A DNA stretch of 64,000 nt, taken from contig JAABRM010000032.1 in the NCBI GenBank assembly GCA_011390955.1, forward strand, positions 1 to 64,000. Direction: 5' to 3'. The notes beneath the pieces were generated by a model. That model saw nothing but the letters and a program-made list of their open reading frames with translations. It was not told the DNA's origin and ran no database searches. The position numbers and the translations under genes were made by a program. This stretch comes from Oscillatoriales cyanobacterium (GTDB lineage Bacteria > Cyanobacteriota > Cyanobacteriia > Cyanobacteriales > Laspinemataceae). Position 1 is the first letter of the stretch; each line of letters opens with the position of its first letter. Of the stretch, positions 1-64,000 are shown one piece after another.

Positions 1-153
1 ATCAGCCAGATAAGCGGCAAAATCTACTAGCACTTGTAATCGTTCTGGCGATAGTTGCTTGAGTAAATCATTAAGCTGGTCTTGTAATTTTGTTATAGAT
101 ATCGCCACTGCCGACGATTGATCTGACAAGGGGGAATTGTCTGTACTATTCAT
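1..153 (-). CDS. Partial small protein, DUF2281/antitoxin-like N-terminus
   Basis: The first 51 codons of a gene on the minus strand are present; the 3' end lies beyond the window edge. The readable protein starts MNSTDNSPLSDQ and continues with an amphipathic stretch, LKQLSPERLQVLVDFAAYLAD. That stretch resembles short cyanobacterial DUF2281-like proteins that often act as antitoxins or sit next to PIN or VapC genes. The resemblance is inferred from the LSPERLQ...DFAAYL pattern only. Without the C-terminus neither the family nor a toxin partner can be confirmed. Confidence 0.5.
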   Translation of the reverse strand, partial: MNSTDNSPLSDQSSAVAISITKLQDQLNDLLKQLSPERLQVLVDFAAYLAD

Positions 154-737
154 AGTTGTTTTTAATCTTCAAGGTTTAGTATTTTTTGCAACTTTTTATT
201 TGCCGATAACTACTTTCAGCAAATAATTCAGAGTTTGACATAAAACGCTATTGAATTTATTATTCCATCTTACCACGGCGCCGATCGCTTTGGCGCTGGA
301 TGGTTGCGCGATCGCGAAAATCAGCGAAAAGCGATCGCCTTTTGCGGTGGTATAGTAATGAGATGCTACAAAGAAACCCGGTTTCTGACTCCAGGTTTTT
401 TTAAGCGAGAGAGCGATCGCCTATTTTTCCGCTTCTATTTAATCTAGAGATAACATTAATAAAATTGAAATATATCCCAGTGATGACGATTTTTGAGAGA
501 GCGATCGCGCCTCAATTTCGGGCATGATGGTGGGTTACGGCGGATCTAAATATCACTGTTTTTTACTACATATTGTCACCGCCTAACCCACCCTACAAAT
601 TGCTACAAATTGCTACAAATTGCGATCGCGCCTCAAGTCCAGGCATAATGGTGGGTTACGGCGGATCTAAATACCACGGTTTTTTGCGATTATTTATGGC
701 CGCCTAACCCACCCTACAAATTGCTTAATTTTTTTAC
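154..737. other. Intergenic region with dispersed repeats
   Basis: No convincing gene is seen. The region holds several HIP1 octamers, an AAACCCGGTTTCT palindrome near 376-390, and two near-identical 102-bp hairpin elements at 501-602 and 622-723. Confidence 0.6.
501..723. repeat. Two tandem copies of a ~102-bp hairpin element
   Basis: Copy 1 is about 501-602 and copy 2 about 622-723. Each begins GCGATCGCGCCTCAA, carries GGTGGGTTACGGCGG on the left and the near-complement CCGCCTAACCCACC on the right, and ends in CCTACAAATTG. The short unit TGCTACAAAT is repeated between the copies. Each transcript could fold into a long hairpin. The same GGTGGGTTA/TAACCCACC or GTGCGTTA/TAACGCAC ends recur near 29.8-30.0 kb and 38.2-38.4 kb, so this is a dispersed family. 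Confidence 0.75.
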
Positions 738-1319
738 TTAATTTTTCCCAAACACTTGGGCAACCGTTAAATTAAGCTCTCTAAATCCTGGAGAAACCAC
801 TAAATCATCGCCGGAGAAACTGCCAAATTCTATATAAGTATTTCCCTCCAGCCCTAACACCAAAATCGTCTGAGTTTGCGGGTCAACAATCCAGTATTCA
901 GGAATGCCACAATCTTGATATTGAATTCTTTTGGCGACATAATCTCTATCCCGTTGTAAATCTCCGGGGCTGACCACTTCAACTACTAATAAAGGCGGTG
1001 CCATTGACAGGCGAATTGTATTTCGAGTTGATAATTGTTGAATATGTTCTTCTCTAATAATGGTTAAATCAGGATAGCGATTTTTCGGTTCCCCCCTCAC
1101 CTCTAATTCTAATCCTTGAGCCCGGACTCGACGATAACCGAAAATTTCGGCAAATTTCAGTAATAAAAAAGTAGCAATTTGCACATTAAAACCTGATTCG
1201 GGGGGCATTTCGATCAATTCTCCGTTAAATAGTTCACAAAAGGTTTCTGAATCATTATTAGCTGATAGATATTCCTCAAAGCTTTGAAAGCGATGTGGGC
1301 GATTTGTCATCGTTAGCAT
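738..1319 (-). CDS. Uma2 family (DUF820) restriction-endonuclease-fold protein
   Basis: The 193-residue protein fits the Uma2/DUF820 family, which has a PD-(D/E)XK nuclease fold and is greatly expanded in cyanobacteria. Visible family features are the N-terminal FEEYL segment, LFNGELIEMPPES near residue 30-42, the acidic residue in YPDLTII (D84), LLVVEVVSPGD with E114, and a lysine near K130. The C-terminus reads YWIVDP then a short beta-rich tail. The biological role of the family is unsettled. The start at 1319 gives MLTMTNRP; the internal ATG three codons later is equally plausible. The gene is flanked by repeat DNA and has no evident operon partner. Confidence 0.85.
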   Translation of the reverse strand: MLTMTNRPHRFQSFEEYLSANNDSETFCELFNGELIEMPPESGFNVQIATFLLLKFAEIFGYRRVRAQGLELEVRGEPKNRYPDLTIIREEHIQQLSTRNTIRLSMAPPLLVVEVVSPGDLQRDRDYVAKRIQYQDCGIPEYWIVDPQTQTILVLGLEGNTYIEFGSFSGDDLVVSPGFRELNLTVAQVFGKN

Positions 1320-1627
1320 CAGATTTACTCCATCATTTTTGAGCTTTTTGCTTTATGGTCAGAAACATAAGCTGGATCGATTCCGGCTTTTCCAGGGCAT
1401 GACATTTTTACGATCTGACTTCTTGGGGCATCTTATGATTATAACTTACGCGATCGGGGCTGACCGTTATGGGGTTGGCTGCTTTTTTGCTGATGTGCAG
1501 TAACCCACCAATTCCCCATATATATAGCTATCCGTAGGTATTTGTAGGGTGTGAAAGCGCAAAGCGTAACGCACCAATCCCCCATATATAGATTCGTTGT
1601 GTAATTCCTATTTTAGATACTAATAAC
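1320..1627. other. Intergenic region, no gene seen
   Basis: This stretch lies between the 5' end of the Uma2 gene and the acsF terminator. It contains a duplicated CCCATATATA motif (about 1516 and 1582) and a GTGAAAGCGCAAAGCGTAAC repeat fragment. No coding region or RNA gene is recognised. Confidence 0.5.
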
Positions 1628-1666
1628 AAAAAGGAGAAACGCTTTTTTATCGCGTTTCTCCTTTTT
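1628..1666 (-). terminator. Rho-independent terminator of acsF
   Basis: A perfect 15-bp stem pairs 1628-1642 with 1652-1666 (AAAGGAGAAACGC against GCGTTTCTCCTTT) around a short T/A-rich loop. Read on the minus strand it ends in a run of T. It lies about 29 bases beyond the acsF stop codon. Confidence 0.8.
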
Positions 1667-1694
1667 TGAAATTGGGATAATTTATGTCGGCATT

Positions 1695-2771
1695 TTAAGC
1701 AACGGTGCCTCTGGTGGCTTCCGCGTCAATTGCCGGGATAAAATAGAGTTTGGCTAAATCAGCAAAAATCCCCAGTTGTAAGGGCAATTTTTGCAAGGAT
1801 TTAACGAATTTTGGCGCGTTGCTGGCGTCAATTTCTTTCATCTTCATGTTGCGATCGGAACACCGATATAAACCAGGGAAAAAGTCGGGGTGTTCTACAT
1901 TCAACATCACCGGGAAAGCACGTCCAGAGGTTTCGTTGGTTTTTCTAATGACGTGGCGATCGTATTCGGTGGCGTTGATGCCAATGGATTCATAAAAATC
2001 TGACCGTTCTTGCACGGTTAAGGTATGGGTGGCAAAGACGGTTAGGAGGAAGAAACGCGCCCACCAGCGACCAGTCCAATGATCCCACATTTTGGGCTGC
2101 GATCGCAGTAATGCCTTGAAAATATCCCCGTGGCGGTTTTCATCCTGGCACCAGCTTTCAAACATATTAAATAGGGGATAATATTTATTTTCTGGGTGTT
2201 TTTCCAGGTGACGATAGACGGTGATATACCGCCAGTAGCCAATTTTTTCTGAGAGGTAAACCGCATAGATAATCCACTCAGGTTTAAAGAAAGTATAGCT
2301 GCGGTTTTTGGTTAAATAGCCTAAATCTAAAGAGATGCCAAAATCCGCCATAGACTTATTCAAAAATCCCGCATGACGGGCTTCATCTCTGGCCATCAGC
2401 GCAAAGATTTCTGATAAGATCGGGCTGCGGTCTTTGAGGCGACGGGATAATTCTTTAAATAAGATAAACCCAGAAAACTCGGAGGTGCAAGACCGTTCAA
2501 GAAAGTCAATAAAAATATTGCGAGTTTCTTCATCAATATGATCCCAAGACCGCTTGAACTCTTCAGTCCGCACGAAATGATTCCGGTTGTAGTCGGCTTT
2601 CATTTCGGCAACCATCGCCTTGAGCTCTTCTTCCTGACTGGAAATATCCATGTTGGCCACCGCCTCGAAGTCAGTGATATAAAACCGAGGCGTCAGCAAA
2701 GTTTCTTTAGTCGGGGCTTTGACTCCGGGCTTGAGTTCTTCGATCTTGGGTTGCGGTGGGGATGTAACCAT
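1695..2771 (-). CDS. acsF: Mg-protoporphyrin IX monomethyl ester oxidative cyclase
   Basis: This 358-residue protein matches the aerobic diiron cyclase AcsF (ChlA/CHL27), which forms the isocyclic ring of protochlorophyllide in chlorophyll synthesis. Two diiron-binding ExxH motifs are visible, one in MARDEARHAGF and one in CQDENRHGD. The family-typical N-terminal TPRFYITDFEAVANMDIS and the basic, membrane-associating segment YWRYITVYRHLEKHPENKY are also present. The length is normal for the family. It stands as a single gene with its own terminator. Cyanobacteria often carry an aerobic and a micro-oxic copy, and which one this is cannot be decided from sequence alone. Confidence 0.95.
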   Translation of the reverse strand: MVTSPPQPKIEELKPGVKAPTKETLLTPRFYITDFEAVANMDISSQEEELKAMVAEMKADYNRNHFVRTEEFKRSWDHIDEETRNIFIDFLERSCTSEFSGFILFKELSRRLKDRSPILSEIFALMARDEARHAGFLNKSMADFGISLDLGYLTKNRSYTFFKPEWIIYAVYLSEKIGYWRYITVYRHLEKHPENKYYPLFNMFESWCQDENRHGDIFKALLRSQPKMWDHWTGRWWARFFLLTVFATHTLTVQERSDFYESIGINATEYDRHVIRKTNETSGRAFPVMLNVEHPDFFPGLYRCSDRNMKMKEIDASNAPKFVKSLQKLPLQLGIFADLAKLYFIPAIDAEATRGTVA

Positions 2772-2870
2772 GTTTTTTTATATTCATCGCTAAATAGTTA
2801 TACTAAGTTATAACGGTTTCGCTCATTTTGGGTAGGGGTTGAGGGAAAATTTTTACAAAGCTTCACGTTT

Positions 2871-3034
2871 AATACCCAATCCGGTTGTCAAAACCCGTTT
2901 ATCAAGCGATCTGTCATTCCCGCGAATGCGGGAATCCACAAACGTTTTAGGGTTACGATCGTAGGGGCGATTCGCTTTCTCGCCCGTACAAGCGATTCGC
3001 TTTCTCGCCCCTACGGGAGAACCGGATTTGGGAT
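2871..3034. mobile_element. MITE-like element, family A (copy 1)
   Basis: This roughly 164-bp non-coding element is bounded by inverted ends, AATACCCAATCCGGTTGTCA on the left and the complement of GAGAACCGGATTTGGGATC on the right. Inside lie the palindrome TTCCCGCGAATGCGGGAA (about 2917-2934) and GCGATTCGCTTTCTCGCCC segments. Closely related inverted ends bound elements at 6844-6981, 39599-39800 and 43185-43489. It lies just upstream of the radical SAM gene. Confidence 0.7.
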
Positions 3035-3059
3035 CAAATCGCAACAGGAGTCAAGCAAG

Positions 3060-4013
3060 ATGCAGGTTGTAGAGTTATTTACCTTGGGGAAATTTCTGCG
3101 GCGCCAGTTTGGTCAGCCAGTGCAAAAACTCTCGATAGATGGAGGGTTCACTTGCCCGAACCGGGACGGAACCAAAGGCGTTGGGGGCTGTAGCTATTGC
3201 AATAATCGCAGTTTTAGTCTGGGGGTGGGCAGCGATCGCCTCTCGGTCCGGGAACAAATAGAATGTCAAATTAACCGAGTTCGCCAAAGTGGTCGTCGCA
3301 AAGCGGAGTTATTCCTGGCTTATTTTCAGTCTTTTTCCAACACCTATGGGGCGATCGCCCAGTTGCGGCAACTGTACGACGAAGCGTTATCGGTCCGGGA
3401 GGTGGTGGGGTTGGATATTGCCACTCGTCCCGACTGCGTACCAGATCCGGTGTTGGACTTGTTGCAAGCTTATGCCCAACGGACTCACTTGTGGCTAGAA
3501 CTGGGACTGGAAAGCAGCCACGATCGCACCTTAGCCCGAATTAACCGAGGTCACACTTGGGCCGAATTCGAGTCAGCCATGAGGCGCAGTTCTGGCAGAG
3601 GATTTAATCTTTGCGTGCATATTATTTTAGGACTACCGGGCGAAACCCCGGAAATGATGCGCCAAACCGCCACCCGTTTAGGGCAACTGATGGCAGAATT
3701 AGACGTTCCGGCAATGGGCATTAAGCTGCATCATTTACATATAGTTAAAGGAACCGCCCTGGCAAAAGACTATGCTGCGGGCAAAATCACCACTTTAACC
3801 CCAGAAGAATATATCCCTCTAGTTTGTGATTTTTTGGAACGGCTGCCAGAAAATACCGTGATTCAGCGCTTTATGGGCGATGCTTTAGGAGATACTTTGA
3901 TTGCCCCCCATTGGTCTGTAGCCAAAAGTCAAATGCTGAATGCGATCGCGGCTGAATTTGAGCGCCGAGGCACCAAACCGGGCAGTCTATTGGGCTCTGC
4001 TGTTTCTGGTTAA
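3060..4013 (+). CDS. TIGR01212 family radical SAM protein (YhcC-like)
   Basis: The 317-residue protein has the N-terminus of the TIGR01212/YhcC radical SAM family, with the unusual cluster spacing C-x11-C-x2-C at C32, C44 and C47 within DGGFTCPNRDGTKGVGGCSY and following residues. These cysteines would bind the 4Fe-4S cluster that cleaves S-adenosylmethionine. Further family motifs are YFQSFSNTY, LDIATRPDCVP, WLELGLES and HIILGLPGET. The physiological substrate of the family is not established here. The gene appears monocistronic. The ATG at 3060 follows the end of a MITE-like element by 26 bp, so that element may supply part of its upstream region. Confidence 0.88.
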   Translation: MQVVELFTLGKFLRRQFGQPVQKLSIDGGFTCPNRDGTKGVGGCSYCNNRSFSLGVGSDRLSVREQIECQINRVRQSGRRKAELFLAYFQSFSNTYGAIAQLRQLYDEALSVREVVGLDIATRPDCVPDPVLDLLQAYAQRTHLWLELGLESSHDRTLARINRGHTWAEFESAMRRSSGRGFNLCVHIILGLPGETPEMMRQTATRLGQLMAELDVPAMGIKLHHLHIVKGTALAKDYAAGKITTLTPEEYIPLVCDFLERLPENTVIQRFMGDALGDTLIAPHWSVAKSQMLNAIAAEFERRGTKPGSLLGSAVSG

Positions 4014-4167
4014 AATGCAGCCGATGGAATCTTGATGATTTTTAGCGGATTATAGTCTATTGACTAGCAGATTTGATATGAGTTATCTGCGGTCATGCTT
4101 CGCCTCTACGATAATTTATGGTTGATTAATCTGAAAACCACTGTAAAAATCCTATAACCGAATTCCC

Positions 4168-4250
4168 CAACCAACAACCAACAACCAAAGAATCCCTACC
4201 CAACAACCAACAACCAACAACCACCAACAAACAACCAACAACAAACAACC
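4168..4250. repeat. CCAACAA heptamer array upstream of coaX
   Basis: This degenerate array of CCAACAA/CAACAAC units runs right up to the coaX start codon. It is the same unit as the C/A-rich arms of the foldback arrays at about 5.0, 11.1, 37.2, 52.4 and 54.9 kb, but it has no G/T-rich partner arm on this side of coaX. Confidence 0.75.
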
Positions 4251-5042
4251 ATGAACCCCCCAACCACGGCAAATCATCATTTTTGGTTAGCTTTAATGAT
4301 TGGCAGTTCTCACCTGCATTGGGCTGAGTTTCAGGGGAAAGAATTACTCACCGCTTGGGATACGCCGCATCTTAACCCAGAAACAGTTCAGGAGTTAATT
4401 AAAGGCGGTTTTGCCGATGATTTATGGGCGGAAATTTTGCCGGATCCCCCCTTTTTAAGGGGGGCGTCGCTGTCGATCGCTTCGGTGGTGCCAGAACAGA
4501 CGCAACTTTGGCAAAAATATGCCCGGGCAAAAGCGATCGCTTTGGATGATTTACCGTTAAAAGGACTATATCCGACTTTGGGGATTGACCGGGCTTTAGC
4601 TGCGTTGGGGGCTGGGGAAAAATTTGGCTTTCCGGTGTTGGTGGTGGACGCGGGAACCGCTATGACATTTACCGGGGTGAATAGCGATCGCCAGTTAGTT
4701 GGCGGGGCAATTTTACCGGGGTTTCGGTTACAGCTAAAATCCTTATGGACGGGAACCGCGAGTTTACCTGATGTGGCAATTCCCCAGGAACTCCCCGATC
4801 GCTGGGCGTTAAATACCCCGTCTAGTATTCAAAGTGGCGTGATTTATAGCATTGTGGCGGGAGTGCGCGATTTTATCGCCGCTTGGTCGCAAGATTATCC
4901 CCAAAGTCAAATCGTGGTGACGGGAGGCGGTGGGTCCGGTTTGCTGGCTTATCTGCGATCGAGTGATTGGGCGATCGCGGATCGCGCCATTTTTGACCCG
5001 CATTTAGTCTTTTGGGGGATGGAAATGATTGTTAATGGTTGA
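4251..5042 (+). CDS. coaX: Type III pantothenate kinase
   Basis: The 263-residue protein matches CoaX, which phosphorylates pantothenate in the first step of coenzyme A synthesis. The ASKHA-fold signatures are the N-terminal LALMIGSSHLHWAEF, VVDAGTAMTFTGV, GGAILPGFRLQ and the C-terminal VVTGGGG. The usual DIGNT loop is IGSSH here, as in other cyanobacterial CoaX proteins. Around residues 64-71 the protein carries DPPFLRGA. Its codons come from a copy of the dispersed CCCCCTTTTTAAGGGGGG repeat, so a repeat appears to have been accommodated in frame. The gene is boxed in by heptamer arrays on both sides, and its stop codon sits at the start of the downstream array. Confidence 0.88.
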   Translation: MNPPTTANHHFWLALMIGSSHLHWAEFQGKELLTAWDTPHLNPETVQELIKGGFADDLWAEILPDPPFLRGASLSIASVVPEQTQLWQKYARAKAIALDDLPLKGLYPTLGIDRALAALGAGEKFGFPVLVVDAGTAMTFTGVNSDRQLVGGAILPGFRLQLKSLWTGTASLPDVAIPQELPDRWALNTPSSIQSGVIYSIVAGVRDFIAAWSQDYPQSQIVVTGGGGSGLLAYLRSSDWAIADRAIFDPHLVFWGMEMIVNG

Positions 5043-5311
5043 TTGTTGTTTGTTGATTGTTGGTGGTTGATGGTTGATTGTTGATGGTTGATGGTTGATT
5101 GTTGGTGGTTGATTGTTGATTGTTGGTGGTTGATTGTTGATGGTTGATTGTTGGTGGTTGATGGTTGATTGTTGATGGTTGATGGTTGATGGTTATTTGA
5201 GTCAAAGAACAAACAACAACCAACAAACAACAAACAACAAACAACAAACAACAAACAACAACCAACAAACAACAACCAACAAACAACAAACAACAAACAA
5301 CCAACAACAAT
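5033..5311. repeat. Heptamer foldback array (locus A)
   Basis: A G/T-rich arm (GGTTGATTGTTG units, about 5033-5193) is followed by a short spacer with TTTGAGTCAAAG and then a C/A-rich arm (CAACAAACAAC units, about 5209-5311). The arms are imperfect complements, so the RNA could fold into a hairpin of roughly 100 bp. The array fills the whole gap between the stop codons of the convergent coaX and hydrolase genes. Confidence 0.85.
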
Positions 5312-5312
5312 T

Positions 5313-6176
5313 CTATGCTGGCAAAAACTGCTGAATTGCCTCAGCAACGCGATCGGGCAAAGTTTCCGCCAGAGATCCATCGGCTTCGGGAATGATTTTG
5401 AGTTCTGCTTGAGGACAAAGACTGGCATAAGCGCGAGATATTTCCAGGGTCTGCGGTTGGTCGCGATCGCCACATAAAACCAAAACCGGGACGGTGAGAG
5501 AATTCAGCCGATCTTGTAAAAATTCCGCCTCAATTTCCGCCCGACGACGTTGAAATATTAGCTTGGCAGTGGGGTCTGTCCCTTGATTCAGGGCTAATTT
5601 TTGCAGCCAACGTTGTAAGGGTAAGTCCCAAGGCAATTGGTTGACTAACTTAGAAAGCGATCGCAGCAACCAAGATTTGAGCGATTTTCTCTGTTGTTGC
5701 CAATATTGCTGCTGCCAATTTTTCTGCCAATCGTCAGTCAACACCCCCTCTGGGGACAACAAGACCAACCCACTCACCCGTTCCAAATGCTTCAGGGCAT
5801 AACTTGCCGCCACCCAAGCCCCCAGAGAATGACCGACGAGATATATGTTTGATAGATTCAAACTATCGAGATACTCTTCGAGGGACTCCACTTGGAGGGC
5901 GATCGAATAGTGAATATCTATCGCTTCCGACTCCCCAAACCCCCATAAATCTGGTGCAAAGCATTGGGATTGAGGGCTTAACTGTTGCATCACTGGCAAC
6001 CATTGGCTGCTGTCTTTCCCGAAACCATGCAAAAATACTATAGGGGATACTATCGGGGATCCTTGGCCAACTTCTCGCCAAAATAATAGCCCCTGAGATA
6101 ACTTAATTCGAGAATTACGAACTGGTAGCGGCATTGACACTCGATAGATAAAATAAATTATTTCGCGCCAGATCAA
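5313..6176 (-). CDS. Alpha/beta-fold hydrolase, catalytic His apparently absent
   Basis: The 287-residue protein has the alpha/beta hydrolase fold: oxyanion loop VFLHGFGKDSSQW near residue 47-59, nucleophile elbow GHSLGAW with S117, and an acid-position motif VLVLCGDRDQP. In relatives the catalytic histidine lies in a GHSLAET-type motif near the C-terminus. Here the segment reads PEADGSLAETLPD, so that histidine seems replaced. Activity may be lost or altered. The start at 6176 gives MIWREIIYF; the ATG at residue 15 (MPLPVRN) is a credible alternative. The substrate is unknown. Confidence 0.82.
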   Translation of the reverse strand: MIWREIIYFIYRVSMPLPVRNSRIKLSQGLLFWREVGQGSPIVSPIVFLHGFGKDSSQWLPVMQQLSPQSQCFAPDLWGFGESEAIDIHYSIALQVESLEEYLDSLNLSNIYLVGHSLGAWVAASYALKHLERVSGLVLLSPEGVLTDDWQKNWQQQYWQQQRKSLKSWLLRSLSKLVNQLPWDLPLQRWLQKLALNQGTDPTAKLIFQRRRAEIEAEFLQDRLNSLTVPVLVLCGDRDQPQTLEISRAYASLCPQAELKIIPEADGSLAETLPDRVAEAIQQFLPA

Positions 6177-6312
6177 TCATAGTGGGTTACACCGAACAGG
6201 GCAATCATATTGTAATAATTAGAAATCAATTCTACAGAATCCCTGTTCTCATGCTTACCCGTGAAACCAAATGACTCCTGTCACCCGTTAATCAAGGAAA
6301 CTTTAAGTCAAG

Positions 6313-6768
6313 TTAAGTCAAGCTAGTTTTTCCATTGATATAATCTTGCAAAATGCGATCGAAATCGTGAGACAGTTCACCGAAGGGTAACTCATTCACC
6401 GGAAATGCTTTGACCTCGGTAATCTCAATCTTATCATCAATGTTAAACTCACCTTTAACTTCCGCAGCCACAATCACACAAATTGAATGAAATCTGGGGT
6501 CGCGGTCTACTTCTGAATAAACCCCAACTAAGCGATTAATTTTAACTAACTCTAAACCCGTTTCTTCCCATAATTCTCGTTTTACGGTATCGGGAATATT
6601 TTCGCCCCAGTCAACCATGCCGCCAGGACAAGCCCATTGGCCATTATCTCGCCGTTTTACTAAAACAATTTGCCCATCGGCTAACACAGGAATTACACAA
6701 GTTCCGGTGATGGGATGGCGCAATAATAGTTTGATGGCTGATTTAGCAAATTGAAATAGATTTTTCAT
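6313..6768 (-). CDS. Nudix hydrolase
   Basis: The 151-residue protein has a complete Nudix box. G-x5-E-x7-REL-x-EE-x-GL is visible in GMVDWGE followed by RELWEETGLEL, the Mg-binding helix that hydrolyses nucleoside-diphosphate-linked substrates. The N-terminus reads HPITGTCVIPVLADGQIVLV, typical of the ADP-ribose pyrophosphatase/MutT-like group. Length is normal. The substrate cannot be read from sequence. It is transcribed in the same direction as the neighbouring hydrolase but separated by 136 bp, so co-transcription is uncertain. Confidence 0.92.
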   Translation of the reverse strand: MKNLFQFAKSAIKLLLRHPITGTCVIPVLADGQIVLVKRRDNGQWACPGGMVDWGENIPDTVKRELWEETGLELVKINRLVGVYSEVDRDPRFHSICVIVAAEVKGEFNIDDKIEITEVKAFPVNELPFGELSHDFDRILQDYINGKTSLT

Positions 6769-6843
6769 ATTTTAACTTTATAAACTAATTATCAAGAAAT
6801 CGGGAATAGTCAAGGATCCTTTGTCATTGGTCAAATAACAAAT

Positions 6844-6981
6844 GATACCAACTCCGGTTATCCCGTAGGGGTAATTCATGAATTACCCCTACGATAATCC
6901 CCTAAAATGCTGATGGATTCCCGCATTCGCGGGAATGACAGATTGCTTTATAAGTGGGTTTTGACAACCGTATTTGGTATG
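6844..6981. mobile_element. MITE-like element, family A (copy 2)
   Basis: The inverted ends are GATACCAACTCCGGTTATC on the left and the complement of TGACAACCGTATTTGGTATGA on the right. The interior, read on the minus strand, matches copy 1: CGGTTGTCAAAACCC, then a GCAATCTGTCATTCCCGCG-type palindrome, then TTTTAGGG. It is therefore the same family in opposite orientation, about 138 bp long. Confidence 0.72.
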
Positions 6982-6983
6982 AC

Positions 6984-7033
6984 CAAGGACTAAGAACAAA
7001 GGACTAAGAACAAAGGACTAAGAACAAAGGACT
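6984..7033. repeat. 14-bp tandem repeat overlapping the prxQ stop codon
   Basis: The unit AAGGACTAAGAACA (two heptamers) is repeated about three and a half times. The TAG stop codon of the peroxiredoxin gene is formed at the edge of the last unit. It resembles the heptamer arrays in period and in abutting a stop codon. Confidence 0.7.
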
Positions 7034-7496
7034 AATAACCAATGATCTCTGGCAAAATTTCTGCCCCATGAGTTTCGGGTTTAACTTTACGATAAATTTT
7101 TTCGATTTTACCATCAGGGGCGATCGCAAATGTATGACGATATACGCCCATATATTCTTTGCCCATAAATTTTTTTAATCCATAACTCCCATACAGGGTT
7201 GCCACCGTTCCGTCCGGATCGCAAAGCAAAGGAAATGGTAATTGATGCTTCCTGATAAATTTTTGGTGTGATTTGGCGTCATCGTTACTCACCCCTAGGA
7301 TTACTATATGATGAGATTGGTAATCTGGGTAGGTATCTCGAAAACTACAAGCTTCTTTGGTGCATCCGGGGGTGTTATCCCGTGGATAAAAATATAAAAT
7401 TACCCGACTGCCGCGAAAATCCGATAGAGAAACCGAGTTGCCATTGGCATCGGCTAAAGTAAAGTCAGGCGCAATATCTCCAATTTGTAAAGTCAT
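7032..7496 (-). CDS. Peroxiredoxin, PrxQ/BCP type
   Basis: The 154-residue protein is a PrxQ/BCP-type thiol peroxidase that reduces hydrogen peroxide and alkyl hydroperoxides using thioredoxin. The peroxidatic cysteine C45 and resolving cysteine C50 are both present in PRDNTPGCTKEACSFRD, the four-residue spacing that defines the atypical two-cysteine PrxQ group. The N-terminal GDIAPDFTLADANG and the later YRHTFAIAPDGKI are family-typical. No signal peptide is seen, so it is likely cytosolic. It stands alone and its stop codon lies in a 14-bp tandem repeat. Confidence 0.93.
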   Translation of the reverse strand: MTLQIGDIAPDFTLADANGNSVSLSDFRGSRVILYFYPRDNTPGCTKEACSFRDTYPDYQSHHIVILGVSNDDAKSHQKFIRKHQLPFPLLCDPDGTVATLYGSYGLKKFMGKEYMGVYRHTFAIAPDGKIEKIYRKVKPETHGAEILPEIIGY

Positions 7497-7860
7497 TTTT
7501 CCCTTTTGAATAGCGATCGATCATTATATCGATTTATTTTGTCAATATTTAGACAAAAAAACTTTCATACCAACATCGATCCCCCCAACCCCCCTTAAAA
7601 AGGGGGGCTTTTTAGAATTTTGCTTTCTTGTCTATTGTAGGGGCGAGAAAGCGAATCGCCCCTACCCGAACCGCCTCCTTCCGATCGCTATGGGTTAGGG
7701 CTATATGCGGTTCGGGACATCTGAATCAGTGGGTTTTGATTAGCGAAACTTGACAAAAGCTGAACTTTGTGCTGATGCGCGATCGCCAGAAATTTGTCTC
7801 CGCCAGATTCCCTTTTTTCAGAAAATCTGTTTTTATAGGTAAAAATTCTGGTGAAGTGAT
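7497..7860. other. Intergenic region with two hairpin repeats
   Basis: This divergent region between prxQ and the aminotransferase holds a CCCCCCTTAAAAAGGGGGG palindrome (about 7590-7610) and a GTAGGGGCGA...TCGCCCCTAC hairpin (about 7637-7664). No gene is supported. The region just before 7861 should contain the aminotransferase promoter, but no clear box was identified. Confidence 0.5.
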
Positions 7861-9015
7861 GTGAACACAATTCCTCCTCTTGACCTATCGCGGCAATATC
7901 AAACCATTGCCGCTGAGATAGAATCCGCTGTATTACAGGTGATGGCATCGGGTCGCTATATTGGCGGTCAGACGGTGCAAGATTTTGAGCAGCAGTTTGC
8001 CCAATATATTGGTACTGCTGAATGTGTCTCCTGTGCCAATGGCACTGATGCCCTTTATTTGGCGTTGCGGGCTTTAGATATCGGCCCTGGGGATGAGGTG
8101 ATTACCAGTCCGTTTACATTTATGGCCACCGCTGAAACCATTAGTTTGGTTGGGGCAACCCCAGTGTTTGTGGATATCGAGGCTGAGACATTTAATTTAG
8201 ATGTGTCAAAAGTAGCCAACGCCATTACGGATAAGACACGGGCGATCGTTCCGGTGCATTTGTTTGGTCAGCCGGTGGACATGACTCAGGTAATGGCGAT
8301 CGCCTCAACTCATGGTTTAGCGGTAATCGAAGATGTCGCCCAAGCCGCAGGGAGCGAATGGCGGGGACAAAAAACAGGCAGTATCGGCCATCTGGGGTGT
8401 TTTAGCTTTTTCCCCACCAAAAATTTAGGGGCCTTTGGAGATGGGGGCGCCGTGACCACCAACGATCCAACCCTGGCGGCGAAAATGCGGGTACTCAAGG
8501 ATCATGGGGCAACTCAACGGTATTATCACGAAAAAATTGGCATCAATAGTCGTTTGGATGCCTTGCAAGCGGCAATATTAAAAATTAAACTGCTCTATTT
8601 AGATTCCTGGAACGATCGCCGTCGGGCAGTGGCGGCGGATTATCATCAACGATTGGCTAATTTCCCTGGGGTAATTCTGCCCCAAGAAACCCCCGGTAGT
8701 CGGGCGGTTTGGAATCAATACACGATTCGGGTCAAAAGTCAAGAATTAACGGCAAAAAATCCGGCAGAAAATCAGCGCGATTCCCTGCGCCAAGAACTGC
8801 AAAACCAAGGCATTAGCTCAACGGTCTATTATCCATTCCCGTTGCATTTGCAGCCGGTTTATCAACACTTAAGTTACCAAACTGGTCAGTTGCCCAAAGT
8901 GGAGCAGATATGCCAAGAGGTTTTATCCCTGCCCATGTTTCCTGAACTCTCCCTAGGAGAAATCGAGTCAGTGGTGAATGGATTAAAGAATTCTTTATCT
9001 CGATCCCAAGCATGA
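7861..9015 (+). CDS. DegT/DnrJ/EryC1/StrS family aminotransferase
   Basis: The 384-residue protein is a PLP-dependent sugar aminotransferase of the DegT/StrS family, which transfers an amino group to a nucleotide-activated ketosugar. Visible residues are the cofactor-binding D158 in IEDVAQAAG and the Schiff-base lysine K187 in SFFPTKNLGAFGDGGA. GRYIGGQTVQDFE and CANGTDALYLAL near the N-terminus are family signatures. The start is GTG at 7861. No other sugar-nucleotide gene is adjacent, so the product, perhaps a surface-polysaccharide or glycan amino sugar, cannot be named. The downstream gene begins 250 bp later and is probably separate. Confidence 0.9.
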   Translation: MNTIPPLDLSRQYQTIAAEIESAVLQVMASGRYIGGQTVQDFEQQFAQYIGTAECVSCANGTDALYLALRALDIGPGDEVITSPFTFMATAETISLVGATPVFVDIEAETFNLDVSKVANAITDKTRAIVPVHLFGQPVDMTQVMAIASTHGLAVIEDVAQAAGSEWRGQKTGSIGHLGCFSFFPTKNLGAFGDGGAVTTNDPTLAAKMRVLKDHGATQRYYHEKIGINSRLDALQAAILKIKLLYLDSWNDRRRAVAADYHQRLANFPGVILPQETPGSRAVWNQYTIRVKSQELTAKNPAENQRDSLRQELQNQGISSTVYYPFPLHLQPVYQHLSYQTGQLPKVEQICQEVLSLPMFPELSLGEIESVVNGLKNSLSRSQA

Positions 9016-9265
9016 CGGAAACTATTTCTTAACCAGAGCGAAACTTAGGGAATTTTGTCGAAATATATACTTTTGTGTAGTATAATTAAGAAAACCATAA
9101 ACACCGATATAAATTGGGGCGGGCTAAAAAAATCTCTTAGTCAATGCCGTACAGCATTTTTGTGAGGCGTTTTTCGGGGATTGGCTGCACCAAAAACCGG
9201 AAAATACATAGACCCGCCGCCTGTGTCCCACCGTTAACATTCTGATCGTTGAGGCCAATAAAAGC

Positions 9266-10969
9266 GTGAGTCAGCATCAACTCGCTCTGTTAAAACAGTA
9301 CGATCCCCAAGCGATCGCCGACTACTACCGCTACCGTCCTTGGGAAGCCTTATGGCGTTCTTTGCGGGTGATATTTTCTTTTGTAGGATGGCTTCTGGCA
9401 ATCCTCTTAGACCAATGGACGGGTCAAGTTGAGAAAAATAAATTAAAACGAGCCAGTAAACTGAGGGAAATCCTGACAAAACTTGGCCCGACATTTATCA
9501 AAGTCGGTCAAGCTTTATCCACCCGACCGGACTTAATTCGGAAAGACTTTTTAGAAGAATTAGTCAAGTTACAAGACCAGTTGCCACCCTTTGACAATGC
9601 GATCGCCTTCAGAATCGTTGAAAGACAACTAGACCGCACCGTCGAGGAAATGTATCAAGAAATTTCCCCGCAACCCGTAGCCGCCGCGAGTTTAGGGCAA
9701 GTTTACAAAGCCCGGTTACGAGATAACGGCGATGTGGTGGCGGTGAAAGTGCAGCGCCCGAATTTAAAACCCATTCTCACCTTGGACTTATATTTAATGC
9801 GCTTAGGGGCGAAATGGTTAGCCCCGTGGTTGCCGTTAAATTTAGGCCATGACTTAACTCTAATTGTGGATGAATTCGGGATTAAACTCTTTGAAGAAGT
9901 AGATTACGTCAATGAAGCTCGCAATGCAGAAAAATTTGCCCTAAATTTCCAAAATAATCCCCAAGTTAAAGTTCCCAAAATTTACTGGCGTTACAGCAGT
10001 GATAATGTTTTAACCCTGGAGTGGATTAACGGTTATAAACTCACCGGCACTCAACATTTAGAAGAAGCCGGAATTGATACCAATGCGATCGTGGAAATTG
10101 GTGTCACCACTGGTTTGCAACAGCTATTAGAATATGGCTTTTTCCATGCTGACCCCCATCCGGGAAATCTCTTTGCCACCACCGATGGTCAAATGGCTTA
10201 TATTGATTTCGGCATGATGGATCAGCTAGATGAAACCACCAAAGAAACCCTAGTAGATGCGGTGGTGCATCTGATTAATAAAGACTATACGGACTTAGCC
10301 AAAGATTTTGTCAAATTAGGCTTTCTGACTCCCGATATTGATATTACGCCGATTATCCCCGCCCTGGAAGATGTGCTGGGAGATATTATGGGCAAAAGTG
10401 TCCGGGATTTTAACTTTAAAACCGTGACCGATCGCTTCTCGGAATTGATGTTTGAATATCCTTTCCGGGTTCCCGCCAAATTTGCCTTAATTATTCGTTC
10501 TGTGGTGACACAGGAAGGATTAGCCCTCAGCGTCGATCCGAATTTTAAAATTGTGGATATCGGCTATCCTTATATAGCCCGACGACTCCTCCAAGGTGAG
10601 TCACCCCAGTTACGCCGAAGACTTCTGGAAGTGTTATTTAAAGGTGGCAAATTCCAGTGGCAGCGTCTGGAAAATATGATTACCATCGCCCGTTCTGATG
10701 GCAATTTTGACATTTTGCCCACTGCCGGACTCGGTTTGCAATACCTCATGTCTGAAGAGGGCGAATTTCTCCGCCGTCAGTTATTGTTGGCTTTGATTGA
10801 AGATGACCGACTGCATACGGAAGAAGTTAAACGGATTTGGGAGTTGGTTAAAGATGATATCAAACCCAATCAACTGTTTAATGCCGCGATGGATGCGTTG
10901 GCGAATTTTTCCCGACAAAGTGCGGCGGCATTTATGCCCGCTGTGGCAGCTTTGACTACGGAAAAATAA
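9266..10969 (+). CDS. ABC1/AarF/UbiB family atypical kinase
   Basis: The 567-residue protein belongs to the AarF/UbiB/ABC1 family of atypical protein-like kinases, linked in bacteria and plastids to quinone and isoprenoid lipid metabolism. The family-specific KxGQ motif appears as FIKVGQALSTRPDL, the alanine-rich nucleotide loop as PVAAASLGQVYKARL, the catalytic segment as HADPHPGNLF, and the metal-binding DFG as YIDFGMMDQ. A hydrophobic stretch near residue 33-46 (VIFSFVGWLLAILL) may tether it to membrane. The start is GTG at 9266. Cyanobacteria hold several paralogues, so the exact substrate is unknown. Confidence 0.92.
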   Translation: MSQHQLALLKQYDPQAIADYYRYRPWEALWRSLRVIFSFVGWLLAILLDQWTGQVEKNKLKRASKLREILTKLGPTFIKVGQALSTRPDLIRKDFLEELVKLQDQLPPFDNAIAFRIVERQLDRTVEEMYQEISPQPVAAASLGQVYKARLRDNGDVVAVKVQRPNLKPILTLDLYLMRLGAKWLAPWLPLNLGHDLTLIVDEFGIKLFEEVDYVNEARNAEKFALNFQNNPQVKVPKIYWRYSSDNVLTLEWINGYKLTGTQHLEEAGIDTNAIVEIGVTTGLQQLLEYGFFHADPHPGNLFATTDGQMAYIDFGMMDQLDETTKETLVDAVVHLINKDYTDLAKDFVKLGFLTPDIDITPIIPALEDVLGDIMGKSVRDFNFKTVTDRFSELMFEYPFRVPAKFALIIRSVVTQEGLALSVDPNFKIVDIGYPYIARRLLQGESPQLRRRLLEVLFKGGKFQWQRLENMITIARSDGNFDILPTAGLGLQYLMSEEGEFLRRQLLLALIEDDRLHTEEVKRIWELVKDDIKPNQLFNAAMDALANFSRQSAAAFMPAVAALTTEK

Positions 10970-10973
10970 TTTT

Positions 10974-11173
10974 TGTTGATTGTTGGTGGTTGTTAGTTGT
11001 TTGTTGGTGGTTGTTAGTTGTTAGTTGGTGGTTGATTGTTGGTGGTTGTTAGTTAGGTATATGCTTATCAAATAACAAACAACAATCAACAAACAACAAT
11101 CAACAAATAACAATCAACAATCAACAATCAACAATCAACAATCAACAATCAACAAACAACAACCAACAATCAA
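10974..11173. repeat. Heptamer foldback array (locus B)
   Basis: A G/T-rich arm (TTGTTGGTGGTTGTTAG units, about 10974-11052) and a C/A-rich arm (AACAAACAACAATC units, about 11076-11173) flank a unique spacer containing ATATGCTTATC. The array starts five bases after the stop codon of the AarF-family gene and ends about 50 bp before the next start. Confidence 0.85.
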
Positions 11174-11222
11174 CATTATTTGATTCTGTTTTGATCCTGT
11201 AAATAAAGGAGTAACTTTCCCG

Positions 11223-11588
11223 GTGTATTTAGACCCCCCCTATTTTTTAGTATTTGCCAGTTTGTTCGCTGGAATTACATCAGGTCTTGCATTTAAAGCG
11301 ACTTTGGAACTGATGGTACGCAATTGGTCGCGCGATCGCACCATTGACCTGAGCGAAGAAATGAACAAGTTAGAGCTAAGACTGCCTTTTTTCGTTATCT
11401 CAATTGGCATCTGTGTTTTTCTTGCTTCTGGGCTACAAATCTTTACCTTTCCTGTAGATATCTCCTACGCTTTTTCCATTCCTTTGACCCTGGCCACCAG
11501 TGGCTTGGTTTGGTGGCAGTTGGGTAAGCTATTAGGACAGTTAATGCGGGGCGGTTCCCAGGCGATCGATTTAGACGCCTTATTCTAA
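11223..11588 (+). CDS. Conserved small cyanobacterial membrane protein
   Basis: This 121-residue protein is unnamed but looks genuine. It has three likely membrane segments: FLVFASLFAGITSGLAF near residue 8-24, FFVISIGICVFLASGLQIF near 55-73, and IPLTLATSGLVWWQLGKLL near 85-104. A charged loop sits between the first two. The start is GTG at 11223, preceded by AAGGAG at 11208-11213. Its last codons (AIDLDALF and stop) lie in a 36-bp sequence that is repeated 1470 bp downstream, and a terminator follows. No function can be assigned from sequence. Confidence 0.75.
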   Translation: MYLDPPYFLVFASLFAGITSGLAFKATLELMVRNWSRDRTIDLSEEMNKLELRLPFFVISIGICVFLASGLQIFTFPVDISYAFSIPLTLATSGLVWWQLGKLLGQLMRGGSQAIDLDALF

Positions 11589-11596
11589 ACTATTCA
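11561..11596. repeat. 36-bp direct repeat, copy 1 (gene-end duplication)
   Basis: This segment contains the final codons and stop of the membrane-protein gene. It is identical at 35 of 36 positions to 13031-13066. Both copies keep the AIDLDAL-stop reading frame and both are followed by an ACCCGGTTTCTT hairpin terminator. The pair brackets a 1434-bp insert. Confidence 0.88.
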
Positions 11597-11607
11597 TCAA
11601 TTAAAGC

Positions 11608-11640
11608 AACCCGGTTTCTTCAAGAAACCGGGTTTTTTTT
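11608..11640 (+). terminator. Rho-independent terminator after the membrane-protein gene
   Basis: AACCCGGTTTCTT pairs with AAGAAACCGGGTT around a single-base centre and is followed by eight T. It is also a member of the dispersed AAACCCGGTTTCT palindrome family, so a repeat appears to serve as a terminator. Confidence 0.82.
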
Positions 11641-11763
11641 AGTTTATGAATATGATGTCGCTGACAAAATTTTTGTTAAGAAATCCGGTTCCAAACGAAA
11701 TCACCTCCGCAGTTTCATCAGATAATTGCCATGATTATCTTAAAATTGAAATAAAATCAATTC

Positions 11764-12132
11764 ATGTCCACCCCTGACCCAACAATCCACTCAAGGTATG
11801 CTGACGGCACACCAGTATTTGAGGGACAAGAGCCAAACCGCTTACCAGGCGCTGACAGACCGCTTCCCGATCCCCAAGCTACTGGCCCCCACTCACAACT
11901 GCGATGGGATAAAATCAACAATAGAATTTATCAATCTCGTGAATTTGACGCTAACGGCTATCCAGTCCGCGACATTGACTTCACCAGTCCCACTTATAAA
12001 AACGGCAAATCACGTCCCAATCATGCACCACCTCCTCATCAACACCTGTGGCAACTGAACGAACCCCAAATCGGACCGCGATCGGGTTTCAAGAGACAAG
12101 GTGGCGGCGGTTCTCCCTTAAATTCATTCTAA
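11764..12132 (+). CDS. Small polymorphic-toxin-like protein (possible nuclease domain)
   Basis: The 122-residue protein has no signal peptide or membrane segment. After a proline-rich N-terminus (GADRPLPDPQATGPHSQLRW) it carries YQSREFDANGYPVRDIDF, then RPNHAPPPHQHLW. That pattern, a D-G-P-RDIDFT strand followed by a clustered P-P-H-Q-H motif, resembles C-terminal toxin domains of polymorphic/Rhs-type toxins that have histidine-based nuclease sites. No delivery or Rhs domain is attached, so it may be a detached cassette or a solitary domain. It lies inside a gene-end duplication, with another small gene 300 bp downstream. The toxin reading is inference. Confidence 0.5.
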   Translation: MSTPDPTIHSRYADGTPVFEGQEPNRLPGADRPLPDPQATGPHSQLRWDKINNRIYQSREFDANGYPVRDIDFTSPTYKNGKSRPNHAPPPHQHLWQLNEPQIGPRSGFKRQGGGGSPLNSF

Positions 12133-12133
12133 G

Positions 12134-12410
12134 TAATACCGTTTCCAATTAAAAATGCAACCCTTTTGGGTGCGGGGGCGAAGCCCAAGCGGTAGTAGGG
12201 GCGAAGCATTCCGTAGGGGCGAAGCATTCCGGTAGATAGCTTATTACTTAAAATATTAAGTGGACTGCCGGAATGCTTCGCCCGTACATTAATATTCCAA
12301 GCAATAATTTATCTGCCGGAATGCTTCGCCCTTACAATATTTTGAGCGGATACGATCTGCCGGAATGCTTCGCCCCTACTGTTGGATGAATTTTTGTAAA
12401 TGGTATAATA
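12134..12410. mobile_element. MITE-like element, family B (copy 1)
   Basis: Ends TAATACCGTTTCCAATTAAA (left) and the complement of TTTTTGTAAATGGTATAATA (right) form imperfect terminal inverted repeats. The interior holds several GGGCGAAGCATTCCG / CGGAATGCTTCGCCC hairpin units. Related ends occur at 26312-26449 and 63550-63666. It separates the toxin-like gene from the following gene. Confidence 0.62.
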
Positions 12411-12432
12411 TCAATAAATAGGAGTCAAAGTC

Positions 12433-12828
12433 ATGCAAGGCATTACAATTACTGACCAAACTACTGATGGTTTTCTCGCTGTGAACCTGATAGATATTCT
12501 TCAGGCGATCGCTCCCGTAGTTTTAACCAGCCAGTGGCAAATCAGCCACCTAGAATGTCTGGGAAAAACAGCGGAAAAACTCTATCAAATTGCCGATACT
12601 CAAGAATTTATATCCGGGGAATTATTATTACAATTAGCAGAGGGTATTACTCAAGTAATTGATGGAAAATTTCAAGGCTACCGTGTCAATGAAAGTAACC
12701 CTTGGTTCATCATTACCGCCGTAGATAGCAGTGCATACGATGTTGAAACCGTAGATGAAAAAATTCTGAGTCAAGTTCGGCAGCAATTTCAACAATTTAG
12801 CGAATTGCCAATATTATTAACTGTCTAA
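12433..12828 (+). CDS. Hypothetical small acidic protein, possible immunity partner
   Basis: This 131-residue protein is unnamed. It is acidic and probably cytosolic, with a helical N-terminal half (LIDILQAIAPVVLTSQWQISH...LQLAEGI), then a WFIITAVDSSAYDVETVDE segment and a C-terminal helix ending in LPILLTV. A good Shine-Dalgarno-like sequence, TAGGAGTCAAAGTC, precedes the ATG. Its size, acidity and position downstream of a toxin-like gene inside the same repeat-bounded cassette suggest an immunity role. This is a guess from context, not from a recognised immunity family. Confidence 0.55.
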   Translation: MQGITITDQTTDGFLAVNLIDILQAIAPVVLTSQWQISHLECLGKTAEKLYQIADTQEFISGELLLQLAEGITQVIDGKFQGYRVNESNPWFIITAVDSSAYDVETVDEKILSQVRQQFQQFSELPILLTV

Positions 12829-13030
12829 TACTGCCTAATAGAGCGGTAAATTACCCAGAGAACTACCCAGAAAGCGAGCGGCTTTTTTGTCGGATCGCAG
12901 CAACAGCAAAGAAACCAGGTTCCTCAGATAATATGAAGCATCTCAAAAGAAATATTTATCAATAAACCCGGAGTGGTGATAAATATGTAGTGGTGATAAA
13001 TAGGTCGCGATGACGGTGAGAATCATCTTT

Positions 13031-13066
13031 GGCGATCGATTTAGACGCCTTATTATAAACTATTCA
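13031..13066. repeat. 36-bp direct repeat, copy 2 (gene-end duplication)
   Basis: This matches 11561-11596 at 35 of 36 positions and still reads AIDLDALL-stop. Nothing upstream of it resembles the rest of the membrane-protein gene, so it is an isolated copy of that gene's 3' end. Confidence 0.88.
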
Positions 13067-13067
13067 G

Positions 13068-13097
13068 AAACCCGGTTTCTTTAAGAAACCGGGTTTT
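13068..13097 (+). terminator. Hairpin terminator after the duplicated gene end
   Basis: AAACCCGGTTTCTT pairs with AAGAAACCGGGTTT and five T follow. It corresponds to the terminator at 11608-11640, so the duplicated segment continues through the terminator apart from an 11-base difference in spacing. Because of symmetry it could also serve the minus-strand gene ending at 13111. Confidence 0.72.
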
Positions 13098-13110
13098 TGG
13101 TCTGAACTGA

Positions 13111-13671
13111 TTAAAATCTTAAACCCAATCCTCCCTGTAAAGAAACTGCGGTTTTATTGTCATTTTCATAAGCATCGAAGGAAAAAATAGCATTGCCAAA
13201 AACGACCATCCGGCTATTGGGAACGCTATAGTCAATTCCGGGCTGAAGGGCAAAGCTACTTTGATCCCCCACGGGTGTTTTTCCACTCATTACAAAAGAC
13301 CCGCCTGCCCCTAGATAAACATCCGCTTGCCAAGTCAGGGGAATATCATAAGAAACTGTGGGGACTACGGCAGTACCGTCGGCGCTAAAGATGCCCTGAG
13401 CTCGAAGAGAAATCGGATATCTGAGTAATTTATATCGCGCAGCCACTACGATCGCATTTTGCCGGTCTTCAGTCAGTCCGTTGCGATTGACTCCTTCGGT
13501 CAACCCTAAAGAACCGCCGACTCCGACATAGCTGCCGTAAGCAGCTTGGGCAACGACCGGGGCAGGGTTGAACCCTACCGCAGAGGCGATCGCCGCCCCA
13601 GTCAGCAGGACGGATCCAATCCTATTGCCAGGATGATTCCAGAAATTAGCCAATTGGTTCACGGATTTCAC
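13111..13671 (-). CDS. Putative outer-membrane beta-barrel-like protein
   Basis: The 186-residue protein has an N-terminal signal sequence (basic start, hydrophobic IGSVLLTGAAIASAVGF, cleavage likely after APVVAQA). A glycine-rich, alternating body follows: YGSYVGVGGSLGL, VSYDIPLTWQADVYLGAGG, QPGIDYSVPNSRMVVFGNAIF. It ends GGLGLRF with a terminal phenylalanine, as in outer-membrane beta-barrels recognised by the BAM machinery. No specific family is recognised. It is separated by 92 bp, containing GAATTGACCAA tandem repeats, from the upstream same-strand pentapeptide protein. Confidence 0.7.
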   Translation of the reverse strand: MKSVNQLANFWNHPGNRIGSVLLTGAAIASAVGFNPAPVVAQAAYGSYVGVGGSLGLTEGVNRNGLTEDRQNAIVVAARYKLLRYPISLRAQGIFSADGTAVVPTVSYDIPLTWQADVYLGAGGSFVMSGKTPVGDQSSFALQPGIDYSVPNSRMVVFGNAIFSFDAYENDNKTAVSLQGGLGLRF

Positions 13672-13763
13672 TCCTCACATCATTGAAATTGATTGACAAA
13701 AATTAATTGACCAAGAATTGACCGAGAATTGACCAAGAATTGACCAAGATTAGGGTTGCCGAG

Positions 13764-16082
13764 TCAGTCACATTGCTCGTGTACTGCCCCTTGGGTGCAT
13801 AAATACGAGATTTGTTTCAGGTCTAAGTTTTGCACCTGATTAAAATTTACTCCCTGTAATAAGCCAATGCCCAATGGTGGGGGTGACTTAATGATAAATG
13901 AATCGGTTTTTGGGGTTTTTGGGGATTTTTCGGCTGCCACAGGGCCAAAAATCGCCCCTTGAAGGTTGGCCCCTGCAAGGTTCGCCCCCCGCAAGTCAGC
14001 CCCGGTCAAGTCCGCATCTTGGAAATTGGCATTTTGTAATTGAGCATTGGCTAGGTTGGCTCCACTGAGGTTGGTTGTTGATAAATTAGCATTTTGTAAA
14101 TTGGCATTGCTTAAATTCGCTTCTCGGAAATCCGCCCCCTGCAAGTCAGCGGCCCCTAAAGTGGTATGGACAAAATTGGCTCCCTGAAAGTTGGCGGCTT
14201 TGGCGATCGCTTGCCCCAGGCGACCCCCACCCAGTTGTACTTGAGAAAAATCCGCGCTGACTAAATTGGCGCCCGTGAGTTTGGCTTGAGAAAGATTGGC
14301 ATAACTCAAATCAGCCCCAATGAGTTGAGCGCTGCTGAGGTTGGCATCGATTAAGTTGCTATTGGATAAGTTCGCCTGATTTAAGTTCGCCCGACTCAGG
14401 TCGATTTTTTCCATGATGGCGCTGGGGAGAAAGGCTTCACTGAGGTTCGCGTCTGCCAGCAAAGCGCCACTGAGGTCTGGTTTGACATCATCGAAGGTGC
14501 CGAAGCGGCGATCGAGTCCCGCGCTGGAAAATTGGCTGCCGTGGAAATTGGCGCCGGTGAGGATGGCACCCCGTAGCTGAATCCCAGAAAGATTTATTTT
14601 TTCCAGTACGAGGGTAAATTCAGCCGGAGGGACGGTGACTTGCCCTAGGTCAATGCGATTGAGATTAATTGCTGGCAGTTCGCTGCTGTAAACTCGGAGA
14701 ATTTTGCCGATCGCCCGTTGGGTTGAGCGCTGTTTCAGGGCTGCAATCTGTTGTTCGGCGGCATTGCCCCCATAGCGCAGGGAATCCAAATCCGTTTTCA
14801 GGGCTTGATTCAGTTTATGCAGGTACGGCAAGGCATTGGCCCCGGCACTGACTAAGGCTTGCTCAATACTGGAAATCTGGGCGGGGTCATCTTCTAAGGC
14901 TAGTAAATCCGTCAACATTTTAATCCCCGCTTCTGGGTGATTCAGGCTACCCAGGGCGAGAATTGCCCCTTGGCGTTCGTTCAGGGCAAATCGATCTACT
15001 AATTTGAGAAATTTCTGATTTTCCTGTTCTTGGCGCGATCGCAGGGATGTCTGATTTTGCACATAAGCTTGTGTCCCCACCAACGCCCCCAAAGTTGCGA
15101 TCGTGGCGATCGCAATGCCGCAAACCAAGCTAATTTCTTGGTGTTCTCGCAGCCAACGAATGATTTCTCGAATGACTGTTTCTTTCTCTTGCTGATGTTC
15201 CATCACTCCCTCCTCCACCTCCGAGGTCAAAATTTGACTCTCTGAGACGGTTGTAGACAGTTGCCAAGGAACCGATTGACTGGTGGGCAAGGCATTGACC
15301 CAAGTTTGCGCCCATTTATCATGGAATGTCCGTTGTTGGGGGTCGAAACCCGCGCTGATGTTGTCAAGTAGCCAAAGCATTCCCGTCAGTCCGGCTAAAA
15401 TTCTTAAGTCCGGGACGGCGCCAGTTCCCCACCATAAGCTGTAGGCGATCGCCACAGGTAGCCAGAATTTGCCGATTCCTTCTCGCCAAAATGCCCGCCA
15501 AATTCCCGGTGGACTGCCTGAGTTCGTCACCACTTGGATTTTCAGCCACCGTTTCGCGAAAGTTTGGCCGGTTTTACCTAATTTATATATATGTGCGATC
15601 GCCAAAATTCCCGGTGCGGCGATCGCCACTGACCAGAGTAAATTGGTCAAAGGTGCCACGGGACGACCGCACCAAATCAGCCCTTGATGGTCAACCTGGG
15701 GGTTCGGATCGTTGCGGAAATGGGTGCGAATCCCTGCATCCCGAATCGACCCCTGGGGACAACCGGGGAGGGCTAATTTCACCGCTATTTCTTCGACGGC
15801 GATCGCTAAAACTGGATTTAGCGGCACAAATTTGCCGGTATGGTACTCATTGGCATACCAACCAGCCGCCAAGGGAACGGCTGTCACCGTGACAAATACC
15901 GTGGTTTCCAGGGTGCTGGCCCCCAAGCGACGCAGGGATTGGAGGAGGCGATCGACTCGTTTTCGCCAATGAATTCGCCAATTATCGCGATCGTCAATTA
16001 GATCGTCCTCTAGGGAAACATTCTCCCCAGGGGCGATCGTCTCTGAATAAGTGATAACGCTTTGATCTAAATTTCCGTTCAC
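13764..16082 (-). CDS. RDD-domain membrane protein with C-terminal pentapeptide repeats
   Basis: The 772-residue protein has three parts. Residues about 35-245 hold several hydrophobic helices with an RDD-like pattern (LETTVFVTVTAVPLAAGW, then RWLKIQVVT and FDPQQRTFHDKWAQTWV). Residues about 300-450 hold a further membrane helix (SLVCGIAIATIATLGALVG) and a HEAT-like helical segment. Residues about 485-720 consist of A(D/N)LxX pentapeptide repeats such as ANLSNSNLIDANLS, which form a right-handed quadrilateral beta-helix. It probably sits in a membrane and displays the helix for protein contacts. It is the second gene of a two-gene unit with the 107-residue protein just upstream. Specific function unknown. 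Confidence 0.85.
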   Translation of the reverse strand: MNGNLDQSVITYSETIAPGENVSLEDDLIDDRDNWRIHWRKRVDRLLQSLRRLGASTLETTVFVTVTAVPLAAGWYANEYHTGKFVPLNPVLAIAVEEIAVKLALPGCPQGSIRDAGIRTHFRNDPNPQVDHQGLIWCGRPVAPLTNLLWSVAIAAPGILAIAHIYKLGKTGQTFAKRWLKIQVVTNSGSPPGIWRAFWREGIGKFWLPVAIAYSLWWGTGAVPDLRILAGLTGMLWLLDNISAGFDPQQRTFHDKWAQTWVNALPTSQSVPWQLSTTVSESQILTSEVEEGVMEHQQEKETVIREIIRWLREHQEISLVCGIAIATIATLGALVGTQAYVQNQTSLRSRQEQENQKFLKLVDRFALNERQGAILALGSLNHPEAGIKMLTDLLALEDDPAQISSIEQALVSAGANALPYLHKLNQALKTDLDSLRYGGNAAEQQIAALKQRSTQRAIGKILRVYSSELPAINLNRIDLGQVTVPPAEFTLVLEKINLSGIQLRGAILTGANFHGSQFSSAGLDRRFGTFDDVKPDLSGALLADANLSEAFLPSAIMEKIDLSRANLNQANLSNSNLIDANLSSAQLIGADLSYANLSQAKLTGANLVSADFSQVQLGGGRLGQAIAKAANFQGANFVHTTLGAADLQGADFREANLSNANLQNANLSTTNLSGANLANAQLQNANFQDADLTGADLRGANLAGANLQGAIFGPVAAEKSPKTPKTDSFIIKSPPPLGIGLLQGVNFNQVQNLDLKQISYLCTQGAVHEQCD

Positions 16083-16084
16083 CG

Positions 16085-16408
16085 TTATTTCTTAATATTG
16101 GAAGACTCAGAAGCTAAAAATAGCTTATAAGCAAAATAGCCTCCCACGCCAATTACCGCCAGGGTCATCCCCAGGTTAACTAAATTCAAAACCGTGCGGA
16201 ACACTGACAAACTCAGCATCAGTCCCACTATCATCGTCCCCCCTTTGCCCCAGGTGGGCAATCCCTTATACCAAATCAAGACTTGTTCATAGAGAGACTG
16301 GAGAGAATTTGATAGCTCGGGAGTTGGTTTTAACGGCGAATCTGACTTAAGTTGAGCTTCGATTTCTTTTAATTTTTGCTGCAAGCGTTCCTGATTATTT
16401 TCTTTCAT
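16085..16408 (-). CDS. Small membrane protein with N-terminal coiled coil
   Basis: The 107-residue protein starts with a charged heptad-patterned helix (NNQERLQQKLKEIEAQLKSD), then has a linker and two hydrophobic segments, GTMIVGLMLSLSVFRTVLNL and LGMTLAVIGVGGYFAYKLFL. Its stop codon is two bases from the start of the RDD/pentapeptide gene, so the two are almost certainly co-transcribed and may form one membrane assembly. No named family is recognised. Confidence 0.72.
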   Translation of the reverse strand: MKENNQERLQQKLKEIEAQLKSDSPLKPTPELSNSLQSLYEQVLIWYKGLPTWGKGGTMIVGLMLSLSVFRTVLNLVNLGMTLAVIGVGGYFAYKLFLASESSNIKK

Positions 16409-17460
16409 AGCAGGTGAGAATCAATGGTTTTAACCGAAAACAAATATAAATAAAGACTGACTTAGTTTGTCAGCCCCAAGGAGACACAAAAGACTGGCTA
16501 ATTTGCCCTCTTATAGTAGCATCGCTCTGGTCTTTTATGCCACCATTCAATCCACACCAGGGGGAAAGAGTGAAGAGTGAAAAGGATAAATGGCTGATTT
16601 TTACCTTCCACCAATTGACCGGCATTCCATTACTAATCTCTCAATTACAGATTACGATTAATTGCCTAGCTTCACTTAAGTAACTTGACAAAAATACTGG
16701 CAAAAAGTTTAAATCAGTGCTTATAATTAGATTGTTCCGCAATATGGCTGGTTAGTAGCGGTTATTCCGGTGGAGATTAATCCCTGGCTGAATTCTAGAA
16801 AAGCAGAATCAGCGAACCATTAAAACCATGTCGCGCCTGGGTGGATTCTCAAATAAATTATCCTCTTACTTTAATCAAGGATGGGTATGTCCATTCATTA
16901 CCTTACTACTGTAGATTGACCGATGACGAAATCGCTGAAAAACCTAGGTCTATTGGTTTTCTGTGTTAGATGCTCAGAACAGCGATGCCGGTAAACAAAA
17001 ATACTGCCAAGCATCTTAATTATTGTTTTTTAATTTCACCCCCTAGCCATCTCTGCGTGTTTTAGGGATTACCCAAGATTAAGTTATCAATATCTTGGAA
17101 AAATTCTGATTCGCTCATTTTTTTCTGGTTAGGAAAATTTGCCAATACAGCATTTTTCGCTATTTTGAGGTACATATAAATACCTCTTGTTCCCCCCTTA
17201 AAAGGGGGGCTAGGGGGGATCTTTTTCTACTACACCTCATTAAATCGTGAAGCGCTATAATTGACAATACCTTGATGTTTTCAAATATTCTGCGGAATTC
17301 AAATTTTGGGAATGTAAATAGTGTACATCAAGGTTAGTTAGGGTGCAAATTAAGCAGCGATCGCGCCACTCAAGGATAACTCTATTGAGTCAGGTTGCTG
17401 TACCAAAAAATTGACCACGATCGACATCAATTCCTTTTTTTGAACAGGTTTTTAACACCT
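16409..17460. other. About 1-kb intergenic region without a recognised gene
   Basis: This gap separates two divergently transcribed units. It holds a CCCCCCTTAAAAGGGGGG palindrome with a GCTAGGGGGGATC tail (about 17191-17221) and A/T-rich DNA. The first 66 bases of the longest reading frame of the next gene (from a TTG at 17395) are counted here. No RNA gene or conserved small protein was recognised; a small RNA or leader cannot be excluded. Confidence 0.5.
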
Positions 17461-18429
17461 ATGGATCTTCATCCTTTGCATTTGACTGTCAATGACCGGG
17501 TTAATCATGTTGAGATTGTGGAGGGAGAACAAAACCCTTGGGAAAGTGAGGGATTTGTGAATATGACCCTAGGCGATCGCGCCATTTTTGAGTTATTTTT
17601 ATCCAGGATTCATCCGCGAATTTCTGATGCCAGCTTTGCCAATATTTTTATGTGGAGTTCTGTGTATGAAACCCGCTGGAAACTAATCGAAGACTGTTTA
17701 TGTATTGTCGCTACCCAAGGGGGAGAACCGACGATGATTTTACCCCCCTTGGGATTTGGCAATTTTACCGCAGCGATCGAACAATGCTTAGAAAGTTTCC
17801 AAAGATTCAAAGTTTCCCGACTTTTTATTGAATATGTCACCAGTTCTATGGCAGAAAAACTGGGAAATTTTCAGGGCAGTCCTCGCAGTGGGGATTATCT
17901 GTATGAAACGCAAAAAATGATTGATTTAACCGGCAGCAAGTTAGCTTCCAAGCGCCAAAGCCGTAACGCTTTTATCAAAAAATACCGCAATATTCGCACG
18001 GAAACTTTTACGCCAAATCATGCCCAAGACTGTATTAAATTACTGGAAACTTGGCAGCCCCAAGTTCAACATTCGGTAAATATTGATTTAAAGCGATCGC
18101 AGGAAGTAGTCGCCACGAAAAATGCGATCGCAAATGCCGCCGCATTAGGACTAACCGGGATGGTCTTGTATGCCGAAGACCAAATTGTGGGCTTTACCTT
18201 TGGGGAAAAATTAGATGACAGCACTTGTAGCATTTTAATCGAAAAGACCAACCGAGACTTTACCGGATCCGCTCAATATATTTTCAGTGAATTTTGCCGT
18301 CAATATTGGGCAGATACGCAATGGTGTAATGTGGGCGATGATTGGGAAATTCCCTCCTTAGCTTGGACGAAAGAAAGTTATCATCCGGCTTTTCGCCTGC
18401 CTAAATCTTCGGCTTCGATCGGCTTATAA
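17461..18429 (+). CDS. DUF2156 (phosphatidylglycerol lysyltransferase-like) protein
   Basis: The protein fits the DUF2156 family, whose GNAT-like fold is shared with the C-terminal domain of MprF aminoacyl-phosphatidylglycerol synthases. Typical segments are SDASFANIFMWSSVYETRW near the N-terminus, SRNAFIKKYRNIRTETFTPNH in the middle, and GFTFGEKLDDSTCSILIEKT with NVGDDWEIPSLAWTKESYHP at the end. The frame extends to a TTG at 17395, but ATG 17461 (MDLHPLHLTVNDRV) is the better start and gives 322 residues. It is followed 19 bp later by a GNAT acetyltransferase gene, suggesting an operon. The substrate is unknown. Confidence 0.83.
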   Translation: MDLHPLHLTVNDRVNHVEIVEGEQNPWESEGFVNMTLGDRAIFELFLSRIHPRISDASFANIFMWSSVYETRWKLIEDCLCIVATQGGEPTMILPPLGFGNFTAAIEQCLESFQRFKVSRLFIEYVTSSMAEKLGNFQGSPRSGDYLYETQKMIDLTGSKLASKRQSRNAFIKKYRNIRTETFTPNHAQDCIKLLETWQPQVQHSVNIDLKRSQEVVATKNAIANAAALGLTGMVLYAEDQIVGFTFGEKLDDSTCSILIEKTNRDFTGSAQYIFSEFCRQYWADTQWCNVGDDWEIPSLAWTKESYHPAFRLPKSSASIGL

Positions 18430-18448
18430 ACTAAGGGTTTTTTTACCT

Positions 18449-18928
18449 ATGAAAGTAGAGTTACAGGGAACCTTAGAAATTGACCGGGCTAATTTTAGCG
18501 ATCGCCGGGAATTATTTGCCCTAGAATGCCAATGTTTTGACCCGGAAATCCGATTTTCTCGGAAACAATTCGCCTATTTACTCAAAAGTCCTCGCGGGGA
18601 AATCTATGTGATGCGGAATAGTGGCCAAATTATCGCTGAGGCCATCTTTTTAAAACGCCGCACCAAGCGGGGAGAAGTTGCCCGGTTATACAGTTTAGCG
18701 GTCAAACCGGAATACCGAGGTCGAGGCTATAGCAAACAATTGCTGGGCAAATCATTAGAAGCTTTACGGCAACAAAATATCCTGATGATTTATCTGGAAG
18801 TGGAGACGGAAAATCGGACAGCGATCGGGCTTTACCAGTCCCTAGGTTTTGCCCCGGTTAAACTCTTAAAAGATTACTATCAACCCACCAGAGATGGCTT
18901 AAAAATGAAATTGAACTTAGTAGCCTAG
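18449..18928 (+). CDS. GNAT family N-acetyltransferase
   Basis: The 159-residue protein has the acetyl-CoA-binding motif A of the GNAT superfamily, LYSLAVKPEYRGRGYSKQLL (R/Q-x-x-G-x-G/A as RGRGYS). A RimI-like C-terminal segment follows, IYLEVETENRTAIGLYQSLGF. The acceptor cannot be read; RimI-type protein N-terminal acetylation is one possibility. It begins 19 bp after the DUF2156 gene, which also has a GNAT-like fold, so the two are probably co-expressed. Confidence 0.9.
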   Translation: MKVELQGTLEIDRANFSDRRELFALECQCFDPEIRFSRKQFAYLLKSPRGEIYVMRNSGQIIAEAIFLKRRTKRGEVARLYSLAVKPEYRGRGYSKQLLGKSLEALRQQNILMIYLEVETENRTAIGLYQSLGFAPVKLLKDYYQPTRDGLKMKLNLVA

Positions 18929-18961
18929 AATTATCGGGAATAAGCGATCGCCAGGATAATT

Positions 18962-19036
18962 TATCACCACAGAGACACAGAGAAACACAGAGCAAGTAAA
19001 TGAACTTTCTTTGTGTCCTTTGTGTCTCTGTGGTGA
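18962..19036. repeat. Dispersed CACAGAGACACAGAG hairpin repeat
   Basis: ATCACCACAGAGACACAGAG on the left pairs with CTTTGTGTCTCTGTGGTGAA on the right across a loop containing AGTAAATGAACTTT. It lies 34 bp after the GNAT stop codon and could act as a transcription end for the DUF2156-GNAT unit. A GTTGGGT/ACCCAAC inverted pair follows near 19063-19091. Confidence 0.75.
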
Positions 19037-19123
19037 AATTTTTTCAGTCCAGACTTGTTTAACGTTGGGTCCACCGTCCACGAAACCCAACCTACATCCA
19101 AAAAAATGACCATTAATTAGCCA

Positions 19124-19834
19124 TTAGCTATCACTGCTGCTACTAGAACTTTCTCGCTGTGCAGCGGCAACTTTGCTACTGATGATATCCTTAATTTTAC
19201 CTTTCATAAATGCTCGTCCGTAGGCATTCCGGGCAATTAAAACTGTGCCGGTGCCTTCGTAAACATTCACAAATCCTTCTCCCGACAACATCGAGCCCAT
19301 AAAAGTTCGAGCCGCTTTTTCTACACGGTAATCCAAATTGCCTTTTCGGGCTACGGCAAAATTGCCATCCACCACCAAACGATTATTTTGTAAATGAATT
19401 TCTCGGATCGGTCCAGGAGTGCAGATGACAAGTTTACCCCGCCCCCGCGCTACGGTTTGAAATAACCCTTCGCCACCGAACAATCCTGATACCAACTTGT
19501 TGCGCTTGGCGGTGATTTCTACGGTTCCCTCGGAAGCGTAGTAACTGCCTGTATCCATAATCCATTCTTCTCCTTGCAGTTCTATAATATGGAAGCCGCC
19601 AAAGGAAGGTTCAAGGTATAGTTCGCCGGTGCCTTTGTAGGTAGGACGAAAGATAGTTTCGCCGGTGACAGCAGATTTGAGAAATCCACCTAAGCCACCA
19701 GTTCCGGCTGATTCCATTTGGATGTTGCCGCGCATATAATACATGGCCCCAGATTCAGCCCGGACGGTTTCATTTTGCAGGGTCATTTTCACCAGCCGCA
19801 TTCCTTCGCGATCGATAATTTCAATCTTTGCCAT
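19124..19834 (-). CDS. AIM24 family protein (TIGR00266-like), copy 1
   Basis: The 236-residue protein belongs to the AIM24/TIGR00266 family, a beta-helical fold whose bacterial role is unclear (the yeast member is a mitochondrial inner-membrane protein). Family features are MVKMTLQNETVRAESGAMYY-type N-terminal strands, the glycine-rich GTGGLGGFLKSAVTGE, and the C-terminal GEGFVNVYEGTGTVLIA. It ends in a low-complexity serine tail. It lies 59 bp downstream of a second AIM24 gene that is similar along most of its length, so this is a tandem duplication. Confidence 0.85.
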   Translation of the reverse strand: MAKIEIIDREGMRLVKMTLQNETVRAESGAMYYMRGNIQMESAGTGGLGGFLKSAVTGETIFRPTYKGTGELYLEPSFGGFHIIELQGEEWIMDTGSYYASEGTVEITAKRNKLVSGLFGGEGLFQTVARGRGKLVICTPGPIREIHLQNNRLVVDGNFAVARKGNLDYRVEKAARTFMGSMLSGEGFVNVYEGTGTVLIARNAYGRAFMKGKIKDIISSKVAAAQRESSSSSSDS

Positions 19835-19893
19835 CTTAATTGTTAACTCCTGTGAGCCAGAATTATTTCTATTGCCGATGCCGAAAAGTCACT

Positions 19894-20547
19894 TTAAACG
19901 GCCCAAAGCTGACGCAGCATCATTACTTCCCAGTAGGGATTGGGGGCCAGCAGGACTGTGCCGGTCCCTTCGTAGGTGTTGACAAAGCCTTCCCCAGAGG
20001 TCAAGCTGCCCAACAATGATTTGGTGGCTTTGGTGACGGTGTAATTTAAAGTGGCAGAACGGGCAACGGCAAAAGTGCCATCTACCACTAGGCGATCGTT
20101 CCGAAGATGGACTACTTCAATCGGACCTGGGGTTTTCATCACTACCTGACCGTACCCCTTCGCTGTGGTTTGAAATAGCCCCTCGCCCCCAAATAACCCG
20201 GTCAGCAATTTGTTGCGCTTGGCATCAATCTGGACGCTACCCTCAGAAGCCCAGTAACCGCCTGTATCCATTACCCATTCCTCACCCTGTAAGTTCAAAA
20301 TGTGGTAGCCTTCAAAGCTGGGTTCTAGATACAGTTCTCCCGTTCCCGTATAGCTGGGTCGCACCACGCTTTCCCCAGTGGCAAGAGCCTTGAAAAAACC
20401 CCCAACCCCACCAGTGCCTTGGGACTCCATCCGAATGTCGCCGAGGAAATAAAACAACGCGCCAGCTTCAGCACGGATGGTTTCGTTGTTCATCAGGACT
20501 TTGATCAACCGTAAGCCTTCTTCTTCGATGATTTCAAACTTGGCCAT
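19894..20547 (-). CDS. AIM24 family protein (TIGR00266-like), copy 2
   Basis: This 217-residue paralogue of the downstream gene shares the motifs NNETIRAEAGALFYFLG, GTGGVGGFFKALATGES, EWVMDTGGYWASEG and GEGFVNTYEGTGTVLLA. It differs mainly at the C-terminus, which ends MMLRQLWAV instead of a serine tail. It is the promoter-proximal gene of the pair. Divergence across the whole length, rather than only in a linker, suggests an old duplication. Confidence 0.85.
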   Translation of the reverse strand: MAKFEIIEEEGLRLIKVLMNNETIRAEAGALFYFLGDIRMESQGTGGVGGFFKALATGESVVRPSYTGTGELYLEPSFEGYHILNLQGEEWVMDTGGYWASEGSVQIDAKRNKLLTGLFGGEGLFQTTAKGYGQVVMKTPGPIEVVHLRNDRLVVDGTFAVARSATLNYTVTKATKSLLGSLTSGEGFVNTYEGTGTVLLAPNPYWEVMMLRQLWAV

Positions 20548-20606
20548 AAGTTATCTTTTGGATTATTTATGAATATTCTGGCTAGTTTTTGGGGAATTGT
20601 CACCCC

Positions 20607-20684
20607 CAACAGGGGCGAAGCATGACCGCAGTAAATATCCGCTTAAAACCAATAACCTATATACGGTCATGCTTCGCCCTTTGC
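20607..20684. repeat. GGGCGAAGCATGACCG hairpin repeat
   Basis: GGGGCGAAGCATGACCG on the left pairs with CGGTCATGCTTCGCCC on the right around an A/T-rich loop. It belongs to the dispersed GGGCGAAGCAT family also seen near 4.1, 12.2-12.4, 38.5 and 40.7 kb. Confidence 0.7.
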
Positions 20685-20802
20685 AAAATTCAGTTTACCC
20701 CTAAGCTATAATTTTTTTGTTTGGCCAAAATATTGATTTTTTTTCAATGATTTGAGATGATTTTAAATAATATTCATAATTTAGTAAAAAATAGGCAAAA
20801 AT

Positions 20803-21447
20803 ATGAGCGATCGCCGTCTAAATGCCCCGGCAACTGAACGCAACAGCGAACCAATTTTAGCGGTATTACAGCGCGTGCTACCCCCCACGGGGACAATTTT
20901 AGAGATTGCCAGTGGGACGGGTCAACATGGGATTTTTTTTGCCCCTCGGTTACAACCTCGAAAATGGCTTTGTAGCGAAAATAATCCCGAATTAAGACTC
21001 AGTATTGCCGCGTGGCAAGATGACCAACCGAGCGCAAATCTTTATGGGGCGATCGCCTTAGATGTATGTGAGAATCCTTGGTCAATTGAACGAGGGGAAT
21101 TACCCGATAACATGACAACGGATGATTTAGTGACTGATCCAATTACTGCTATTGTGAATATTAATATGATTCATATTTCTCCTTGGCAAGCTTGTTTAGG
21201 ATTAATGGCTGGGGCAAAGCGAATATTACCCCCTGGGGGAATTTTATATCTGTATGGCCCGTTTAAACAAAAAGACCAAACGGCACCGAGTAATTTAGCT
21301 TTCGATCGCTCTTTGCGTGAATCAAATCCTGCCTGGGGGGTGAGAGAATTAGATGAGGTGATTTTGGTGGCAGAGAGTTATGATTTAAAATTATTAGAAG
21401 TGGTGCCAATGCCTGCGAATAATTTATCGGTGATTTTTCAAATGTAA
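20803..21447 (+). CDS. DUF938 class I SAM-dependent methyltransferase
   Basis: The 214-residue protein matches the DUF938 family. The N-terminal DRRLNAPATERNSEPILAVL is characteristic, followed by the SAM-binding glycine motif ILEIASGTGQHGIFFA. Later family segments are NINMIHISPWQA, LPPGGILYLYGPFK and FDRSLRESNPAWGVREL. The methyl acceptor is not known. It is a single gene on the plus strand, divergent from the AIM24 pair. Confidence 0.9.
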   Translation: MSDRRLNAPATERNSEPILAVLQRVLPPTGTILEIASGTGQHGIFFAPRLQPRKWLCSENNPELRLSIAAWQDDQPSANLYGAIALDVCENPWSIERGELPDNMTTDDLVTDPITAIVNINMIHISPWQACLGLMAGAKRILPPGGILYLYGPFKQKDQTAPSNLAFDRSLRESNPAWGVRELDEVILVAESYDLKLLEVVPMPANNLSVIFQM

Positions 21448-21527
21448 AAATTAAATATTGGGGATATTTGCCATCAAATATCCTTTAGATGCCGATCGAG
21501 ATGCCGATCGAGATGCCGATCAAATTA

Positions 21528-21980
21528 CTACTGGAGATATTTACGAACGAACTCTGCCGCTGTTAAGCATTCAAAGTCAGCGATCGCTTTGATTAACTCG
21601 CGATTTTCAGAAACAAAACAATTTGCGCCACCATATTTCGCTGAAAGATAGATTTCAATATCCTCTAATGGAATTGTTTTTGCCTGAATTAAACTGACTT
21701 TTTCTTCATTCCAGTCTACCGTCGATGGAACATAAAAAATATCCAGCCATCGCCAAATATTAGAAATAATCTGACCGGCTTTATCTTTGCCATATAAATA
21801 TTTACCAACTCGGCGAATTTGATCGACAAGTTCATCTGAAAGAATAATTTCACATTGAAGAATTGCGGGTTTAGCGCGATACCCCAATGCTTCTAAAATT
21901 AAACTGGCTTGACTTTGCCGATCGGCATCACCAATAATAAAAATATTTGTATCTAAAAAAATACGTGGCAATAAACCCAT
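21528..21980 (-). CDS. PIN-domain protein, toxin of a type II toxin-antitoxin pair
   Basis: The 150-residue protein has a PIN-like ribonuclease arrangement: an N-terminal acidic FLDTNIFI motif, a central acidic residue in IPLEDIEIYLSA, and a C-terminal CFVSENRELIKAI. PIN toxins cut RNA with Mg held by these acids. Its ATG overlaps the stop codon of the upstream small gene by one base (TAATG), the classic coupling of antitoxin-toxin operons. Confidence 0.82.
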   Translation of the reverse strand: MGLLPRIFLDTNIFIIGDADRQSQASLILEALGYRAKPAILQCEIILSDELVDQIRRVGKYLYGKDKAGQIISNIWRWLDIFYVPSTVDWNEEKVSLIQAKTIPLEDIEIYLSAKYGGANCFVSENRELIKAIADFECLTAAEFVRKYLQ

Positions 21981-22216
21981 TACAATGATCTCCCTTTTTC
22001 CTGGAGCATTTCCAGTTTTACCTGACGAATCAGTTCCAGAACTTTATCAGGGGTTTCGTAGCCTTTTTCTATCATAAGCTGATGACGTTCTTCAAATTCA
22101 TCTAGATCATTTTTAGCGACGATAATCACATCAACTTCACCATTACTAAACTCTTCATTAAGCTTAACTTTGACTTCTCCATCTTTGACGATTCCTTTCG
22201 CTTGGATGATTTTCAT
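21980..22216 (-). CDS. Antitoxin partner of the PIN-domain toxin
   Basis: The 78-residue protein begins with MKIIQAKGIVKDGEVKVKLN, a beta-rich N-terminus like the AbrB/DUF104-type antitoxins, followed by an acidic helical C-terminal half (DLDEFEERHQLMIEKGYETP). It is the first gene of the pair and overlaps the toxin gene by one base. Such antitoxins normally neutralise the toxin with the C-terminal region and repress the operon with the N-terminal region; that role is inferred from layout. Confidence 0.75.
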   Translation of the reverse strand: MKIIQAKGIVKDGEVKVKLNEEFSNGEVDVIIVAKNDLDEFEERHQLMIEKGYETPDKVLELIRQVKLEMLQEKGRSL

Positions 22217-22274
22217 ATAATTTTTATAAAATTATGCTGGGGACTTTCCTATGCCTTAGACTTATTACAAAATT

Positions 22275-22313
22275 ATCGCTCATCCTCCCTTTTTAAGGGG
22301 GTTGAGGGGATCG
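22275..22313. repeat. CCTCCCTTTTTAAGGGGG-type palindrome
   Basis: This member of the CCCCCCTTAAAAAGGGGGG dispersed family is followed by TTGAGGGGATCGATC. Other copies are inside coaX (about 4445-4464), near 7580-7611 and near 17191-17221. Confidence 0.65.
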
Positions 22314-22433
22314 ATCCGTCTTGTTTGCAATCTTGTCTATTATAGCACAGAAGCAGGTGATTTTGGTTTTTTATAAAATAATTACTGTAGATAGTAGAAA
22401 GCAATACCCAAGTTGTGGGTATCAAAAGTTATC

Positions 22434-22663
22434 TGTGGGATGCGACAAAGAAACCCGGTTTCTGGGTTTCTGGGACTCTTGCGTGGGGGCAAAGAAACCG
22501 GGTTTCTGTTGTTGGTATCAAGAGTTATCGGTGGGAGGCATAAAAGAAACCCGGTTTCTGGGTTTCTGGGACTCTTGCGTGGGGGCAAAGAAACCGGGTT
22601 TCTGTTGTTGGTATCAAGAGTTATCGGTGGGAGGCATAAAAGAAACCCGGTTTCTGGGGTTCT
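22434..22663. repeat. 96-bp tandem repeat built from AAACCCGGTTTCT palindromes
   Basis: A unit of exactly 96 bp is repeated a little over twice (AAACCCGG occurs at 22451, 22547 and 22643). Each unit holds both orientations of the palindrome, AGAAACCCGGTTTCTGGG and AAAGAAACCGGGTTTCTG, separated by ACTCTTGCGTGGGGGC. Reading frames through it are repeat translations, not genes. Confidence 0.88.
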
Positions 22664-22665
22664 AA

Positions 22666-22755
22666 AAACAATTTAAAACAATTTTAGACGCACGTCAAGA
22701 TTTGGATCGAGAATATCGTAAAACCGCCATCGTTTTTGCACTAATTTTGCCATAA
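22666..22755 (+). pseudogene. Possible C-terminal remnant of a lost gene
   Basis: A short open stretch after an in-frame stop reads ILDARQDLDREYRKTAIVFA and ends LILP-stop. Its amino-acid composition looks like real coding sequence, but it has no start or upstream body, only the 96-bp tandem repeat. It may be the tail of a gene destroyed by repeat expansion or rearrangement. The family is not recognised. Confidence 0.3.
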
Positions 22756-22759
22756 TTGT

Positions 22760-23689
22760 CTATTCATCGCGACTCTTACCGAGGAAATAAGGGATACCCA
22801 GACTTTTCGGAGGCAGGGCTTTTCCGGCTAATCCTAGTAAGGCAAATAAAGCCAGAACGTAGGGTGACATGACTAAAAATTGATAGGGAATATTTACCCC
22901 AAATGCTTGAATTCTTAACTGTAAAGCTTCGGTCGCCCCAAATAAGAAACACGCCCCAATAATCCCTAAAGGATGCCACCGACCAAAAATTAGTGCTGCT
23001 AGGGCAATAAATCCTTTTCCGGCACTCATTCCTTCGGTAAAAAAATTAATTTGTACCAAGGTAAGATAAGCCCCTCCTAAACTCGCTAAACATCCACTGA
23101 CTATCACTGCACCATAGCGCACCCAGGCAACGGAAATTCCCGCAGTTGCCGCAGCTTGGGGATATTCACCCACCGATCGCAGGGTTAAGCCTAGGCTGGT
23201 ATGAAATAGAAGATAGAGACTAAAAGCTACTAAAATAACTAGCAAATAAACCAGAATATTCTGTTGGAATAAAATAGCGCCTAGGAGTGGGATTTTTGCC
23301 AGTCCAGGAATGGCGATCGCCTCAATTCCGGGTAATCTTTGCGTGCTATTACCATTAAATATTACGCGGGCGAAAAATGAGGTTAATCCCGCCGCTAGTA
23401 GATTAATTCCTAATCCTGATACTAACTGATTGACTGCTAAAGTCACCGATAATAAAGCGTGAAGTAAACCCACTAATCCGCCGCCGATTAATGCACAGAA
23501 AATTCCTACATAAGGATTGCCGGTGTAAAAGGTGGCGATCGCGCTAGAAAAAGCGCCGGTTAATAACAAACCTTCCAGGGCAATATTCAGAACTCCCGAC
23601 CGTTCCGAGTACATTCCCCCCAGGGCGGCAAATGCTAAAGGGACGGCTAAATCAACGCTAGAAATCAAATAATCATTATAATTAATCAT
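22760..23689 (-). CDS. ABC importer permease (BMP/Nup type), second permease
   Basis: The 309-residue, very hydrophobic protein matches the YufQ/NupQ-type permease of BMP-family (basic membrane protein) ABC importers, usually for nucleosides. Motifs include AFAALGGMYSERSGVLNIALEG at the N-terminus, the GLRSVGEYPQAAATAGI-like coupling segment (TLRSVGEYPQAAATAGISV), and GKGFIALAALIFGRWHPLG. It is the last gene of the cluster, 5 bp after the first permease gene, and pairs with it as a heterodimer. Confidence 0.9.
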   Translation of the reverse strand: MINYNDYLISSVDLAVPLAFAALGGMYSERSGVLNIALEGLLLTGAFSSAIATFYTGNPYVGIFCALIGGGLVGLLHALLSVTLAVNQLVSGLGINLLAAGLTSFFARVIFNGNSTQRLPGIEAIAIPGLAKIPLLGAILFQQNILVYLLVILVAFSLYLLFHTSLGLTLRSVGEYPQAAATAGISVAWVRYGAVIVSGCLASLGGAYLTLVQINFFTEGMSAGKGFIALAALIFGRWHPLGIIGACFLFGATEALQLRIQAFGVNIPYQFLVMSPYVLALFALLGLAGKALPPKSLGIPYFLGKSRDE

Positions 23690-23694
23690 TATAG

Positions 23695-24774
23695 TTAATT
23701 GTCATTATTTAAACCATTTAACCATCGTTTTTCTACCGCCAAAGCGATCGCAATAAATAATACGGTTAATCCCTCAATAATATACACAATTGTAATCGGT
23801 ACTCCGGCACTTCTTTGGATAATATTCGCCCCACTACGCAAAGCGGCAAAAAATAAAGCAGCCAACAGAACACCGCTAATACTACCACGACTTAAAAAAG
23901 CGATCGCGATCGCATCAAATCCGTAACCGGGAGACATTTGTTCAAATAAACGATATTTTAATCCCATCACTTCTGAAGCCCCCGCTAACCCAGCTAAACC
24001 ACCCGCTAAAGCCATCACAATCATCAGGGTATTTTTCACCGAAATACCGGCATAATGGGCAGCGGTAGAATTAAAACCAACGGCTGTGATTTGATATCCT
24101 AAAGGCGATCGCATCAATAATACCCATAAAACCGCTGCGGTGATGAACGCGAGTAAAATACCCAAATGGGCTAAACTATCCGGTAAAATAATCGGTAATC
24201 TGGCGGTTTTGGCAATTAATGGAGAATATGGACTCGGTGCAGCGGGTGCTTTTAAAGGGTTTTGGACTAGGTAACTGACTAAATTTATGGCAATGTAATT
24301 GAGTAATAAAGTAGTAATCACTTCATTGACTCCTTTTACTGCTTTCAGATAACCCGGTATCCAACCCCAAAATGCCCCAAAAAGAAAGCCAGAAATTAGG
24401 GCTAAGGGAATATGAATTATCGCCGGAATTTCTGGCACATATAAACCCACTAAAGTGCTACCCAAAGCCCCAAAATAAATTTGTCCCTCACCTCCCAGAT
24501 TAAATTGTCCCGCACGCAAGGCGATTAATACCCCTAAACTGGTGAATAATAGGGGGGTCATTTTGGTGAGGGTATTGCCAAAACCAAAGTAAGTGGTCAG
24601 GGATTCTTGAAATAATGCGGTGTAGGCGCTGATGGGATTTGCCCCGGCAAAAAAAATCAGCATCCCACCCACTATCAGAGCGCAAATCACCGCAATTAGC
24701 GGTGATATAATTGGCCGAATAATTGGCCGAATAATTCGCTTAATTAATTGAAAAGGTTTATTTGCGATCGTCAT
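23695..24774 (-). CDS. ABC importer permease (BMP/Nup type), first permease
   Basis: The 359-residue protein is a YufP/NupP-type permease with about ten hydrophobic segments. Family signatures are LTKMTPLLFTSLGVLIALRA, FNLGGEGQIYFGALG and YQITAVGFNSTAAHYAGISV. Its start overlaps the end of the ATPase gene by four bases (ATGA), indicating translational coupling. An N-terminal stretch, IKRIIRPIIRPIISPLIAV, contains a small internal duplication. Confidence 0.9.
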   Translation of the reverse strand: MTIANKPFQLIKRIIRPIIRPIISPLIAVICALIVGGMLIFFAGANPISAYTALFQESLTTYFGFGNTLTKMTPLLFTSLGVLIALRAGQFNLGGEGQIYFGALGSTLVGLYVPEIPAIIHIPLALISGFLFGAFWGWIPGYLKAVKGVNEVITTLLLNYIAINLVSYLVQNPLKAPAAPSPYSPLIAKTARLPIILPDSLAHLGILLAFITAAVLWVLLMRSPLGYQITAVGFNSTAAHYAGISVKNTLMIVMALAGGLAGLAGASEVMGLKYRLFEQMSPGYGFDAIAIAFLSRGSISGVLLAALFFAALRSGANIIQRSAGVPITIVYIIEGLTVLFIAIALAVEKRWLNGLNNDN

Positions 24775-26267
24775 GTCATGTTTGCTCCTCCCATCAATAA
24801 ACCAATCTTTTCTAATGTAGCGGTATTTGCATCCAAAATATCCACAAATTCTCCCCGATAAATAACTGCTATGCGATCGCTCATCGCCATAACTTCTTCT
24901 AACTCGGTGGAAATATACAAAATCGCGGCACCCCGTTTTCGTTGGGCCAATAACTCCTCGTGAACCGTAGCGGTTGCACCGACATCTAATCCCCTGGTGG
25001 GTTGCATGGCGATAATTAAATTTGGTTCTTCTGCCAGTTCTCTGGCTAATACGACTTTTTGTTGATTCCCCCCTGATAGTTGACTAACTTTTACATTCTC
25101 TCCAGAAACGCGAATTTTAAATTTTTCTATGCTGATTTGAGCATTGCGTTCGATCGCCTTTGGTTGCAATAAAAAATAACGGCAAAACGGCGACTTAGTA
25201 AAACTATTTAAAATTAAGTTTTTCCCAATGGTAAACCGCAAGATTAACCCCATTTTTTGCCGGTCTTCAGGAATATAGCCGATTTTCGGATGCACCAAAG
25301 AACCAGGGAAGGAAATTTTACCCTGATGGATACTTCTTAAACCGGCGATCGCATCAGCCAATTCTCGTTGTCCATTCCCATCAACCCCCGCAATGCCTAA
25401 AATTTCTCCAGCCCGTAATTCAAAGGAAATATTGCGGACAGCGGGAAGCTTTCTATCATCTAAAACCTGTAATTTTTCTACGGATAAAATTACAGGGGCT
25501 GCGGTGGATACAGATTGATTAACTGGTTGATTAACTGGTTGATTAACTCTTAAACTTACCCCTTGTCCCACCATCAACTCTGATAATTGCTGAGAATTAA
25601 CTTCTTGAGTGCTTCTGGTAGCGACTACTTTACCTTGCTTTAATACGGTGACAGTATCGCAAAGTTTAATGACTTCTTCTAGTTTATGGCTAATAAAAAT
25701 AATCGTCTTACCAGCCGCCGCTAATTGTCGCAAGATATGAATAAATCCTTCTACTTCCTTGGGGGTTAAAACGGCGGTTGGTTCATCAAAAATTAATAGT
25801 TTTGCTTGGCGATATAATACTTTTAATATTTCGACTCTTTGCTGTTGCCCTACAGGTAAATTTTCGATGCGGGCTTTTGGCTCAATGTCTAGGCCATAAC
25901 TTTGAGCTAAAGTTAAAATTTCTTGTTGTTTTTGCGACCAATTTAACCGCCAACTATTTGCGGTGCCCAAGATAATATTTTCCGTGACGGTCAAGTTAGG
26001 CACCAGCATAAAATGTTGATGTACCATGCCGATTCCTAACTGAATTGCTTGGTAAGGCGAGGTGATTTTGACGGGGCGATCGTCTAAATAAATTGTGCCC
26101 GTATCCGGTTGATATAGACCGCTCAAGATATTCATTAAAGTGGTCTTTCCGGCTCCATTTTCCCCTAATATTGCCATGATTTTGCCAGTTTCAACCCGGA
26201 AACTAATGCGATCGTTGGCAATAAATGACTGAAAGTGTTTACTAATATTTTCTAAGCGTAAATCCAT
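24771..26267 (-). CDS. ABC importer ATPase with two nucleotide-binding domains (YufO/NupO type)
   Basis: The 498-residue protein contains two ABC domains in tandem, as in sugar and nucleoside importers. Domain 1 has Walker A GENGAGKTT, a signature-like LPVGQQQRVEILK and Walker B LLIFDEPTAVL. Domain 2 has a degenerate Walker A (GVDGNGQRE), signature LSGGNQQKVVLARELA and a changed Walker B (NLIIAMQPTRGLDVG). Between them is a small repeat of VNQPVNQPVNQ. It would energise uptake through the two downstream permeases. Confidence 0.92.
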   Translation of the reverse strand: MDLRLENISKHFQSFIANDRISFRVETGKIMAILGENGAGKTTLMNILSGLYQPDTGTIYLDDRPVKITSPYQAIQLGIGMVHQHFMLVPNLTVTENIILGTANSWRLNWSQKQQEILTLAQSYGLDIEPKARIENLPVGQQQRVEILKVLYRQAKLLIFDEPTAVLTPKEVEGFIHILRQLAAAGKTIIFISHKLEEVIKLCDTVTVLKQGKVVATRSTQEVNSQQLSELMVGQGVSLRVNQPVNQPVNQSVSTAAPVILSVEKLQVLDDRKLPAVRNISFELRAGEILGIAGVDGNGQRELADAIAGLRSIHQGKISFPGSLVHPKIGYIPEDRQKMGLILRFTIGKNLILNSFTKSPFCRYFLLQPKAIERNAQISIEKFKIRVSGENVKVSQLSGGNQQKVVLARELAEEPNLIIAMQPTRGLDVGATATVHEELLAQRKRGAAILYISTELEEVMAMSDRIAVIYRGEFVDILDANTATLEKIGLLMGGANMT

Positions 26268-26311
26268 GATTTTTTTACATTACCAGAAAATTACCAGAAA
26301 ATTATCAAAAA

Positions 26312-26449
26312 ATTATACCAGTTTAAAAAATTATTGCTACATTTACTATATTTATTTGGGCTAGGGATTCCCATAAGTGGTCGTCCCGGGCAAGCAAGGG
26401 CGCAATGCTTGCGCCCCTACTGCTACATTAATGTAAATGGTATTATAAT
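26312..26449. mobile_element. MITE-like element, family B (copy 2)
   Basis: Ends ATTATACCAGTTTA (left) and TAAATGGTATTATAAT (right) are imperfect inverted repeats. The centre holds a GGGCGCAATGCTTGCGCCC hairpin. It sits between the BMP-protein and ATPase genes of one transport cluster, immediately after the BMP stop codon. Confidence 0.55.
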
Positions 26450-27493
26450 TTATACTTTTTTCACGCAACGGGTATCCTTTCCGGCTTCTTGACAAGGTTC
26501 AAAGATAATTTTTTGCTGAAAAATGGCTTGTTCTATTTCTAAGGCATTTTGTTTAATGGGTTCGGGTACGGCGGAACCAAATTGACCTAAATATAAGATA
26601 TCTTTTCTGTCTAAACCGATATTATATATCTGTCCTTTGAGTTCTTTTTTCTGAGCGAGTTCTGCTAAATACGCGATCGCCACATCCAAGCGTTTGATAA
26701 TACTGGTTAACACTGCTTTGGGAGCAACTTGTAATTGATCCGTTGTATTCCCAAAAGCATAAACTCCTTTATCGCTGGCGGCTTGTAAAACTGCGGGAGA
26801 AGAACTATCTAACCATTGATAAATTACATCAGCACCATCGGCAATTAAAGCCAGTGCCGCTTGTTTTGCCTTCACAATATCATTCCAATCCCCCACAAAG
26901 GTGGAACTCACTTGAATATTCGGTTTAACCGATTTTGCGCCTAATTCAAATCCCCGCAATTCTTCCTGGGTGGCCGGAAATTCTTGCCCCGCTATATAGG
27001 CTAATTTATTTGATTTAGTCATCGCTGCCCCAATTACACCACATAAATAACTCCCTTGTAAGTGATCGATTCTTAAGGAAGCAATATTTTCTCCTTGATT
27101 ATTCCCATTGATCCCGACAAAAAATGTATTGGGAAATTGGGGCGCAACTTGTTCTATAGAGGCATCAAATTGTCCCCCATGAGCAAAGACCACATTATAA
27201 CCTTTGCGGGCAAAGTCAATTAAAACTTCCGCTTGATCGGTTTGGGCAACTTGTTCGAGATAAGCAACTTCTGCCCCTAACTTTTGTTTGGCTAGGTTGA
27301 TTCCTTCGTATCCCGACTGATTCCAAGCTTTATCGGTGATTAGACCAGGAAGTGCGATCGCAATTTTAAACTCTGCCCCACTATCACTAACGGTGCTACT
27401 TTGATTACTACTGCAAGCTTTCAGTAATAAGCTAGTCCCTAAAGTCGCTGAACCATAAACTAAAAATTTCCGGCGGCTAAAATTTCGCTGCAT
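26450..27493 (-). CDS. BMP family substrate-binding lipoprotein
   Basis: The 347-residue protein is the periplasmic binding component of a BMP-type (basic membrane protein, PnrA-like) ABC importer. The N-terminus combines a twin-arginine-like motif, SRRKFLVYG, with a lipobox, LLLKAC, so it is probably exported and lipid-anchored. Family motifs include IALPGLITDKAWNQSGYEG and VFAHGGQFDASIEQVAPQFP. It is the first gene of a four-gene cluster with one ATPase and two permeases. Ligands of the family are purine nucleosides or related compounds; the ligand here is inferred. Confidence 0.9.
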   Translation of the reverse strand: MQRNFSRRKFLVYGSATLGTSLLLKACSSNQSSTVSDSGAEFKIAIALPGLITDKAWNQSGYEGINLAKQKLGAEVAYLEQVAQTDQAEVLIDFARKGYNVVFAHGGQFDASIEQVAPQFPNTFFVGINGNNQGENIASLRIDHLQGSYLCGVIGAAMTKSNKLAYIAGQEFPATQEELRGFELGAKSVKPNIQVSSTFVGDWNDIVKAKQAALALIADGADVIYQWLDSSSPAVLQAASDKGVYAFGNTTDQLQVAPKAVLTSIIKRLDVAIAYLAELAQKKELKGQIYNIGLDRKDILYLGQFGSAVPEPIKQNALEIEQAIFQQKIIFEPCQEAGKDTRCVKKV

Positions 27494-27861
27494 ATTTTCC
27501 CTGGATAATATCTACTTATTTTATAGTATTTTCACAAATCATTCGTCAAGCGATCGCCGAAATTAGTTCGGTTATCTAAAATTTTTCCGAAAAATCAGCT
27601 ATTCTGGGGTTGGTTTTCTTATATAATGCGATAATTTTCTGTGCGAATACAGGAGATTTGCCCATTATACTTTCTTCGGGACAAGACCGAGGCAACCACT
27701 GCCAACGGAATTGTCTCTACAGTCCGGGACAACCACGGAAAACCGGGGCAACCACCGCCCCTGGGAATTGCCCCTACGGTATGACCCGGATATCTGTATG
27801 CTTTGAATATGTTACCGTAAAGGTCAAATCACCCTAGTTGTACTCTAGGTTTTAATTCAAC
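27494..27861. other. Intergenic region with degenerate repeats
   Basis: This divergent region holds a degenerate GGGACAACCACGGAAAACCGGG-type repeat (written in two parts, near 27675 and 27725) with CAATTGCCCCTACGG-like ends. A 75-codon frame through it (27610-27837) looks like repeat translation and is not called. Confidence 0.5.
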
Positions 27862-28638
27862 ATGACTGCTGAAAATTTTTTAACGATTGGCGACGAAAAT
27901 ATCTCTTTACCCCAAGCACTGGGTTATTTGCGGGCAAGTGGAGACTTGCAGCAATTTCTGATGCGAATTCTGCGGCAGCACGTGATTGCCAAAGAGGTCG
28001 CCCAACGCACGGATCTGGAGGTTGACTCTAGCCAAATCGAACAAGCGATCGTCAATTTTCGACTGCAAAATCAACTGGTGAATCCCCAAAGTTTTGACCA
28101 ATGGCTGACCAGTCAAGGCACTAACTATGTTGATTTTCGCAAACAAGTGACAGCGGGATTAAAGTTTGAGTTGCTCAAACAAGCGATCGTCCATAGTAAA
28201 GTGGAAGAAGTCTTTGAGCAAAATAAAGATACCTTTGAACAGGTGATTCTTTCGCGAATTGTGGTGGAGGATTTATCCAAGGCAGAAGAGTTAAAAACTC
28301 AGCTTGATAAAAAGCCTGCCCAATTTGAAAAACTGGTGAAAGAGCATTCCACAACCAGCGATCGCCTATTTAATGGCATGATGGGGGCGGTGACATTGGG
28401 CCAACTGCCAGACCAAATTCGTGAATTGCTCAAAGATGCCCAACCGGGAGATATTGTCGGACCTGTAGAATTTCAGAATTTATACAGTGTTCTGCGACTG
28501 GAACAACGGATTCCCGCCACACTTTCTGGACAACTGAAACAAAATCTAGAAGAGCAAGTATTTGAACAATGGTGGCAATTGCAACTGCAAAATCAGCCGG
28601 TGAAACTGCATATAGAACCGCCAAAAGTTGAAGCTTGA
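27862..28638 (+). CDS. Parvulin-type peptidyl-prolyl isomerase (SurA/PpiC-like)
   Basis: The 258-residue protein has a SurA-like N-terminal helical chaperone domain (about residues 15-120) and a C-terminal parvulin (PpiC) isomerase domain. The parvulin domain contains FEKLVKEHSTTSDRLFNGMMGAVTLGQLPDQIRELLKDAQPGD split over residues about 150-200, and GPVEFQNLYSVLRLE. No signal peptide is seen, as in cyanobacterial relatives often found near type I secretion genes. No such genes are adjacent here. It is a single gene. Confidence 0.88.
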   Translation: MTAENFLTIGDENISLPQALGYLRASGDLQQFLMRILRQHVIAKEVAQRTDLEVDSSQIEQAIVNFRLQNQLVNPQSFDQWLTSQGTNYVDFRKQVTAGLKFELLKQAIVHSKVEEVFEQNKDTFEQVILSRIVVEDLSKAEELKTQLDKKPAQFEKLVKEHSTTSDRLFNGMMGAVTLGQLPDQIRELLKDAQPGDIVGPVEFQNLYSVLRLEQRIPATLSGQLKQNLEEQVFEQWWQLQLQNQPVKLHIEPPKVEA

Positions 28639-28664
28639 TATTCCCAACCTAACCTAAGTTTAAG

Positions 28665-28725
28665 AAACCGGGTTTCTGCGTGTATTTTTGATAAGGACAA
28701 CCTTTTCCAGAAACCCGTTTTTTCT
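28665..28725. repeat. Pair of AAACCCGGTTTCT palindromes after the parvulin gene
   Basis: AAGAAACCGGGTTTCTGCG and a later CAGAAACCCGTTTTTTC lie just after the parvulin stop codon and can fold together. The run of T suggests a terminator. Confidence 0.6.
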
Positions 28726-28840
28726 AACTTAGTATTTTTTTATATTAACATTTATCTAAACATTTTTTTGCCCAAGGGTTATATTCAAGATATTTATGTT
28801 AGAATGATGGGTAGAGTAATGATTCGCAAGGCGATCGCCT

Positions 28841-29323
28841 ATGAAATTGATTGAAGTTACAGAAACACAAGATCCACTGGCGGAATCGGCTAATTATAAA
28901 GAACCGATAGTTTTAACTCGGAATGGACAAGCGATCGCGGTTTTAATGCCTCTAGAAAGTGAGAGCAACTTGGATAATATTTCGACTAACTGGCGTAAAA
29001 TTATAGAACCAGAGGCGTTTGCTAAAAAAACTGAGTTGGAAACAACTTTTTATCAGCTTGTGGAGCAATGGAAAACAGAAACTCGCGGCATTTCATCCAC
29101 AGAACAACTATCAATGCACTCAGCTTATCAGCAAATCATTGGCATGGGGAGTGAAGTTATCCCGATGCTGTTACGGGAATTGGAAAAAAATTCTGGGCGC
29201 TGGTTTTGGGCTTTAAAATCAATTACTCGTGAAGATCCAGTGCTTCCCGAACAGAGAGGAAAGACCAAAGAAATGATCGAAGCTTGGTTAAATTGGGGGA
29301 GAAAAAAGGGTTATATATGGTGA
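28841..29323 (+). CDS. Phd/YefM-like N-terminus fused to a conserved WFWAL domain
   Basis: The 160-residue protein has an N-terminal segment like Phd/YefM antitoxins (MKLIEVTETQDPLAESANYK and PIVLTRNGQAIAVLMPLE). From about residue 75 it carries a different conserved region with QIIGMGSEVIPMLLREL, RWFWALKSITREDPV and AWLNWGRKKGY. The C-terminal region recurs in cyanobacterial proteins next to DUF7689-like genes, from memory of the family. The next gene overlaps it, so they form a coupled pair. A toxin-antitoxin role is possible but not shown. Confidence 0.72.
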   Translation: MKLIEVTETQDPLAESANYKEPIVLTRNGQAIAVLMPLESESNLDNISTNWRKIIEPEAFAKKTELETTFYQLVEQWKTETRGISSTEQLSMHSAYQQIIGMGSEVIPMLLRELEKNSGRWFWALKSITREDPVLPEQRGKTKEMIEAWLNWGRKKGYIW

Positions 29324-29781
29324 TGAATGAGGACTGGATTGCTAGGGTAAAAGCTTGGATAGAAAGGGATTTTCCTAATTTATCAGCAAATGGATATGAA
29401 ATTACCAGTCCTGATACGATCGATTACAATTGTATCGCTTGGGCAGCGGGTGACGATCAAAGGTGGTGGTGGCCAGATTCGCAAAATATCGATTATTGGC
29501 CAGAGGGAGTACCACGAGAAGTCACTGTAGAGGCTTTCCAGCAGGCTTTTCAAACCATTGGCTATGAAGTTTGTGCAGATGATACTATAGAACCAGGATA
29601 TCAAAAAATAGCCATTTATGCAGATTCTCATGGAAAGCCAACACATATCGCTAGGCAATTAGAGAATGGAAAATGGACGAGTAAGCTAGGGCAAGACGAG
29701 GATATAGAACATGAAAATTTACCCGGACTTGCCGGGGCAATTTATGGCAATGTTGTTGTGATAATGAAACGGATCAATTAA
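29317..29781 (+). CDS. DUF7689-like protein, partner of the upstream gene
   Basis: The protein (about 154 residues from ATG 29317) has a tryptophan-rich conserved core: DYNCIAWAAGDDQRWWWPDS, YWPEGVPREVTVEAF, GYQKIAIYADSHGKPTHIAR and WTSKLGQDEDIEH. The conserved Cys, His and acidic residues hint at an enzyme fold, but no function is established. The frame is open from 29284. ATG 29317 has a better upstream AAAAAAGGG, and ATG 29323 overlaps the upstream stop as TGATG. Either way the gene is translationally coupled to the preceding one. Confidence 0.72.
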   Translation: MVMNEDWIARVKAWIERDFPNLSANGYEITSPDTIDYNCIAWAAGDDQRWWWPDSQNIDYWPEGVPREVTVEAFQQAFQTIGYEVCADDTIEPGYQKIAIYADSHGKPTHIARQLENGKWTSKLGQDEDIEHENLPGLAGAIYGNVVVIMKRIN

Positions 29782-29826
29782 TCGAAATATTTAATTGAAT
29801 TATAACCCAAAAAACCAAGTCAATCC

Positions 29827-30025
29827 TAGGGTGCGTTAGGCGGTGAGAAAATTTTAGAGAAAACTACTAATCTTTACTGTCCGCCTAGACGCACCATAAG
29901 CAGCATTAAATTTTAATCAGTAATGCACCGATTAACCTAATTATTGGTGTATTGGTGCGTTACGGCTCGAACAAGATTAATTCTTGCCATCATAAGTTTA
30001 TACCGAGCCTAACGCACCCTACCAC
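29827..30025. repeat. GGGTGCGTTAGGCGG inverted-repeat elements
   Basis: AGGGTGCGTTAGGCGG pairs with CCGCCTAGACGCACC (about 29829-29896), and GGTGCGTTACGGCTCG pairs with CGAGCCTAACGCACCC (about 29953-30020). They belong to the same dispersed family as 501-723 and the copies near 38.2-38.36 kb. Confidence 0.7.
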
Positions 30026-30030
30026 CCCGC

Positions 30031-32052
30031 TTACTTATTTTCATTTTTTGATTCAGTGTCAACTTTCCAGTCATCTATGGACATATCTAATGTTTCTATG
30101 ACTTCCTGGCAAAATTTAATAATTTTTTCTGCCGATAAATTCACTTCAATAAAAGCGCCATTTTTGAGCTTTTTTGGACTACGAAATTTTTTTTCATTCC
30201 AGCCAATAAAGCTAGGAAATCTCTGGATTATTTCCGGAATTTTTTCAGTTTCTAAATCATCTTCTAACTTATCAAATATTGCGTTCATAGTCACTTCTAA
30301 AACATTTCGCCAACTTTTGACCGGATACTCTTTGCCAAAACAGCAAACCTTTTTTGGTTTTTTTCCTGTTAAATTGCTTTTTTCTTTTGTATTTTTTGCA
30401 GATCCATCACCAAAGTAAGGCCAAATTTGGAGAGCAATGTCAGCGAGATACTGGGATCGTTCTTCAATTTCTTTTCGTCCCCAGCATTCTTTAGCTTGAA
30501 AATACTTATTTACTTCGAGATGGCTACCTTTAAAACGATTTTTTTTGACTTCAAAGTCAGCATTAGAAAGTTCTGAATTTTCACCAGTGAGAGTTAAATT
30601 TCCTAAAGTATGCAGCAAAAGTTCATGGGTATTAGCCCAATCATCTCCTAAATGCTTTTTCCACCAATCAGTCAGAGTTTGTGGCATAATGTGTTCAATG
30701 GAAAGGTTTTCAGGACGAACCGGTTCTTTATGACCAAAGGATTCTTCAATTGATTCGAGGATAAGTTTGCACTTTTCAGAGCTATTATTAGATCCATAGA
30801 GTTGACCTTCAAGTAATTTTGCTCTAAACACTGCATCTTTTGGATATTCTTTATGTTGCAAGATTAATTTTAATTTTTCCACAAAATTATCAGAGCCTAG
30901 GTCAGTGGCTTTACTTACTTGGGAATAGAGCAAAGCAAAAATTCGGTTGAGTCCTCTGGTTTGAATATTACAAACAAAACGACGCAAAAGAAAATTTTCT
31001 AAGATTTGAATAACCGAAATAAGCTCTGATTCTGTGATTCGAGATTTCCTCCAATCATCATAACAATTTAACAGGAATGGATAAACCGTTGCTACATCGA
31101 AACAATTTAATCGCTGTAGATATTTACTGACCACTGGGTTAGTTTCATGTTTTTTAGGATTTAACAAACTAGCATAATATTTAGCATAATTAAATAATTC
31201 CTCTATATAAGACAATGTTTTATTGTTTTTTATCCGATCTTTGATTTCAAAATAAATATCATTTTGCTTAACAACTACACCATTTTTAGTTAGATAATGA
31301 CGAAGAAAATCGGTTAAGTCATCGCCCAGTAAATTTTCCATTGTTTGCCAATATTGAGCATAGACTGACTCTTGCATATTTGGCTCGATTCGCATAAAAA
31401 GATAGTTCCGAATTAAATCGGCTTGAGTCAGGGGTCTTCCTTTCGCATTTAGACTTTCAAAAACTAAATACGGATTATCATCCGAACTTAAGACAACACT
31501 AACTAAAGAAAAATTACTCCTAATAACTTGTTTGATTTTTTTCAATTCTAATGAGGCTTGATTTTGGTAAATTTTTTTTAGAAAAAATTTATAGCATTTC
31601 CCAATAGCTGTTTGATCGTTTTGAGCCTCTGAATTGATAATTTGGTAAAAAGCATTCCGATCAACTTGTGTAGGTTGTAATTTATAGCGATTCACTCCAT
31701 TTTCATACTGGTTGACCAGGAACAAATTATTAATTTCTTTCCCCAATTTTTCGTCTGACTTTTTAGCTATATCTCTGAGAGCAGAAAGCAAAATCAACAC
31801 AGTCGTTAAGCGTTGTTGTCCATCAATTAATAGATACTGAGGTATTGCTTCCGGCACAGGTGAAGTGGGTATGGTGACAATCGAGCCCATGAAATGAGGC
31901 CGTGGATTCTCTGCCTCACAAAGTTCGACCAAATCATTCCAGAGTGCTTCCCATTCGGATGTTTTCCAGCTATAGGGTCTTTGGAATAAGGGGACAAGGT
32001 ACTGTTTTGTTCCCTCAATTACTTGTTGCAGCTTTGTTTCTGATGCTTGCAT
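30031..32052 (-). CDS. GmrSD-like DUF262/DUF1524 HNH nuclease
   Basis: The 673-residue protein has the two-domain plan of single-chain GmrSD/DUF262 type IV restriction enzymes. The N-terminal DUF262 part has VPLFQRPYSWKTSEWEALW and the nucleotide-site motif LIDGQQRLTTVLIL. The C-terminal DUF1524 HNH part has SIEHIMPQTLTDWW followed by LGNLTLTGENSELSN near residue 450-500. A further 110-residue tail follows. Characterised relatives use nucleotide hydrolysis and cut modified, e.g. glucosylated hydroxymethylcytosine, phage DNA. Here the role is inferred. It is A+T-richer than its neighbours and stands alone, consistent with a horizontally acquired defence gene. Confidence 0.88.
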   Translation of the reverse strand: MQASETKLQQVIEGTKQYLVPLFQRPYSWKTSEWEALWNDLVELCEAENPRPHFMGSIVTIPTSPVPEAIPQYLLIDGQQRLTTVLILLSALRDIAKKSDEKLGKEINNLFLVNQYENGVNRYKLQPTQVDRNAFYQIINSEAQNDQTAIGKCYKFFLKKIYQNQASLELKKIKQVIRSNFSLVSVVLSSDDNPYLVFESLNAKGRPLTQADLIRNYLFMRIEPNMQESVYAQYWQTMENLLGDDLTDFLRHYLTKNGVVVKQNDIYFEIKDRIKNNKTLSYIEELFNYAKYYASLLNPKKHETNPVVSKYLQRLNCFDVATVYPFLLNCYDDWRKSRITESELISVIQILENFLLRRFVCNIQTRGLNRIFALLYSQVSKATDLGSDNFVEKLKLILQHKEYPKDAVFRAKLLEGQLYGSNNSSEKCKLILESIEESFGHKEPVRPENLSIEHIMPQTLTDWWKKHLGDDWANTHELLLHTLGNLTLTGENSELSNADFEVKKNRFKGSHLEVNKYFQAKECWGRKEIEERSQYLADIALQIWPYFGDGSAKNTKEKSNLTGKKPKKVCCFGKEYPVKSWRNVLEVTMNAIFDKLEDDLETEKIPEIIQRFPSFIGWNEKKFRSPKKLKNGAFIEVNLSAEKIIKFCQEVIETLDMSIDDWKVDTESKNENK

Positions 32053-32302
32053 GAGTCCCTGCTTCTTTAGACGATTGACTATTGTGATGAGCCACTATTC
32101 TTTGACGATACCACTCAGGGTCTAAATTTTTCAGCATGATTCATGGGGATTCATTAACCCCGGAAAACCGATCGCCCCTACTGACCGATCGCCACAAGAT
32201 TTGAGCCAGAATATATTTTATCGGTATAATTTCCGATGTCATCCGATAGAAAGTTGCTAAAATAATCAACAAAGTCATCACCCAACAAGCAGCCCAGACT
32301 GA

Positions 32303-35300
32303 ATGGTTCATATCAAGAGCATTGAACTGACGAATTTTAAATCTTTTGGTGGCACGACCAATATTCCGTTGCTGCCCGGTTTTACGGTGGTTTCTGGCCC
32401 GAATGGATCTGGCAAGTCGAATATTCTCGACGCGCTGCTATTTTGTCTGGGCATTTCCACCTCTAAGGGAATGCGGGCGGAACGTTTGCCCGATTTGGTG
32501 AATCACGATCGAAGTCAGCGCCGCAACAGTACCGTGGAAGCCAGCGTTCAGGTGACATTTGATCTGGGAGAGGACTGGATCGATCGCCCCCAAAAGACGA
32601 AAGCCACAAAATCGGACAATGAGATAGCCGAAGATGAGACAACGGACGATGTAGAAAATTTAACCGACTCTACAGAAGACCCGGAAGCCAACGAAGCCGA
32701 TCGCAGCGATTCCGGGAATCGCCGCAATGAATGGAGTATCAGCCGTCGCTTGCGGGTGACAAAACAGGGCACCTATACCTCCACTTATTATATGGATGGG
32801 CAACCTTGCACCCTGAGCGAACTGCACGAACGGATGAACGAACTCCGGATCTATCCCGAAGGCTACAATGTGGTGCTTCAGGGGGATGTAACCGCGATTA
32901 TTTCCATGAATGGCAGGGATCGCCGCGCCATTATTGACGAATTGGCGGGGGTTGCGGCGTTCGATCGCAAAATTGCCCAAGCCAAAAGTAAGTTAGATGA
33001 GGTGAAAGAACGGGAAGACCGTTGTCACATTGTCGAACAAGAACTGATTCGCAGTCGCGATCGCCTGGACAAAGACCGGGTGAAAGCGGAAAAATACCAA
33101 AAACTTCGCACGGAATTGCTGGAAAAGCAAAAGTGGGAAAGCATTCTGGCATGGCGGCAACTGAAGCAGCAAGAGTGGGAATTGCGGGAAAAAATCGAAG
33201 CGGGCGATCGCACCATTGGCGAACTCAGCCTGAAAGTTTCCCGGATTAACTATGAAATTGAGCAAACCAACAATCAGTTAAATGAACTCAATGCCCAGGT
33301 AAAAGCCTTGGGTGAAGATCAACTGCTGGCCTTACAAACCACCCAAGCCAACCAACAAGCGGAACAAAAACAACTCCAACAACGGCACGAGGAACTTGTC
33401 ACCAGCCAACAGGAAACCCAAGCCGCCATAGCACGAATTGAGCAAAAAGTCAAGGAAGATGAGGCAGAACTTGCTCGAGTCCAGGAACAACAACAGTTAA
33501 GTGAGGCCAAACTCGCTGTCTTGCGGACGGGACGGGATGAAGCGGCAGTGGCGTTACAACAAGGTCGGGAGCAATCCCAGGCGATCGCCGCTGCTAACCA
33601 AGCTTGGGTAGAACAACAAACCCAACTGCACCGGCAAATTGAAACCTGGCAAAAAACCCTCGACCCCCAAAGAACGGAACAAGCGCGATTACTGGAAAGA
33701 CAGCGATCGCTAGAAGAACAAATTGCCAAACAGCAACAAACCATCCAAGACTCAGAGGCAGAAATTGTCCATAAAAAAGACAGCCTCAAACAACTGCAAA
33801 ACCAAGAACTAGCCAGCCAAACAGACCAAATCCAAGCCCTAGAAGAAGCCCTACAAGAAGCCGAAGCGGAATTGCAACTGCAACAAGCCACCCAAAAGCG
33901 CCTCCTGGAAGAACAACGGGAAAAACAACGACGCCTCGATAAACTGGAAGCCCAAGCCCAAGCCATCAAAGAAACCAGTGGCAGTGGGGCCAGTCAAGCG
34001 ATCGTGGACGCCAAACTGCCTGGGGTTTATGGCTTAGTCGCCCAACTGGGGCGAGTGGAACCGCGCTATCAACTCGCCTTGGAAATTGCCGCTGGTGGCA
34101 GATTAGGCAATATCGTGGTGGAAGATGACGAAGTAGCCGCCGCAGCAATTAAACTGCTGAAACAAAACCGGGCAGGTCGGGCCACGTTCTTACCCCTGAA
34201 CAAGATTAAACCACCGCGTTTTGACTTCAACGAAGGACTGAAAAATGTCCCCGGTTTTATCGACTATGCGGTCAGACTGATTGCTTGTGACAATCGTTAT
34301 CAGCCCATCTTTGCCTATGTATTCGGCAGTACCGTAGTGTTTGAAACCCTCGATGCAGCGCGATCGCACCTGGGGAAAATTCGCATTGTCACCCTAGACG
34401 GGGAACTCCTAGAAACTTCTGGGGCAATGACCGGGGGAACCAGCCAAAATCGTTCCACCCTGCATTTTGGCACTGGAGACAACACCGATTCCACGGAAGT
34501 CGCCGAATTACAAACCCGGTTACAGCAAATTAGCCAAATCTTGGAACGATGCGCGATCGCCACCGAAACCGCCAACACAGCGGTAAAAACCCAATCGCAA
34601 CAACTCATCCAAGCCAAACAAGTCCAGCGGGAAGTGCAACTGCAAGTGCAACAACTGGTCAAAGAAATCAACGGCTTAACCGTATCCATCGAGCAAATGC
34701 AGCAACAACTAGGCAAAAATCGGCAAGAATTGACCGCAGCCAAAGCCCGCTTGCAACAATTAGCCACCGAATTACCCGCCAAAGAAACCCAAATCAACCA
34801 ATTGCGCCAAGCCCTAGCCGAACTGGAAAATTCCAGTAAAAACAGTGAATGGCAACAAATTCAAACCCAACAACAGCGACTAGAAGAAGCCTTACAAACC
34901 GCTCAATCTGCCTTGACCCAAGAAGAAAAAAACCACCAAGAGTTAGACTCTGCCTATCAGCGATTGGCGGAAAAAATCGCCGCAGGAAAACAGCAGTTAA
35001 CCCAACAGCAAACCCAGCAAAAAAACCGAGAAATTGCCATTTACAAAGTGCGTCAGCAATTGTCAGAAATTAACCAGCAAATTCAGGCCACCCAAACAGC
35101 TTTAGGGGAAATCGAAGCCAAATTAGGGGCAGAAAAAGCCGCTCGCGATTTAGCCGAAACCAAATTGCGAGAATTGCACCTGTCTCGACAACAGCACAAC
35201 TGGCAAATCCAACAACTAAGAGAAACTCAGCAACAACGGCGAGAACAACTCCTGGCCTTACAAGAAGAACTCGAACTGAAATTAGCAGATTTACCGGATC

Positions 35301-35992
35301 CCTTACCAGAAGTACCTGAAGATATTAATGCCAAAATCTTCGAGTCCCTGCAAAACTTACAGAGAGAAATCCGCGACTTGCAAAAACGACTGCAAGCAAT
35401 GGAACCTGTAAATATGTTAGCCTTGGAGGAATATGAACAAACCACCAATCGCTTGCAGGAACTTCAGTCTAAACTGAAAACCCTCGAAGATGAACGCACG
35501 GAATTACTATTGAGAATCGAAAATTTTACCACCACCCGGTTACAAGCTTTTCAAGAAGCTTTTGACGCCGTGAACCAAAACTTTACCAACATTTTTGCCG
35601 AATTTTCTGATGGAGATGGACATTTACAGCTTGATGATACCGAAGACCCATTTAGTAGTGGTTTGAACCTGGTGGCTCATCCCAAAGGTAAACCCGTGCA
35701 GCGGTTGGCTTCTATGTCTGGGGGTGAAAAATCTTTAACCGCCCTGAGTTTTATCTTTGCCCTGCAACGCTATCGTCCTTCGCCGTTTTATGCCTTTGAT
35801 GAGGTAGATATGTTTTTGGATGAGGCGAATGTAGAAAGATTAGCTAAAATGATTAAACAGCAAGCACAGCAAGCACAGTTTATTGTGGTTAGTCACAAAA
35901 ATCCGATGCTGAAGTCCGCAGAACGCATTATTGGGGTGACTCAAGCGCGAGGCGCTCATACCCAAGTGGTGGGATTAAAAGTTCCGTCATAA
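32303..35992 (+). CDS. smc: Chromosome segregation protein SMC
   Basis: The 1229-residue protein is the bacterial condensin SMC, which compacts and segregates chromosomes with ScpA/ScpB. Walker A is GPNGSGKSN at residues 32-40. Long coiled coils flank a hinge at about residues 550-700 (GVYGLVAQLGRVEP, GRLGNIVVEDDEVAAAAI). The C-terminal head has the ABC signature SMSGGEKSLTALS (near 1137-1149) and Walker B PFYAFDEVD. A Glu/Asp-rich insert at about residues 95-137 lies in the N-terminal head, as in other cyanobacterial SMCs. It is unrelated to defence SMC systems: no JetABD-like genes are adjacent. Confidence 0.96.
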   Translation: MVHIKSIELTNFKSFGGTTNIPLLPGFTVVSGPNGSGKSNILDALLFCLGISTSKGMRAERLPDLVNHDRSQRRNSTVEASVQVTFDLGEDWIDRPQKTKATKSDNEIAEDETTDDVENLTDSTEDPEANEADRSDSGNRRNEWSISRRLRVTKQGTYTSTYYMDGQPCTLSELHERMNELRIYPEGYNVVLQGDVTAIISMNGRDRRAIIDELAGVAAFDRKIAQAKSKLDEVKEREDRCHIVEQELIRSRDRLDKDRVKAEKYQKLRTELLEKQKWESILAWRQLKQQEWELREKIEAGDRTIGELSLKVSRINYEIEQTNNQLNELNAQVKALGEDQLLALQTTQANQQAEQKQLQQRHEELVTSQQETQAAIARIEQKVKEDEAELARVQEQQQLSEAKLAVLRTGRDEAAVALQQGREQSQAIAAANQAWVEQQTQLHRQIETWQKTLDPQRTEQARLLERQRSLEEQIAKQQQTIQDSEAEIVHKKDSLKQLQNQELASQTDQIQALEEALQEAEAELQLQQATQKRLLEEQREKQRRLDKLEAQAQAIKETSGSGASQAIVDAKLPGVYGLVAQLGRVEPRYQLALEIAAGGRLGNIVVEDDEVAAAAIKLLKQNRAGRATFLPLNKIKPPRFDFNEGLKNVPGFIDYAVRLIACDNRYQPIFAYVFGSTVVFETLDAARSHLGKIRIVTLDGELLETSGAMTGGTSQNRSTLHFGTGDNTDSTEVAELQTRLQQISQILERCAIATETANTAVKTQSQQLIQAKQVQREVQLQVQQLVKEINGLTVSIEQMQQQLGKNRQELTAAKARLQQLATELPAKETQINQLRQALAELENSSKNSEWQQIQTQQQRLEEALQTAQSALTQEEKNHQELDSAYQRLAEKIAAGKQQLTQQQTQQKNREIAIYKVRQQLSEINQQIQATQTALGEIEAKLGAEKAARDLAETKLRELHLSRQQHNWQIQQLRETQQQRREQLLALQEELELKLADLPDPLPEVPEDINAKIFESLQNLQREIRDLQKRLQAMEPVNMLALEEYEQTTNRLQELQSKLKTLEDERTELLLRIENFTTTRLQAFQEAFDAVNQNFTNIFAEFSDGDGHLQLDDTEDPFSSGLNLVAHPKGKPVQRLASMSGGEKSLTALSFIFALQRYRPSPFYAFDEVDMFLDEANVERLAKMIKQQAQQAQFIVVSHKNPMLKSAERIIGVTQARGAHTQVVGLKVPS

Positions 35993-36060
35993 GAATGCTT
36001 CGGTGTAAATTTGATCGTAATTTAACTTTTATAGAATTCGAGATCGGAATTTTAGCAAGA

Positions 36061-37068
36061 ATGACATCTGAAATAATCCGCCCACGCTCCGAAATATTAA
36101 ATACTCAAGTCATTACCCGTAATAGCGGCAAACGCATCGGGGTAGTGAAGGAGTTATTGGTAGACATTGACCGACGGGAAGTGGTGGCGCTCGGTTTACG
36201 AGATAGCCTGATTTCTCTCGCCGGTATGCCTAGGTTTATGCTCCTCAGTAGCATCCAAAAAATTGGTGACGTAATCCTCGTCGAGGATGAAAACGTGATC
36301 GAAGATATCGATGTGGAAGCATATAGCAACCTGATTGGCAGCGAAACGATCACGGAAACCGGGGATCTTTTGGGAAAAGTTCGGGGGTTTAAATTTAATG
36401 TGGAAACTGGCGAACTCTATTCTCTAATTATTGCGTCATTAGGGATTCCCCAAATTCCCGAGCAAATGCTCAGTACCTACGAATTGCCCATTGATGAAAT
36501 TGTCAGCAGTGGCCCGAATCGGTTAATTGTTTTTGAAGGGGCGCAAGACCGCTTGACCCAATTATCCGTCGGGGTGATGGAACGCTTGGGTATTGGGGAA
36601 GCCCCTTGGGAAAAGAACCGCGAAGAAGAATTTCTCACGCCGAAAATTCGCATTGACAATCAACTCGGAACTGGAAAAACCATCCCAGAACCAGAACCCG
36701 TGCGGTTCCGCGAAGCGGATCGCGAACGCGAATCGCCTGCACGAGTCGTCGAAGAGGCTTGGAGTGAAGACGAATGGGGTGAACCGGAATCAGTTCCCGT
36801 CCCCGAGCCCATTTCAGAAGCCATGTACTATGAGGAAGAACTGGAAGAAGATAACTGGAATGAAGGCAGTAGAGGCGATCGCTATGAAGATTATCGAGAT
36901 CCGGTGAATCCCTATCCTGAGCCAGATTATCCCCAAGAATACGACTATCCCGATGTAGAAGCGGATGCTTGGGCCGACGAAGGAGAGCAAACTCCCTATA
37001 CACCCCCTCGCGTCAATATCCCACAGAAACAGAAAGCTCCAGAATATGAAGAAGAACCGGGATATTAA
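36061..37068 (+). CDS. PRC-barrel domain protein with acidic C-terminal tail
   Basis: The protein has two PRC-barrel domains: LNTQVITRNSGKRIGVVKEL at about residues 10-80, and a second with TGDLLGKVRGFKFNVETGEL from about 95. A disordered, Glu/Pro/Tyr-rich C-terminal half follows (for example PEPDYPQEYDYPDVEADAW). PRC barrels are small beta folds found in RimM and photosynthetic reaction-centre H subunits. The frame opens at 35995, but ATG 36061 (MTSEIIRPRSEILN) matches the usual start of cyanobacterial homologues and gives 335 residues. It lies close behind smc and may be co-transcribed. Confidence 0.83.
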   Translation: MTSEIIRPRSEILNTQVITRNSGKRIGVVKELLVDIDRREVVALGLRDSLISLAGMPRFMLLSSIQKIGDVILVEDENVIEDIDVEAYSNLIGSETITETGDLLGKVRGFKFNVETGELYSLIIASLGIPQIPEQMLSTYELPIDEIVSSGPNRLIVFEGAQDRLTQLSVGVMERLGIGEAPWEKNREEEFLTPKIRIDNQLGTGKTIPEPEPVRFREADRERESPARVVEEAWSEDEWGEPESVPVPEPISEAMYYEEELEEDNWNEGSRGDRYEDYRDPVNPYPEPDYPQEYDYPDVEADAWADEGEQTPYTPPRVNIPQKQKAPEYEEEPGY

Positions 37069-37089
37069 CTGGGCGTTGCACAATTAAGT

Positions 37090-37120
37090 AGTAGGGTGGG
37101 CAAATTTTGCCCACCCTACT
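37090..37120 (+). terminator. Hairpin terminator after the PRC-barrel gene
   Basis: A perfect 15-bp stem, AGTAGGGTGGGCAAA with TTTGCCCACCCTACT, lies 22 bp after the stop codon, followed by TTATTTG. A degenerate relative (GTAGGGTGAACATTGCCCACC) occurs near 44463-44487. Confidence 0.72.
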
Positions 37121-37123
37121 TTA

Positions 37124-37287
37124 TTTGTTGGTTGTTGTTGGTTGTTGGTTGGTTGTTGTTGGTTGTTGGTTGGTTGTTGTTGGTTGTTGGTTGGTGGTTG
37201 GTTGTTGGTTGTTGGTTATTGGTTGTTGGTTGGTGGTTGAATCGAATAACAAATAACAAACAACAAATAACAAACAACAAATAACAT
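37124..37287. repeat. Heptamer foldback array (locus C)
   Basis: The G/T-rich arm (GTTGTTGGTTGTTGGTTG units, 37124-37238) is joined by a short AATCGAATAAC spacer to a C/A-rich arm (AAATAACAAACAAC units, about 37250-37287). Arm lengths are unequal. It directly follows the hairpin terminator. Confidence 0.82.
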
Positions 37288-37353
37288 CAAAAAGCATAAT
37301 TACTGAAGTTGATATAAAATAACACCAGTCAGAAGTTATATGGTATTTAGCTA

Positions 37354-37575
37354 ATGCTAGACTCAACTCTCCTAGTTCCACTGTTATACCTGGTTTTGGC
37401 TGGGGTTTACTTGGTTGTGGTTCCCTTTGCTACTTATCTCTATTTACAACAACGCTGGAATGTTGCCACCTCCTTTGAGCGTGGTTTTATGTACTTTTTG
37501 GTCTTTTTCTTTTTCCCTGGATTGTTATTACTCAGTCCATTTTTGAATTTTCGCCCTCAACGCCGGGAAATCTAA
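37354..37575 (+). CDS. ndhL: NAD(P)H-quinone oxidoreductase subunit L
   Basis: The 73-residue membrane protein matches NdhL of cyanobacterial and chloroplast NDH-1. Hydrophobic segments [20 protein letters not shown] and [20 protein letters not shown] flank the conserved [14 protein letters not shown], and the C-terminus reads NFRPQRREI. NdhL helps couple the ferredoxin-binding module to the membrane arm for cyclic electron flow and CO2 uptake. It precedes a DUF3007 gene; ndhL, DUF3007 and trpA are commonly neighbours in cyanobacteria. Confidence 0.92.
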
Positions 37576-37647
37576 TCTTTGACTCTGGGAAAGTTGTCGT
37601 GAAAATTTCATGGTAATTTTTAGGATTCAGTGATTTTACCTGCTTAT

Positions 37648-37777
37648 AGCACTTCTCAGAGTTATGAAGTACAAAAAAACTGTCATTCCCGCCTCCTTCG
37701 GAGCCTGGGGCGTTAGCGCTATATGCGGGAATCCAGAAAACCTCTGTACTTCATCAGGATAATAACCGCTATATAGT
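37648..37777. repeat. ~110-bp element, copy 1, with enlarged loop
   Basis: This reads AGCACTTCTCAGAGTTATGA ... CATTCCCGC [insert] GCGGGAATCC ... CCTCTGTACTTCATC ... ATAACCGCTATAT. It matches copy 2 at 38366-38467 outside the palindrome. In copy 1 the loop of the TTCCCGCGAATGCGGGAA palindrome is replaced by about 32 bases containing CTCCTTCGGAGCCTGGGG. Confidence 0.8.
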
Positions 37778-37842
37778 AAAGATAAAATTACTGAATCCTT
37801 AAGCCATTGATGATAATTTTGATAATTTTATTCTGAATAATT

Positions 37843-38148
37843 ATGCGTAGAATTGATGTAATTGGCATTGGCTTGGGAATGTTTTTGGCCGGTGGATTGG
37901 TTTATTTAGCCTTAGAATTTGCCGGATTAGATAGTCAATCAGCGGGAATTTGGAGCCAAGCTGTCCTGGTGGGGGGAGTGGTGGGCTGGCTGTTGACTTA
38001 TTTGTTTAGAGCCCTGACTCAACAAATGACCTTGAATCAGCAAATTAAAGAGTATAAAGAGGCGGTTTTAACGAAGCAGTTAGAAGAAATGTCCCCGGAA
38101 GAATTAGCGAAAATTCAGGCAGAAATTGAAGCGGAGAAAAAATCTTAA
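37843..38148 (+). CDS. DUF3007 family membrane protein
   Basis: The 101-residue protein matches DUF3007. It has two transmembrane segments (IGIGLGMFLAGGLVYLALEF and AVLVGGVVGWLLTYLFRAL) and a charged C-terminal helix with EEMSPEELAKIQAEIEAE. It usually sits between ndhL and trpA in cyanobacteria and plastid-derived genomes. Function unknown. Here both sides carry copies of the same ~110-bp repeat element. Confidence 0.88.
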   Translation: MRRIDVIGIGLGMFLAGGLVYLALEFAGLDSQSAGIWSQAVLVGGVVGWLLTYLFRALTQQMTLNQQIKEYKEAVLTKQLEEMSPEELAKIQAEIEAEKKS

Positions 38149-38627
38149 AAGTGTAGATTTTGGTAGCATATTTTGGTAGTAGCATATTTTGGTAGGGTGG
38201 GTTAGGCGGACATTGAGATTGGGAAACAAATCAGCCATTTAATATTTCCGCGCCCTTCCCACCACAGCCAAATTAATTGAAAAAACGGTGCGTTACGGCT
38301 CGAATTGGGTTAATTTGTGCTAATTTAATGTTCATGGCGAGCCTAACGCACCCTACAATTTACTTAGCACTTGTCAGAGTTATGAATTACAAAAAAACCT
38401 GTCATTCCCGCGAATGCGGGAATCCATCAAACCTCTGTACTTCATCCGGATTATAACCGCTATATACAGCGTTTTTCAGGTTACTGAACCACGCTAGGGC
38501 GAAGCATTTCGGTATTTAATTTAATATTGTAGGGGCGATTCGCGAATCGCCCCTACACTGCCGGAATGCTTCGCCCCTACAGGTATTTGTGGTTTACTCG
38601 CGGAGAAAATAGCTATATGGCTGACGA
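38149..38627. other. Repeat-dense intergenic region
   Basis: This holds, in order, a GGTGGGTTAGGCGG element, a GGTGCGTTACGGCTCG/CGAGCCTAACGCACCC hairpin (about 38289-38354), copy 2 of the ~110-bp element, and a nest of GGGCGAAGCATTTCGG / CCGGAATGCTTCGCCCC and GTAGGGGCGATTCGCGAATC palindromes (about 38500-38580). No gene is supported. Confidence 0.65.
38366..38467. repeat. ~110-bp element, copy 2
   Basis: This has the same flanks as copy 1 (37648-37777), AGCACTTGTCAGAGTTATGA to ATAACCGCTATATA, with the standard TTCCCGCGAATGCGGGAA palindrome in the middle. Confidence 0.8.
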
Positions 38628-39515
38628 CTAAAATCTATCGGACAACCAATCTAAGTTACGACCAACCAACAATTCAGTCATTTTCGCATGATGCGTATTT
38701 TTCATGGCTACAGTTTGCCAATCAAATCTATGTAAATTTGCCCAGGCTTTCACAGCTTGACTTTCATCATAAGTCATCAGAAAGTCTCCAGCCATTTGAC
38801 TCGCTAATTGAAATAAATTTTGATGGTTTAATTGAGCATACTGATAAAGACGATGCCCAGCTTTTTTCCCCGCTGCTGTGTAGGGAGGATCGATAAAAAA
38901 TACCACATTATGCCGATGAATATTCTGGGTAATAATTTCTAAACCATCTCCGGGAATAAAAGTAATGCGATCGCGTATTTCCGCAATCTGCAATATCCGA
39001 CGTTTCAAGGTTTCTGGATACCAGCGAGACTTTAAACCTTTCCCTTTTTCTCCTTGCTTAACCATCCCGGCACCAGGGGCTAAAATTCCGCCTCGATTTA
39101 CCCGATTTTTCACAATTGTTTGAAAAGCTTTGTGTTTTAATGACTGGGGTTCATTTGACAAGATTTCTCTCACCGCCTCATCGGTCATTTCAAACTTAAT
39201 AATTTCCTCTGCTAACCACTCTGCATCTCCAGATAAAATAGTCTGCCAAACTGCTGCAACCTGGTCATCTAACTCTACCATTGTCACATGATTGGCTAAT
39301 TTTTCAAAAGCCACTGTTAAACTGACAATTCCGCCACCAGCAAACGGTTCAATAAATTCTTGGGCTACATTCGGTAAACTATTTAGCCATTGTCGAATTC
39401 GAGGCACTAACCAAGTTTTTCCTCCGGGATAGCGAAAAGGACTCCTTTGAGGAACCGAGGAAACATTAGTAATTTGGTTGAGGTTTTGTCGATCGAATAG
39501 GGAAAGTTGTTGCAT
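38628..39515 (-). CDS. D12-class N6-adenine DNA methyltransferase (Dam-like)
   Basis: The 295-residue protein matches the D12/Dam family of adenine-N6 DNA methyltransferases. The SAM-binding motif is PFRYPGGKTWLVPRI, preceded by FIEPFAGGGIVSL-type motif I (EFIEPFAGGGIVSLTVAF), and the catalytic motif is FFIDPPYTAAGKK. The recognition site cannot be read. No restriction endonuclease is adjacent, so it is an orphan methylase. It is encoded opposite to the ndhL-DUF3007-trpA genes and separates DUF3007 from trpA, in a repeat-rich setting that suggests insertion. Confidence 0.9.
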   Translation of the reverse strand: MQQLSLFDRQNLNQITNVSSVPQRSPFRYPGGKTWLVPRIRQWLNSLPNVAQEFIEPFAGGGIVSLTVAFEKLANHVTMVELDDQVAAVWQTILSGDAEWLAEEIIKFEMTDEAVREILSNEPQSLKHKAFQTIVKNRVNRGGILAPGAGMVKQGEKGKGLKSRWYPETLKRRILQIAEIRDRITFIPGDGLEIITQNIHRHNVVFFIDPPYTAAGKKAGHRLYQYAQLNHQNLFQLASQMAGDFLMTYDESQAVKAWANLHRFDWQTVAMKNTHHAKMTELLVGRNLDWLSDRF

Positions 39516-39598
39516 GGCGATCGCGTAATTATCGCGTAATCATCTCCTAATTAGAGTAAATCGATTAAACTGGGCGCATCTGGTGGATTCACCTCTTC

Positions 39599-39800
39599 TA
39601 ATACCAAATCCGCTTTTCAAGTAGAGGCGATTCGCTTTCTCTCCTCTAGGATCATCCCCTAAAACGAGGAGAGAAGAGAGAAGAGAGAAGAGAGAAGAGA
39701 GAATTTTCATGGTTCACCTATGCATCTCTTTTCTATGCATCTCTTTTCTCTGCACCTCTGGATCTCCCTTCTTGGGTTGTGAGAACCGGATTTGATATCA
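39599..39800. mobile_element. MITE-like element, family A (copy 3)
   Basis: The inverted ends are TAATACCAAATCCGCTTTT (left) and GAGAACCGGATTTGATATCA (right). The interior differs from copies 1 and 2: it holds a (GAGAAGA) heptamer run, about 39671-39702, and TGCATCTCTTTTCT tandem units. It lies in the trpA upstream region. Confidence 0.65.
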
Positions 39801-39908
39801 CAACCTGTGGCGACTGTCTCCTGCCTGGAATCGGATCTTCGATCGCGATCGCCCTGTAGTAAAGTATTTTGAGGTTAGCCCAAGAAAAAATTACTATCTA
39901 TATCAAGA

Positions 39909-40703
39909 ATGAACTCGGTTCAACAATGCTTTGCGTCTCTGCGGAATCGCGCCGAATGTGCCTTGATTCCTTTTATCACCGCTGGCGATCCTGACTTGGA
40001 GACAACGGCCCAAGCTTTGCAACTCTTAGATCGCCACGGGGCAGATTTAATTGAACTCGGTGTTCCCTATTCCGATCCTCTGGCCGATGGGCCAGTGATT
40101 CAAGCCGCAGCGACTCGCGCTTTGCAACGGGGCACCCGGTTAGATGATGTGTTAGAAATGCTTGCCCAGGTGACGCCACATCTGAAAGCGCCGATTATTT
40201 TGTTTACTTATTACAACCCGATTTTGCATCGCGGGTTAGAAACTTTTTGCCAACAAATTGCCCAAGCTGGGGTGAAAGGCTTGGTGGTGCCGGATTTGCC
40301 GTTGGAAGAATCCGCCGAGGTGATTCAGGTGGCCACGGGATATGGGATCGAGGTGGTGTTGTTGGTGGCGCCGACGACTCCCAAAGACCGAATTAGCGCG
40401 ATCGCCGAACAGTCTCAGGGATTTATTTATTTAGTCAGCGTCACCGGTGTTACGGGCATGAGAACGGAAATTCAGTCTCGGGCGAAAGATTTGCTGACTC
40501 AGATTCGAGACTTTACCGACAAACCCATTGGGGTCGGTTTTGGCATTTCTGACCCAGAACAAGCCACCCAGGTGAAAAATTGGGGCGCTGATGCGGTGAT
40601 CGTGGGCAGTGCCTTTGTCAAGCGGTTAGCCGATGGGACTCCCGCACAAGGCTTAGAGGCGATCGCTGATTTCTGTTCCCGTCTCAAGTCAGCGATTCGT
40701 TAA
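39909..40703 (+). CDS. trpA: Tryptophan synthase alpha subunit
   Basis: The 264-residue TIM-barrel protein cleaves indole-3-glycerol phosphate to indole, which passes to TrpB. Catalytic E49 and D60 are both in place in [17 protein letters not shown]. The phosphate-binding end has [24 protein letters not shown] and [11 protein letters not shown]. Length is normal. It is single here; trpB is not in the window. In many cyanobacteria trpA follows ndhL and DUF3007, from which it is separated here by an adenine methylase gene and repeats. Confidence 0.96.
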
Positions 40704-40734
40704 CTGTTCTTACAGCAATTTTCTCCGCGAGTAA

Positions 40735-40846
40735 ACCAAAAATATCTTTAGGGGCGAAGCATTCCGTAGGGGCGAATGCGAGAACGCCCCTACAAGGGCG
40801 AATGCGAGAACGCCCCTACTGCTTAAAATATTAAAAGAAAATGATT
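40735..40846. repeat. GGGGCGAAGCATTCCG / GGGCGAATGCGAGAACGCCCC repeats
   Basis: A GTAGGGGCGAATGCGAGAAC..CCCCTAC hairpin unit occurs twice in tandem next to GGGGCGAAGCATTCCG. It lies between the convergent ends of trpA and the J-domain gene. Confidence 0.65.
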
Positions 40847-40884
40847 GATTTGATTTGATTCAATCAGGGTCAGAAAATCGGTTT

Positions 40885-41517
40885 TTAGGGTTTTGAGGAT
40901 CGAATCATCTGCTCTATTCGCCGAAAATCTCGTTCTACTTCTACCCACAGCGATCGATTGTGCGGATCGGTGCGGAGTGCTTTTTTTAAATATATTCTCG
41001 CTTGCCCTAATTTTTTCTCTGTAATTAATTGACTAGCCAAGCTTTGATAAGCGCTGGCTAACCACTCTTTTACATCCGGATCTTGCGGAATTCTTTGTAT
41101 CAGCGCTTCGGTTAAGACAACAGCGCGAGCAAAGCGTTTATTTTGTAAAAATCCCTGTAAGTCTAAATATGCTTTTTGCTTTAGTAATTTTTCCGGATCC
41201 GTAAGCTCAAAATCCTGTCGAGGATTTGATTTATTATTTGATTTTTTAACAGTGACCCGCGTCTGGGGTGGTGTTTTTGTTGATGATGAAGCCGATGGCG
41301 ATCGCACTTCATCTAACTTTTCACCGGGCGGTTTGGCGATGCCCAGCAGAAAATTATATGCTTGATTAATCTCAATAAACTTATCGTGGGATTTCAAATC
41401 TTGAGGATTTACATCGGGATGATATTTTCTCGCCAATCGTCGGTAGGACTGCTTGACTTCTTCGAGAGTTGCATCCACTGTTAAACCCAATAATCGATAA
41501 GATTCTTCAATATTCAT
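40885..41517 (-). CDS. J-domain protein with C-terminal TPR-like repeats
   Basis: The 210-residue protein opens with a J domain (MNIEESYRLLGLTVDATLEE) containing the HPD motif in RKYHPDVNPQ, which stimulates Hsp70/DnaK ATPase. After a Ser/Thr/Lys-rich linker, residues about 125-200 contain a TPR-like helical region (FARAVVLTEALIQRIPQDPD and ARIYLKKALRTDPHN). No zinc-finger or C-terminal DnaJ domain is present, so it is a type III J protein. The client is unknown. Confidence 0.9.
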   Translation of the reverse strand: MNIEESYRLLGLTVDATLEEVKQSYRRLARKYHPDVNPQDLKSHDKFIEINQAYNFLLGIAKPPGEKLDEVRSPSASSSTKTPPQTRVTVKKSNNKSNPRQDFELTDPEKLLKQKAYLDLQGFLQNKRFARAVVLTEALIQRIPQDPDVKEWLASAYQSLASQLITEKKLGQARIYLKKALRTDPHNRSLWVEVERDFRRIEQMIRSSKP

Positions 41518-41704
41518 AGAAGTAAAAATGGTAGAAACCGTTAATTTTGCTCCGAGGTTTTCTGGGAAAATCTGGAGCGAAAAAAAATAAGGCTTAAATC
41601 CTAGAAGTAAATAAGGATTTAAGCATTTAAGTCAAGCATAATTAACTGGCTAAAAATAACTGGCTCAAAACAGAGTGAACCAGTGCCACTAATGCCAATC
41701 AATT

Positions 41705-42040
41705 TTAACTGTCATCATCCAAAGAACTAATCGAAGCTAAAGTTTTCTCCAAGTGCATTCGCTGTTCCATTTTGTGCAAAAAATAGCCGGTCATCATGGC
41801 TGAAGCTAATAAACCGGCTAAATTTTCCCGATTAGTGGTGATTTGAATATCAAAGTTGTCTGATGGTAGAACTCCCATCATTCCTTGCACATTTTGGGAG
41901 ATAATTTCCTTGATTTCTGTAGAAGCAGATTTGGCCATATTCGCCAAAACTTCTGGGGGTTGGTGCCGCAGATATTTCAGCAATTGATTGGCATCTACAG
42001 AATCGGTATTGGAATTCATAAAATTTGGTTGATCTACCAT
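41705..42040 (-). CDS. DUF760 family protein
   Basis: The 111-residue protein matches DUF760, a family conserved in cyanobacteria and chloroplasts (where some members bind proteases or photosynthetic complexes). Characteristic segments are LLKYLRHQPPEVLANMAKSA, NVQGMMGVLP and NRENLAGLLASAMMTGYFLH. No signal sequence is seen. It appears to be a single gene. Confidence 0.88.
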   Translation of the reverse strand: MVDQPNFMNSNTDSVDANQLLKYLRHQPPEVLANMAKSASTEIKEIISQNVQGMMGVLPSDNFDIQITTNRENLAGLLASAMMTGYFLHKMEQRMHLEKTLASISSLDDDS

Positions 42041-42566
42041 AATTATTTTGGGGATTTAGACGGTTCTATACGATCGATTGAGAGTTCCAGATTTCAGAAC
42101 ATGAAATGAGCGAAAACTCGCCGCAACAATTTAATTGATTTTTAAGACAATTTAGATGCAAGGGTCGATCCAGTCAAGATGTCTGGTTCCCCCGATTGGG
42201 GTTCACAGATGAGATTCCGATCGATTTCAACCCGATCGCGATCGGGTTGATTTTAGGCTTCGGTTCCGGTGAACCTTCCGCTCAGAATCTTTCCTGGGAC
42301 TCTTGATGGCGCTTCCTTTCGCTAGTCTAACATAGATAACTGACTGGCTGCCAATGGCTGCCAAGGGCTGCCAAGGGCTGCCAAGGGGATGATATCTGCG
42401 ATCGCCCACCGAAACCCTAGTGCTGCCAATGAAAAAAAAGAATTTTGCTCGGGGTAGTTGACTTTACCAAAAAAATGGTTAATAATGATGCGTGCTGATT
42501 CGCTAGAGCAAAAGATGCCTGCCATCACAGGGAAGCATCCAATTATCTGGCAAATTAGTCAAATTC
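42041..42566. other. Region between DUF760 and trnL with palindrome and tandem repeats
   Basis: This contains a perfect 24-bp palindrome at 42227-42250 with the core CCCGATCGCGATCGGG, followed by TTTT, and a tandem GGCTGCCAAGG decamer-like repeat at about 42344-42389. No coding region is supported. The trnL promoter should lie within the last 100 bp. Confidence 0.55.
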
Positions 42567-42876
42567 GGGGGCGTGGCGGAATGGTAGACGCTACGGACTT
42601 AAGAAATTGAGCCTTGTTAGAGAAATCTGGCAAGTGGATGCTCTCAAATTCAGGGAAACCTAAATCTGGTGACAGACAAGGCAATCCTGAGCCAAGCCGA
42701 AACCAGCCAAAAGCGGTTCGGAAGGTGCAGAGACTCGACGGGAGCTACCCTAACGTTTAGCCGAGGGTAAAGAGAGAGTCCAATTCTCAAAGCCGAATGG
42801 CAGTGGTGAAAGCTGCGAGAGAATGAAAATCCGTTGGCTAGTGATAGCCGTGTGGGTTCAAGTCCCACCGCCCCCA
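42567..42876 (+). tRNA. trnL-UAA: tRNA-Leu(UAA) interrupted by a group I intron
   Basis: Exon 1 is 42567-42600, ending CGGACTT, and exon 2 is 42826-42876, starting AAAATCCG. Joined, they give an 85-nt type II tRNA. The acceptor stem pairs GGGGGCG with CGCCCCC, the anticodon stem is ACGGA/TCCGT with loop CUUAAAA (anticodon UAA), the variable arm is GGCTA/TAGCC, and the T arm is GTGGGTTCAAGTCCCAC. The 3' CCA is not encoded. The intron falls after the first anticodon base, the position known for the cyanobacterial and plastid trnL intron. Confidence 0.96.
42601..42825 (+). other. Group I intron in trnL-UAA
   Basis: The 225-nt intervening sequence starts AAGAAATTGAGCCTT after exon 1's terminal T and ends with G at 42825, as required for group I splicing. 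Internal segments such as GACAGACAAGGC and AGAGACTCGACGGG are consistent with the conserved P/Q/R/S core of the cyanobacterial trnL intron. It carries no homing endonuclease frame. Confidence 0.93.
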
Positions 42877-43138
42877 TATAAACCCCATCTAAAATAAGCC
42901 CATATTTGGCATTAGTGCTTCAATTTTTCACTCAATTGCCATCACACAGGGTAATCTCACGATTTACCAAAAATCATGCAACAGTAGGGGCGCAATGCTT
43001 GCGCCCCCGCACGGTGCGACCACGGGGGGCGCAAGCATTGCGCCCCTACATCAGCCCAAATAACTCTCGTAATTGTAGCAATAATTTTTTTGCCATCACA
43101 CAGGGTAATCTCACAGGGTAATCTCACAGGGTAAATAG

Positions 43139-43175
43139 CGAAAAACCCCGTCTCACAATGAGTCAGGGTTTTTTT
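43139..43175 (+). terminator. Hairpin followed by T run
   Basis: AAAAACCCCGTCTCA pairs imperfectly with TGAGTCAGGGTTTTTTT. It lies 260 bp after trnL, too far to be its own terminator with certainty. Confidence 0.5.
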
Positions 43176-43184
43176 ATCTGCGCT

Positions 43185-43489
43185 TTAAGCCAAATCCGGT
43201 TCTTAAGTACGGGCGAGAAAGAGAATCGCCCCTACGATTCGCTATAAGTAAGTGAACATAATTAATTGCACTTTTCGTTCCCCGACATAAATCTTTGGAT
43301 TCCCGCATTCGCGGGAATGACAACTTTTGCATCTAATGGGGTCTGTGGTGAATTTATTTATGCACATCTACTTATGTCATTCCCGCGAATGCGGGAATCC
43401 AATGTCATTCCCGCGAATGCGGGAATCCACAAGAGTTTTAGGGTGACGATCGTAGTCAGTCTAAAACTGGAAAGCGGATTTGGTATTAA
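43185..43489. mobile_element. MITE-like element, family A (copy 4), with three internal palindromes
   Basis: Ends TAAGCCAAATCCGGTTCTTA (left) and AAAGCGGATTTGGTATTAAA (right) are inverted repeats. Inside, the TTCCCGCGAATGCGGGAA palindrome occurs three times (about 43302, 43380 and 43405), the last two in direct tandem. The stretch ending GTTTTAGGGTGACGATCGTA matches copy 1. At about 305 bp it is the largest copy and looks like a nested or expanded form. Confidence 0.7.
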
Positions 43490-43501
43490 ACTATGAACCG
43501 C

Positions 43502-44437
43502 TTAGACTTCGGCCATTGCGGTATTCACTTGTTGGCAGACAAAGGGCAAAATGGCTTCGTTCTTACTTTGGGCTTTGCCTTCGGTAAAGACAATTAGCAA
43601 GAAAGGACGGCGATCGGGTAACTCAATATACGCCGCATCATGGCGCACTTGGCTGGTGAAACCAGCTTTTGACCAGAGTTTTGCCTCTAGGGGCAAACCC
43701 CCACCGAGAAAACCTGTGACTTGATTTTCCGGGTCAGCGGCTAAATCTTCGGGATCGAGACTACGTTTCATTAGTTCCATCATCGCTTGTGATGCCCCAG
43801 AGGAAACGGCGACTCCGCCTAAAATACTATGCATCAGACGGGCGGTGGCATCGGTGGTTAACATATTCCGATTTTCCATTAGTTCGCCGAGAAAGGCTCG
43901 TTCTCGACCATAAGGCCCATCACACCAGGTTTTCTGATTAATATTCACCGCTTCAAGTTCTGGCCATCCCAGAGACTTGAAGTAACGATTGACAATATTG
44001 CGTTGAGATTTCCAGGTTTCCAATGGGCCAGAGGGTAATTCCGGGCCGCTGGTGGTGCCGGTTAAAATATCTACGACTAAACTGGTGGCATCATTGCTGG
44101 AGTCAACGATCGTATCCCGCACGGCTCTTTGTAGTTCCGCTGACGGGGTAATCATGTCTTTGTCCAGCCATTCATACACGGCCACCAGGTAAAATAGTTT
44201 GACGATACTCGCGGGATAGATGCGATCGCCCCCACGATAGCTAAAGCCCCGAATGGGATGACTCCAAAACGCTTGTGGACTCAAAGCCCCGCCGGTATTG
44301 ACGGGAACCGGAGGATCGTAAACAATCCAAGTCATGGCAATTTGGTTGCGGGCTAATTCGGGGAATTGCGCCCAAGTCGCCTCTAAAATGCGACTACCTA
44401 AGTTTTCTAGTGTTTGATCTTTACGAAAAAATGTCAT
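43502..44437 (-). CDS. Serine hydrolase, class A beta-lactamase-like
   Basis: The 311-residue protein has the penicillin-binding/beta-lactamase class A layout. The active-site SxxK is SIVK in YPASIVKLFYLVAVYEWL, an SxN-type element is SSNDATSLVVD, and a KTG-like element is KAGF. No signal peptide is seen, and the third motif is altered (KAG rather than KTG), so antibiotic hydrolysis should not be assumed. Cyanobacterial relatives are annotated only as serine hydrolases. It is divergent from the NlpC/P60 gene, 60 bp away. Confidence 0.85.
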   Translation of the reverse strand: MTFFRKDQTLENLGSRILEATWAQFPELARNQIAMTWIVYDPPVPVNTGGALSPQAFWSHPIRGFSYRGGDRIYPASIVKLFYLVAVYEWLDKDMITPSAELQRAVRDTIVDSSNDATSLVVDILTGTTSGPELPSGPLETWKSQRNIVNRYFKSLGWPELEAVNINQKTWCDGPYGRERAFLGELMENRNMLTTDATARLMHSILGGVAVSSGASQAMMELMKRSLDPEDLAADPENQVTGFLGGGLPLEAKLWSKAGFTSQVRHDAAYIELPDRRPFLLIVFTEGKAQSKNEAILPFVCQQVNTAMAEV

Positions 44438-44497
44438 AAGAAAGTAAATTCACGATAATTTTAGTAGGGTGAACATTGCCCACCCTATCGCCTACAG

Positions 44498-45223
44498 ATG
44501 CATAACAGACAACAACAATATCGCTGTCAGATAAACCTGAATCTCTATAATTCTCCCCAGTGCGAATCTTTAGCCACCCAAGCCGCAAAAGGTCGTCTTG
44601 TGCGAATTGTACTCCCAGAGGTGGATCGCTTAGACGATCTCAAAAATGATTTAAAAAGCGATCGACCAATTAAAGTACAACTTTGTGAAGATGACTATCC
44701 GGGTTGGTTAAAAATTGATGACATCATCCACCTGAAACCGACGGAGGAAGTTTATCAGCCACCGATTTTATCTGCGGATGAAATTCAAGCCAGACTGCCT
44801 AGGGCGATCGCTTTTACTCAAGCGGCTATGCAGCAACCGAATTATTATCTGTGGGGGGGGACGGTTGGGCCAAATTATGATTGTTCGGGATTGATGCAAG
44901 CGGCTTTTAGCAGTGTGGGCATTCAATTGCCTAGAGATGCTTACCAACAAGCCGCTTTTACTCAAGCAATTTCTCTGGAGGATTTGCAACCGGGGGATTT
45001 AGTGTTTTTTGGTTCGGCGGTAAAAATTACCCATGTGGGTTTGTATTTAGGTGAAGGACGTTATATTCATAGTTCCGGTCGGGAAAACGGGCGAAATGGA
45101 ATTGCGATCGATGTTTTGTCCCCAGAAGGCGATCGCGTCACCCAACATTATTATGGCATTTTGCGGGGTGCCGGTCGGGTGATTGCCAGTTATCAGCCAC
45201 AGGATCAACCACAGAACGATTAA
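44498..45223 (+). CDS. NlpC/P60 (C40) peptidoglycan peptidase with SH3-like N-terminus
   Basis: The 241-residue protein has an N-terminal SH3-like region (ESLATQAAKGRLVRIV through GWLKIDDI) and a C-terminal NlpC/P60 domain that cleaves gamma-D-Glu-diamino acid bonds in peptidoglycan. The catalytic Cys is in YLWGGTVGPNYDCSGLMQAA, the catalytic His in VKITHVGLYLGEGRYIHSSG. No signal peptide is evident, as in the well-studied Anabaena/Nostoc AvPCP-like enzymes. It is one gene, divergent from the serine hydrolase, both possibly acting on the cell wall. Confidence 0.92.
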   Translation: MHNRQQQYRCQINLNLYNSPQCESLATQAAKGRLVRIVLPEVDRLDDLKNDLKSDRPIKVQLCEDDYPGWLKIDDIIHLKPTEEVYQPPILSADEIQARLPRAIAFTQAAMQQPNYYLWGGTVGPNYDCSGLMQAAFSSVGIQLPRDAYQQAAFTQAISLEDLQPGDLVFFGSAVKITHVGLYLGEGRYIHSSGRENGRNGIAIDVLSPEGDRVTQHYYGILRGAGRVIASYQPQDQPQND

Positions 45224-45226
45224 AAA

Positions 45227-45505
45227 TTAGTTTTCCCTTTTCTCGATAATAATTTCTGATAAAGGTTTGCCCGGTGTTGGGCCGATTCGGTCAACTAATT
45301 GGCGAAATTCAGCCTCAGAAATTGGCTCCCGATCCCACTGACCAGAAGGAGGTATGATGCCAGTTTGACTGATTTGGGTGATTGGGTAAGTTTCCGCTAC
45401 AGGTAAGACAATTACTTCCACTCTTTGCCCTGGTTTAAAAGGCAAATTGGATAAAACTAATTGGGCTGACTCTTCTATGTTGATATAGGTTTTGTAGGCG
45501 TTCAT
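45227..45505 (-). CDS. Hypothetical 92-residue protein, antitoxin-like
   Basis: The small protein has a beta-rich N-terminal half (TYINIEESAQLVLSNLPFKP, then GQRVEVIVLP) resembling AbrB-like or DUF104-type antitoxins. Its C-terminal part has DREPISEAEFRQLVDRIGPT. No toxin partner lies next to it: it converges on the NlpC/P60 gene with a gap of three bases. The family is not firmly recognised. Confidence 0.6.
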   Translation of the reverse strand: MNAYKTYINIEESAQLVLSNLPFKPGQRVEVIVLPVAETYPITQISQTGIIPPSGQWDREPISEAEFRQLVDRIGPTPGKPLSEIIIEKREN

Positions 45506-45648
45506 GGCTGGTTTATGCGACTAATTTAATTGTACACAAATTGAATCGATAAAATAATGAAAAATTATTTATTGCCAATAACAACTCCCTTTACTTACTA
45601 TAGTTTGAAAAAAATATTTTCACCGATGGGAAGACAGCGATCGACCGG

Positions 45649-46422
45649 CTAACTGGTTTTCTCGAAAATCATCAAATGTTGCTGCGGTAAAATATCCTTA
45701 GTTTCTCGCCAAACCAAACCCACCGCTTGCATTTCTTTCTTCACCTGTGCTTCGGTCATCTTATGTAATGGCTTAATCATAATCAAAGGATTTTCTTTCC
45801 GATATTCCACCAAAACTACTCTGCCACCAACTTTCAAACCCTGAATAATTCCTTCGATCGTTTCTCTGGGATAGGCAAACTCATGGTAGGCATCCACCAT
45901 TAAGGCTAAATCTACCGTAGATTCGGGGAGGTTAGGATTGGTTTCGGTGCCTAAAATAGTTTGAACATTTTCAATTTTATTTTCTTTTTTGAGAAACTCC
46001 AGAATGTCGATCATTTCTGGTTGAATATCTACCGCGAGCACTTTGCCCTGAGCAACTAAAGGACTAATTCTAAAACTAAAATAACCCGTTCCCGCCCCAA
46101 TATCAGCGACAATATCTGTCGGTTGCAAATTAAGGGCATTAATCAGTTTTTGCGGCTGTTCTTCGGTTTCTCGACTGGATCTTTCTAACCAACCAGCCCC
46201 TCGGTGTCCCATAACTTGAGCAATTTCTCGACCCATGTAAAATTTGCCAATGCCGTCAGGGTCGTGAACCGTCCGCTGTTCATAATGTGGATAAATTCCA
46301 GCATCCGCGATCGCCGTCGTTTCTAAGGCGCAACCATTGCCGATAAAAACAATCAGCGGCGTCAATAAAATTAATAAAATTGGGATATTTTTTTGCTTCA
46401 CTGACAAAAGGTTATTTTTCAT
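45649..46422 (-). CDS. Putative lipoprotein class I methyltransferase
   Basis: From ATG 46422 the protein has an N-terminal hydrophobic signal (IPILLILLTPLIVFIGNG) followed by a cysteine (GNGCAL), which fits a lipoprotein. A class I SAM methyltransferase domain follows with motif I VADIGAGTGYFSFRI, VLAVDIQPEMIDIL and GGRVVLVEYRKENP. The frame is open upstream to 46491, overlapping the GT10 gene. The later ATG gives a clean signal peptide and is preferred (257 residues). An exported SAM-dependent methyltransferase is unusual because SAM is cytosolic; the domain may have another role. Confidence 0.8.
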   Translation of the reverse strand: MKNNLLSVKQKNIPILLILLTPLIVFIGNGCALETTAIADAGIYPHYEQRTVHDPDGIGKFYMGREIAQVMGHRGAGWLERSSRETEEQPQKLINALNLQPTDIVADIGAGTGYFSFRISPLVAQGKVLAVDIQPEMIDILEFLKKENKIENVQTILGTETNPNLPESTVDLALMVDAYHEFAYPRETIEGIIQGLKVGGRVVLVEYRKENPLIMIKPLHKMTEAQVKKEMQAVGLVWRETKDILPQQHLMIFEKTS

Positions 46423-46474
46423 GTAATTTTGGTGGGGTATTTGATAACGAGTAAAAGAAATCAGTTTTAATTGG

Positions 46475-47452
46475 TTAACTTTTTGCCACAAAATTGGATA
46501 ACCATGCCAATAAATTTAACTTGTGGAGCACAATTTGTCTAGCTTCGGCGATCGCCTCTTTAGCCTCATACCAAGCGTCGGGAGTAGCCGTCACTTCTTG
46601 GATAAATTGAATCCCTTTTTCATCCAAACTAGGCAACCGGAGAAAACTACCCGGAGGCAATAATTTATCAGGGGCAGTTCCCCCGTAATAAATCGGTAAA
46701 CACCAACATAATAAAGCATCCCATAACTTTTCCGTCACATACCAATCATTCTCCGCATAATTTTCTATAGTCAGATTATAATAATAAGGAGCCATCCCAT
46801 GCCACTTATTGCCCAAACTGCCACAAGATTTAGTCCAGTCGGGCAAATTGCGACCGTATAAATCAACATCCAATTGAGAATTCAGTAAAGACTGCATAAA
46901 CTCAAACCGTTTTTGATGAGTGACAGCCCGGTTTACCCCGGAAACAATCCAACTACAAGGTTTAATTTTTTCCGGCGATTTTAGGTCATTCAAATCCCGA
47001 AATTCATTTAACAAATACCAAATTGCTGGCATATAATCCGGTTGCGGGGCATAGTCATCAGGGCCAGAAATATAAGCACAATACTTTTTAGCAGATTGAT
47101 AATGCCGCATAGTGCGCGGTAACACTTCATCAAGAGGCGGTTCGCGCCAAAGAAAAATGCAGCGTTCTTTGGGAACTCCCCGCAATTTTGCTTGCATTTC
47201 TGCCAGTTCTTGTTGATAGCGTTTTTCTTTTTGTGGCGCTTTTAAATAAGACCAAGGTTTAGGATATTCGGGACGACTTGGCCAAGTAAAAAAGTTATAA
47301 AATAGTAAAAAATCTGGCTGGGGATGCGTGGCTAACATTTGCACATTACCCCACTCACCGAAGGGATTAGGGGTTTGATGCCATAACCAATCCGCTGCAC
47401 TGGGATTAAGTTTGGGGTAACTACTAATCATGCCGATAATTTTTTTGCTCAT
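46475..47452 (-). CDS. GT10-family (fucosyltransferase-like) glycosyltransferase
   Basis: The 325-residue protein has the donor-binding signature of glycosyltransferase family 10, here NLTIENYAENDWYVTEKLWDALL and then CLPIYYGGTAPDKLLPPGSF (each seen within residues about 225-275). Other members transfer fucose or related sugars from GDP-sugars. The N-terminal acceptor half is variable, as usual. The sugar and acceptor are unknown. The start is ATG 47452. It lies upstream of and partly overlaps the longest frame of the methyltransferase gene, so they may be co-transcribed. Confidence 0.87.
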   Translation of the reverse strand: MSKKIIGMISSYPKLNPSAADWLWHQTPNPFGEWGNVQMLATHPQPDFLLFYNFFTWPSRPEYPKPWSYLKAPQKEKRYQQELAEMQAKLRGVPKERCIFLWREPPLDEVLPRTMRHYQSAKKYCAYISGPDDYAPQPDYMPAIWYLLNEFRDLNDLKSPEKIKPCSWIVSGVNRAVTHQKRFEFMQSLLNSQLDVDLYGRNLPDWTKSCGSLGNKWHGMAPYYYNLTIENYAENDWYVTEKLWDALLCWCLPIYYGGTAPDKLLPPGSFLRLPSLDEKGIQFIQEVTATPDAWYEAKEAIAEARQIVLHKLNLLAWLSNFVAKS

Positions 47453-48033
47453 TTTCTGTGGCTTTGGTGAATATATTTGAATTTTAGCGGTCAGCCTCTA
47501 ATTTTATGTTCAAGCTAGTTTTAATATTACCCTTAATCAGTTTTGTCTGCGAAAAAGAAACCGGGTTTCTGCGAAAATTTTGGTTTTTTAACAAATAATT
47601 TTCTGAGAAACCCGGTTTCTGGGTCTCGGTTTAGATTAGATCCGGGAATGCTTTGCCCGGACAAAAGGCGATCGCTTTTATTAGTGACGCAGGCATCATT
47701 AATCAGAAATCAGCACAGCGATCGCCATGCCATAATATACTCAAGAATTAAGACATTGATGGAATTGGGATAATTAATCTTAACACCGAAGTTTATTCCT
47801 CCCAAAATAAAGTGGCCAGAGGGTGTCAAGAACTGACTAGATTTTTCTGTGTTTGTTAATCCTGTTTAATAATTCAGTTTAAAACCGTAGGTCTGACAAA
47901 TTAAGCCGAGGTGCCAAAAACTTCGGCTTAATTTCCGTTATGATACCCAATCGTCTGGGTAATTCCTATCAAACATAAGTTTTTAGGAAGTAAGATGTTC
48001 CGGGAATCAATACCCACCATTTTAGTTTAATCG
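47453..48033. other. Intergenic region with AAACCCGGTTTCT palindromes
   Basis: AAGAAACCGGGTTTCTGCG (about 47549) and GAGAAACCCGGTTTCTGG (about 47604) face each other across an A/T-rich loop, so they form a larger hairpin. The remaining sequence has no recognised gene. The lysR terminator lies at 47898-47934. Confidence 0.6.
47898..47934 (-). terminator. Hairpin terminator downstream of the LysR gene
   Basis: AAATTAAGCCGA pairs perfectly with TCGGCTTAATTT around a 13-base loop containing GTGCCAAAAAC. Read on the minus strand, the right arm ends in TTAATTT. It lies 100 bp beyond the LysR stop codon. Confidence 0.6.
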
Positions 48034-48963
48034 TTAATCTTGAAAATTATAATCTGCTGTTTCTTCAACCACCTGTTTTCCTTCCTCAATTAAATATTTT
48101 AAAAATTCTTCAGCCACCACAGAAATCTGTTTGTTTTTGGGATAAATCACATACCAATAACGTTCAATGGGGAAGTCCTGTACATCCAATATTTTTAATT
48201 TTCGAGTAGCCCCTTCTAAGGCTAAAACATGACGAGAGACTACAGAAATCCCTAACCCACCAGCGATCGCTTGCTTAATCGCCTCATTGCTGCCCAACTC
48301 CATGCGAACTTTTACCGAAACACCGTGTTCTTCAAAAATTTTTTTCACCGCTTTCCGGGTTCCCGAACCGGGTTCGCGCATAATAAACGGCTCATTTTTC
48401 AAGCGTTCAATGGGAATATTCTTTTCATCGGCTAAAGGATGATTTGATGCCGCCAAAACTACTAGAGGATTGTCGAGGAATTTGTAAGAAGTCACCTCAA
48501 AATTTTCTGGCAATTTACTTAGAATATATAAATCGTCTAAATTCTGACTTAATCGTTCTTCCAAGCCTTCATGGTTGGTCACTTGAAGGGCAACATCAAT
48601 TCCTGGATAGCGACGACAGAAAACTCCTAATAAACGAGGAATGATATACTTAGCCGTTGTCACCACGGTTAATCGTAGTTTTCCTTCCTTTAGTCCTTGG
48701 AGATTTGCTACAGTCATTTCAAACTGAGCTAACCGCTCGAAAATATCTCGACAAGTTAATAAAAGTTGCTCCCCAGCTTCAGTTAAATATAGACGCTTGC
48801 CAACTTGCTCAAACAATGGCATTCCCACCACTTTGGCTAATTGTTTGACTTGCATGGAAACTGAAGGTTGAGTCAGAAACAATTCTTCCGCTGCTCTGGT
48901 AAAACTCCGATGACGAGCCGCTGCTTCAAAAACCCTAAGCTGATGCAGTGTTGCCTGGTTCAA
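48034..48963 (-). CDS. LysR-type regulator of the CmpR/NdhR (CO2-response) group
   Basis: The 309-residue protein has an N-terminal winged-helix domain (LHQLRVFEAAARHRSFTRAA, then LTQPSVSMQVKQLAKVVG) and a periplasmic-binding-like effector domain. The N-terminus resembles the CmpR and NdhR/CcmR regulators of inorganic-carbon uptake more than RbcR. Those proteins sense 2-phosphoglycolate, RuBP or 2-oxoglutarate. It is encoded next to and in the same direction as the ndhF-ndhD-chpX genes, which supports a role in carbon-supply control. Which paralogue it is needs phylogeny. Confidence 0.82.
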   Translation of the reverse strand: MNQATLHQLRVFEAAARHRSFTRAAEELFLTQPSVSMQVKQLAKVVGMPLFEQVGKRLYLTEAGEQLLLTCRDIFERLAQFEMTVANLQGLKEGKLRLTVVTTAKYIIPRLLGVFCRRYPGIDVALQVTNHEGLEERLSQNLDDLYILSKLPENFEVTSYKFLDNPLVVLAASNHPLADEKNIPIERLKNEPFIMREPGSGTRKAVKKIFEEHGVSVKVRMELGSNEAIKQAIAGGLGISVVSRHVLALEGATRKLKILDVQDFPIERYWYVIYPKNKQISVVAEEFLKYLIEEGKQVVEETADYNFQD

Positions 48964-49074
48964 CGTTTTTTCTCCTGGTCATTATATATAGAGTCTAGTA
49001 TATTATAACTTACTGGTTAATTATTTTTGCTTATGAAGCCAGGATAAATTTTGGATTCCCAAGTTCTGCTTCCG

Positions 49075-49404
49075 GGCAGGAGGAGCGGAGGGGCGGAGGG
49101 GCGGAGGGGCCGCCATCGGAGTGTGGGGCGGAGGGGCAGAGGAGCAGAGGAGCAGAGGAGCGGGGGGGCAGAGGAGCGGGGGAGCGGAGGGGAGCCGCCA
49201 TCGGAGCCGCCATCGGAGCCGCCATCGGGGTGGGGAATAATTAACAATTAACAATTGACAATTGACAATTAAACAAAATTATCAATTATCAATTGTCAAT
49301 TATCAATTATTCCCTCTTCCCTACACCCTACACCCTACACCCTACACCCTACACCCTACACCCTACACCGATGGCGGCCCTACACCCTACACCCTACACC
49401 CTAG
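49075..49404. repeat. G-rich tract, inverted AATTGA repeats and CCCTACA telomere-like heptamers
   Basis: Four different simple repeats lie in series: GGAGGGGC runs (49080-49195), four copies of a GCCGCCATCGG motif (about 49109, 49194, 49206 and 49218), an inverted TTAACAATTGACAATT block (49240-49310), and about ten CCCTACA heptamers (49320-49403) interrupted once by CCGATGGCGG, the complement of the earlier motif. The G-rich tract could form G-quadruplexes. It fills the gap between lysR and chpX. Confidence 0.85.
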
Positions 49405-49405
49405 A

Positions 49406-50563
49406 TTAAGCATTCGCATCCAGGATCCGAGAGGGGATAAAGCGATCCATCCACTTTTCTAAATAAACCCGGTTGGCTTTTCGTTGTTCCGGGTCAGCGG
49501 TATCTAATGGATAAGGGGCTAGACCTCGAATGGCTGCCGTGGTGACACAAAACATGGATTTTTGAAATGTTTGGCAAATTAACACCCGTAAATCATCTTC
49601 TCCCCGCTGACTTTTTTGGTATATTTCATGGAGATAATCCGGTAAAAAATGACGCATATCTTGCATTAACAAGGTCGGGGGAATTCCGGCTCCGCCAATG
49701 GGCAATGGATCGGCATACAAAGCCCCATACATGAACATACTTTGATCGAAGGGAATTTGATAGGCTTGGGCATTGAATGAAACTGTCCCCAAAAACGGCA
49801 TTCCCCGGAAGAATACGGCCTCAACGTAAGGAACCGCTGTATCCATGAGGAAGGTTAAACCCGCCGATTCCGGGATGATTTCATAAACGCGATTCCGCCC
49901 TGGCGGACGCTCTTGCGAATCGCCCACAGTAACTTTGTAGGTAATCGGTTGATTGGCAGCCGCGACTAAAGCATTGAGGATATGGTCTACCACTTGGGGA
50001 ATGGATTTAATTTGGCCGCGATCGTACAAGTCAGATAAGTCAATAAACATATCACTCATCACCCGCCAAAATTGCCCCAAGGCACTGTAGTAAGCCATTT
50101 GCCGCATTTGTTCCGGCAAAAATTCTGGAAATAGACGGTGAATGGTCAGCATCAGGGGATTTCTGTTTAATTTCCCTTGAATTAAGGCTTCTACCCTTTG
50201 ACGAAATTCTGGGGAGTCAACGTAAGTATCTAGACCGCCGCCGCCATGCCAAAGCATCGATTTCATGCAGTATTCTGCATATTCAAAATTAATGCGATCG
50301 TGCCACCAGTGACGGAGCAATTTATCGAGGGATATTTCCCCATTAAAATATTTAAAAAATGGGAATAAGACTAAAAACTGGTGGTCAGCATTATAGATGA
50401 GATTCCGGGAGTAAGCATCTAAGACAATGCCATAACTTTTCAGAATGCCGACTACTTCAGTGACATTTTGGGGAGAATCTTTGAGTAAAGCTTCTCCCGA
50501 TTCTAATCGGTGAATATATTCAGCTAAAAGATGTTGAGAAGGTTTTAGTTTTAAGGTTGGCAT
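49406..50563 (-). CDS. chpX: CO2 hydration protein, ChpX/CupB type
   Basis: The 385-residue protein matches the CO2-hydration subunits ChpX/ChpY (CupB/CupA), carbonic-anhydrase-like parts of NDH-1 complexes that convert CO2 to bicarbonate. Typical segments are FLVLFPFFKYFNGEISLDKL, RHWWHDRINFEYAEYC, MLWHGGGGLDTY and SMFCVTTAAIRGLAPYPLD. Its length suits CupB, and no CupS-like gene follows, so the low-affinity, constitutive CupB/ChpX type is preferred over CupA. It is the third gene after ndhF and ndhD on this strand. Confidence 0.87.
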   Translation of the reverse strand: MPTLKLKPSQHLLAEYIHRLESGEALLKDSPQNVTEVVGILKSYGIVLDAYSRNLIYNADHQFLVLFPFFKYFNGEISLDKLLRHWWHDRINFEYAEYCMKSMLWHGGGGLDTYVDSPEFRQRVEALIQGKLNRNPLMLTIHRLFPEFLPEQMRQMAYYSALGQFWRVMSDMFIDLSDLYDRGQIKSIPQVVDHILNALVAAANQPITYKVTVGDSQERPPGRNRVYEIIPESAGLTFLMDTAVPYVEAVFFRGMPFLGTVSFNAQAYQIPFDQSMFMYGALYADPLPIGGAGIPPTLLMQDMRHFLPDYLHEIYQKSQRGEDDLRVLICQTFQKSMFCVTTAAIRGLAPYPLDTADPEQRKANRVYLEKWMDRFIPSRILDANA

Positions 50564-50720
50564 AGCAATTTATTCCGCTATTTTATTTGAGCAGGCAATA
50601 TGGTCAAATCGAGAAATTAGGGGGAAATTCCCCCTACCCTATAGGAAAGAGAGTGGTGAAAAGAGAAAAGAGAGGTGCTTCGGAGAGAGGAGAATTTTCC
50701 TCTCTATCCTCTATAATCCT

Positions 50721-52214
50721 CTATAATCCTCTTTTCTCGATCGCGCTGACCGCTGACGGTTGAGTGATGATTAAAGAATTAATCCCCGCTTCACTCCAGC
50801 GGACTAACCAATTTGGTTGCAAGCCAAAGACAAAAATCAATACCATTAATACTAAAGCGGGAAGGCGATCGCGCCATTGTACTCTGGGTAAGTTGGTGAC
50901 AATTGGCGACAGACGACCAAAAAAGACTCGGTTAATCATTAATAAGAAATAGACCGCTGTTAAACCCGTTGCCACCATACAGAATAATGTCTGCACCGGA
51001 AATACGGGAAAACTGCCGCGAAAGATCATAAATTCCGCAATAAATCCCACCATACCGGGAATTCCGGCACTAGCCATCACCCCTAAAACCATTAAGCTAC
51101 CAATTAAGGGTAAGCCGCGTTCTGGGTTGAGTAGTCCTTGCAATGCATTGACATCTCTGGTGCCAGTTTTTTTGTAAACAACTCCTACGAGGAAAAATAG
51201 GAAGGCAGAAATTAGACCGTGGCTAATCATTTGCGCGATCGCTGCTACCAAACTCAGGGGAGTCGCCGCCGCAAAAGCTAAGAGGATAAAGGCCATGTGA
51301 GCAATGGAGGAATAAGCCACCACTTTTTTCATGTCTTGTTGCGCGATCGCACAAGATGTCCCATATAAAGAACTCACCGCTGCCCACGTCGCGAACCAAG
51401 GGGCGAGAAATGTCCAGGCGTCTGGAAACAAACCGACCCCAAACCGTAACATCCCATAAGTCCCCAATTTCAACAACACCCCAGCCAACAGCATCGAAAC
51501 CGGGGTTGAAGCTTCCACGTGAGCATCGGGCAACCAAGTATGCAAGGGGAAAAAGGGAATCTTAATCCCAAAGGCAATAAACAATCCTGCCAGGAGTAAA
51601 ATTTGGGATGTCTTAGGTAAAGCGCTGGTTAATAGAGGCTGATAATCAAACGTGTTCGCCCCACTCAACCAAACGATGCCCAAAAATGACGCCAGGAGCA
51701 AAATCCCCGAAACTGCCGTATAAATCAGAAACTTCATCGCCGCATAAGCCCGACGCTGACCGCCCCAAATGGCAATTAAAAAATATAGCGGGATTAGTTC
51801 TAGTTCATAGAACAGAAAAAATAGCAGCATATCTTGGGCGAGAAATGCGCCGGACACGCCAATATTTAGCAGCAATAATAAGGCATAATACAAGCGGGGT
51901 CTTTCGATGGTGCGCTCGCTTGCCCAAATTGCCAGCACCGTCAAAAAACTATTTAAACAGAGCATGGGCCAAGATAGTCCGTCCACCCCTAAGTGATAGT
52001 TCAGCCCAATGGGTTTAATCCACGGTAAATATTCAGAAAATTGCATCCCCGATTGCTGGGGGTCAAACTGCAACCCTAACAGTGCCGTCCAAACCAGTAG
52101 CGCGATCGCCACAATCAAAGCCACTAAACGATAAGCACTTTGGTGAATAGTTTTTGGCAACAAACTCAGGACAATCACACCGCCTAACGGCAACCAGACA
52201 AAAGCACTGAGCAT
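50721..52214 (-). CDS. ndhD4: NDH-1 subunit NdhD, CO2-uptake (NdhD4-like) type
   Basis: This is a NuoM/NdhD-like proton-pumping membrane subunit with about 14 hydrophobic helices. Conserved segments are GVDGLSWPMLCLNSFL, FFLFYELELIPLYFLI, LHTWLPDAHVEASTPVSMLL and YSSIAHMAFILLA. The frame remains open to 52385, but the first 57 codons there are translated heptamer repeat. ATG 52214 (MLSAFVWLPLGG) gives a normal 497-residue protein. Position between ndhF and chpX supports the NdhD4/NDH-14 assignment over respiratory NdhD1; the digit is inferred. Confidence 0.88.
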   Translation of the reverse strand: MLSAFVWLPLGGVIVLSLLPKTIHQSAYRLVALIVAIALLVWTALLGLQFDPQQSGMQFSEYLPWIKPIGLNYHLGVDGLSWPMLCLNSFLTVLAIWASERTIERPRLYYALLLLLNIGVSGAFLAQDMLLFFLFYELELIPLYFLIAIWGGQRRAYAAMKFLIYTAVSGILLLASFLGIVWLSGANTFDYQPLLTSALPKTSQILLLAGLFIAFGIKIPFFPLHTWLPDAHVEASTPVSMLLAGVLLKLGTYGMLRFGVGLFPDAWTFLAPWFATWAAVSSLYGTSCAIAQQDMKKVVAYSSIAHMAFILLAFAAATPLSLVAAIAQMISHGLISAFLFFLVGVVYKKTGTRDVNALQGLLNPERGLPLIGSLMVLGVMASAGIPGMVGFIAEFMIFRGSFPVFPVQTLFCMVATGLTAVYFLLMINRVFFGRLSPIVTNLPRVQWRDRLPALVLMVLIFVFGLQPNWLVRWSEAGINSLIITQPSAVSAIEKRGL

Positions 52215-52247
52215 TCTTAATTTCTCGCTCCCATAAACAATACAACT

Positions 52248-52495
52248 TTCTTTGTTCTTTGTTGATTGTTCTTTGTTGATTGTTCTTTGTTGATTGTTCT
52301 TTGTTGATTGTTCTTTGCTGATTGTTCTTTGTTGATTGTTCTTTGTTCTTTGTTCAACAACCAACCACCAACAAACAACAACCAACTAACAACCAACTAA
52401 CAACCAACAACCAACAACCACCAACCACCAACTAACAACCAACAACCAACAACAACCAACTAACAACCAACAACCAACAACCAACAACCAACAAT
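52248..52495. repeat. Heptamer foldback array (locus D) inside the ndhF-ndhD unit
   Basis: The left arm (TTCTTTGTTGATTG units, about 52248-52353) is followed directly by a C/A-rich arm (CCAACCACCAACAAAC units, 52354-52495). It fills nearly all 282 bp between the ndhF stop and the true ndhD start. It also creates a false N-terminal extension of the ndhD frame. Confidence 0.85.
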
Positions 52496-52496
52496 A

Positions 52497-54371
52497 TTAG
52501 CCAATTGGCAAATAGTCACCCAAGATCCAGGAAAACAGCAGCAACAAACCAACGCCGATCATAATCGTCAAGATATAACCCTGAGACTGACCAGAAACGC
52601 TGTACTTGAGACTTTGACCACCAAACACCGTGGCTAGGGCAGCAAAATTAACCAACCCATCCACCACATAGCGATCGAACCAGGAAGTCATCTTAGACAA
52701 CAGATCCACAGCGGCCACCACCGTCAGCCGGTAGAATTTTTCCACATAAAAGTCATAAGCAAAAAAGTCTTGGACAAATCGCAAAGACTTTTGCACTGGT
52801 CTAGCCCAAGCCCGTCCCAAATCCAGCATAAAACCGATCGAACAACCGATCGCCCCACTGAGGATCAAAAGAGGTAAAGCTAGTTGATTCAGCAGTCGTC
52901 CATTCGTCGCCCAAGGGCCTGTCCAAGAAAGCAAAAATTGCCATTGGTCTAAGATCGGCGGCACCAACAAATTAACAATGATTAAAGACACCATCGGCAC
53001 CGCCATTGGCCAAGGCACCTCTGGGGCGCGGCGGGTTTTCGGTTGCGGTTCGCCTAAAAACACCAGACGAAAGACGCGGGTTAAATTTAAAGCAGTCAAA
53101 GCATTAACCAGCAGCAAAATGCCAATCAGCCAAGCCGGAGCTTCCCAAAAACCATTCACCCAGCGGCGCATAGTCCAAAATGTTCCCAAAGGCAACAAAG
53201 CCACCAAGCCCGCAGCACCGACCACAAAGGCAGAAGTTGTCGCAGGCATTCGCGACCACAAACCCCCCATTTCCGTAATGTTTTGATTATTGGTGGTGAG
53301 AATAATTGAGCCAATGCTCATAAATAACAGGGCTTTGGCGATCGCATGAGTAAACAGCAACAACAAAGCCACATCGATCTGCTGAAGACCTACCGCCAAA
53401 AACACCAAACCCAAATAAGCACTGGTGGAATGAGAAAGCGTCCGTTTAATATCAATTTGGGCCAAGGCCATCAAAGATGAACCAATTGCCGTCACCGTGC
53501 CAATCACCACCAAAGCCACCGAAGCCACTGGAGACAAAGTAAAAACCGGATGCAGCTTAATCAGCACAAATGCACCGGCAGCCACCACCACCGAGTTTCG
53601 CATAATCGACGCGGGATTTGGCCCTTCCATCGCTTCATCCAGCCACAGATGCAAGGGAAACTGAGCACATTTGCCCAAAGGACCCGCAATCAAAGATAAA
53701 CCCAGCAAAGTTTCCGTCAAAGGGGGCAAGTTTGATGAAGTCGCCCAACTTTCTAACTCACTAAAAGTCAGTCCTTCTCCGTAGGTGGAAAGTGCCACCA
53801 AACCCATCAACAAAATAATATCCCCCACCCGTTTGGTCAGGAAAGCATCTCTGGCGGCAGTCACAACCAAAGGCTGGGCATACCAAAAACCGACCAACAG
53901 GTAAGTGGAAAGGGTCAGCATCTCCAACAGGCCATAACTGAGCAATAATGAGTCACTAATCGCAATTCCCGACAGCGCTCCTTCAAAAAAGCCCATCAGA
54001 CCAAAGAAGCGAGCTAAAGCCCAGTCTTTTTCCATATAGCCCAGGGCATACAGTTGTGCCAGTAAACTGATACTCGTGACCAACTGCATCGCCCCCAAGC
54101 TGACCGGAGAAATCTCGATCGCCAACGACAAATTTAAATCCGCCACTTGTAGCCACGGCAATACTAGCTGAATGGGATTTATCTTCAATGACTGAACAAA
54201 CGCAATTGACCCATGCACAAATGCCAATAAGGTCATCAATATATTAAAGTAAGCCGCTGGTCTTGACCCGGTTTTTCTAATAATTCCGATTGCCCAGGGT
54301 ACACTAAAAGCTGCCCCAATCAAGCCATAAACCGGAATAAACCAACAGGTATTCACGATTAACTCATTCAT
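52497..54371 (-). CDS. ndhF4: NDH-1 subunit NdhF, CO2-uptake (NdhF4-like) type
   Basis: The 624-residue protein is a NuoL/NdhF-type proton-pumping subunit. Conserved segments include LGLSLIAGPLGKCAQFPLHLW, DEAMEGPNPASIMRNSVVVA, and LSHSTSAYLGLVFLAVGLQQ, with a long C-terminal hydrophobic end. Compared with respiratory NdhF1, the CO2-uptake forms have the FPLHLWLDEAMEGPNPAS-type motif seen here (usually HTWLPDAMEGPTPVS in NdhF1). It is the first gene of the ndhF-ndhD-chpX group. The subtype number is inferred from its neighbours. Confidence 0.88.
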   Translation of the reverse strand: MNELIVNTCWFIPVYGLIGAAFSVPWAIGIIRKTGSRPAAYFNILMTLLAFVHGSIAFVQSLKINPIQLVLPWLQVADLNLSLAIEISPVSLGAMQLVTSISLLAQLYALGYMEKDWALARFFGLMGFFEGALSGIAISDSLLLSYGLLEMLTLSTYLLVGFWYAQPLVVTAARDAFLTKRVGDIILLMGLVALSTYGEGLTFSELESWATSSNLPPLTETLLGLSLIAGPLGKCAQFPLHLWLDEAMEGPNPASIMRNSVVVAAGAFVLIKLHPVFTLSPVASVALVVIGTVTAIGSSLMALAQIDIKRTLSHSTSAYLGLVFLAVGLQQIDVALLLLFTHAIAKALLFMSIGSIILTTNNQNITEMGGLWSRMPATTSAFVVGAAGLVALLPLGTFWTMRRWVNGFWEAPAWLIGILLLVNALTALNLTRVFRLVFLGEPQPKTRRAPEVPWPMAVPMVSLIIVNLLVPPILDQWQFLLSWTGPWATNGRLLNQLALPLLILSGAIGCSIGFMLDLGRAWARPVQKSLRFVQDFFAYDFYVEKFYRLTVVAAVDLLSKMTSWFDRYVVDGLVNFAALATVFGGQSLKYSVSGQSQGYILTIMIGVGLLLLFSWILGDYLPIG

Positions 54372-55567
54372 TAAACTACTCCCATAGCAACATTTACTGG
54401 CAACTTTATCTAAAAATATCCCGGCTCATTTTTTCAATCTTTCACTACTTTTTTAACCGTTATAAATTATAAAAATTAACGAGAAAATTACTCCATGCAA
54501 ACATCCTTTGGATATTGCCCAAGAATAGACTGAGTATTTTTACGGCTGACGAACCCTAACCCAATCTCACATAGTGCGAAATATTCGGCGAGGGTTTTTT
54601 AGGCTGTCATCGATGCTGTTTTATAAGCGTTTCGTTTGTCCTACTGAGATGAAAGTCTGAGGTGTCTTGGCCTTTGTGTCAAGGACTTCCGCCAAATTCT
54701 CCGATCGCTTTTGCTCCGAAGCATCACTATGGTTCTTGGTTGATGGTTCTTTGTTCTTTGTTCTTGGTTGATGGTTCTTTGTTCTTTGTTCTTGGTTGAT
54801 GGTTCTTTGTTCTTTGTTCTTGGTTGATGGTTCTTTGTTCTTTGTTCTTGGTTCATGGTTCATCAACCAACCAACAACATGCATAATCCCTACCCAACAA
54901 CATGCATAATCCCTACCCAACAACCAACAACCAACAACCAACAACCAACAACCAACCAACAACCAACAACCAACAACAACCAACATTTCGATTTCCTCGC
55001 CCGGATCCTACCCCTCTACCAGAGGGATTTCCACTTCCCGCGACATCATCCGGGACAGGTATGGATCCAGTGGCATTGATTTCACCATTGATTTCCCCGC
55101 CCGGTAGCCGGAAAAACCAGCCCATTGCCGTTGAACCGATATGATGTGACACTCCCCAACCAGCGATCGAGTCAAAGGGTTAAATCGTAACAAAACTTAA
55201 CATATTGATGATATCTGGTAAGATAAACTTTGATTAAGTGGTTGATTTAAAAATATCATCAGGATTTATATTGTCAAAGTAACCATGCTTTCATATCATA
55301 AAATATGGGAATGCTTAATTTTTTATTAAAGTGATATGATGGCTTTCCCCGTGGAAAAATGTGCCTCCGGTGAATTCCTCAAGGTTTTTATGAGGAATCC
55401 GCCAAACATTTGTCTAGGTGTTTTTGTCAGGTAGGCAGTGGATCTCAGCGTGTCTTAATCCTTAATTACCTCAAAAAACATCTACGGCAAAAATATTAAT
55501 GGGACGCATTTGCCCTAAACTTATTAAGTTGCAGAATTATTTTCGCGTTTATGAGAGGAAATCAAGA
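54372..55567. other. Long divergent region upstream of ndhF4 and ccmK2
   Basis: About 1.2 kb separate the two arms of the carbon-concentrating cluster. It holds the heptamer foldback locus E (54729-54985), a GCGAGGGTTTTTTAGG stem end near 54590, and a leader before ccmK2 with a short ATTCCTCA/TGAGGAAT hairpin (about 55374-55400). No gene is recognised. Promoters for both operons must lie here, but no box was identified with confidence. Confidence 0.55.
54729..54985. repeat. Heptamer foldback array (locus E)
   Basis: The G/T-rich arm is made of a regular 28-bp unit (TTCTTGGTTGATGGTTCTTTG and further bases, four heptamers, about 54732-54860). The C/A-rich arm holds CATGCATAATCCCTACCCAA twice and CAACCAACAAC units to 54985. 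It is the most regular of the foldbacks. Confidence 0.82.
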
Positions 55568-55879
55568 ATGTCAATTGCTGTAGGAATGATTGAAACCAGA
55601 GGGTTCCCAGCAGTAGTGGAAGCCGCCGACTCAATGGTCAAAGCAGCTCGGGTTACACTCGTCGGTTATGAGAAAATTGGATCGGGTCGCGTCACGGTGA
55701 TCGTTCGCGGAGATGTGTCGGAAGTACAAGCCTCTGTTGCTGCGGGAATTGATGCCGCCAATCGAGTCAATGGCGGGGAAGTCCTCTCCACCCACATTAT
55801 TGCTCGTCCCCACGAAAACTTAGAATATGTTCTACCGATTCGTTACACCGAAGAAGTAGAGCAGTTCCGCTCCTATTAA
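55568..55879 (+). CDS. ccmK2: Carboxysome shell protein CcmK2
   Basis: The 103-residue single BMC-domain protein forms the hexagonal tiles of the beta-carboxysome shell. It has [20 protein letters not shown] at the start, the pore loop KIGSG at residues 36-40, and ends [16 protein letters not shown], almost identical to CcmK2 of other cyanobacteria. The frame is open from 55499, but ATG 55568, behind GAGGAAAT, is the right start. A hairpin follows its stop codon and a 352-bp gap precedes ccmK1. Confidence 0.96.
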
Positions 55880-56231
55880 TCCAATCACCATAATGGTGAT
55901 TGTTCTCCTAGTCCTTGCTGCCTGAGCTTTGTCATTGGTTATCAGTTGGTCAAAAAGGGCAGTTTTTACCGGCTGTCTGGACGTGATGCAAAAGTCATCC
56001 AGCGAGCTTAACTTTTAACCGATGACACCAAAACAAGCGTCCGAATCAATCATGGGATTGAAATGTTTACACAAAAATTCCGGGCGCTGGGTAGGAGAGG
56101 GAACAGAAACCACGTTGTTGCATTGTTGCCCTCGATTTTGCTGGATCATTTGCTGGATCAATGGTCGCAAACATTCGGGGCACATCCGTCAAAATTCATA
56201 AATCACAAAGATCACAAAGGCATAAAAACCT
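55880..56231. other. ccmK2-ccmK1 spacer with hairpin
   Basis: AATCACCAT and ATGGTGATT (55883-55901) form a small hairpin directly after ccmK2. This could end or process the transcript so that ccmK2 is made in excess over ccmK1. The rest of the spacer has no recognised gene. Confidence 0.5.
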
Positions 56232-56567
56232 ATGGCCATTGCAGTTGGAATGATTGAAACTTTAGGCTTTCCTGGAGTAGTGGAAGCCGCAGATTCAATG
56301 GTAAAAGCCGCTAGAGTAACCCTGGTAGGGTATGAAAAAATTGGTTCTGGTCGCGTCACCGTTATTGTGCGCGGCGATGTTTCCGAAGTACAAGCTTCCG
56401 TATCAGCCGGAGTTGATTCCGTCAAACAGCGGGTTAAAGGGGGTCAGGTGCTCTCGACTCATATTATTGCCCGTCCTCACGAAAACTTGGAATATGTTTT
56501 ACCCATTCGGTACACAGAAGCCGTAGAACAATTCCGCGATAGTTTAAATACACCAATTCGTCGGTAA
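56232..56567 (+). CDS. ccmK1: Carboxysome shell protein CcmK1
   Basis: The 111-residue BMC-domain protein is a paralogue of CcmK2, identical through [20 protein letters not shown]. It differs in the helix around [13 protein letters not shown] and in a longer C-terminus (DSLNTPIRR) typical of CcmK1. CcmK1 and CcmK2 probably co-assemble in the shell facet. ccmL begins 10 bp after its stop codon. Confidence 0.94.
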
Positions 56568-56577
56568 TCTCTAAACA

Positions 56578-56880
56578 ATGCAACTTGCCAAGGTTCGGGG
56601 AACAGTCGTTGGCACGCATAAATTACAAAGCCTGACCGGAGTTAAATTGCTGCTACTCCAATATATAGACGAGCAAGGCAACCCCTTGCCCAACTATGAA
56701 GTGGCAGCGGATTTAGTCGGGGCAGGTTTCGATGAATGGGTGCTGGTGAGCCGTGGCAGTGCGGCTCGTCAGGAAAGAAGTTACGAGGAGCGTCCGGTGG
56801 ATGCTTTAGTCGTGGCCATCATTGATACAGTAACGGTTGAGAATCGGTTGCTGTACAGCAAAAAAGAGCAATACCGTTAG
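56578..56880 (+). CDS. ccmL: Carboxysome vertex protein CcmL
   Basis: The 100-residue protein is the pentameric CcmL/EutN-type vertex protein that closes the carboxysome shell. Signatures are MQLAKVRGTVVGTHKLQSLT, then LVGAGFDEWVLVSRGSAAR and VVAIIDTVTVEN. It sits 10 bp after ccmK1 and 94 bp before ccmM, in the usual order. Confidence 0.96.
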   Translation: MQLAKVRGTVVGTHKLQSLTGVKLLLLQYIDEQGNPLPNYEVAADLVGAGFDEWVLVSRGSAARQERSYEERPVDALVVAIIDTVTVENRLLYSKKEQYR

Positions 56881-56974
56881 ATTTTTGGGGGAAAAGTAGG
56901 ATTCTTATAAAATTGCACCATTTTTATCCATATTCAGACCAAAACATGATTGTTAAATTAGGAGGACTTGAGCG

Positions 56975-58978
56975 ATGGTAGTCCGCAAAAGAGCGGCTCC
57001 CCCAACTCCTTGGTCAAAAAATTTGGCCGAACCCCAGATCGATCCATCCGCTTATGTGCATTCTTTCTCCAATATAATTGGCGATGTGCGGATCGGGTCC
57101 CAGGTGCTAGTTTCCCCGGGAACTTCGATCAGAGCGGATGAAGGATCTCCTTTCTATATAGGTGATAGCACAAATATTCAAGATGGGGTAGTGATTCATG
57201 GTCTAGAGAAAGGCCAAGTCATTGGAGACGATCACAATAGCTATTCCGTCTGGATTGGCAAGAATTCTTGCATTACTCACATGGCGCTGATTCATGGGCC
57301 AGCTTATGTGGGAGATAACTGCTTCATTGGTTTTCGCTCGACCATCTTTAATGCGCGAGTGGGATCCGGTTCGATTGTGATGATGCACGCCTTAGTTCAG
57401 GATGTGGAAATTCCTCCGGGTAAGTATGTGGCATCAGGATCGGTGATTACCAATCAGCAACAAGCCGATCGCCTGCCAGATGTTCAAGAAGCCGACTTAC
57501 AATTTGCCCATCACGTTGTCGAAATTAATGAGGCTTTGCTGGCAGGCTACCATTGTGCAGAAAGCGAGGCTTGTATTGCGCCAATTCGCGAGCAAGCTGG
57601 TAGTGATAAGAAAAATGATTCTGAAGTAGAGACGAAAATAGCCTGGACAGGGAGTACAAGCATGAATCAGGAAATTGTAGAGCAGGTTAGATCCCTGCTG
57701 GCTCAAGGTTATCGGATCGGTACTGAATACGCAGACGAACGTCGGTTTAAAACTAGCTCCTGGCGCAGTGGTGCCCCGATTCAAGGGCAACAAGTCCAGG
57801 CCGTTTTAGCCGAGTTGGAAGCAGTGGTGGCAGATCACCCTGGGGAATATGTTCGGATTATTGGCATCGATCCGCAAGTTAAGCGTCGGGTTTTGGAATT
57901 GACGATTCAACGACCCAACGATCGCCCCCAAAAATTCACCGCCGCTGCCGCTGCCGCTCCTAGTGTCAGCCAAGGGGTCAGCAGTGGTGCCAGTGCCGCA
58001 TTAAGTCAAGATATTAGTTCTCAGGTGCGATCGCTCCTCGCTCAAGGGTATCGGGTGGGCGTTGAACACGCCGATGAACGTCGCTTTAAGACCAGTTCCT
58101 GGAAAACCGGCGCACCGATTCAATCGGCGAATCCTCAACAAGCGATCGCCGAATTACAAGCGGCTTTGGCTGAATATGCCGGAGAGTATGTCCGTCTGAT
58201 TGGGATTGACCCCAAAGCCAAGCGCCGAGTTTTGGAATTGGTTGTCCAACGACCCGGTGAAACCACACCTAGCTTGACGGGTAGTGCCGCCAGTCCAGCC
58301 GTGGCCAAAACATCCAGCAATGGTGGCGTCAGTGCGGCGTTGAACCAGGATCTTACGACTCAAATCACGTCTCTTTTAGCCCAAGGCTATCGGATCGGCA
58401 CGGAACACGCTGATGAACGACGGTTTAAAACCAGTTCTTGGCAGACTTGCCCCCTGATTTCTTCAACTCGCCCCGATCGAGTGCTGGCAGAACTGCAAGC
58501 TTGTCTGGCAGACCATCAAGGGGAGTACGTCCGCTTGATTGGCATCGATCCCAAAGCCAAACGTCGGGTGCTAGAAACCCTGATTCAGCGGCCAAATCAA
58601 GCCGCCAAAGTTGCGACTAATTCTACCGCTGCGGCGCCTAGTGCCCGTAGTTATACCAGCAATGGCAGCAGTGCCAGCAGCTATAGTTCGGTTGGTAGCA
58701 GCAGCTTGAGTGCCGAAGCTATCCAACAAGTGCGATCGCTCCTCGCTCAAGGATATCGCATTGGCACGGAACATACCGACGTGCGCCGCTTTAAGATCAG
58801 TTCTTGGCAAAGTTGCTCCCCCATCGAATCCCAACGAGAAGTCGATGTGATTGCCGCCCTAGAAGCCTGTATCAAAGAGCATGACGGCGAATACGTGCGA
58901 TTACTGGGGATTGACACCCAGGCCAAGCGCCGGGTGGCGGAAACCATTATCCAACGACCCACCGCAGCGGTTCGCTAA
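56975..58978 (+). CDS. ccmM: Carboxysome assembly protein CcmM with four SSUL domains
   Basis: The 667-residue protein organises Rubisco inside the carboxysome. Residues 1-200 form a gamma-carbonic-anhydrase domain with zinc-ligand positions H75, H102 and H107, and C194/C200 in the segment that forms a redox-controlled disulfide in related CcmM. Four Rubisco small-subunit-like (SSUL) domains follow at about 231-314, 346-427, 459-540 and 581-662, joined by Ala/Ser-rich linkers. The Cys pair that regulates SSUL binding is present only in SSUL3 (C492, C510) and SSUL4 (C614, C632). An internal ATG (57662, M230) behind AGGGAGT likely starts the SSUL-only short form. Confidence 0.96.
57648..57664 (+). 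promoter_or_regulatory. Internal translation start for the short CcmM form
   Basis: AGGGAGT at 57648-57654 lies 7 bases before ATG 57662, in frame with ccmM and at the start of SSUL1. Beta-carboxysomes are known to need a short, SSUL-only CcmM made from an internal start. Here it would be 438 residues and contain all four SSULs. Confidence 0.72.
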
Positions 58979-59030
58979 TAAGTCCATCAGCAGTCAGCCA
59001 CCAGGGTACGGCTTTCTCTGTACCTAGCTG

Positions 59031-59090
59031 AAAGCTCAACCCTGAAAGCTGACTGCTGAAAGCTGACTGCTGAAAGCTAACTGCTTATTT
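59031..59090. repeat. AAAGCTGACTGCTG tandem repeat
   Basis: The 14-bp unit CTGAAAGCTGACTG (two heptamers) is repeated about three times between ccmM and ccmN. A CATCAGCAGTCAGCC segment at 58985 is complementary to it, so a long hairpin can form in the ccmM-ccmN transcript. Confidence 0.7.
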
Positions 59091-59119
59091 CCAGATTTTC
59101 TCGCTGTGGTTCCATCTTC

Positions 59120-59896
59120 ATGTACTTACCGCCTCTGCAAGCAGTTCATAACGCCGAGCTTTACCAGACTGGTGATGTCACCGTCGATCCTTCTGCGGTA
59201 ATTGGTCTAGGAGTCATCTTACAAGCCTCTCCCAACGGTCGGATTGTGATTCGTGCCGGAGCCTGTTTGGGGATGGGGACGATCGTCAATGCCTGTGAAG
59301 GCACGATAGAAATCGAATCCGGTGCAGTGTTGGGGCCGGGAGTTTTGATGATTGGCCAAGGCAAAGTTGGTGCTAATGCTAGTATTGGCGCTGTTAGCAC
59401 AATTTTTAACGCTTCGATTCCGCCGATGCAAGTCTTAGCCGCAGGTTCAGTCATCGGACAGATCGGGACTCAGGTTTTGTCTGAGTCAGCCAGATCGCCG
59501 ACTCAGCAGCAATCAAAGGTCAACCCAGAAATATCAGCGGTTGAAGCGGTTGAACCAACCCAGTCATCACCCCCAGTTGCAGAATCAGCATCATCTCAAC
59601 CTACCGGGACGACTAATGATGAGTCTCCACTGACGACAGACGAGGCAGAAAATTCAGATCCGTCTCCACTGACGACAGATGAGGCAGAAAATTCAGATCC
59701 GTCTCCACTGACGACAGATGAGGCAGAAAATTCTTATGAGATATCTGGGGGAGAAACCTCTCAGCCGCAGTTGACCAACGATGCCGATCCAGGATCGGTG
59801 CCAACTCCGGGGACTCCTATCTATGGTCAAATTTATATTAGTCGGATGTTAGGCACGATTTTTCCCCAGGGAAAAGCAATCAACCGCCGACCATAA
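59120..59896 (+). CDS. ccmN: Carboxysome assembly protein CcmN
   Basis: The 258-residue protein bridges CcmM and the CcmK shell. Residues about 15-115 form a left-handed beta-helix of hexapeptide repeats (VDPSAVIGLGVIL, IVIRAGACLGMGTIV). A long acidic linker follows, and the C-terminus is the amphipathic encapsulation peptide IYGQIYISRMLGTIFPQGKA. Three copies of a 13-residue PLTTDEAENSDPS unit in the linker come from a 39-bp tandem DNA repeat. The gene follows ccmM after 141 bp that contain GCTGACTGCTGAAA repeats. Confidence 0.92.
   Translation: MYLPPLQAVHNAELYQTGDVTVDPSAVIGLGVILQASPNGRIVIRAGACLGMGTIVNACEGTIEIESGAVLGPGVLMIGQGKVGANASIGAVSTIFNASIPPMQVLAAGSVIGQIGTQVLSESARSPTQQQSKVNPEISAVEAVEPTQSSPPVAESASSQPTGTTNDESPLTTDEAENSDPSPLTTDEAENSDPSPLTTDEAENSYEISGGETSQPQLTNDADPGSVPTPGTPIYGQIYISRMLGTIFPQGKAINRRP
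59625..59733. repeat. 39-bp tandem repeat within ccmN
   Basis: Nearly three copies of a 39-bp unit containing TCTCCACTGACGACAGATGA encode the repeated PLTTDEAENSDPS in the CcmN linker. The length stays a multiple of three, so copy-number change would alter linker length without a frameshift. Confidence 0.85.
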
Positions 59897-60925
59897 AATA
59901 ATCCGTAAGTTGTAAATTTTGTTTGATGATTTCGCCTTGGCACTAGGGAAATCTCAACGGTGCTAAATCACTTGGTAAAAAAATCCAAAAAATGCACCAA
60001 TTTGTTGTAGGATATTTCACCAAGTGATTCTTTTGACGAGAGTAAATACTCCTAGATGACCTTGAAGGTTGACCGTGAATGCGGCAGTTCTGGCGATTAC
60101 CCCCTGGCGGATCGCTCTCCGCATCGCGCCGTGAATCTCTCCCCTGAATCTATTGTTAATTAATTTTTTGGATCGGCCAAGATTTAACCTCCTAGAGGTG
60201 GCAAACATTGTTTGGTTGAGATGGTTGGCCTTGAGAAAAAATTATCAAAGATAAATAGGATCTCTCGTCGCCGACAATTAAAGCAGTTCTCGGATTTATA
60301 AAATACAGAGATGTTGCTGGATTCCCGCATTCGCGGGAATGACAAGTTTAACGATGTACCTCATAGATTAAAGAACTGCTATAAAGAAACCAAGCTAAGT
60401 GAATGTGAATTTTGGCGGAGGATGATTTTAGTTCAAACCTTTGCGCGGAAAAGCTTTTCCGGCCATGACAAACCAAAGATAAGCCCTGTAAATATCTAAA
60501 AATTAAGGGTTTGCTCAAAAACGATGATAGGTTAATTTACCTCAGCTTTGGCAAAAAACTGAGTCTTTTTTCATTTCTATTTTTTATCTTTCGCTAGTTA
60601 GGGTGATTCATGTAACTAATGAGTCATTACATTCGGCTGTGTAAAGAAATGTGTAGAAATTTTGTGATTAATTAAACTAATGTAATTTAAAATAACAAAC
60701 TATCAAAAGTTTGGCAAAAAAAATTTGGAAATTTTGCTAAAAATGATCCGATTCGTGGTAAAGTATCCGAAACAAGAAAAACGACGAGCTAAATAAAAAG
60801 TCTGAAGTCTGACTTTTACTAAAGATTGTTATCTTTCTTAACATGGCGCTCGCAAAGGCGATCTAGCGATCGCTGTATAAATTGTTAAACCTAAAAACAC
60901 CTCTTTATATAGGAGGAAATCCCAC
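59897..60925. other. About 1-kb rbcL upstream region
   Basis: No gene is supported; a 62-codon frame at 60311-60499 starts in a dispersed palindrome (TTCCCGCATTCGCGGGAA, about 60322-60339) and is not called. A candidate RbcR site lies at 60667-60681. Such long leaders are usual for rbcL in filamentous cyanobacteria. Confidence 0.55.
60667..60681. promoter_or_regulatory. Candidate RbcR (LysR) binding site upstream of rbcL
   Basis: ATTAATTAAACTAAT fits the arrangement ATTA(G/A)-N5-(C/T)TAAT reported for cyanobacterial RbcR sites, recalled from the literature. It lies 245 bp before the rbcL start codon. The sequence is A/T-rich, so chance matches are possible. Confidence 0.45.
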
Positions 60926-60928
60926 ATG
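60911..60928 (+). promoter_or_regulatory. Strong ribosome binding site of rbcL
   Basis: AGGAGG at 60911-60916 lies nine bases before ATG 60926. It is a perfect Shine-Dalgarno core, much stronger than at most genes in the window, and fits the high expression of Rubisco. Confidence 0.75.
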
Positions 60929-62341
60929 GTACAAGCCAAATCCGCCGGATATGCAGCAGGGGTAAAAGACTACCGCCTGACCTATTACACTCCCGACTAC
61001 ACCCCTAAAGATACCGATTTGCTGGCCGCGTTCCGGATGACCCCTCAACCGGGCGTCCCTCCAGAAGAAGCTGGCGCCGCTGTGGCCGCAGAATCTTCTA
61101 CCGGAACCTGGACCACAGTTTGGACTGACCTCCTGACTGACTTGGATCGTTACAAAGGCCGTTGCTATCATATTGAACCTGTTAAGAACGAAGAAAATCA
61201 ATATATTTGCTTCGTGGCTTATCCCCTGGATCTATTTGAAGAAGGGTCTGTCACCAACATCCTGACCTCGATCGTGGGGAACGTATTTGGCTTTAAAGCC
61301 TTGCGTGCTCTGCGTCTGGAAGATATTCGCTTCCCCGTGGCTTTGGTGAAAACCTTCCAAGGCCCACCGCACGGTATCGTGGTTGAGCGTGACTTGTTGA
61401 ACAAGTACGGTCGTCCCTTACTCGGTTGCACCATTAAGCCAAAACTGGGTCTGTCCGGTAAGAACTACGGTCGGGCCGTTTACGAGTGCTTACGCGGTGG
61501 CTTGGACTTTACCAAGGATGACGAAAACATCAACTCCCAGCCCTTCATGCGTTGGCGCGATCGCTTCCTGTTCGTTGCTGAAGCTATTAAGAAAGCTGAA
61601 GCCGAAACAGGGGAAGTTAAAGGTCACTACCTGAACGTCACCGCTTCTACTTGCGAAGAAATGCTCAAGCGGGCTGAGTTCGTCAAAGAACTCGGTATGC
61701 CCATTCTGATGCACGACTATCTGACGGGTGGTTTCACTGCAAATACTACCTTGGCTAAATGGTGCCGTGACAATGGAATTCTGATGCACATTCACCGCGC
61801 TATGCACGCTGTGATTGACCGTCAGAAGAACCACGGGATCCACTTCCGCGTGTTGGCCAAGTGCTTGCGTCTCTCTGGTGGCGACCACCTGCACTCTGGA
61901 ACCGTTGTGGGTAAACTCGAAGGCGAACGCGGCATTACTATGGGCTTCGTAGACTTGATGCGCGAAGACCATATCGAAGAAGATCGCGATCGCGGTATCT
62001 ACTTTACTCAAGATTGGGCTTCCTTACCTGGAGTCATGCCAGTTGCTTCTGGCGGGATCCACGTATGGCATATGCCTGCTCTGGTGGAAATCTTCGGTGA
62101 TGATTCTTGCTTGCAATTCGGTGGTGGCACCCTCGGTCACCCCTGGGGTAACGCACCAGGTGCAACTGCCAACCGTGTCGCTCTGGAAGCTTGTGTCCAA
62201 GCCCGTAACGAAGGCCGCAGCTTGGCTCGCGAAGGTAATGATGTGATCCGCGAAGCTTGCAAATGGTCTCCTGAATTGGCTGCCGCTTGCGAACTCTGGA
62301 AAGAAATCAAGTTCGAGTTTGAAGCGATGGATACAGTCTGA
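60926..62341 (+). CDS. rbcL: Rubisco large subunit, form IB
   Basis: The 471-residue protein is the catalytic subunit of ribulose-bisphosphate carboxylase/oxygenase, located in the carboxysome. The KPK loop has K171 and K173, and the carbamylated lysine is K197 with metal ligands D199 and E200 in [14 protein letters not shown]. Loop 6 is present as [13 protein letters not shown]. The N-terminus ([20 protein letters not shown]) and 8L rbcL-rbcX-rbcS order are typical of form IB cyanobacteria. It has a perfect Shine-Dalgarno sequence and a ~1-kb leader. Confidence 0.98.
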
Positions 62342-62389
62342 TTTTGTCCCTGCTATATAGTGGGGTGGGACGGGACAGGGAAAACAGGC

Positions 62390-62794
62390 ATGGATTCAAA
62401 GCAAGTTGTTAAACAGACGGCCAAAGTTGTGCAAAATTACCTGACCTACCAGGCAGTACGCACAGTGATTGACCAATTAACAGAAACGAACCCACCTCTA
62501 GCGATTTGGTTTAGGCAATATTCTTCGGGATACAATTTCCAGGAAGCCGAAACCTATTTACAAGAGTTGATGCAGGAAAACAAAGAATTAGCCCTGCGGA
62601 TTATGACAGTTCGCGAAGACCTGGCAGAGAGAGTCTTGGAATTTCTCCCGCCAATGGTTAGCGCGAATATCGGCCAGGATAATATGGAACACCGGCGTCA
62701 ACTCTTGGAACGCATTACCTGCTCGCCCTTTTATGCCACAGATATAGCAGATGCTTCTCATCCAGAGTTAGATATTAACGATTCCACAAATTGA
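62390..62794 (+). CDS. rbcX: Rubisco assembly chaperone RbcX
   Basis: The helical RbcX dimer binds the C-terminal tail of RbcL and helps assemble the L8 core. Typical segments are MDSKQVVKQTAKVVQNYLTY and VRTVIDQLTETNPPLAIWFR, with ERVLEFLPPMV in the middle. The frame opens at a GTG at 62360, but ATG 62390 matches the normal N-terminus and gives 134 residues. It lies 48 bp after rbcL and 26 bp before rbcS, the usual operon order. Confidence 0.94.
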   Translation: MDSKQVVKQTAKVVQNYLTYQAVRTVIDQLTETNPPLAIWFRQYSSGYNFQEAETYLQELMQENKELALRIMTVREDLAERVLEFLPPMVSANIGQDNMEHRRQLLERITCSPFYATDIADASHPELDINDSTN

Positions 62795-62820
62795 ACATTT
62801 TTGACTGAGTAGAAAAAACT

Positions 62821-63156
62821 ATGAGAACTCTGCCAAAAGAGCGTCGCTACGAAACCCTTTCTTATTTGCCCCCTTTGAGCGATCAGCAAATTGCCAAGCA
62901 AGTGCAATATATGATCGACCAAGGTCTGATTCCTGCGGTTGAGTTTAACGAAACTTCTAATCCCAAGGATTACTACTGGACCATGTGGAAGCTGCCCCTG
63001 TTTGGTGCTCGCAGTCCTCAAGAAGTCCTGAACGAAGTTCGCGAATGCCGCAATGAATACCCCAATTGCTATATCCGCGTGATGGGTTTTGACAATATTA
63101 AGCAGTGCCAGTCCATTAGCTTTATTGTGAACAAGCCCACTCAAAGCCGCTTCTAA
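62821..63156 (+). CDS. rbcS: Rubisco small subunit
   Basis: The 111-residue protein caps the L8 core to form L8S8 Rubisco. Typical segments are [20 protein letters not shown] and [20 protein letters not shown], with [19 protein letters not shown] at the end. It is homologous to the SSUL modules of CcmM encoded upstream. It is the last gene of the rbcLXS operon and is followed by a hairpin terminator. Confidence 0.97.
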
Positions 63157-63180
63157 TTCGGTTTTGTTGAAATAATTTGA

Positions 63181-63222
63181 GAAAATAGCGGGAGAATTTA
63201 AGTTTTCTCGCTATTTTCTTTT
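63181..63222 (+). terminator. Terminator of the rbcLXS operon
   Basis: GAAAATAGCGGGAGAA pairs with TTCTCGCTATTTTC (one bulged G) around an A/T-rich loop, followed by TTTT. It begins 25 bp after the rbcS stop codon. Confidence 0.8.
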
Positions 63223-63275
63223 GGGAATATGGGGATATTTTTCATGGAATTTTTGTGACCGATCGCTTTCAGGAG

Positions 63276-63500
63276 TCAGCGATCGGACAGTTCTGTTGCT
63301 TCATCAGCTTTCATAATTTTTCCACTCCAACGTTTTGTGAGATTTTGTTTGGGTATTAGGCTGACAATTTCTCTATTGCTTTCGGATTGTTGCCTGTATA
63401 AATCGGCAAATATTGCATCTAAATCATGGTTAAATAATTCAGAATATTCTTCACGAATTTTGTGAATTTCATCTACAATTTCATTACAGTATAACATCAT
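63276..63500 (-). CDS. Hypothetical 74-residue protein, possible antitoxin
   Basis: The small protein has a helical N-terminus (CNEIVDEIHKIREEYSELFN) with an HDLDAIFADLYRQQSESNRE segment, a pattern seen in many short cyanobacterial proteins that neighbour toxin-like genes. The C-terminus is basic, then acidic. No partner gene is found on its strand. It is convergent with rbcS and lies 174 bp from the divergent methyltransferase gene. Confidence 0.6.
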   Translation of the reverse strand: MMLYCNEIVDEIHKIREEYSELFNHDLDAIFADLYRQQSESNREIVSLIPKQNLTKRWSGKIMKADEATELSDR

Positions 63501-63549
63501 GGTCTTCTCCCATTAACTCATAAGGCGTACACACGGGTAATTTAACATA

Positions 63550-63666
63550 TAATACCGTTGGCAATCAAAAATACATTATGGGAGGGGGGCGACCACGAGG
63601 CGATCGCCTCTAAATAAGCCCAAATTAAGGTAGTAATTGTAGCAATAATTTTCACAATTGGTATAA
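63550..63666. mobile_element. MITE-like element, family B (copy 3)
   Basis: Ends TAATACCGTTGGCAATCAAA (left) and CACAATTGGTATAA (right) are imperfect inverted repeats like those at 12134-12410. The right half contains AGCCCAAAT and GTAATTGTAGCAATAATTTT, which also occur together at about 43052-43090. It is immediately upstream of the methyltransferase start codon. Confidence 0.6.
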
Positions 63667-63674
63667 CTTTTACC

Positions 63675-64000
63675 ATGTCTTTTAGCAGAAATAATTATTC
63701 TGTGTTAAGCCTTTTCTCTGGGGCGGGGGGATTAGATTTGGGTTTTGAAGCGGCAGGATTTAGATTATTAGAGGCGATCGATATTAATCCTTGGTGCGTT
63801 CAAACTCTACAAAAAAATCGCCCAAACTGGCAAGTTCTTTTAGGGGATGTCCGCGATTATTATCCAGAAAAACAACCTGATGTTTTGCTGGCTGGTGTTC
63901 CCTGTCAAGGATTTTCCCTGGGAGGTAATCGTCAAGCTAATGATAGCAGAAATATGCTTTACAAGGAAGTGATTCGGGTGGCGAAATTTTGCCAACCGCG
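63675..64000 (+). CDS. DNA (cytosine-5) methyltransferase, partial
   Basis: The first 108 codons are present; the gene continues beyond the window. The protein opens MSFSRNNYSVLSLFSGAGGL and has motif I (LFSGAGGLDLGFEAAGF), the acidic motif II region LLEAIDINPWC, and the catalytic PCQGFS motif IV. It transfers a methyl group to C5 of cytosine at a specific site; the target cannot be read because the recognition domain is missing. Whether a restriction enzyme follows cannot be seen. Confidence 0.9.
   Translation, partial: MSFSRNNYSVLSLFSGAGGLDLGFEAAGFRLLEAIDINPWCVQTLQKNRPNWQVLLGDVRDYYPEKQPDVLLAGVPCQGFSLGGNRQANDSRNMLYKEVIRVAKFCQP

Follow-up and report, generated by a model that had tools for sequence, protein, structure and literature searches.

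A W-DUF7689 gene pair, patchy across distant bacterial groups, that looks like an undescribed toxin-antitoxin-type module

DUF7689 (PF24738) stands in Pfam as a domain of unknown function, and a literature search found no mention of it. Here, we describe a cyanobacterial gene pair in which the second gene encodes a full-length DUF7689 member (D) and the first carries a domain that we call W (WFWAL), and we add to DUF7689 a partner, a predicted fold, and a candidate residue set. Among type II toxin-antitoxin systems, those whose antitoxins are of Phd/YefM type or multidomain, as in the Panacea/NetFlax network (PMC10440598), resemble W-D: they too are small operons of two overlapping genes with the partner gene in front, and their heads are exchangeable and include Panacea itself. 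However, the W-D enzyme is predicted to be papain-like, while the words "NlpC" and "papain" are absent from the main text of PMC10440598, and the neutralising part would be the new W domain.

Cpe1-Cpi1, according to the accessible text of PMC12136450, is like W-D in joining a papain-like enzyme to an adjacent small partner; Cpe1 cleaves GyrB and ParE, is delivered by T6SS/CDI, and has its immunity gene after the toxin gene (PMC12136450). In W-D, by contrast, the partner gene comes first, and we saw no delivery domain or secretion-linked gene. NlpC/P60 and CHAP amidases share a C-H-H residue set with D, with a weak bridge through two distant D relatives (L093 and L038), but the window D looks cytosolic, has no further domain, and has a near-strict W partner. 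Among the papers listed for papain-like toxin-antitoxin pairs and for DUF433 with Panacea and Phd, none describes the W-D pair as judged by its title and the opening of its abstract. Judged by its sequence, W-D looks like an undescribed toxin-antitoxin-type module, a two-gene unit with a patchy distribution in distant bacterial groups.

Layout of the pair and its exchangeable head

The window, the whole stretch of DNA analysed, covers 64,000 nt of a contig from an Oscillatoriales cyanobacterium. Gene 1 (28841..29323, + strand; ATG at 28841, stop at 29323, 160 aa) comprises a Phd-like head and W, and gene 2 (29317..29781, + strand; ATG at 29317, stop at 29781, 154 aa) encodes D. The first-pass annotation had called these two reading frames as overlapping, which is confirmed: the stop of gene 1 and the start of gene 2 share 7 nt (ATGGTGA, 29317..29323, + strand), or 1 nt if the alternative in-frame ATG of gene 2 at 29323 is used. 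Junctions resembling the 7-nt overlap are present in relatives, where gene 1 homologues sit directly 5' of DUF7689 genes. As in type II toxin-antitoxin systems, W-D consists of two small genes that overlap or adjoin and nearly always occur together; PADLOC 2.0.0 returned 0 families matching gene 1 or gene 2.

The same annotation described gene 1 as an antitoxin-like N-terminus joined to a conserved region. A degenerate Phd/YefM-like region does occupy residues 1-49 (28841..28987, + strand), but it does not reach the curated Phd/YefM cut-off: PF02604 scores 21.9 bits against the whole protein and 23.8 bits against residues 1-50 alone (Pfam cut-off 29.8), with a match that spans residues 13-39, or 27 of 74 profile positions, and TIGR01552 scores 16.3 bits (NCBIfam cut-off 20.8). 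The AlphaFold2 model of residues 1-50 has three short strands at low confidence (pLDDT block means 51-68), and Foldseek with the gene 1 model listed Phd and VapB chains at E about 2. Phd-like heads were found in 8 of the 42 loci with matches, two of these eight being the window itself. Those of L008 and L009 are likewise below the Pfam cut-off, while the heads of L007, L010, L011, and L031 are homologous to the Phd-like head by phmmer, L011 itself having no Phd match in Pfam. The Phd-like head evolves faster than W or D, with dN/dS of 0.27-0.36 in four pairs that share sequences; in those pairs W has 0.09-0.14 and D has 0.13-0.18 (L001-L009 was left out, having no dS value).

Elsewhere, W proteins begin with other domains: DUF433 in L025 (E 2.6e-22), SocA_Panacea in L029 (E 1.8e-23), and GAF in L060 (E 2.8e-6; all Pfam). 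DUF433 and Panacea are antitoxin-associated families. Other W proteins are nearly headless (107-120 aa; L002, L005, L020, and L023), and the remaining heads match no classified family. RHH-like heads (L028, L030, and L039), a HEPN-like head (L047), and a helicase-like head (L033) were seen by eye and were unconfirmed where checked. In L047 (481-2421), the long head joined to W contains an RNQIVH motif that looks HEPN-like by eye, and a DUF433-like and DUF5615-like gene pair, also recognised by eye, lies next downstream.

In some non-cyanobacteria, the gene upstream of W is separate. A TIGR04255 gene, a family of which our literature search found no mention, adjoins W in L016 (2791-3540, E 5.5e-40) and L078 (271-1014, E 3.3e-43), and a DUF3467-like gene lies upstream in L018 (3124-3489), L019 (3143-3526), and L086 (529-987), of which L019 alone touches the DUF3467 Pfam model (E 0.0011, below cut-off). 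L022 and L079 appear by eye to have another upstream protein in common. Against PADLOC, heads and upstream genes gave weak matches, at E 0.002 or worse. No operator-like palindrome upstream of gene 1 is common to six relatives; the only palindromes there are of GATCGC type, in L001, L007, and L010.

Phd was thus rejected as the defining part of the pair, since most D loci have a W protein without a detected Phd. Because the Phd-like head is below cut-off, fast-changing, and detected in 8 of 42 loci, W, not Phd, is the constant partner. The similarity of the N-terminus to Phd therefore stands, but as a feature that is below the family cut-off, optional, and exchangeable.

DUF7689 as a predicted papain-like enzyme, and the W domain

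Gene 2 matches DUF7689 over the full profile (PF24738, positions 1-118 of 118; E 4.4e-50, 169.7 bits, cut-off 22.6) with residues 28-151, following a polar N-terminus; no signal sequence or delivery domain was seen by eye in its 154 aa. The AlphaFold2 model (pLDDT 89.2, pTM 0.84) places C39 (29431-29433, + strand) at the start of a helix, and H110 (29644-29646) and H132 (29710-29712) on strands, a predicted papain-like/NlpC-P60-type set in the Cys-His-His order of NlpC/P60-type enzymes. These residues are conserved across 57 aligned D sequences or pieces: H110 in 52/52, C39 in 52/54 (Ser in the other two), H132 in 50/53, and N38 in 54/54, the denominators being sequences with a residue at that position. 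In the D proteins of L034 (1417-1872) and L035 (1429-1878), the conserved Cys is replaced by Ser and both His are kept.

Foldseek searches of the PDB with the D model gave no significant match (best E 0.18); the first five rows include AvrPphB, two NlpC/P60 proteins, and a SUMO protease, and unrelated folds come after. VIA-align against 998 of the top 1000 chains gave seven chains with Z of 5 or more, all with Z under 8. The best 50 of these 998 rows are dominated by papain-like or NlpC/P60-like proteins. The top row is 9l5u_B (Z 5.7, 99 aligned, rmsd 3.3), titled as a papain-like cysteine protease toxin/immunity pair. We take 9l5u to be Cpe1; the code itself is absent from the accessible text of PMC12136450. 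Among distant relatives of D, L093 matches DUF7689 (E 2.4e-11) and, weakly, CHAP (E 0.0023) and NLPC_P60 (E 0.067), and L038 is an NlpC-like protein of 505 aa with a GD motif by eye that matches PF24738 at E 6.8e-6. Among solved structures searched by sequence, the sole gene 2 match below 0.001 was an antibody variable domain (E 3.4e-5), which had no passing stretch and was set aside as chance.

The accessible text of PMC10318531 gives a Cys-His-His set for NLPC_P60 and related amidases. Given this NlpC/P60-type set together with the predicted papain-like fold, for which the models offer moderate support, D is probably a cysteine peptidase, amidase, or transferase, and we have moderate to good confidence that it is a papain-like enzyme.

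W occupies about residues 57-155 of gene 1 (29009..29305, + strand), as delimited by the AlphaFold2 model and the alignment. It is predicted to be all-helical, with block-mean pLDDT of 83-94 from residue 61. Pfam, NCBIfam, PHROGs, and PADLOC gave no family match to W except a chance-like Glyco_hydro_26. In the PDB, no Foldseek match to its fold fell under E 1 and no VIA-align row rose above Z 4.2; a gene 1 sequence search of solved structures found no relative, and profiles A1 and A3 (A3 being the W alignment) gave nothing under 0.4. The W profile does match the C-terminal end of one HEAT-repeat protein (L116, 1-1755; E 6.5e-6), a lead that W might be a minimal HEAT-like unit. In 15 partly overlapping pairs, dN/dS was 0.09-0.29 for W and 0.10-0.25 for D, so both domains look to be under purifying selection.

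Pairing across bacterial groups

Among 292 cyanobacterial genomes, D (PF24738) is present in 17, W in 19, and both in 16 (Fisher p 2e-22). Among 294 genomes of Planctomycetota, D is present in 11, W in at least 10, and both in at least 9 (p 1.4e-14). In Pseudomonadota, we found D in 5 of 398 genomes, W in at least 4 of 388, and both in at least 3; D adjoins W in all three genomes with a strong W match, and the rest are weak or distant. Because the W scans scored at most 17 candidates per genome in Planctomycetota and at most 13 in Pseudomonadota, these W counts may be low. Two Nitrospinota contigs (L018 and L019) and a Scalindua contig (L016) have the same W-D order. The co-occurrence statistics rule out chance pairing.

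D and W are both present in 48 of 57 unique loci (identical loci dropped). In 47 of these the two share a strand with W on the 5' side, and only the fusion L071 has the reversed order. Between the domains lie 26-102 nt in 46 loci, whereas in L041, 543 nt separate W from a D remnant. The W stop and D start are -17 to +12 nt apart in 45 of the 48, where the D start is the codon nearest the W stop, a rule that favours small distances (L019 and L041 have no usual start, and L071 is fused). The distance matrices of W and D are correlated at r 0.81 (n=42), a value that none of 2000 permutations reached (maximum 0.27); left out of this comparison were L071, four short pieces (L005, L020, L041, and L043), and loci where D was missing or in two pieces. 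Altogether, this correlation indicates that W and D travel as a unit.

The exceptions are few. In Cyanobacteria, D without W occurs only in G237, whose D is the distant NlpC-like L038, while in G235 D (L034) and W (L060) are on separate contigs, each close to an end. In Planctomycetota, D without a profile-detected W occurs in G357 (L087, where D is broken) and G364 (L086), where the overlapping upstream ORF is a divergent W (E 0.0013); in Pseudomonadota, it occurs in G960 and G932 (L093 and L094, both distant). W without D outside Cyanobacteria is limited to G568, the HEAT protein, and G816, a match of 30 positions at E 7e-4. The first-pass annotation would have been undone by a second family that commonly occurs without the first; D is instead rarely without W, and 16 of the 17 cyanobacterial genomes with D have W.

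The window comes from a Planktothricoides-like cyanobacterium: Planktothricoides sp. SR001 (L007) has gene 2 at 99% identity, and the pair occupies the same position in SR001 and in two genomes of the same genus (L100 and L101). Five relatives from the same family (L102-L106) that have the isomerase-like neighbour show no blastn match to the pair in the fetched stretch. This suggests that the pair arrived here, or was lost elsewhere, at about the genus level, and horizontal transfer would be consistent with its patchy spread.

On plasmids of Bacteroidota, a single protein joins D to W, with D first and an N-terminus that is signal- or lipoprotein-like by eye (L071 and L096). In L071 (WP_004295351.1), one gene separates the fusion from a MAC/perforin gene. 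Most of L071 is covered by its alignments to L097 (query 42-332, 32%) and L098 (query 59-301, 30%). With E-values scaled to 177,635 sequences, a D profile built without Bacteroidota matches L071 (2e-12), L096 (6e-11), and L098 (6e-9), while L097, at E 1.3, does not score; the W profile matches L095b (W-only, E 6.6e-6), L097 (8e-4), L071 (2e-3), and L096 (0.018), with no match in L098. Bacteroides conjugative plasmids (L071, 5839-10060; L072) carry the DUF7689-W fusion with its lipoprotein-like N-terminus and, further on, the MAC/perforin gene. In Parabacteroides (L098, 2768-5174), a 682-aa protein has DUF7689 and, by eye, a W-like stretch, and a T9SS-sorting ORF comes after it. On a mobilizable Bacteroides plasmid of 6.8 kb, we found a W-only protein with a lipoprotein-like N-terminus (L095, 526-945), which could be an orphan immunity-like protein.

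One-sided decay and readings of the module

Of the 28 W loci in Cyanobacteria, 15 have a D with every catalytic-type residue, one (G097) has a D with a Cys-to-Ser change, six have a broken D, and at five no D was seen; the last, G235, lies at a contig end and was left unscored. Five of the broken genes are truncated and one is cut off from the first ~20 profile positions (G000:C61, G229:C215, G048, G064, and both G255 loci). At G000:C46, G157:C57, G195, G203, and G284, no D was seen within about 1.5 kb of W, and these W-only loci may be independent acquisitions. W matches have no internal stop at any of the 28 loci, and the reverse pattern, an intact D beside a broken or missing W, was not seen in Cyanobacteria. 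Weighted by domain length, the probability that all losses fall in D is 0.003 for 11 events, and 0.009 if these are reduced to 9 to allow for the probable non-independence of G048 and G064 and of G195 and G203. Applying the same weighting to just the six broken genes gives 0.59^6, or about 0.04. In Planctomycetota, L089 likewise combines an open W with a D that is interrupted by a stop. Decay of D alone is the pattern expected if D were costly when uncontrolled and W were not.

This leads to our favoured reading, to which we give roughly even chances: W-D would be a toxin-antitoxin-like regulated enzyme module, in which D is restrained by W and W bears an exchangeable regulatory head. D would be a cytosolic papain-like thiol enzyme of NlpC/P60 type (Cys39-His110-His132) whose reaction is probably the cleavage or transfer of an amide bond, and free D would harm or arrest the cell. 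W would be the cognate binding partner of D, most likely its inhibitor, and, being made first from the overlapping transcript, would ensure that D is always born beside W. The gene 1 N-terminus (Phd-like here; elsewhere DUF433, Panacea, GAF, or none) would set expression, stability, or sensing, and in some non-cyanobacteria the separate upstream TIGR04255 or DUF3467-like gene may play the role of the head. The pairing, the gene overlap, the co-evolution, the conserved catalytic-type residues, the swapping of heads, and the one-sided decay are observed; enzyme activity, W-D binding, inhibition, toxicity, and a trigger are inferred from them. The pair may work like a toxin-antitoxin module and is a candidate member of that class.

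Earlier, the layout had been likened to a toxin-antitoxin or immunity pair, and this likeness is upheld in part. The tight linkage, the decay of D beside a kept W, and the DUF433 and Panacea heads agree with it, but no operator common to the relatives was seen, the Phd head is inconstant, and the exported-looking D-W fusions of Bacteroidota count against a simple intracellular toxin-antitoxin pair. If exported, those fusions cannot act as toxin-antitoxin pairs in the cytosol, and they would suit an enzyme with either a built-in restraint or a second working domain.

The fusions are also what gives its weight to the main rival, an obligate two-subunit enzyme in which W is the substrate-binding or activating subunit and D does an ordinary job such as peptide processing or protein modification. 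The D-W fusion within an exported-looking protein, the strong co-evolution of W and D, and the purifying selection on both domains all speak for it. However, 11 of the 28 W loci in Cyanobacteria retain W although D is broken or was not seen there, more often than a dedicated subunit would be expected to survive the loss of its enzyme. The lipoprotein-like W-only protein on small plasmids (L095) points the same way, and antitoxin-type heads would be unexpected on such a subunit. We regard the two-subunit enzyme as unlikely, though well worth keeping in view.

The genomic surroundings bear on a second alternative, that W-D is an anti-phage effector unit whose head senses infection, with W relaying the signal and D as the effector, so that arrest would come only upon infection. 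The pair adjoins a peptidylprolyl-isomerase-like gene (by eye) and a DUF262/GmrSD-type gene (30031-32052, - strand) with strong PADLOC matches (Orf5 and HEC-06). This neighbour, the patchy distribution over several phyla, the Panacea and GAF heads, the RNQIVH head in L047 (HEPN-like by eye), and the separate upstream TIGR04255 or DUF3467-like genes would all suit a defence role. Yet the DUF262 gene is variable within the genus: in the close strain SR001 (L007), window positions 30026-32153 have no blastn match, with 1.1 kb of other sequence between the same flanks, while in L101, of the same genus, the match extends to 30135, where that locus ends. The pair itself is without a PADLOC match, and its heads and upstream genes reach only E 0.002 or worse. 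D was found neither in 50,697 phage records nor by a pattern scan of IMG/VR, and gene 1 was not found in plasmids, where the Bacteroidota fusions were; a phage or plasmid origin of the pair was rejected on these grounds. We consider the anti-phage reading improbable. Less probable still, to the point of being very doubtful, is a cell-wall- or surface-active NlpC/P60-type hydrolase with an immunity or folding partner, used between bacteria, which would draw on the residue set of D and on the exported-looking versions near a MAC/perforin gene (Bacteroides, one gene between) and ahead of a T9SS-sorting ORF (Parabacteroides), but the window D has no signal sequence or delivery domain by eye and the gene 1 head is antitoxin-like, not an export signal.

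Returning to the toxin-antitoxin-like regulated enzyme, its broadest form is more tentative, and we place it somewhat short of an even chance: a new mobile, multi-phylum toxin-antitoxin-type or immune module with a cytosolic papain-like toxin, a HEAT-like inhibitor that serves as a universal adaptor for pluggable heads, and an exported fusion in Bacteroidota. The analysis contributes W, a partner domain unnamed in the four libraries used (Pfam, NCBIfam, PHROGs, and PADLOC), and proposes for DUF7689 a function that can, for the first time, be put to the test. Should D be a toxin, intracellular toxin-antitoxin systems would gain a papain-like cysteine enzyme, and the pair would show one neutralising domain combined with heads from several unrelated antitoxin or sensor families.
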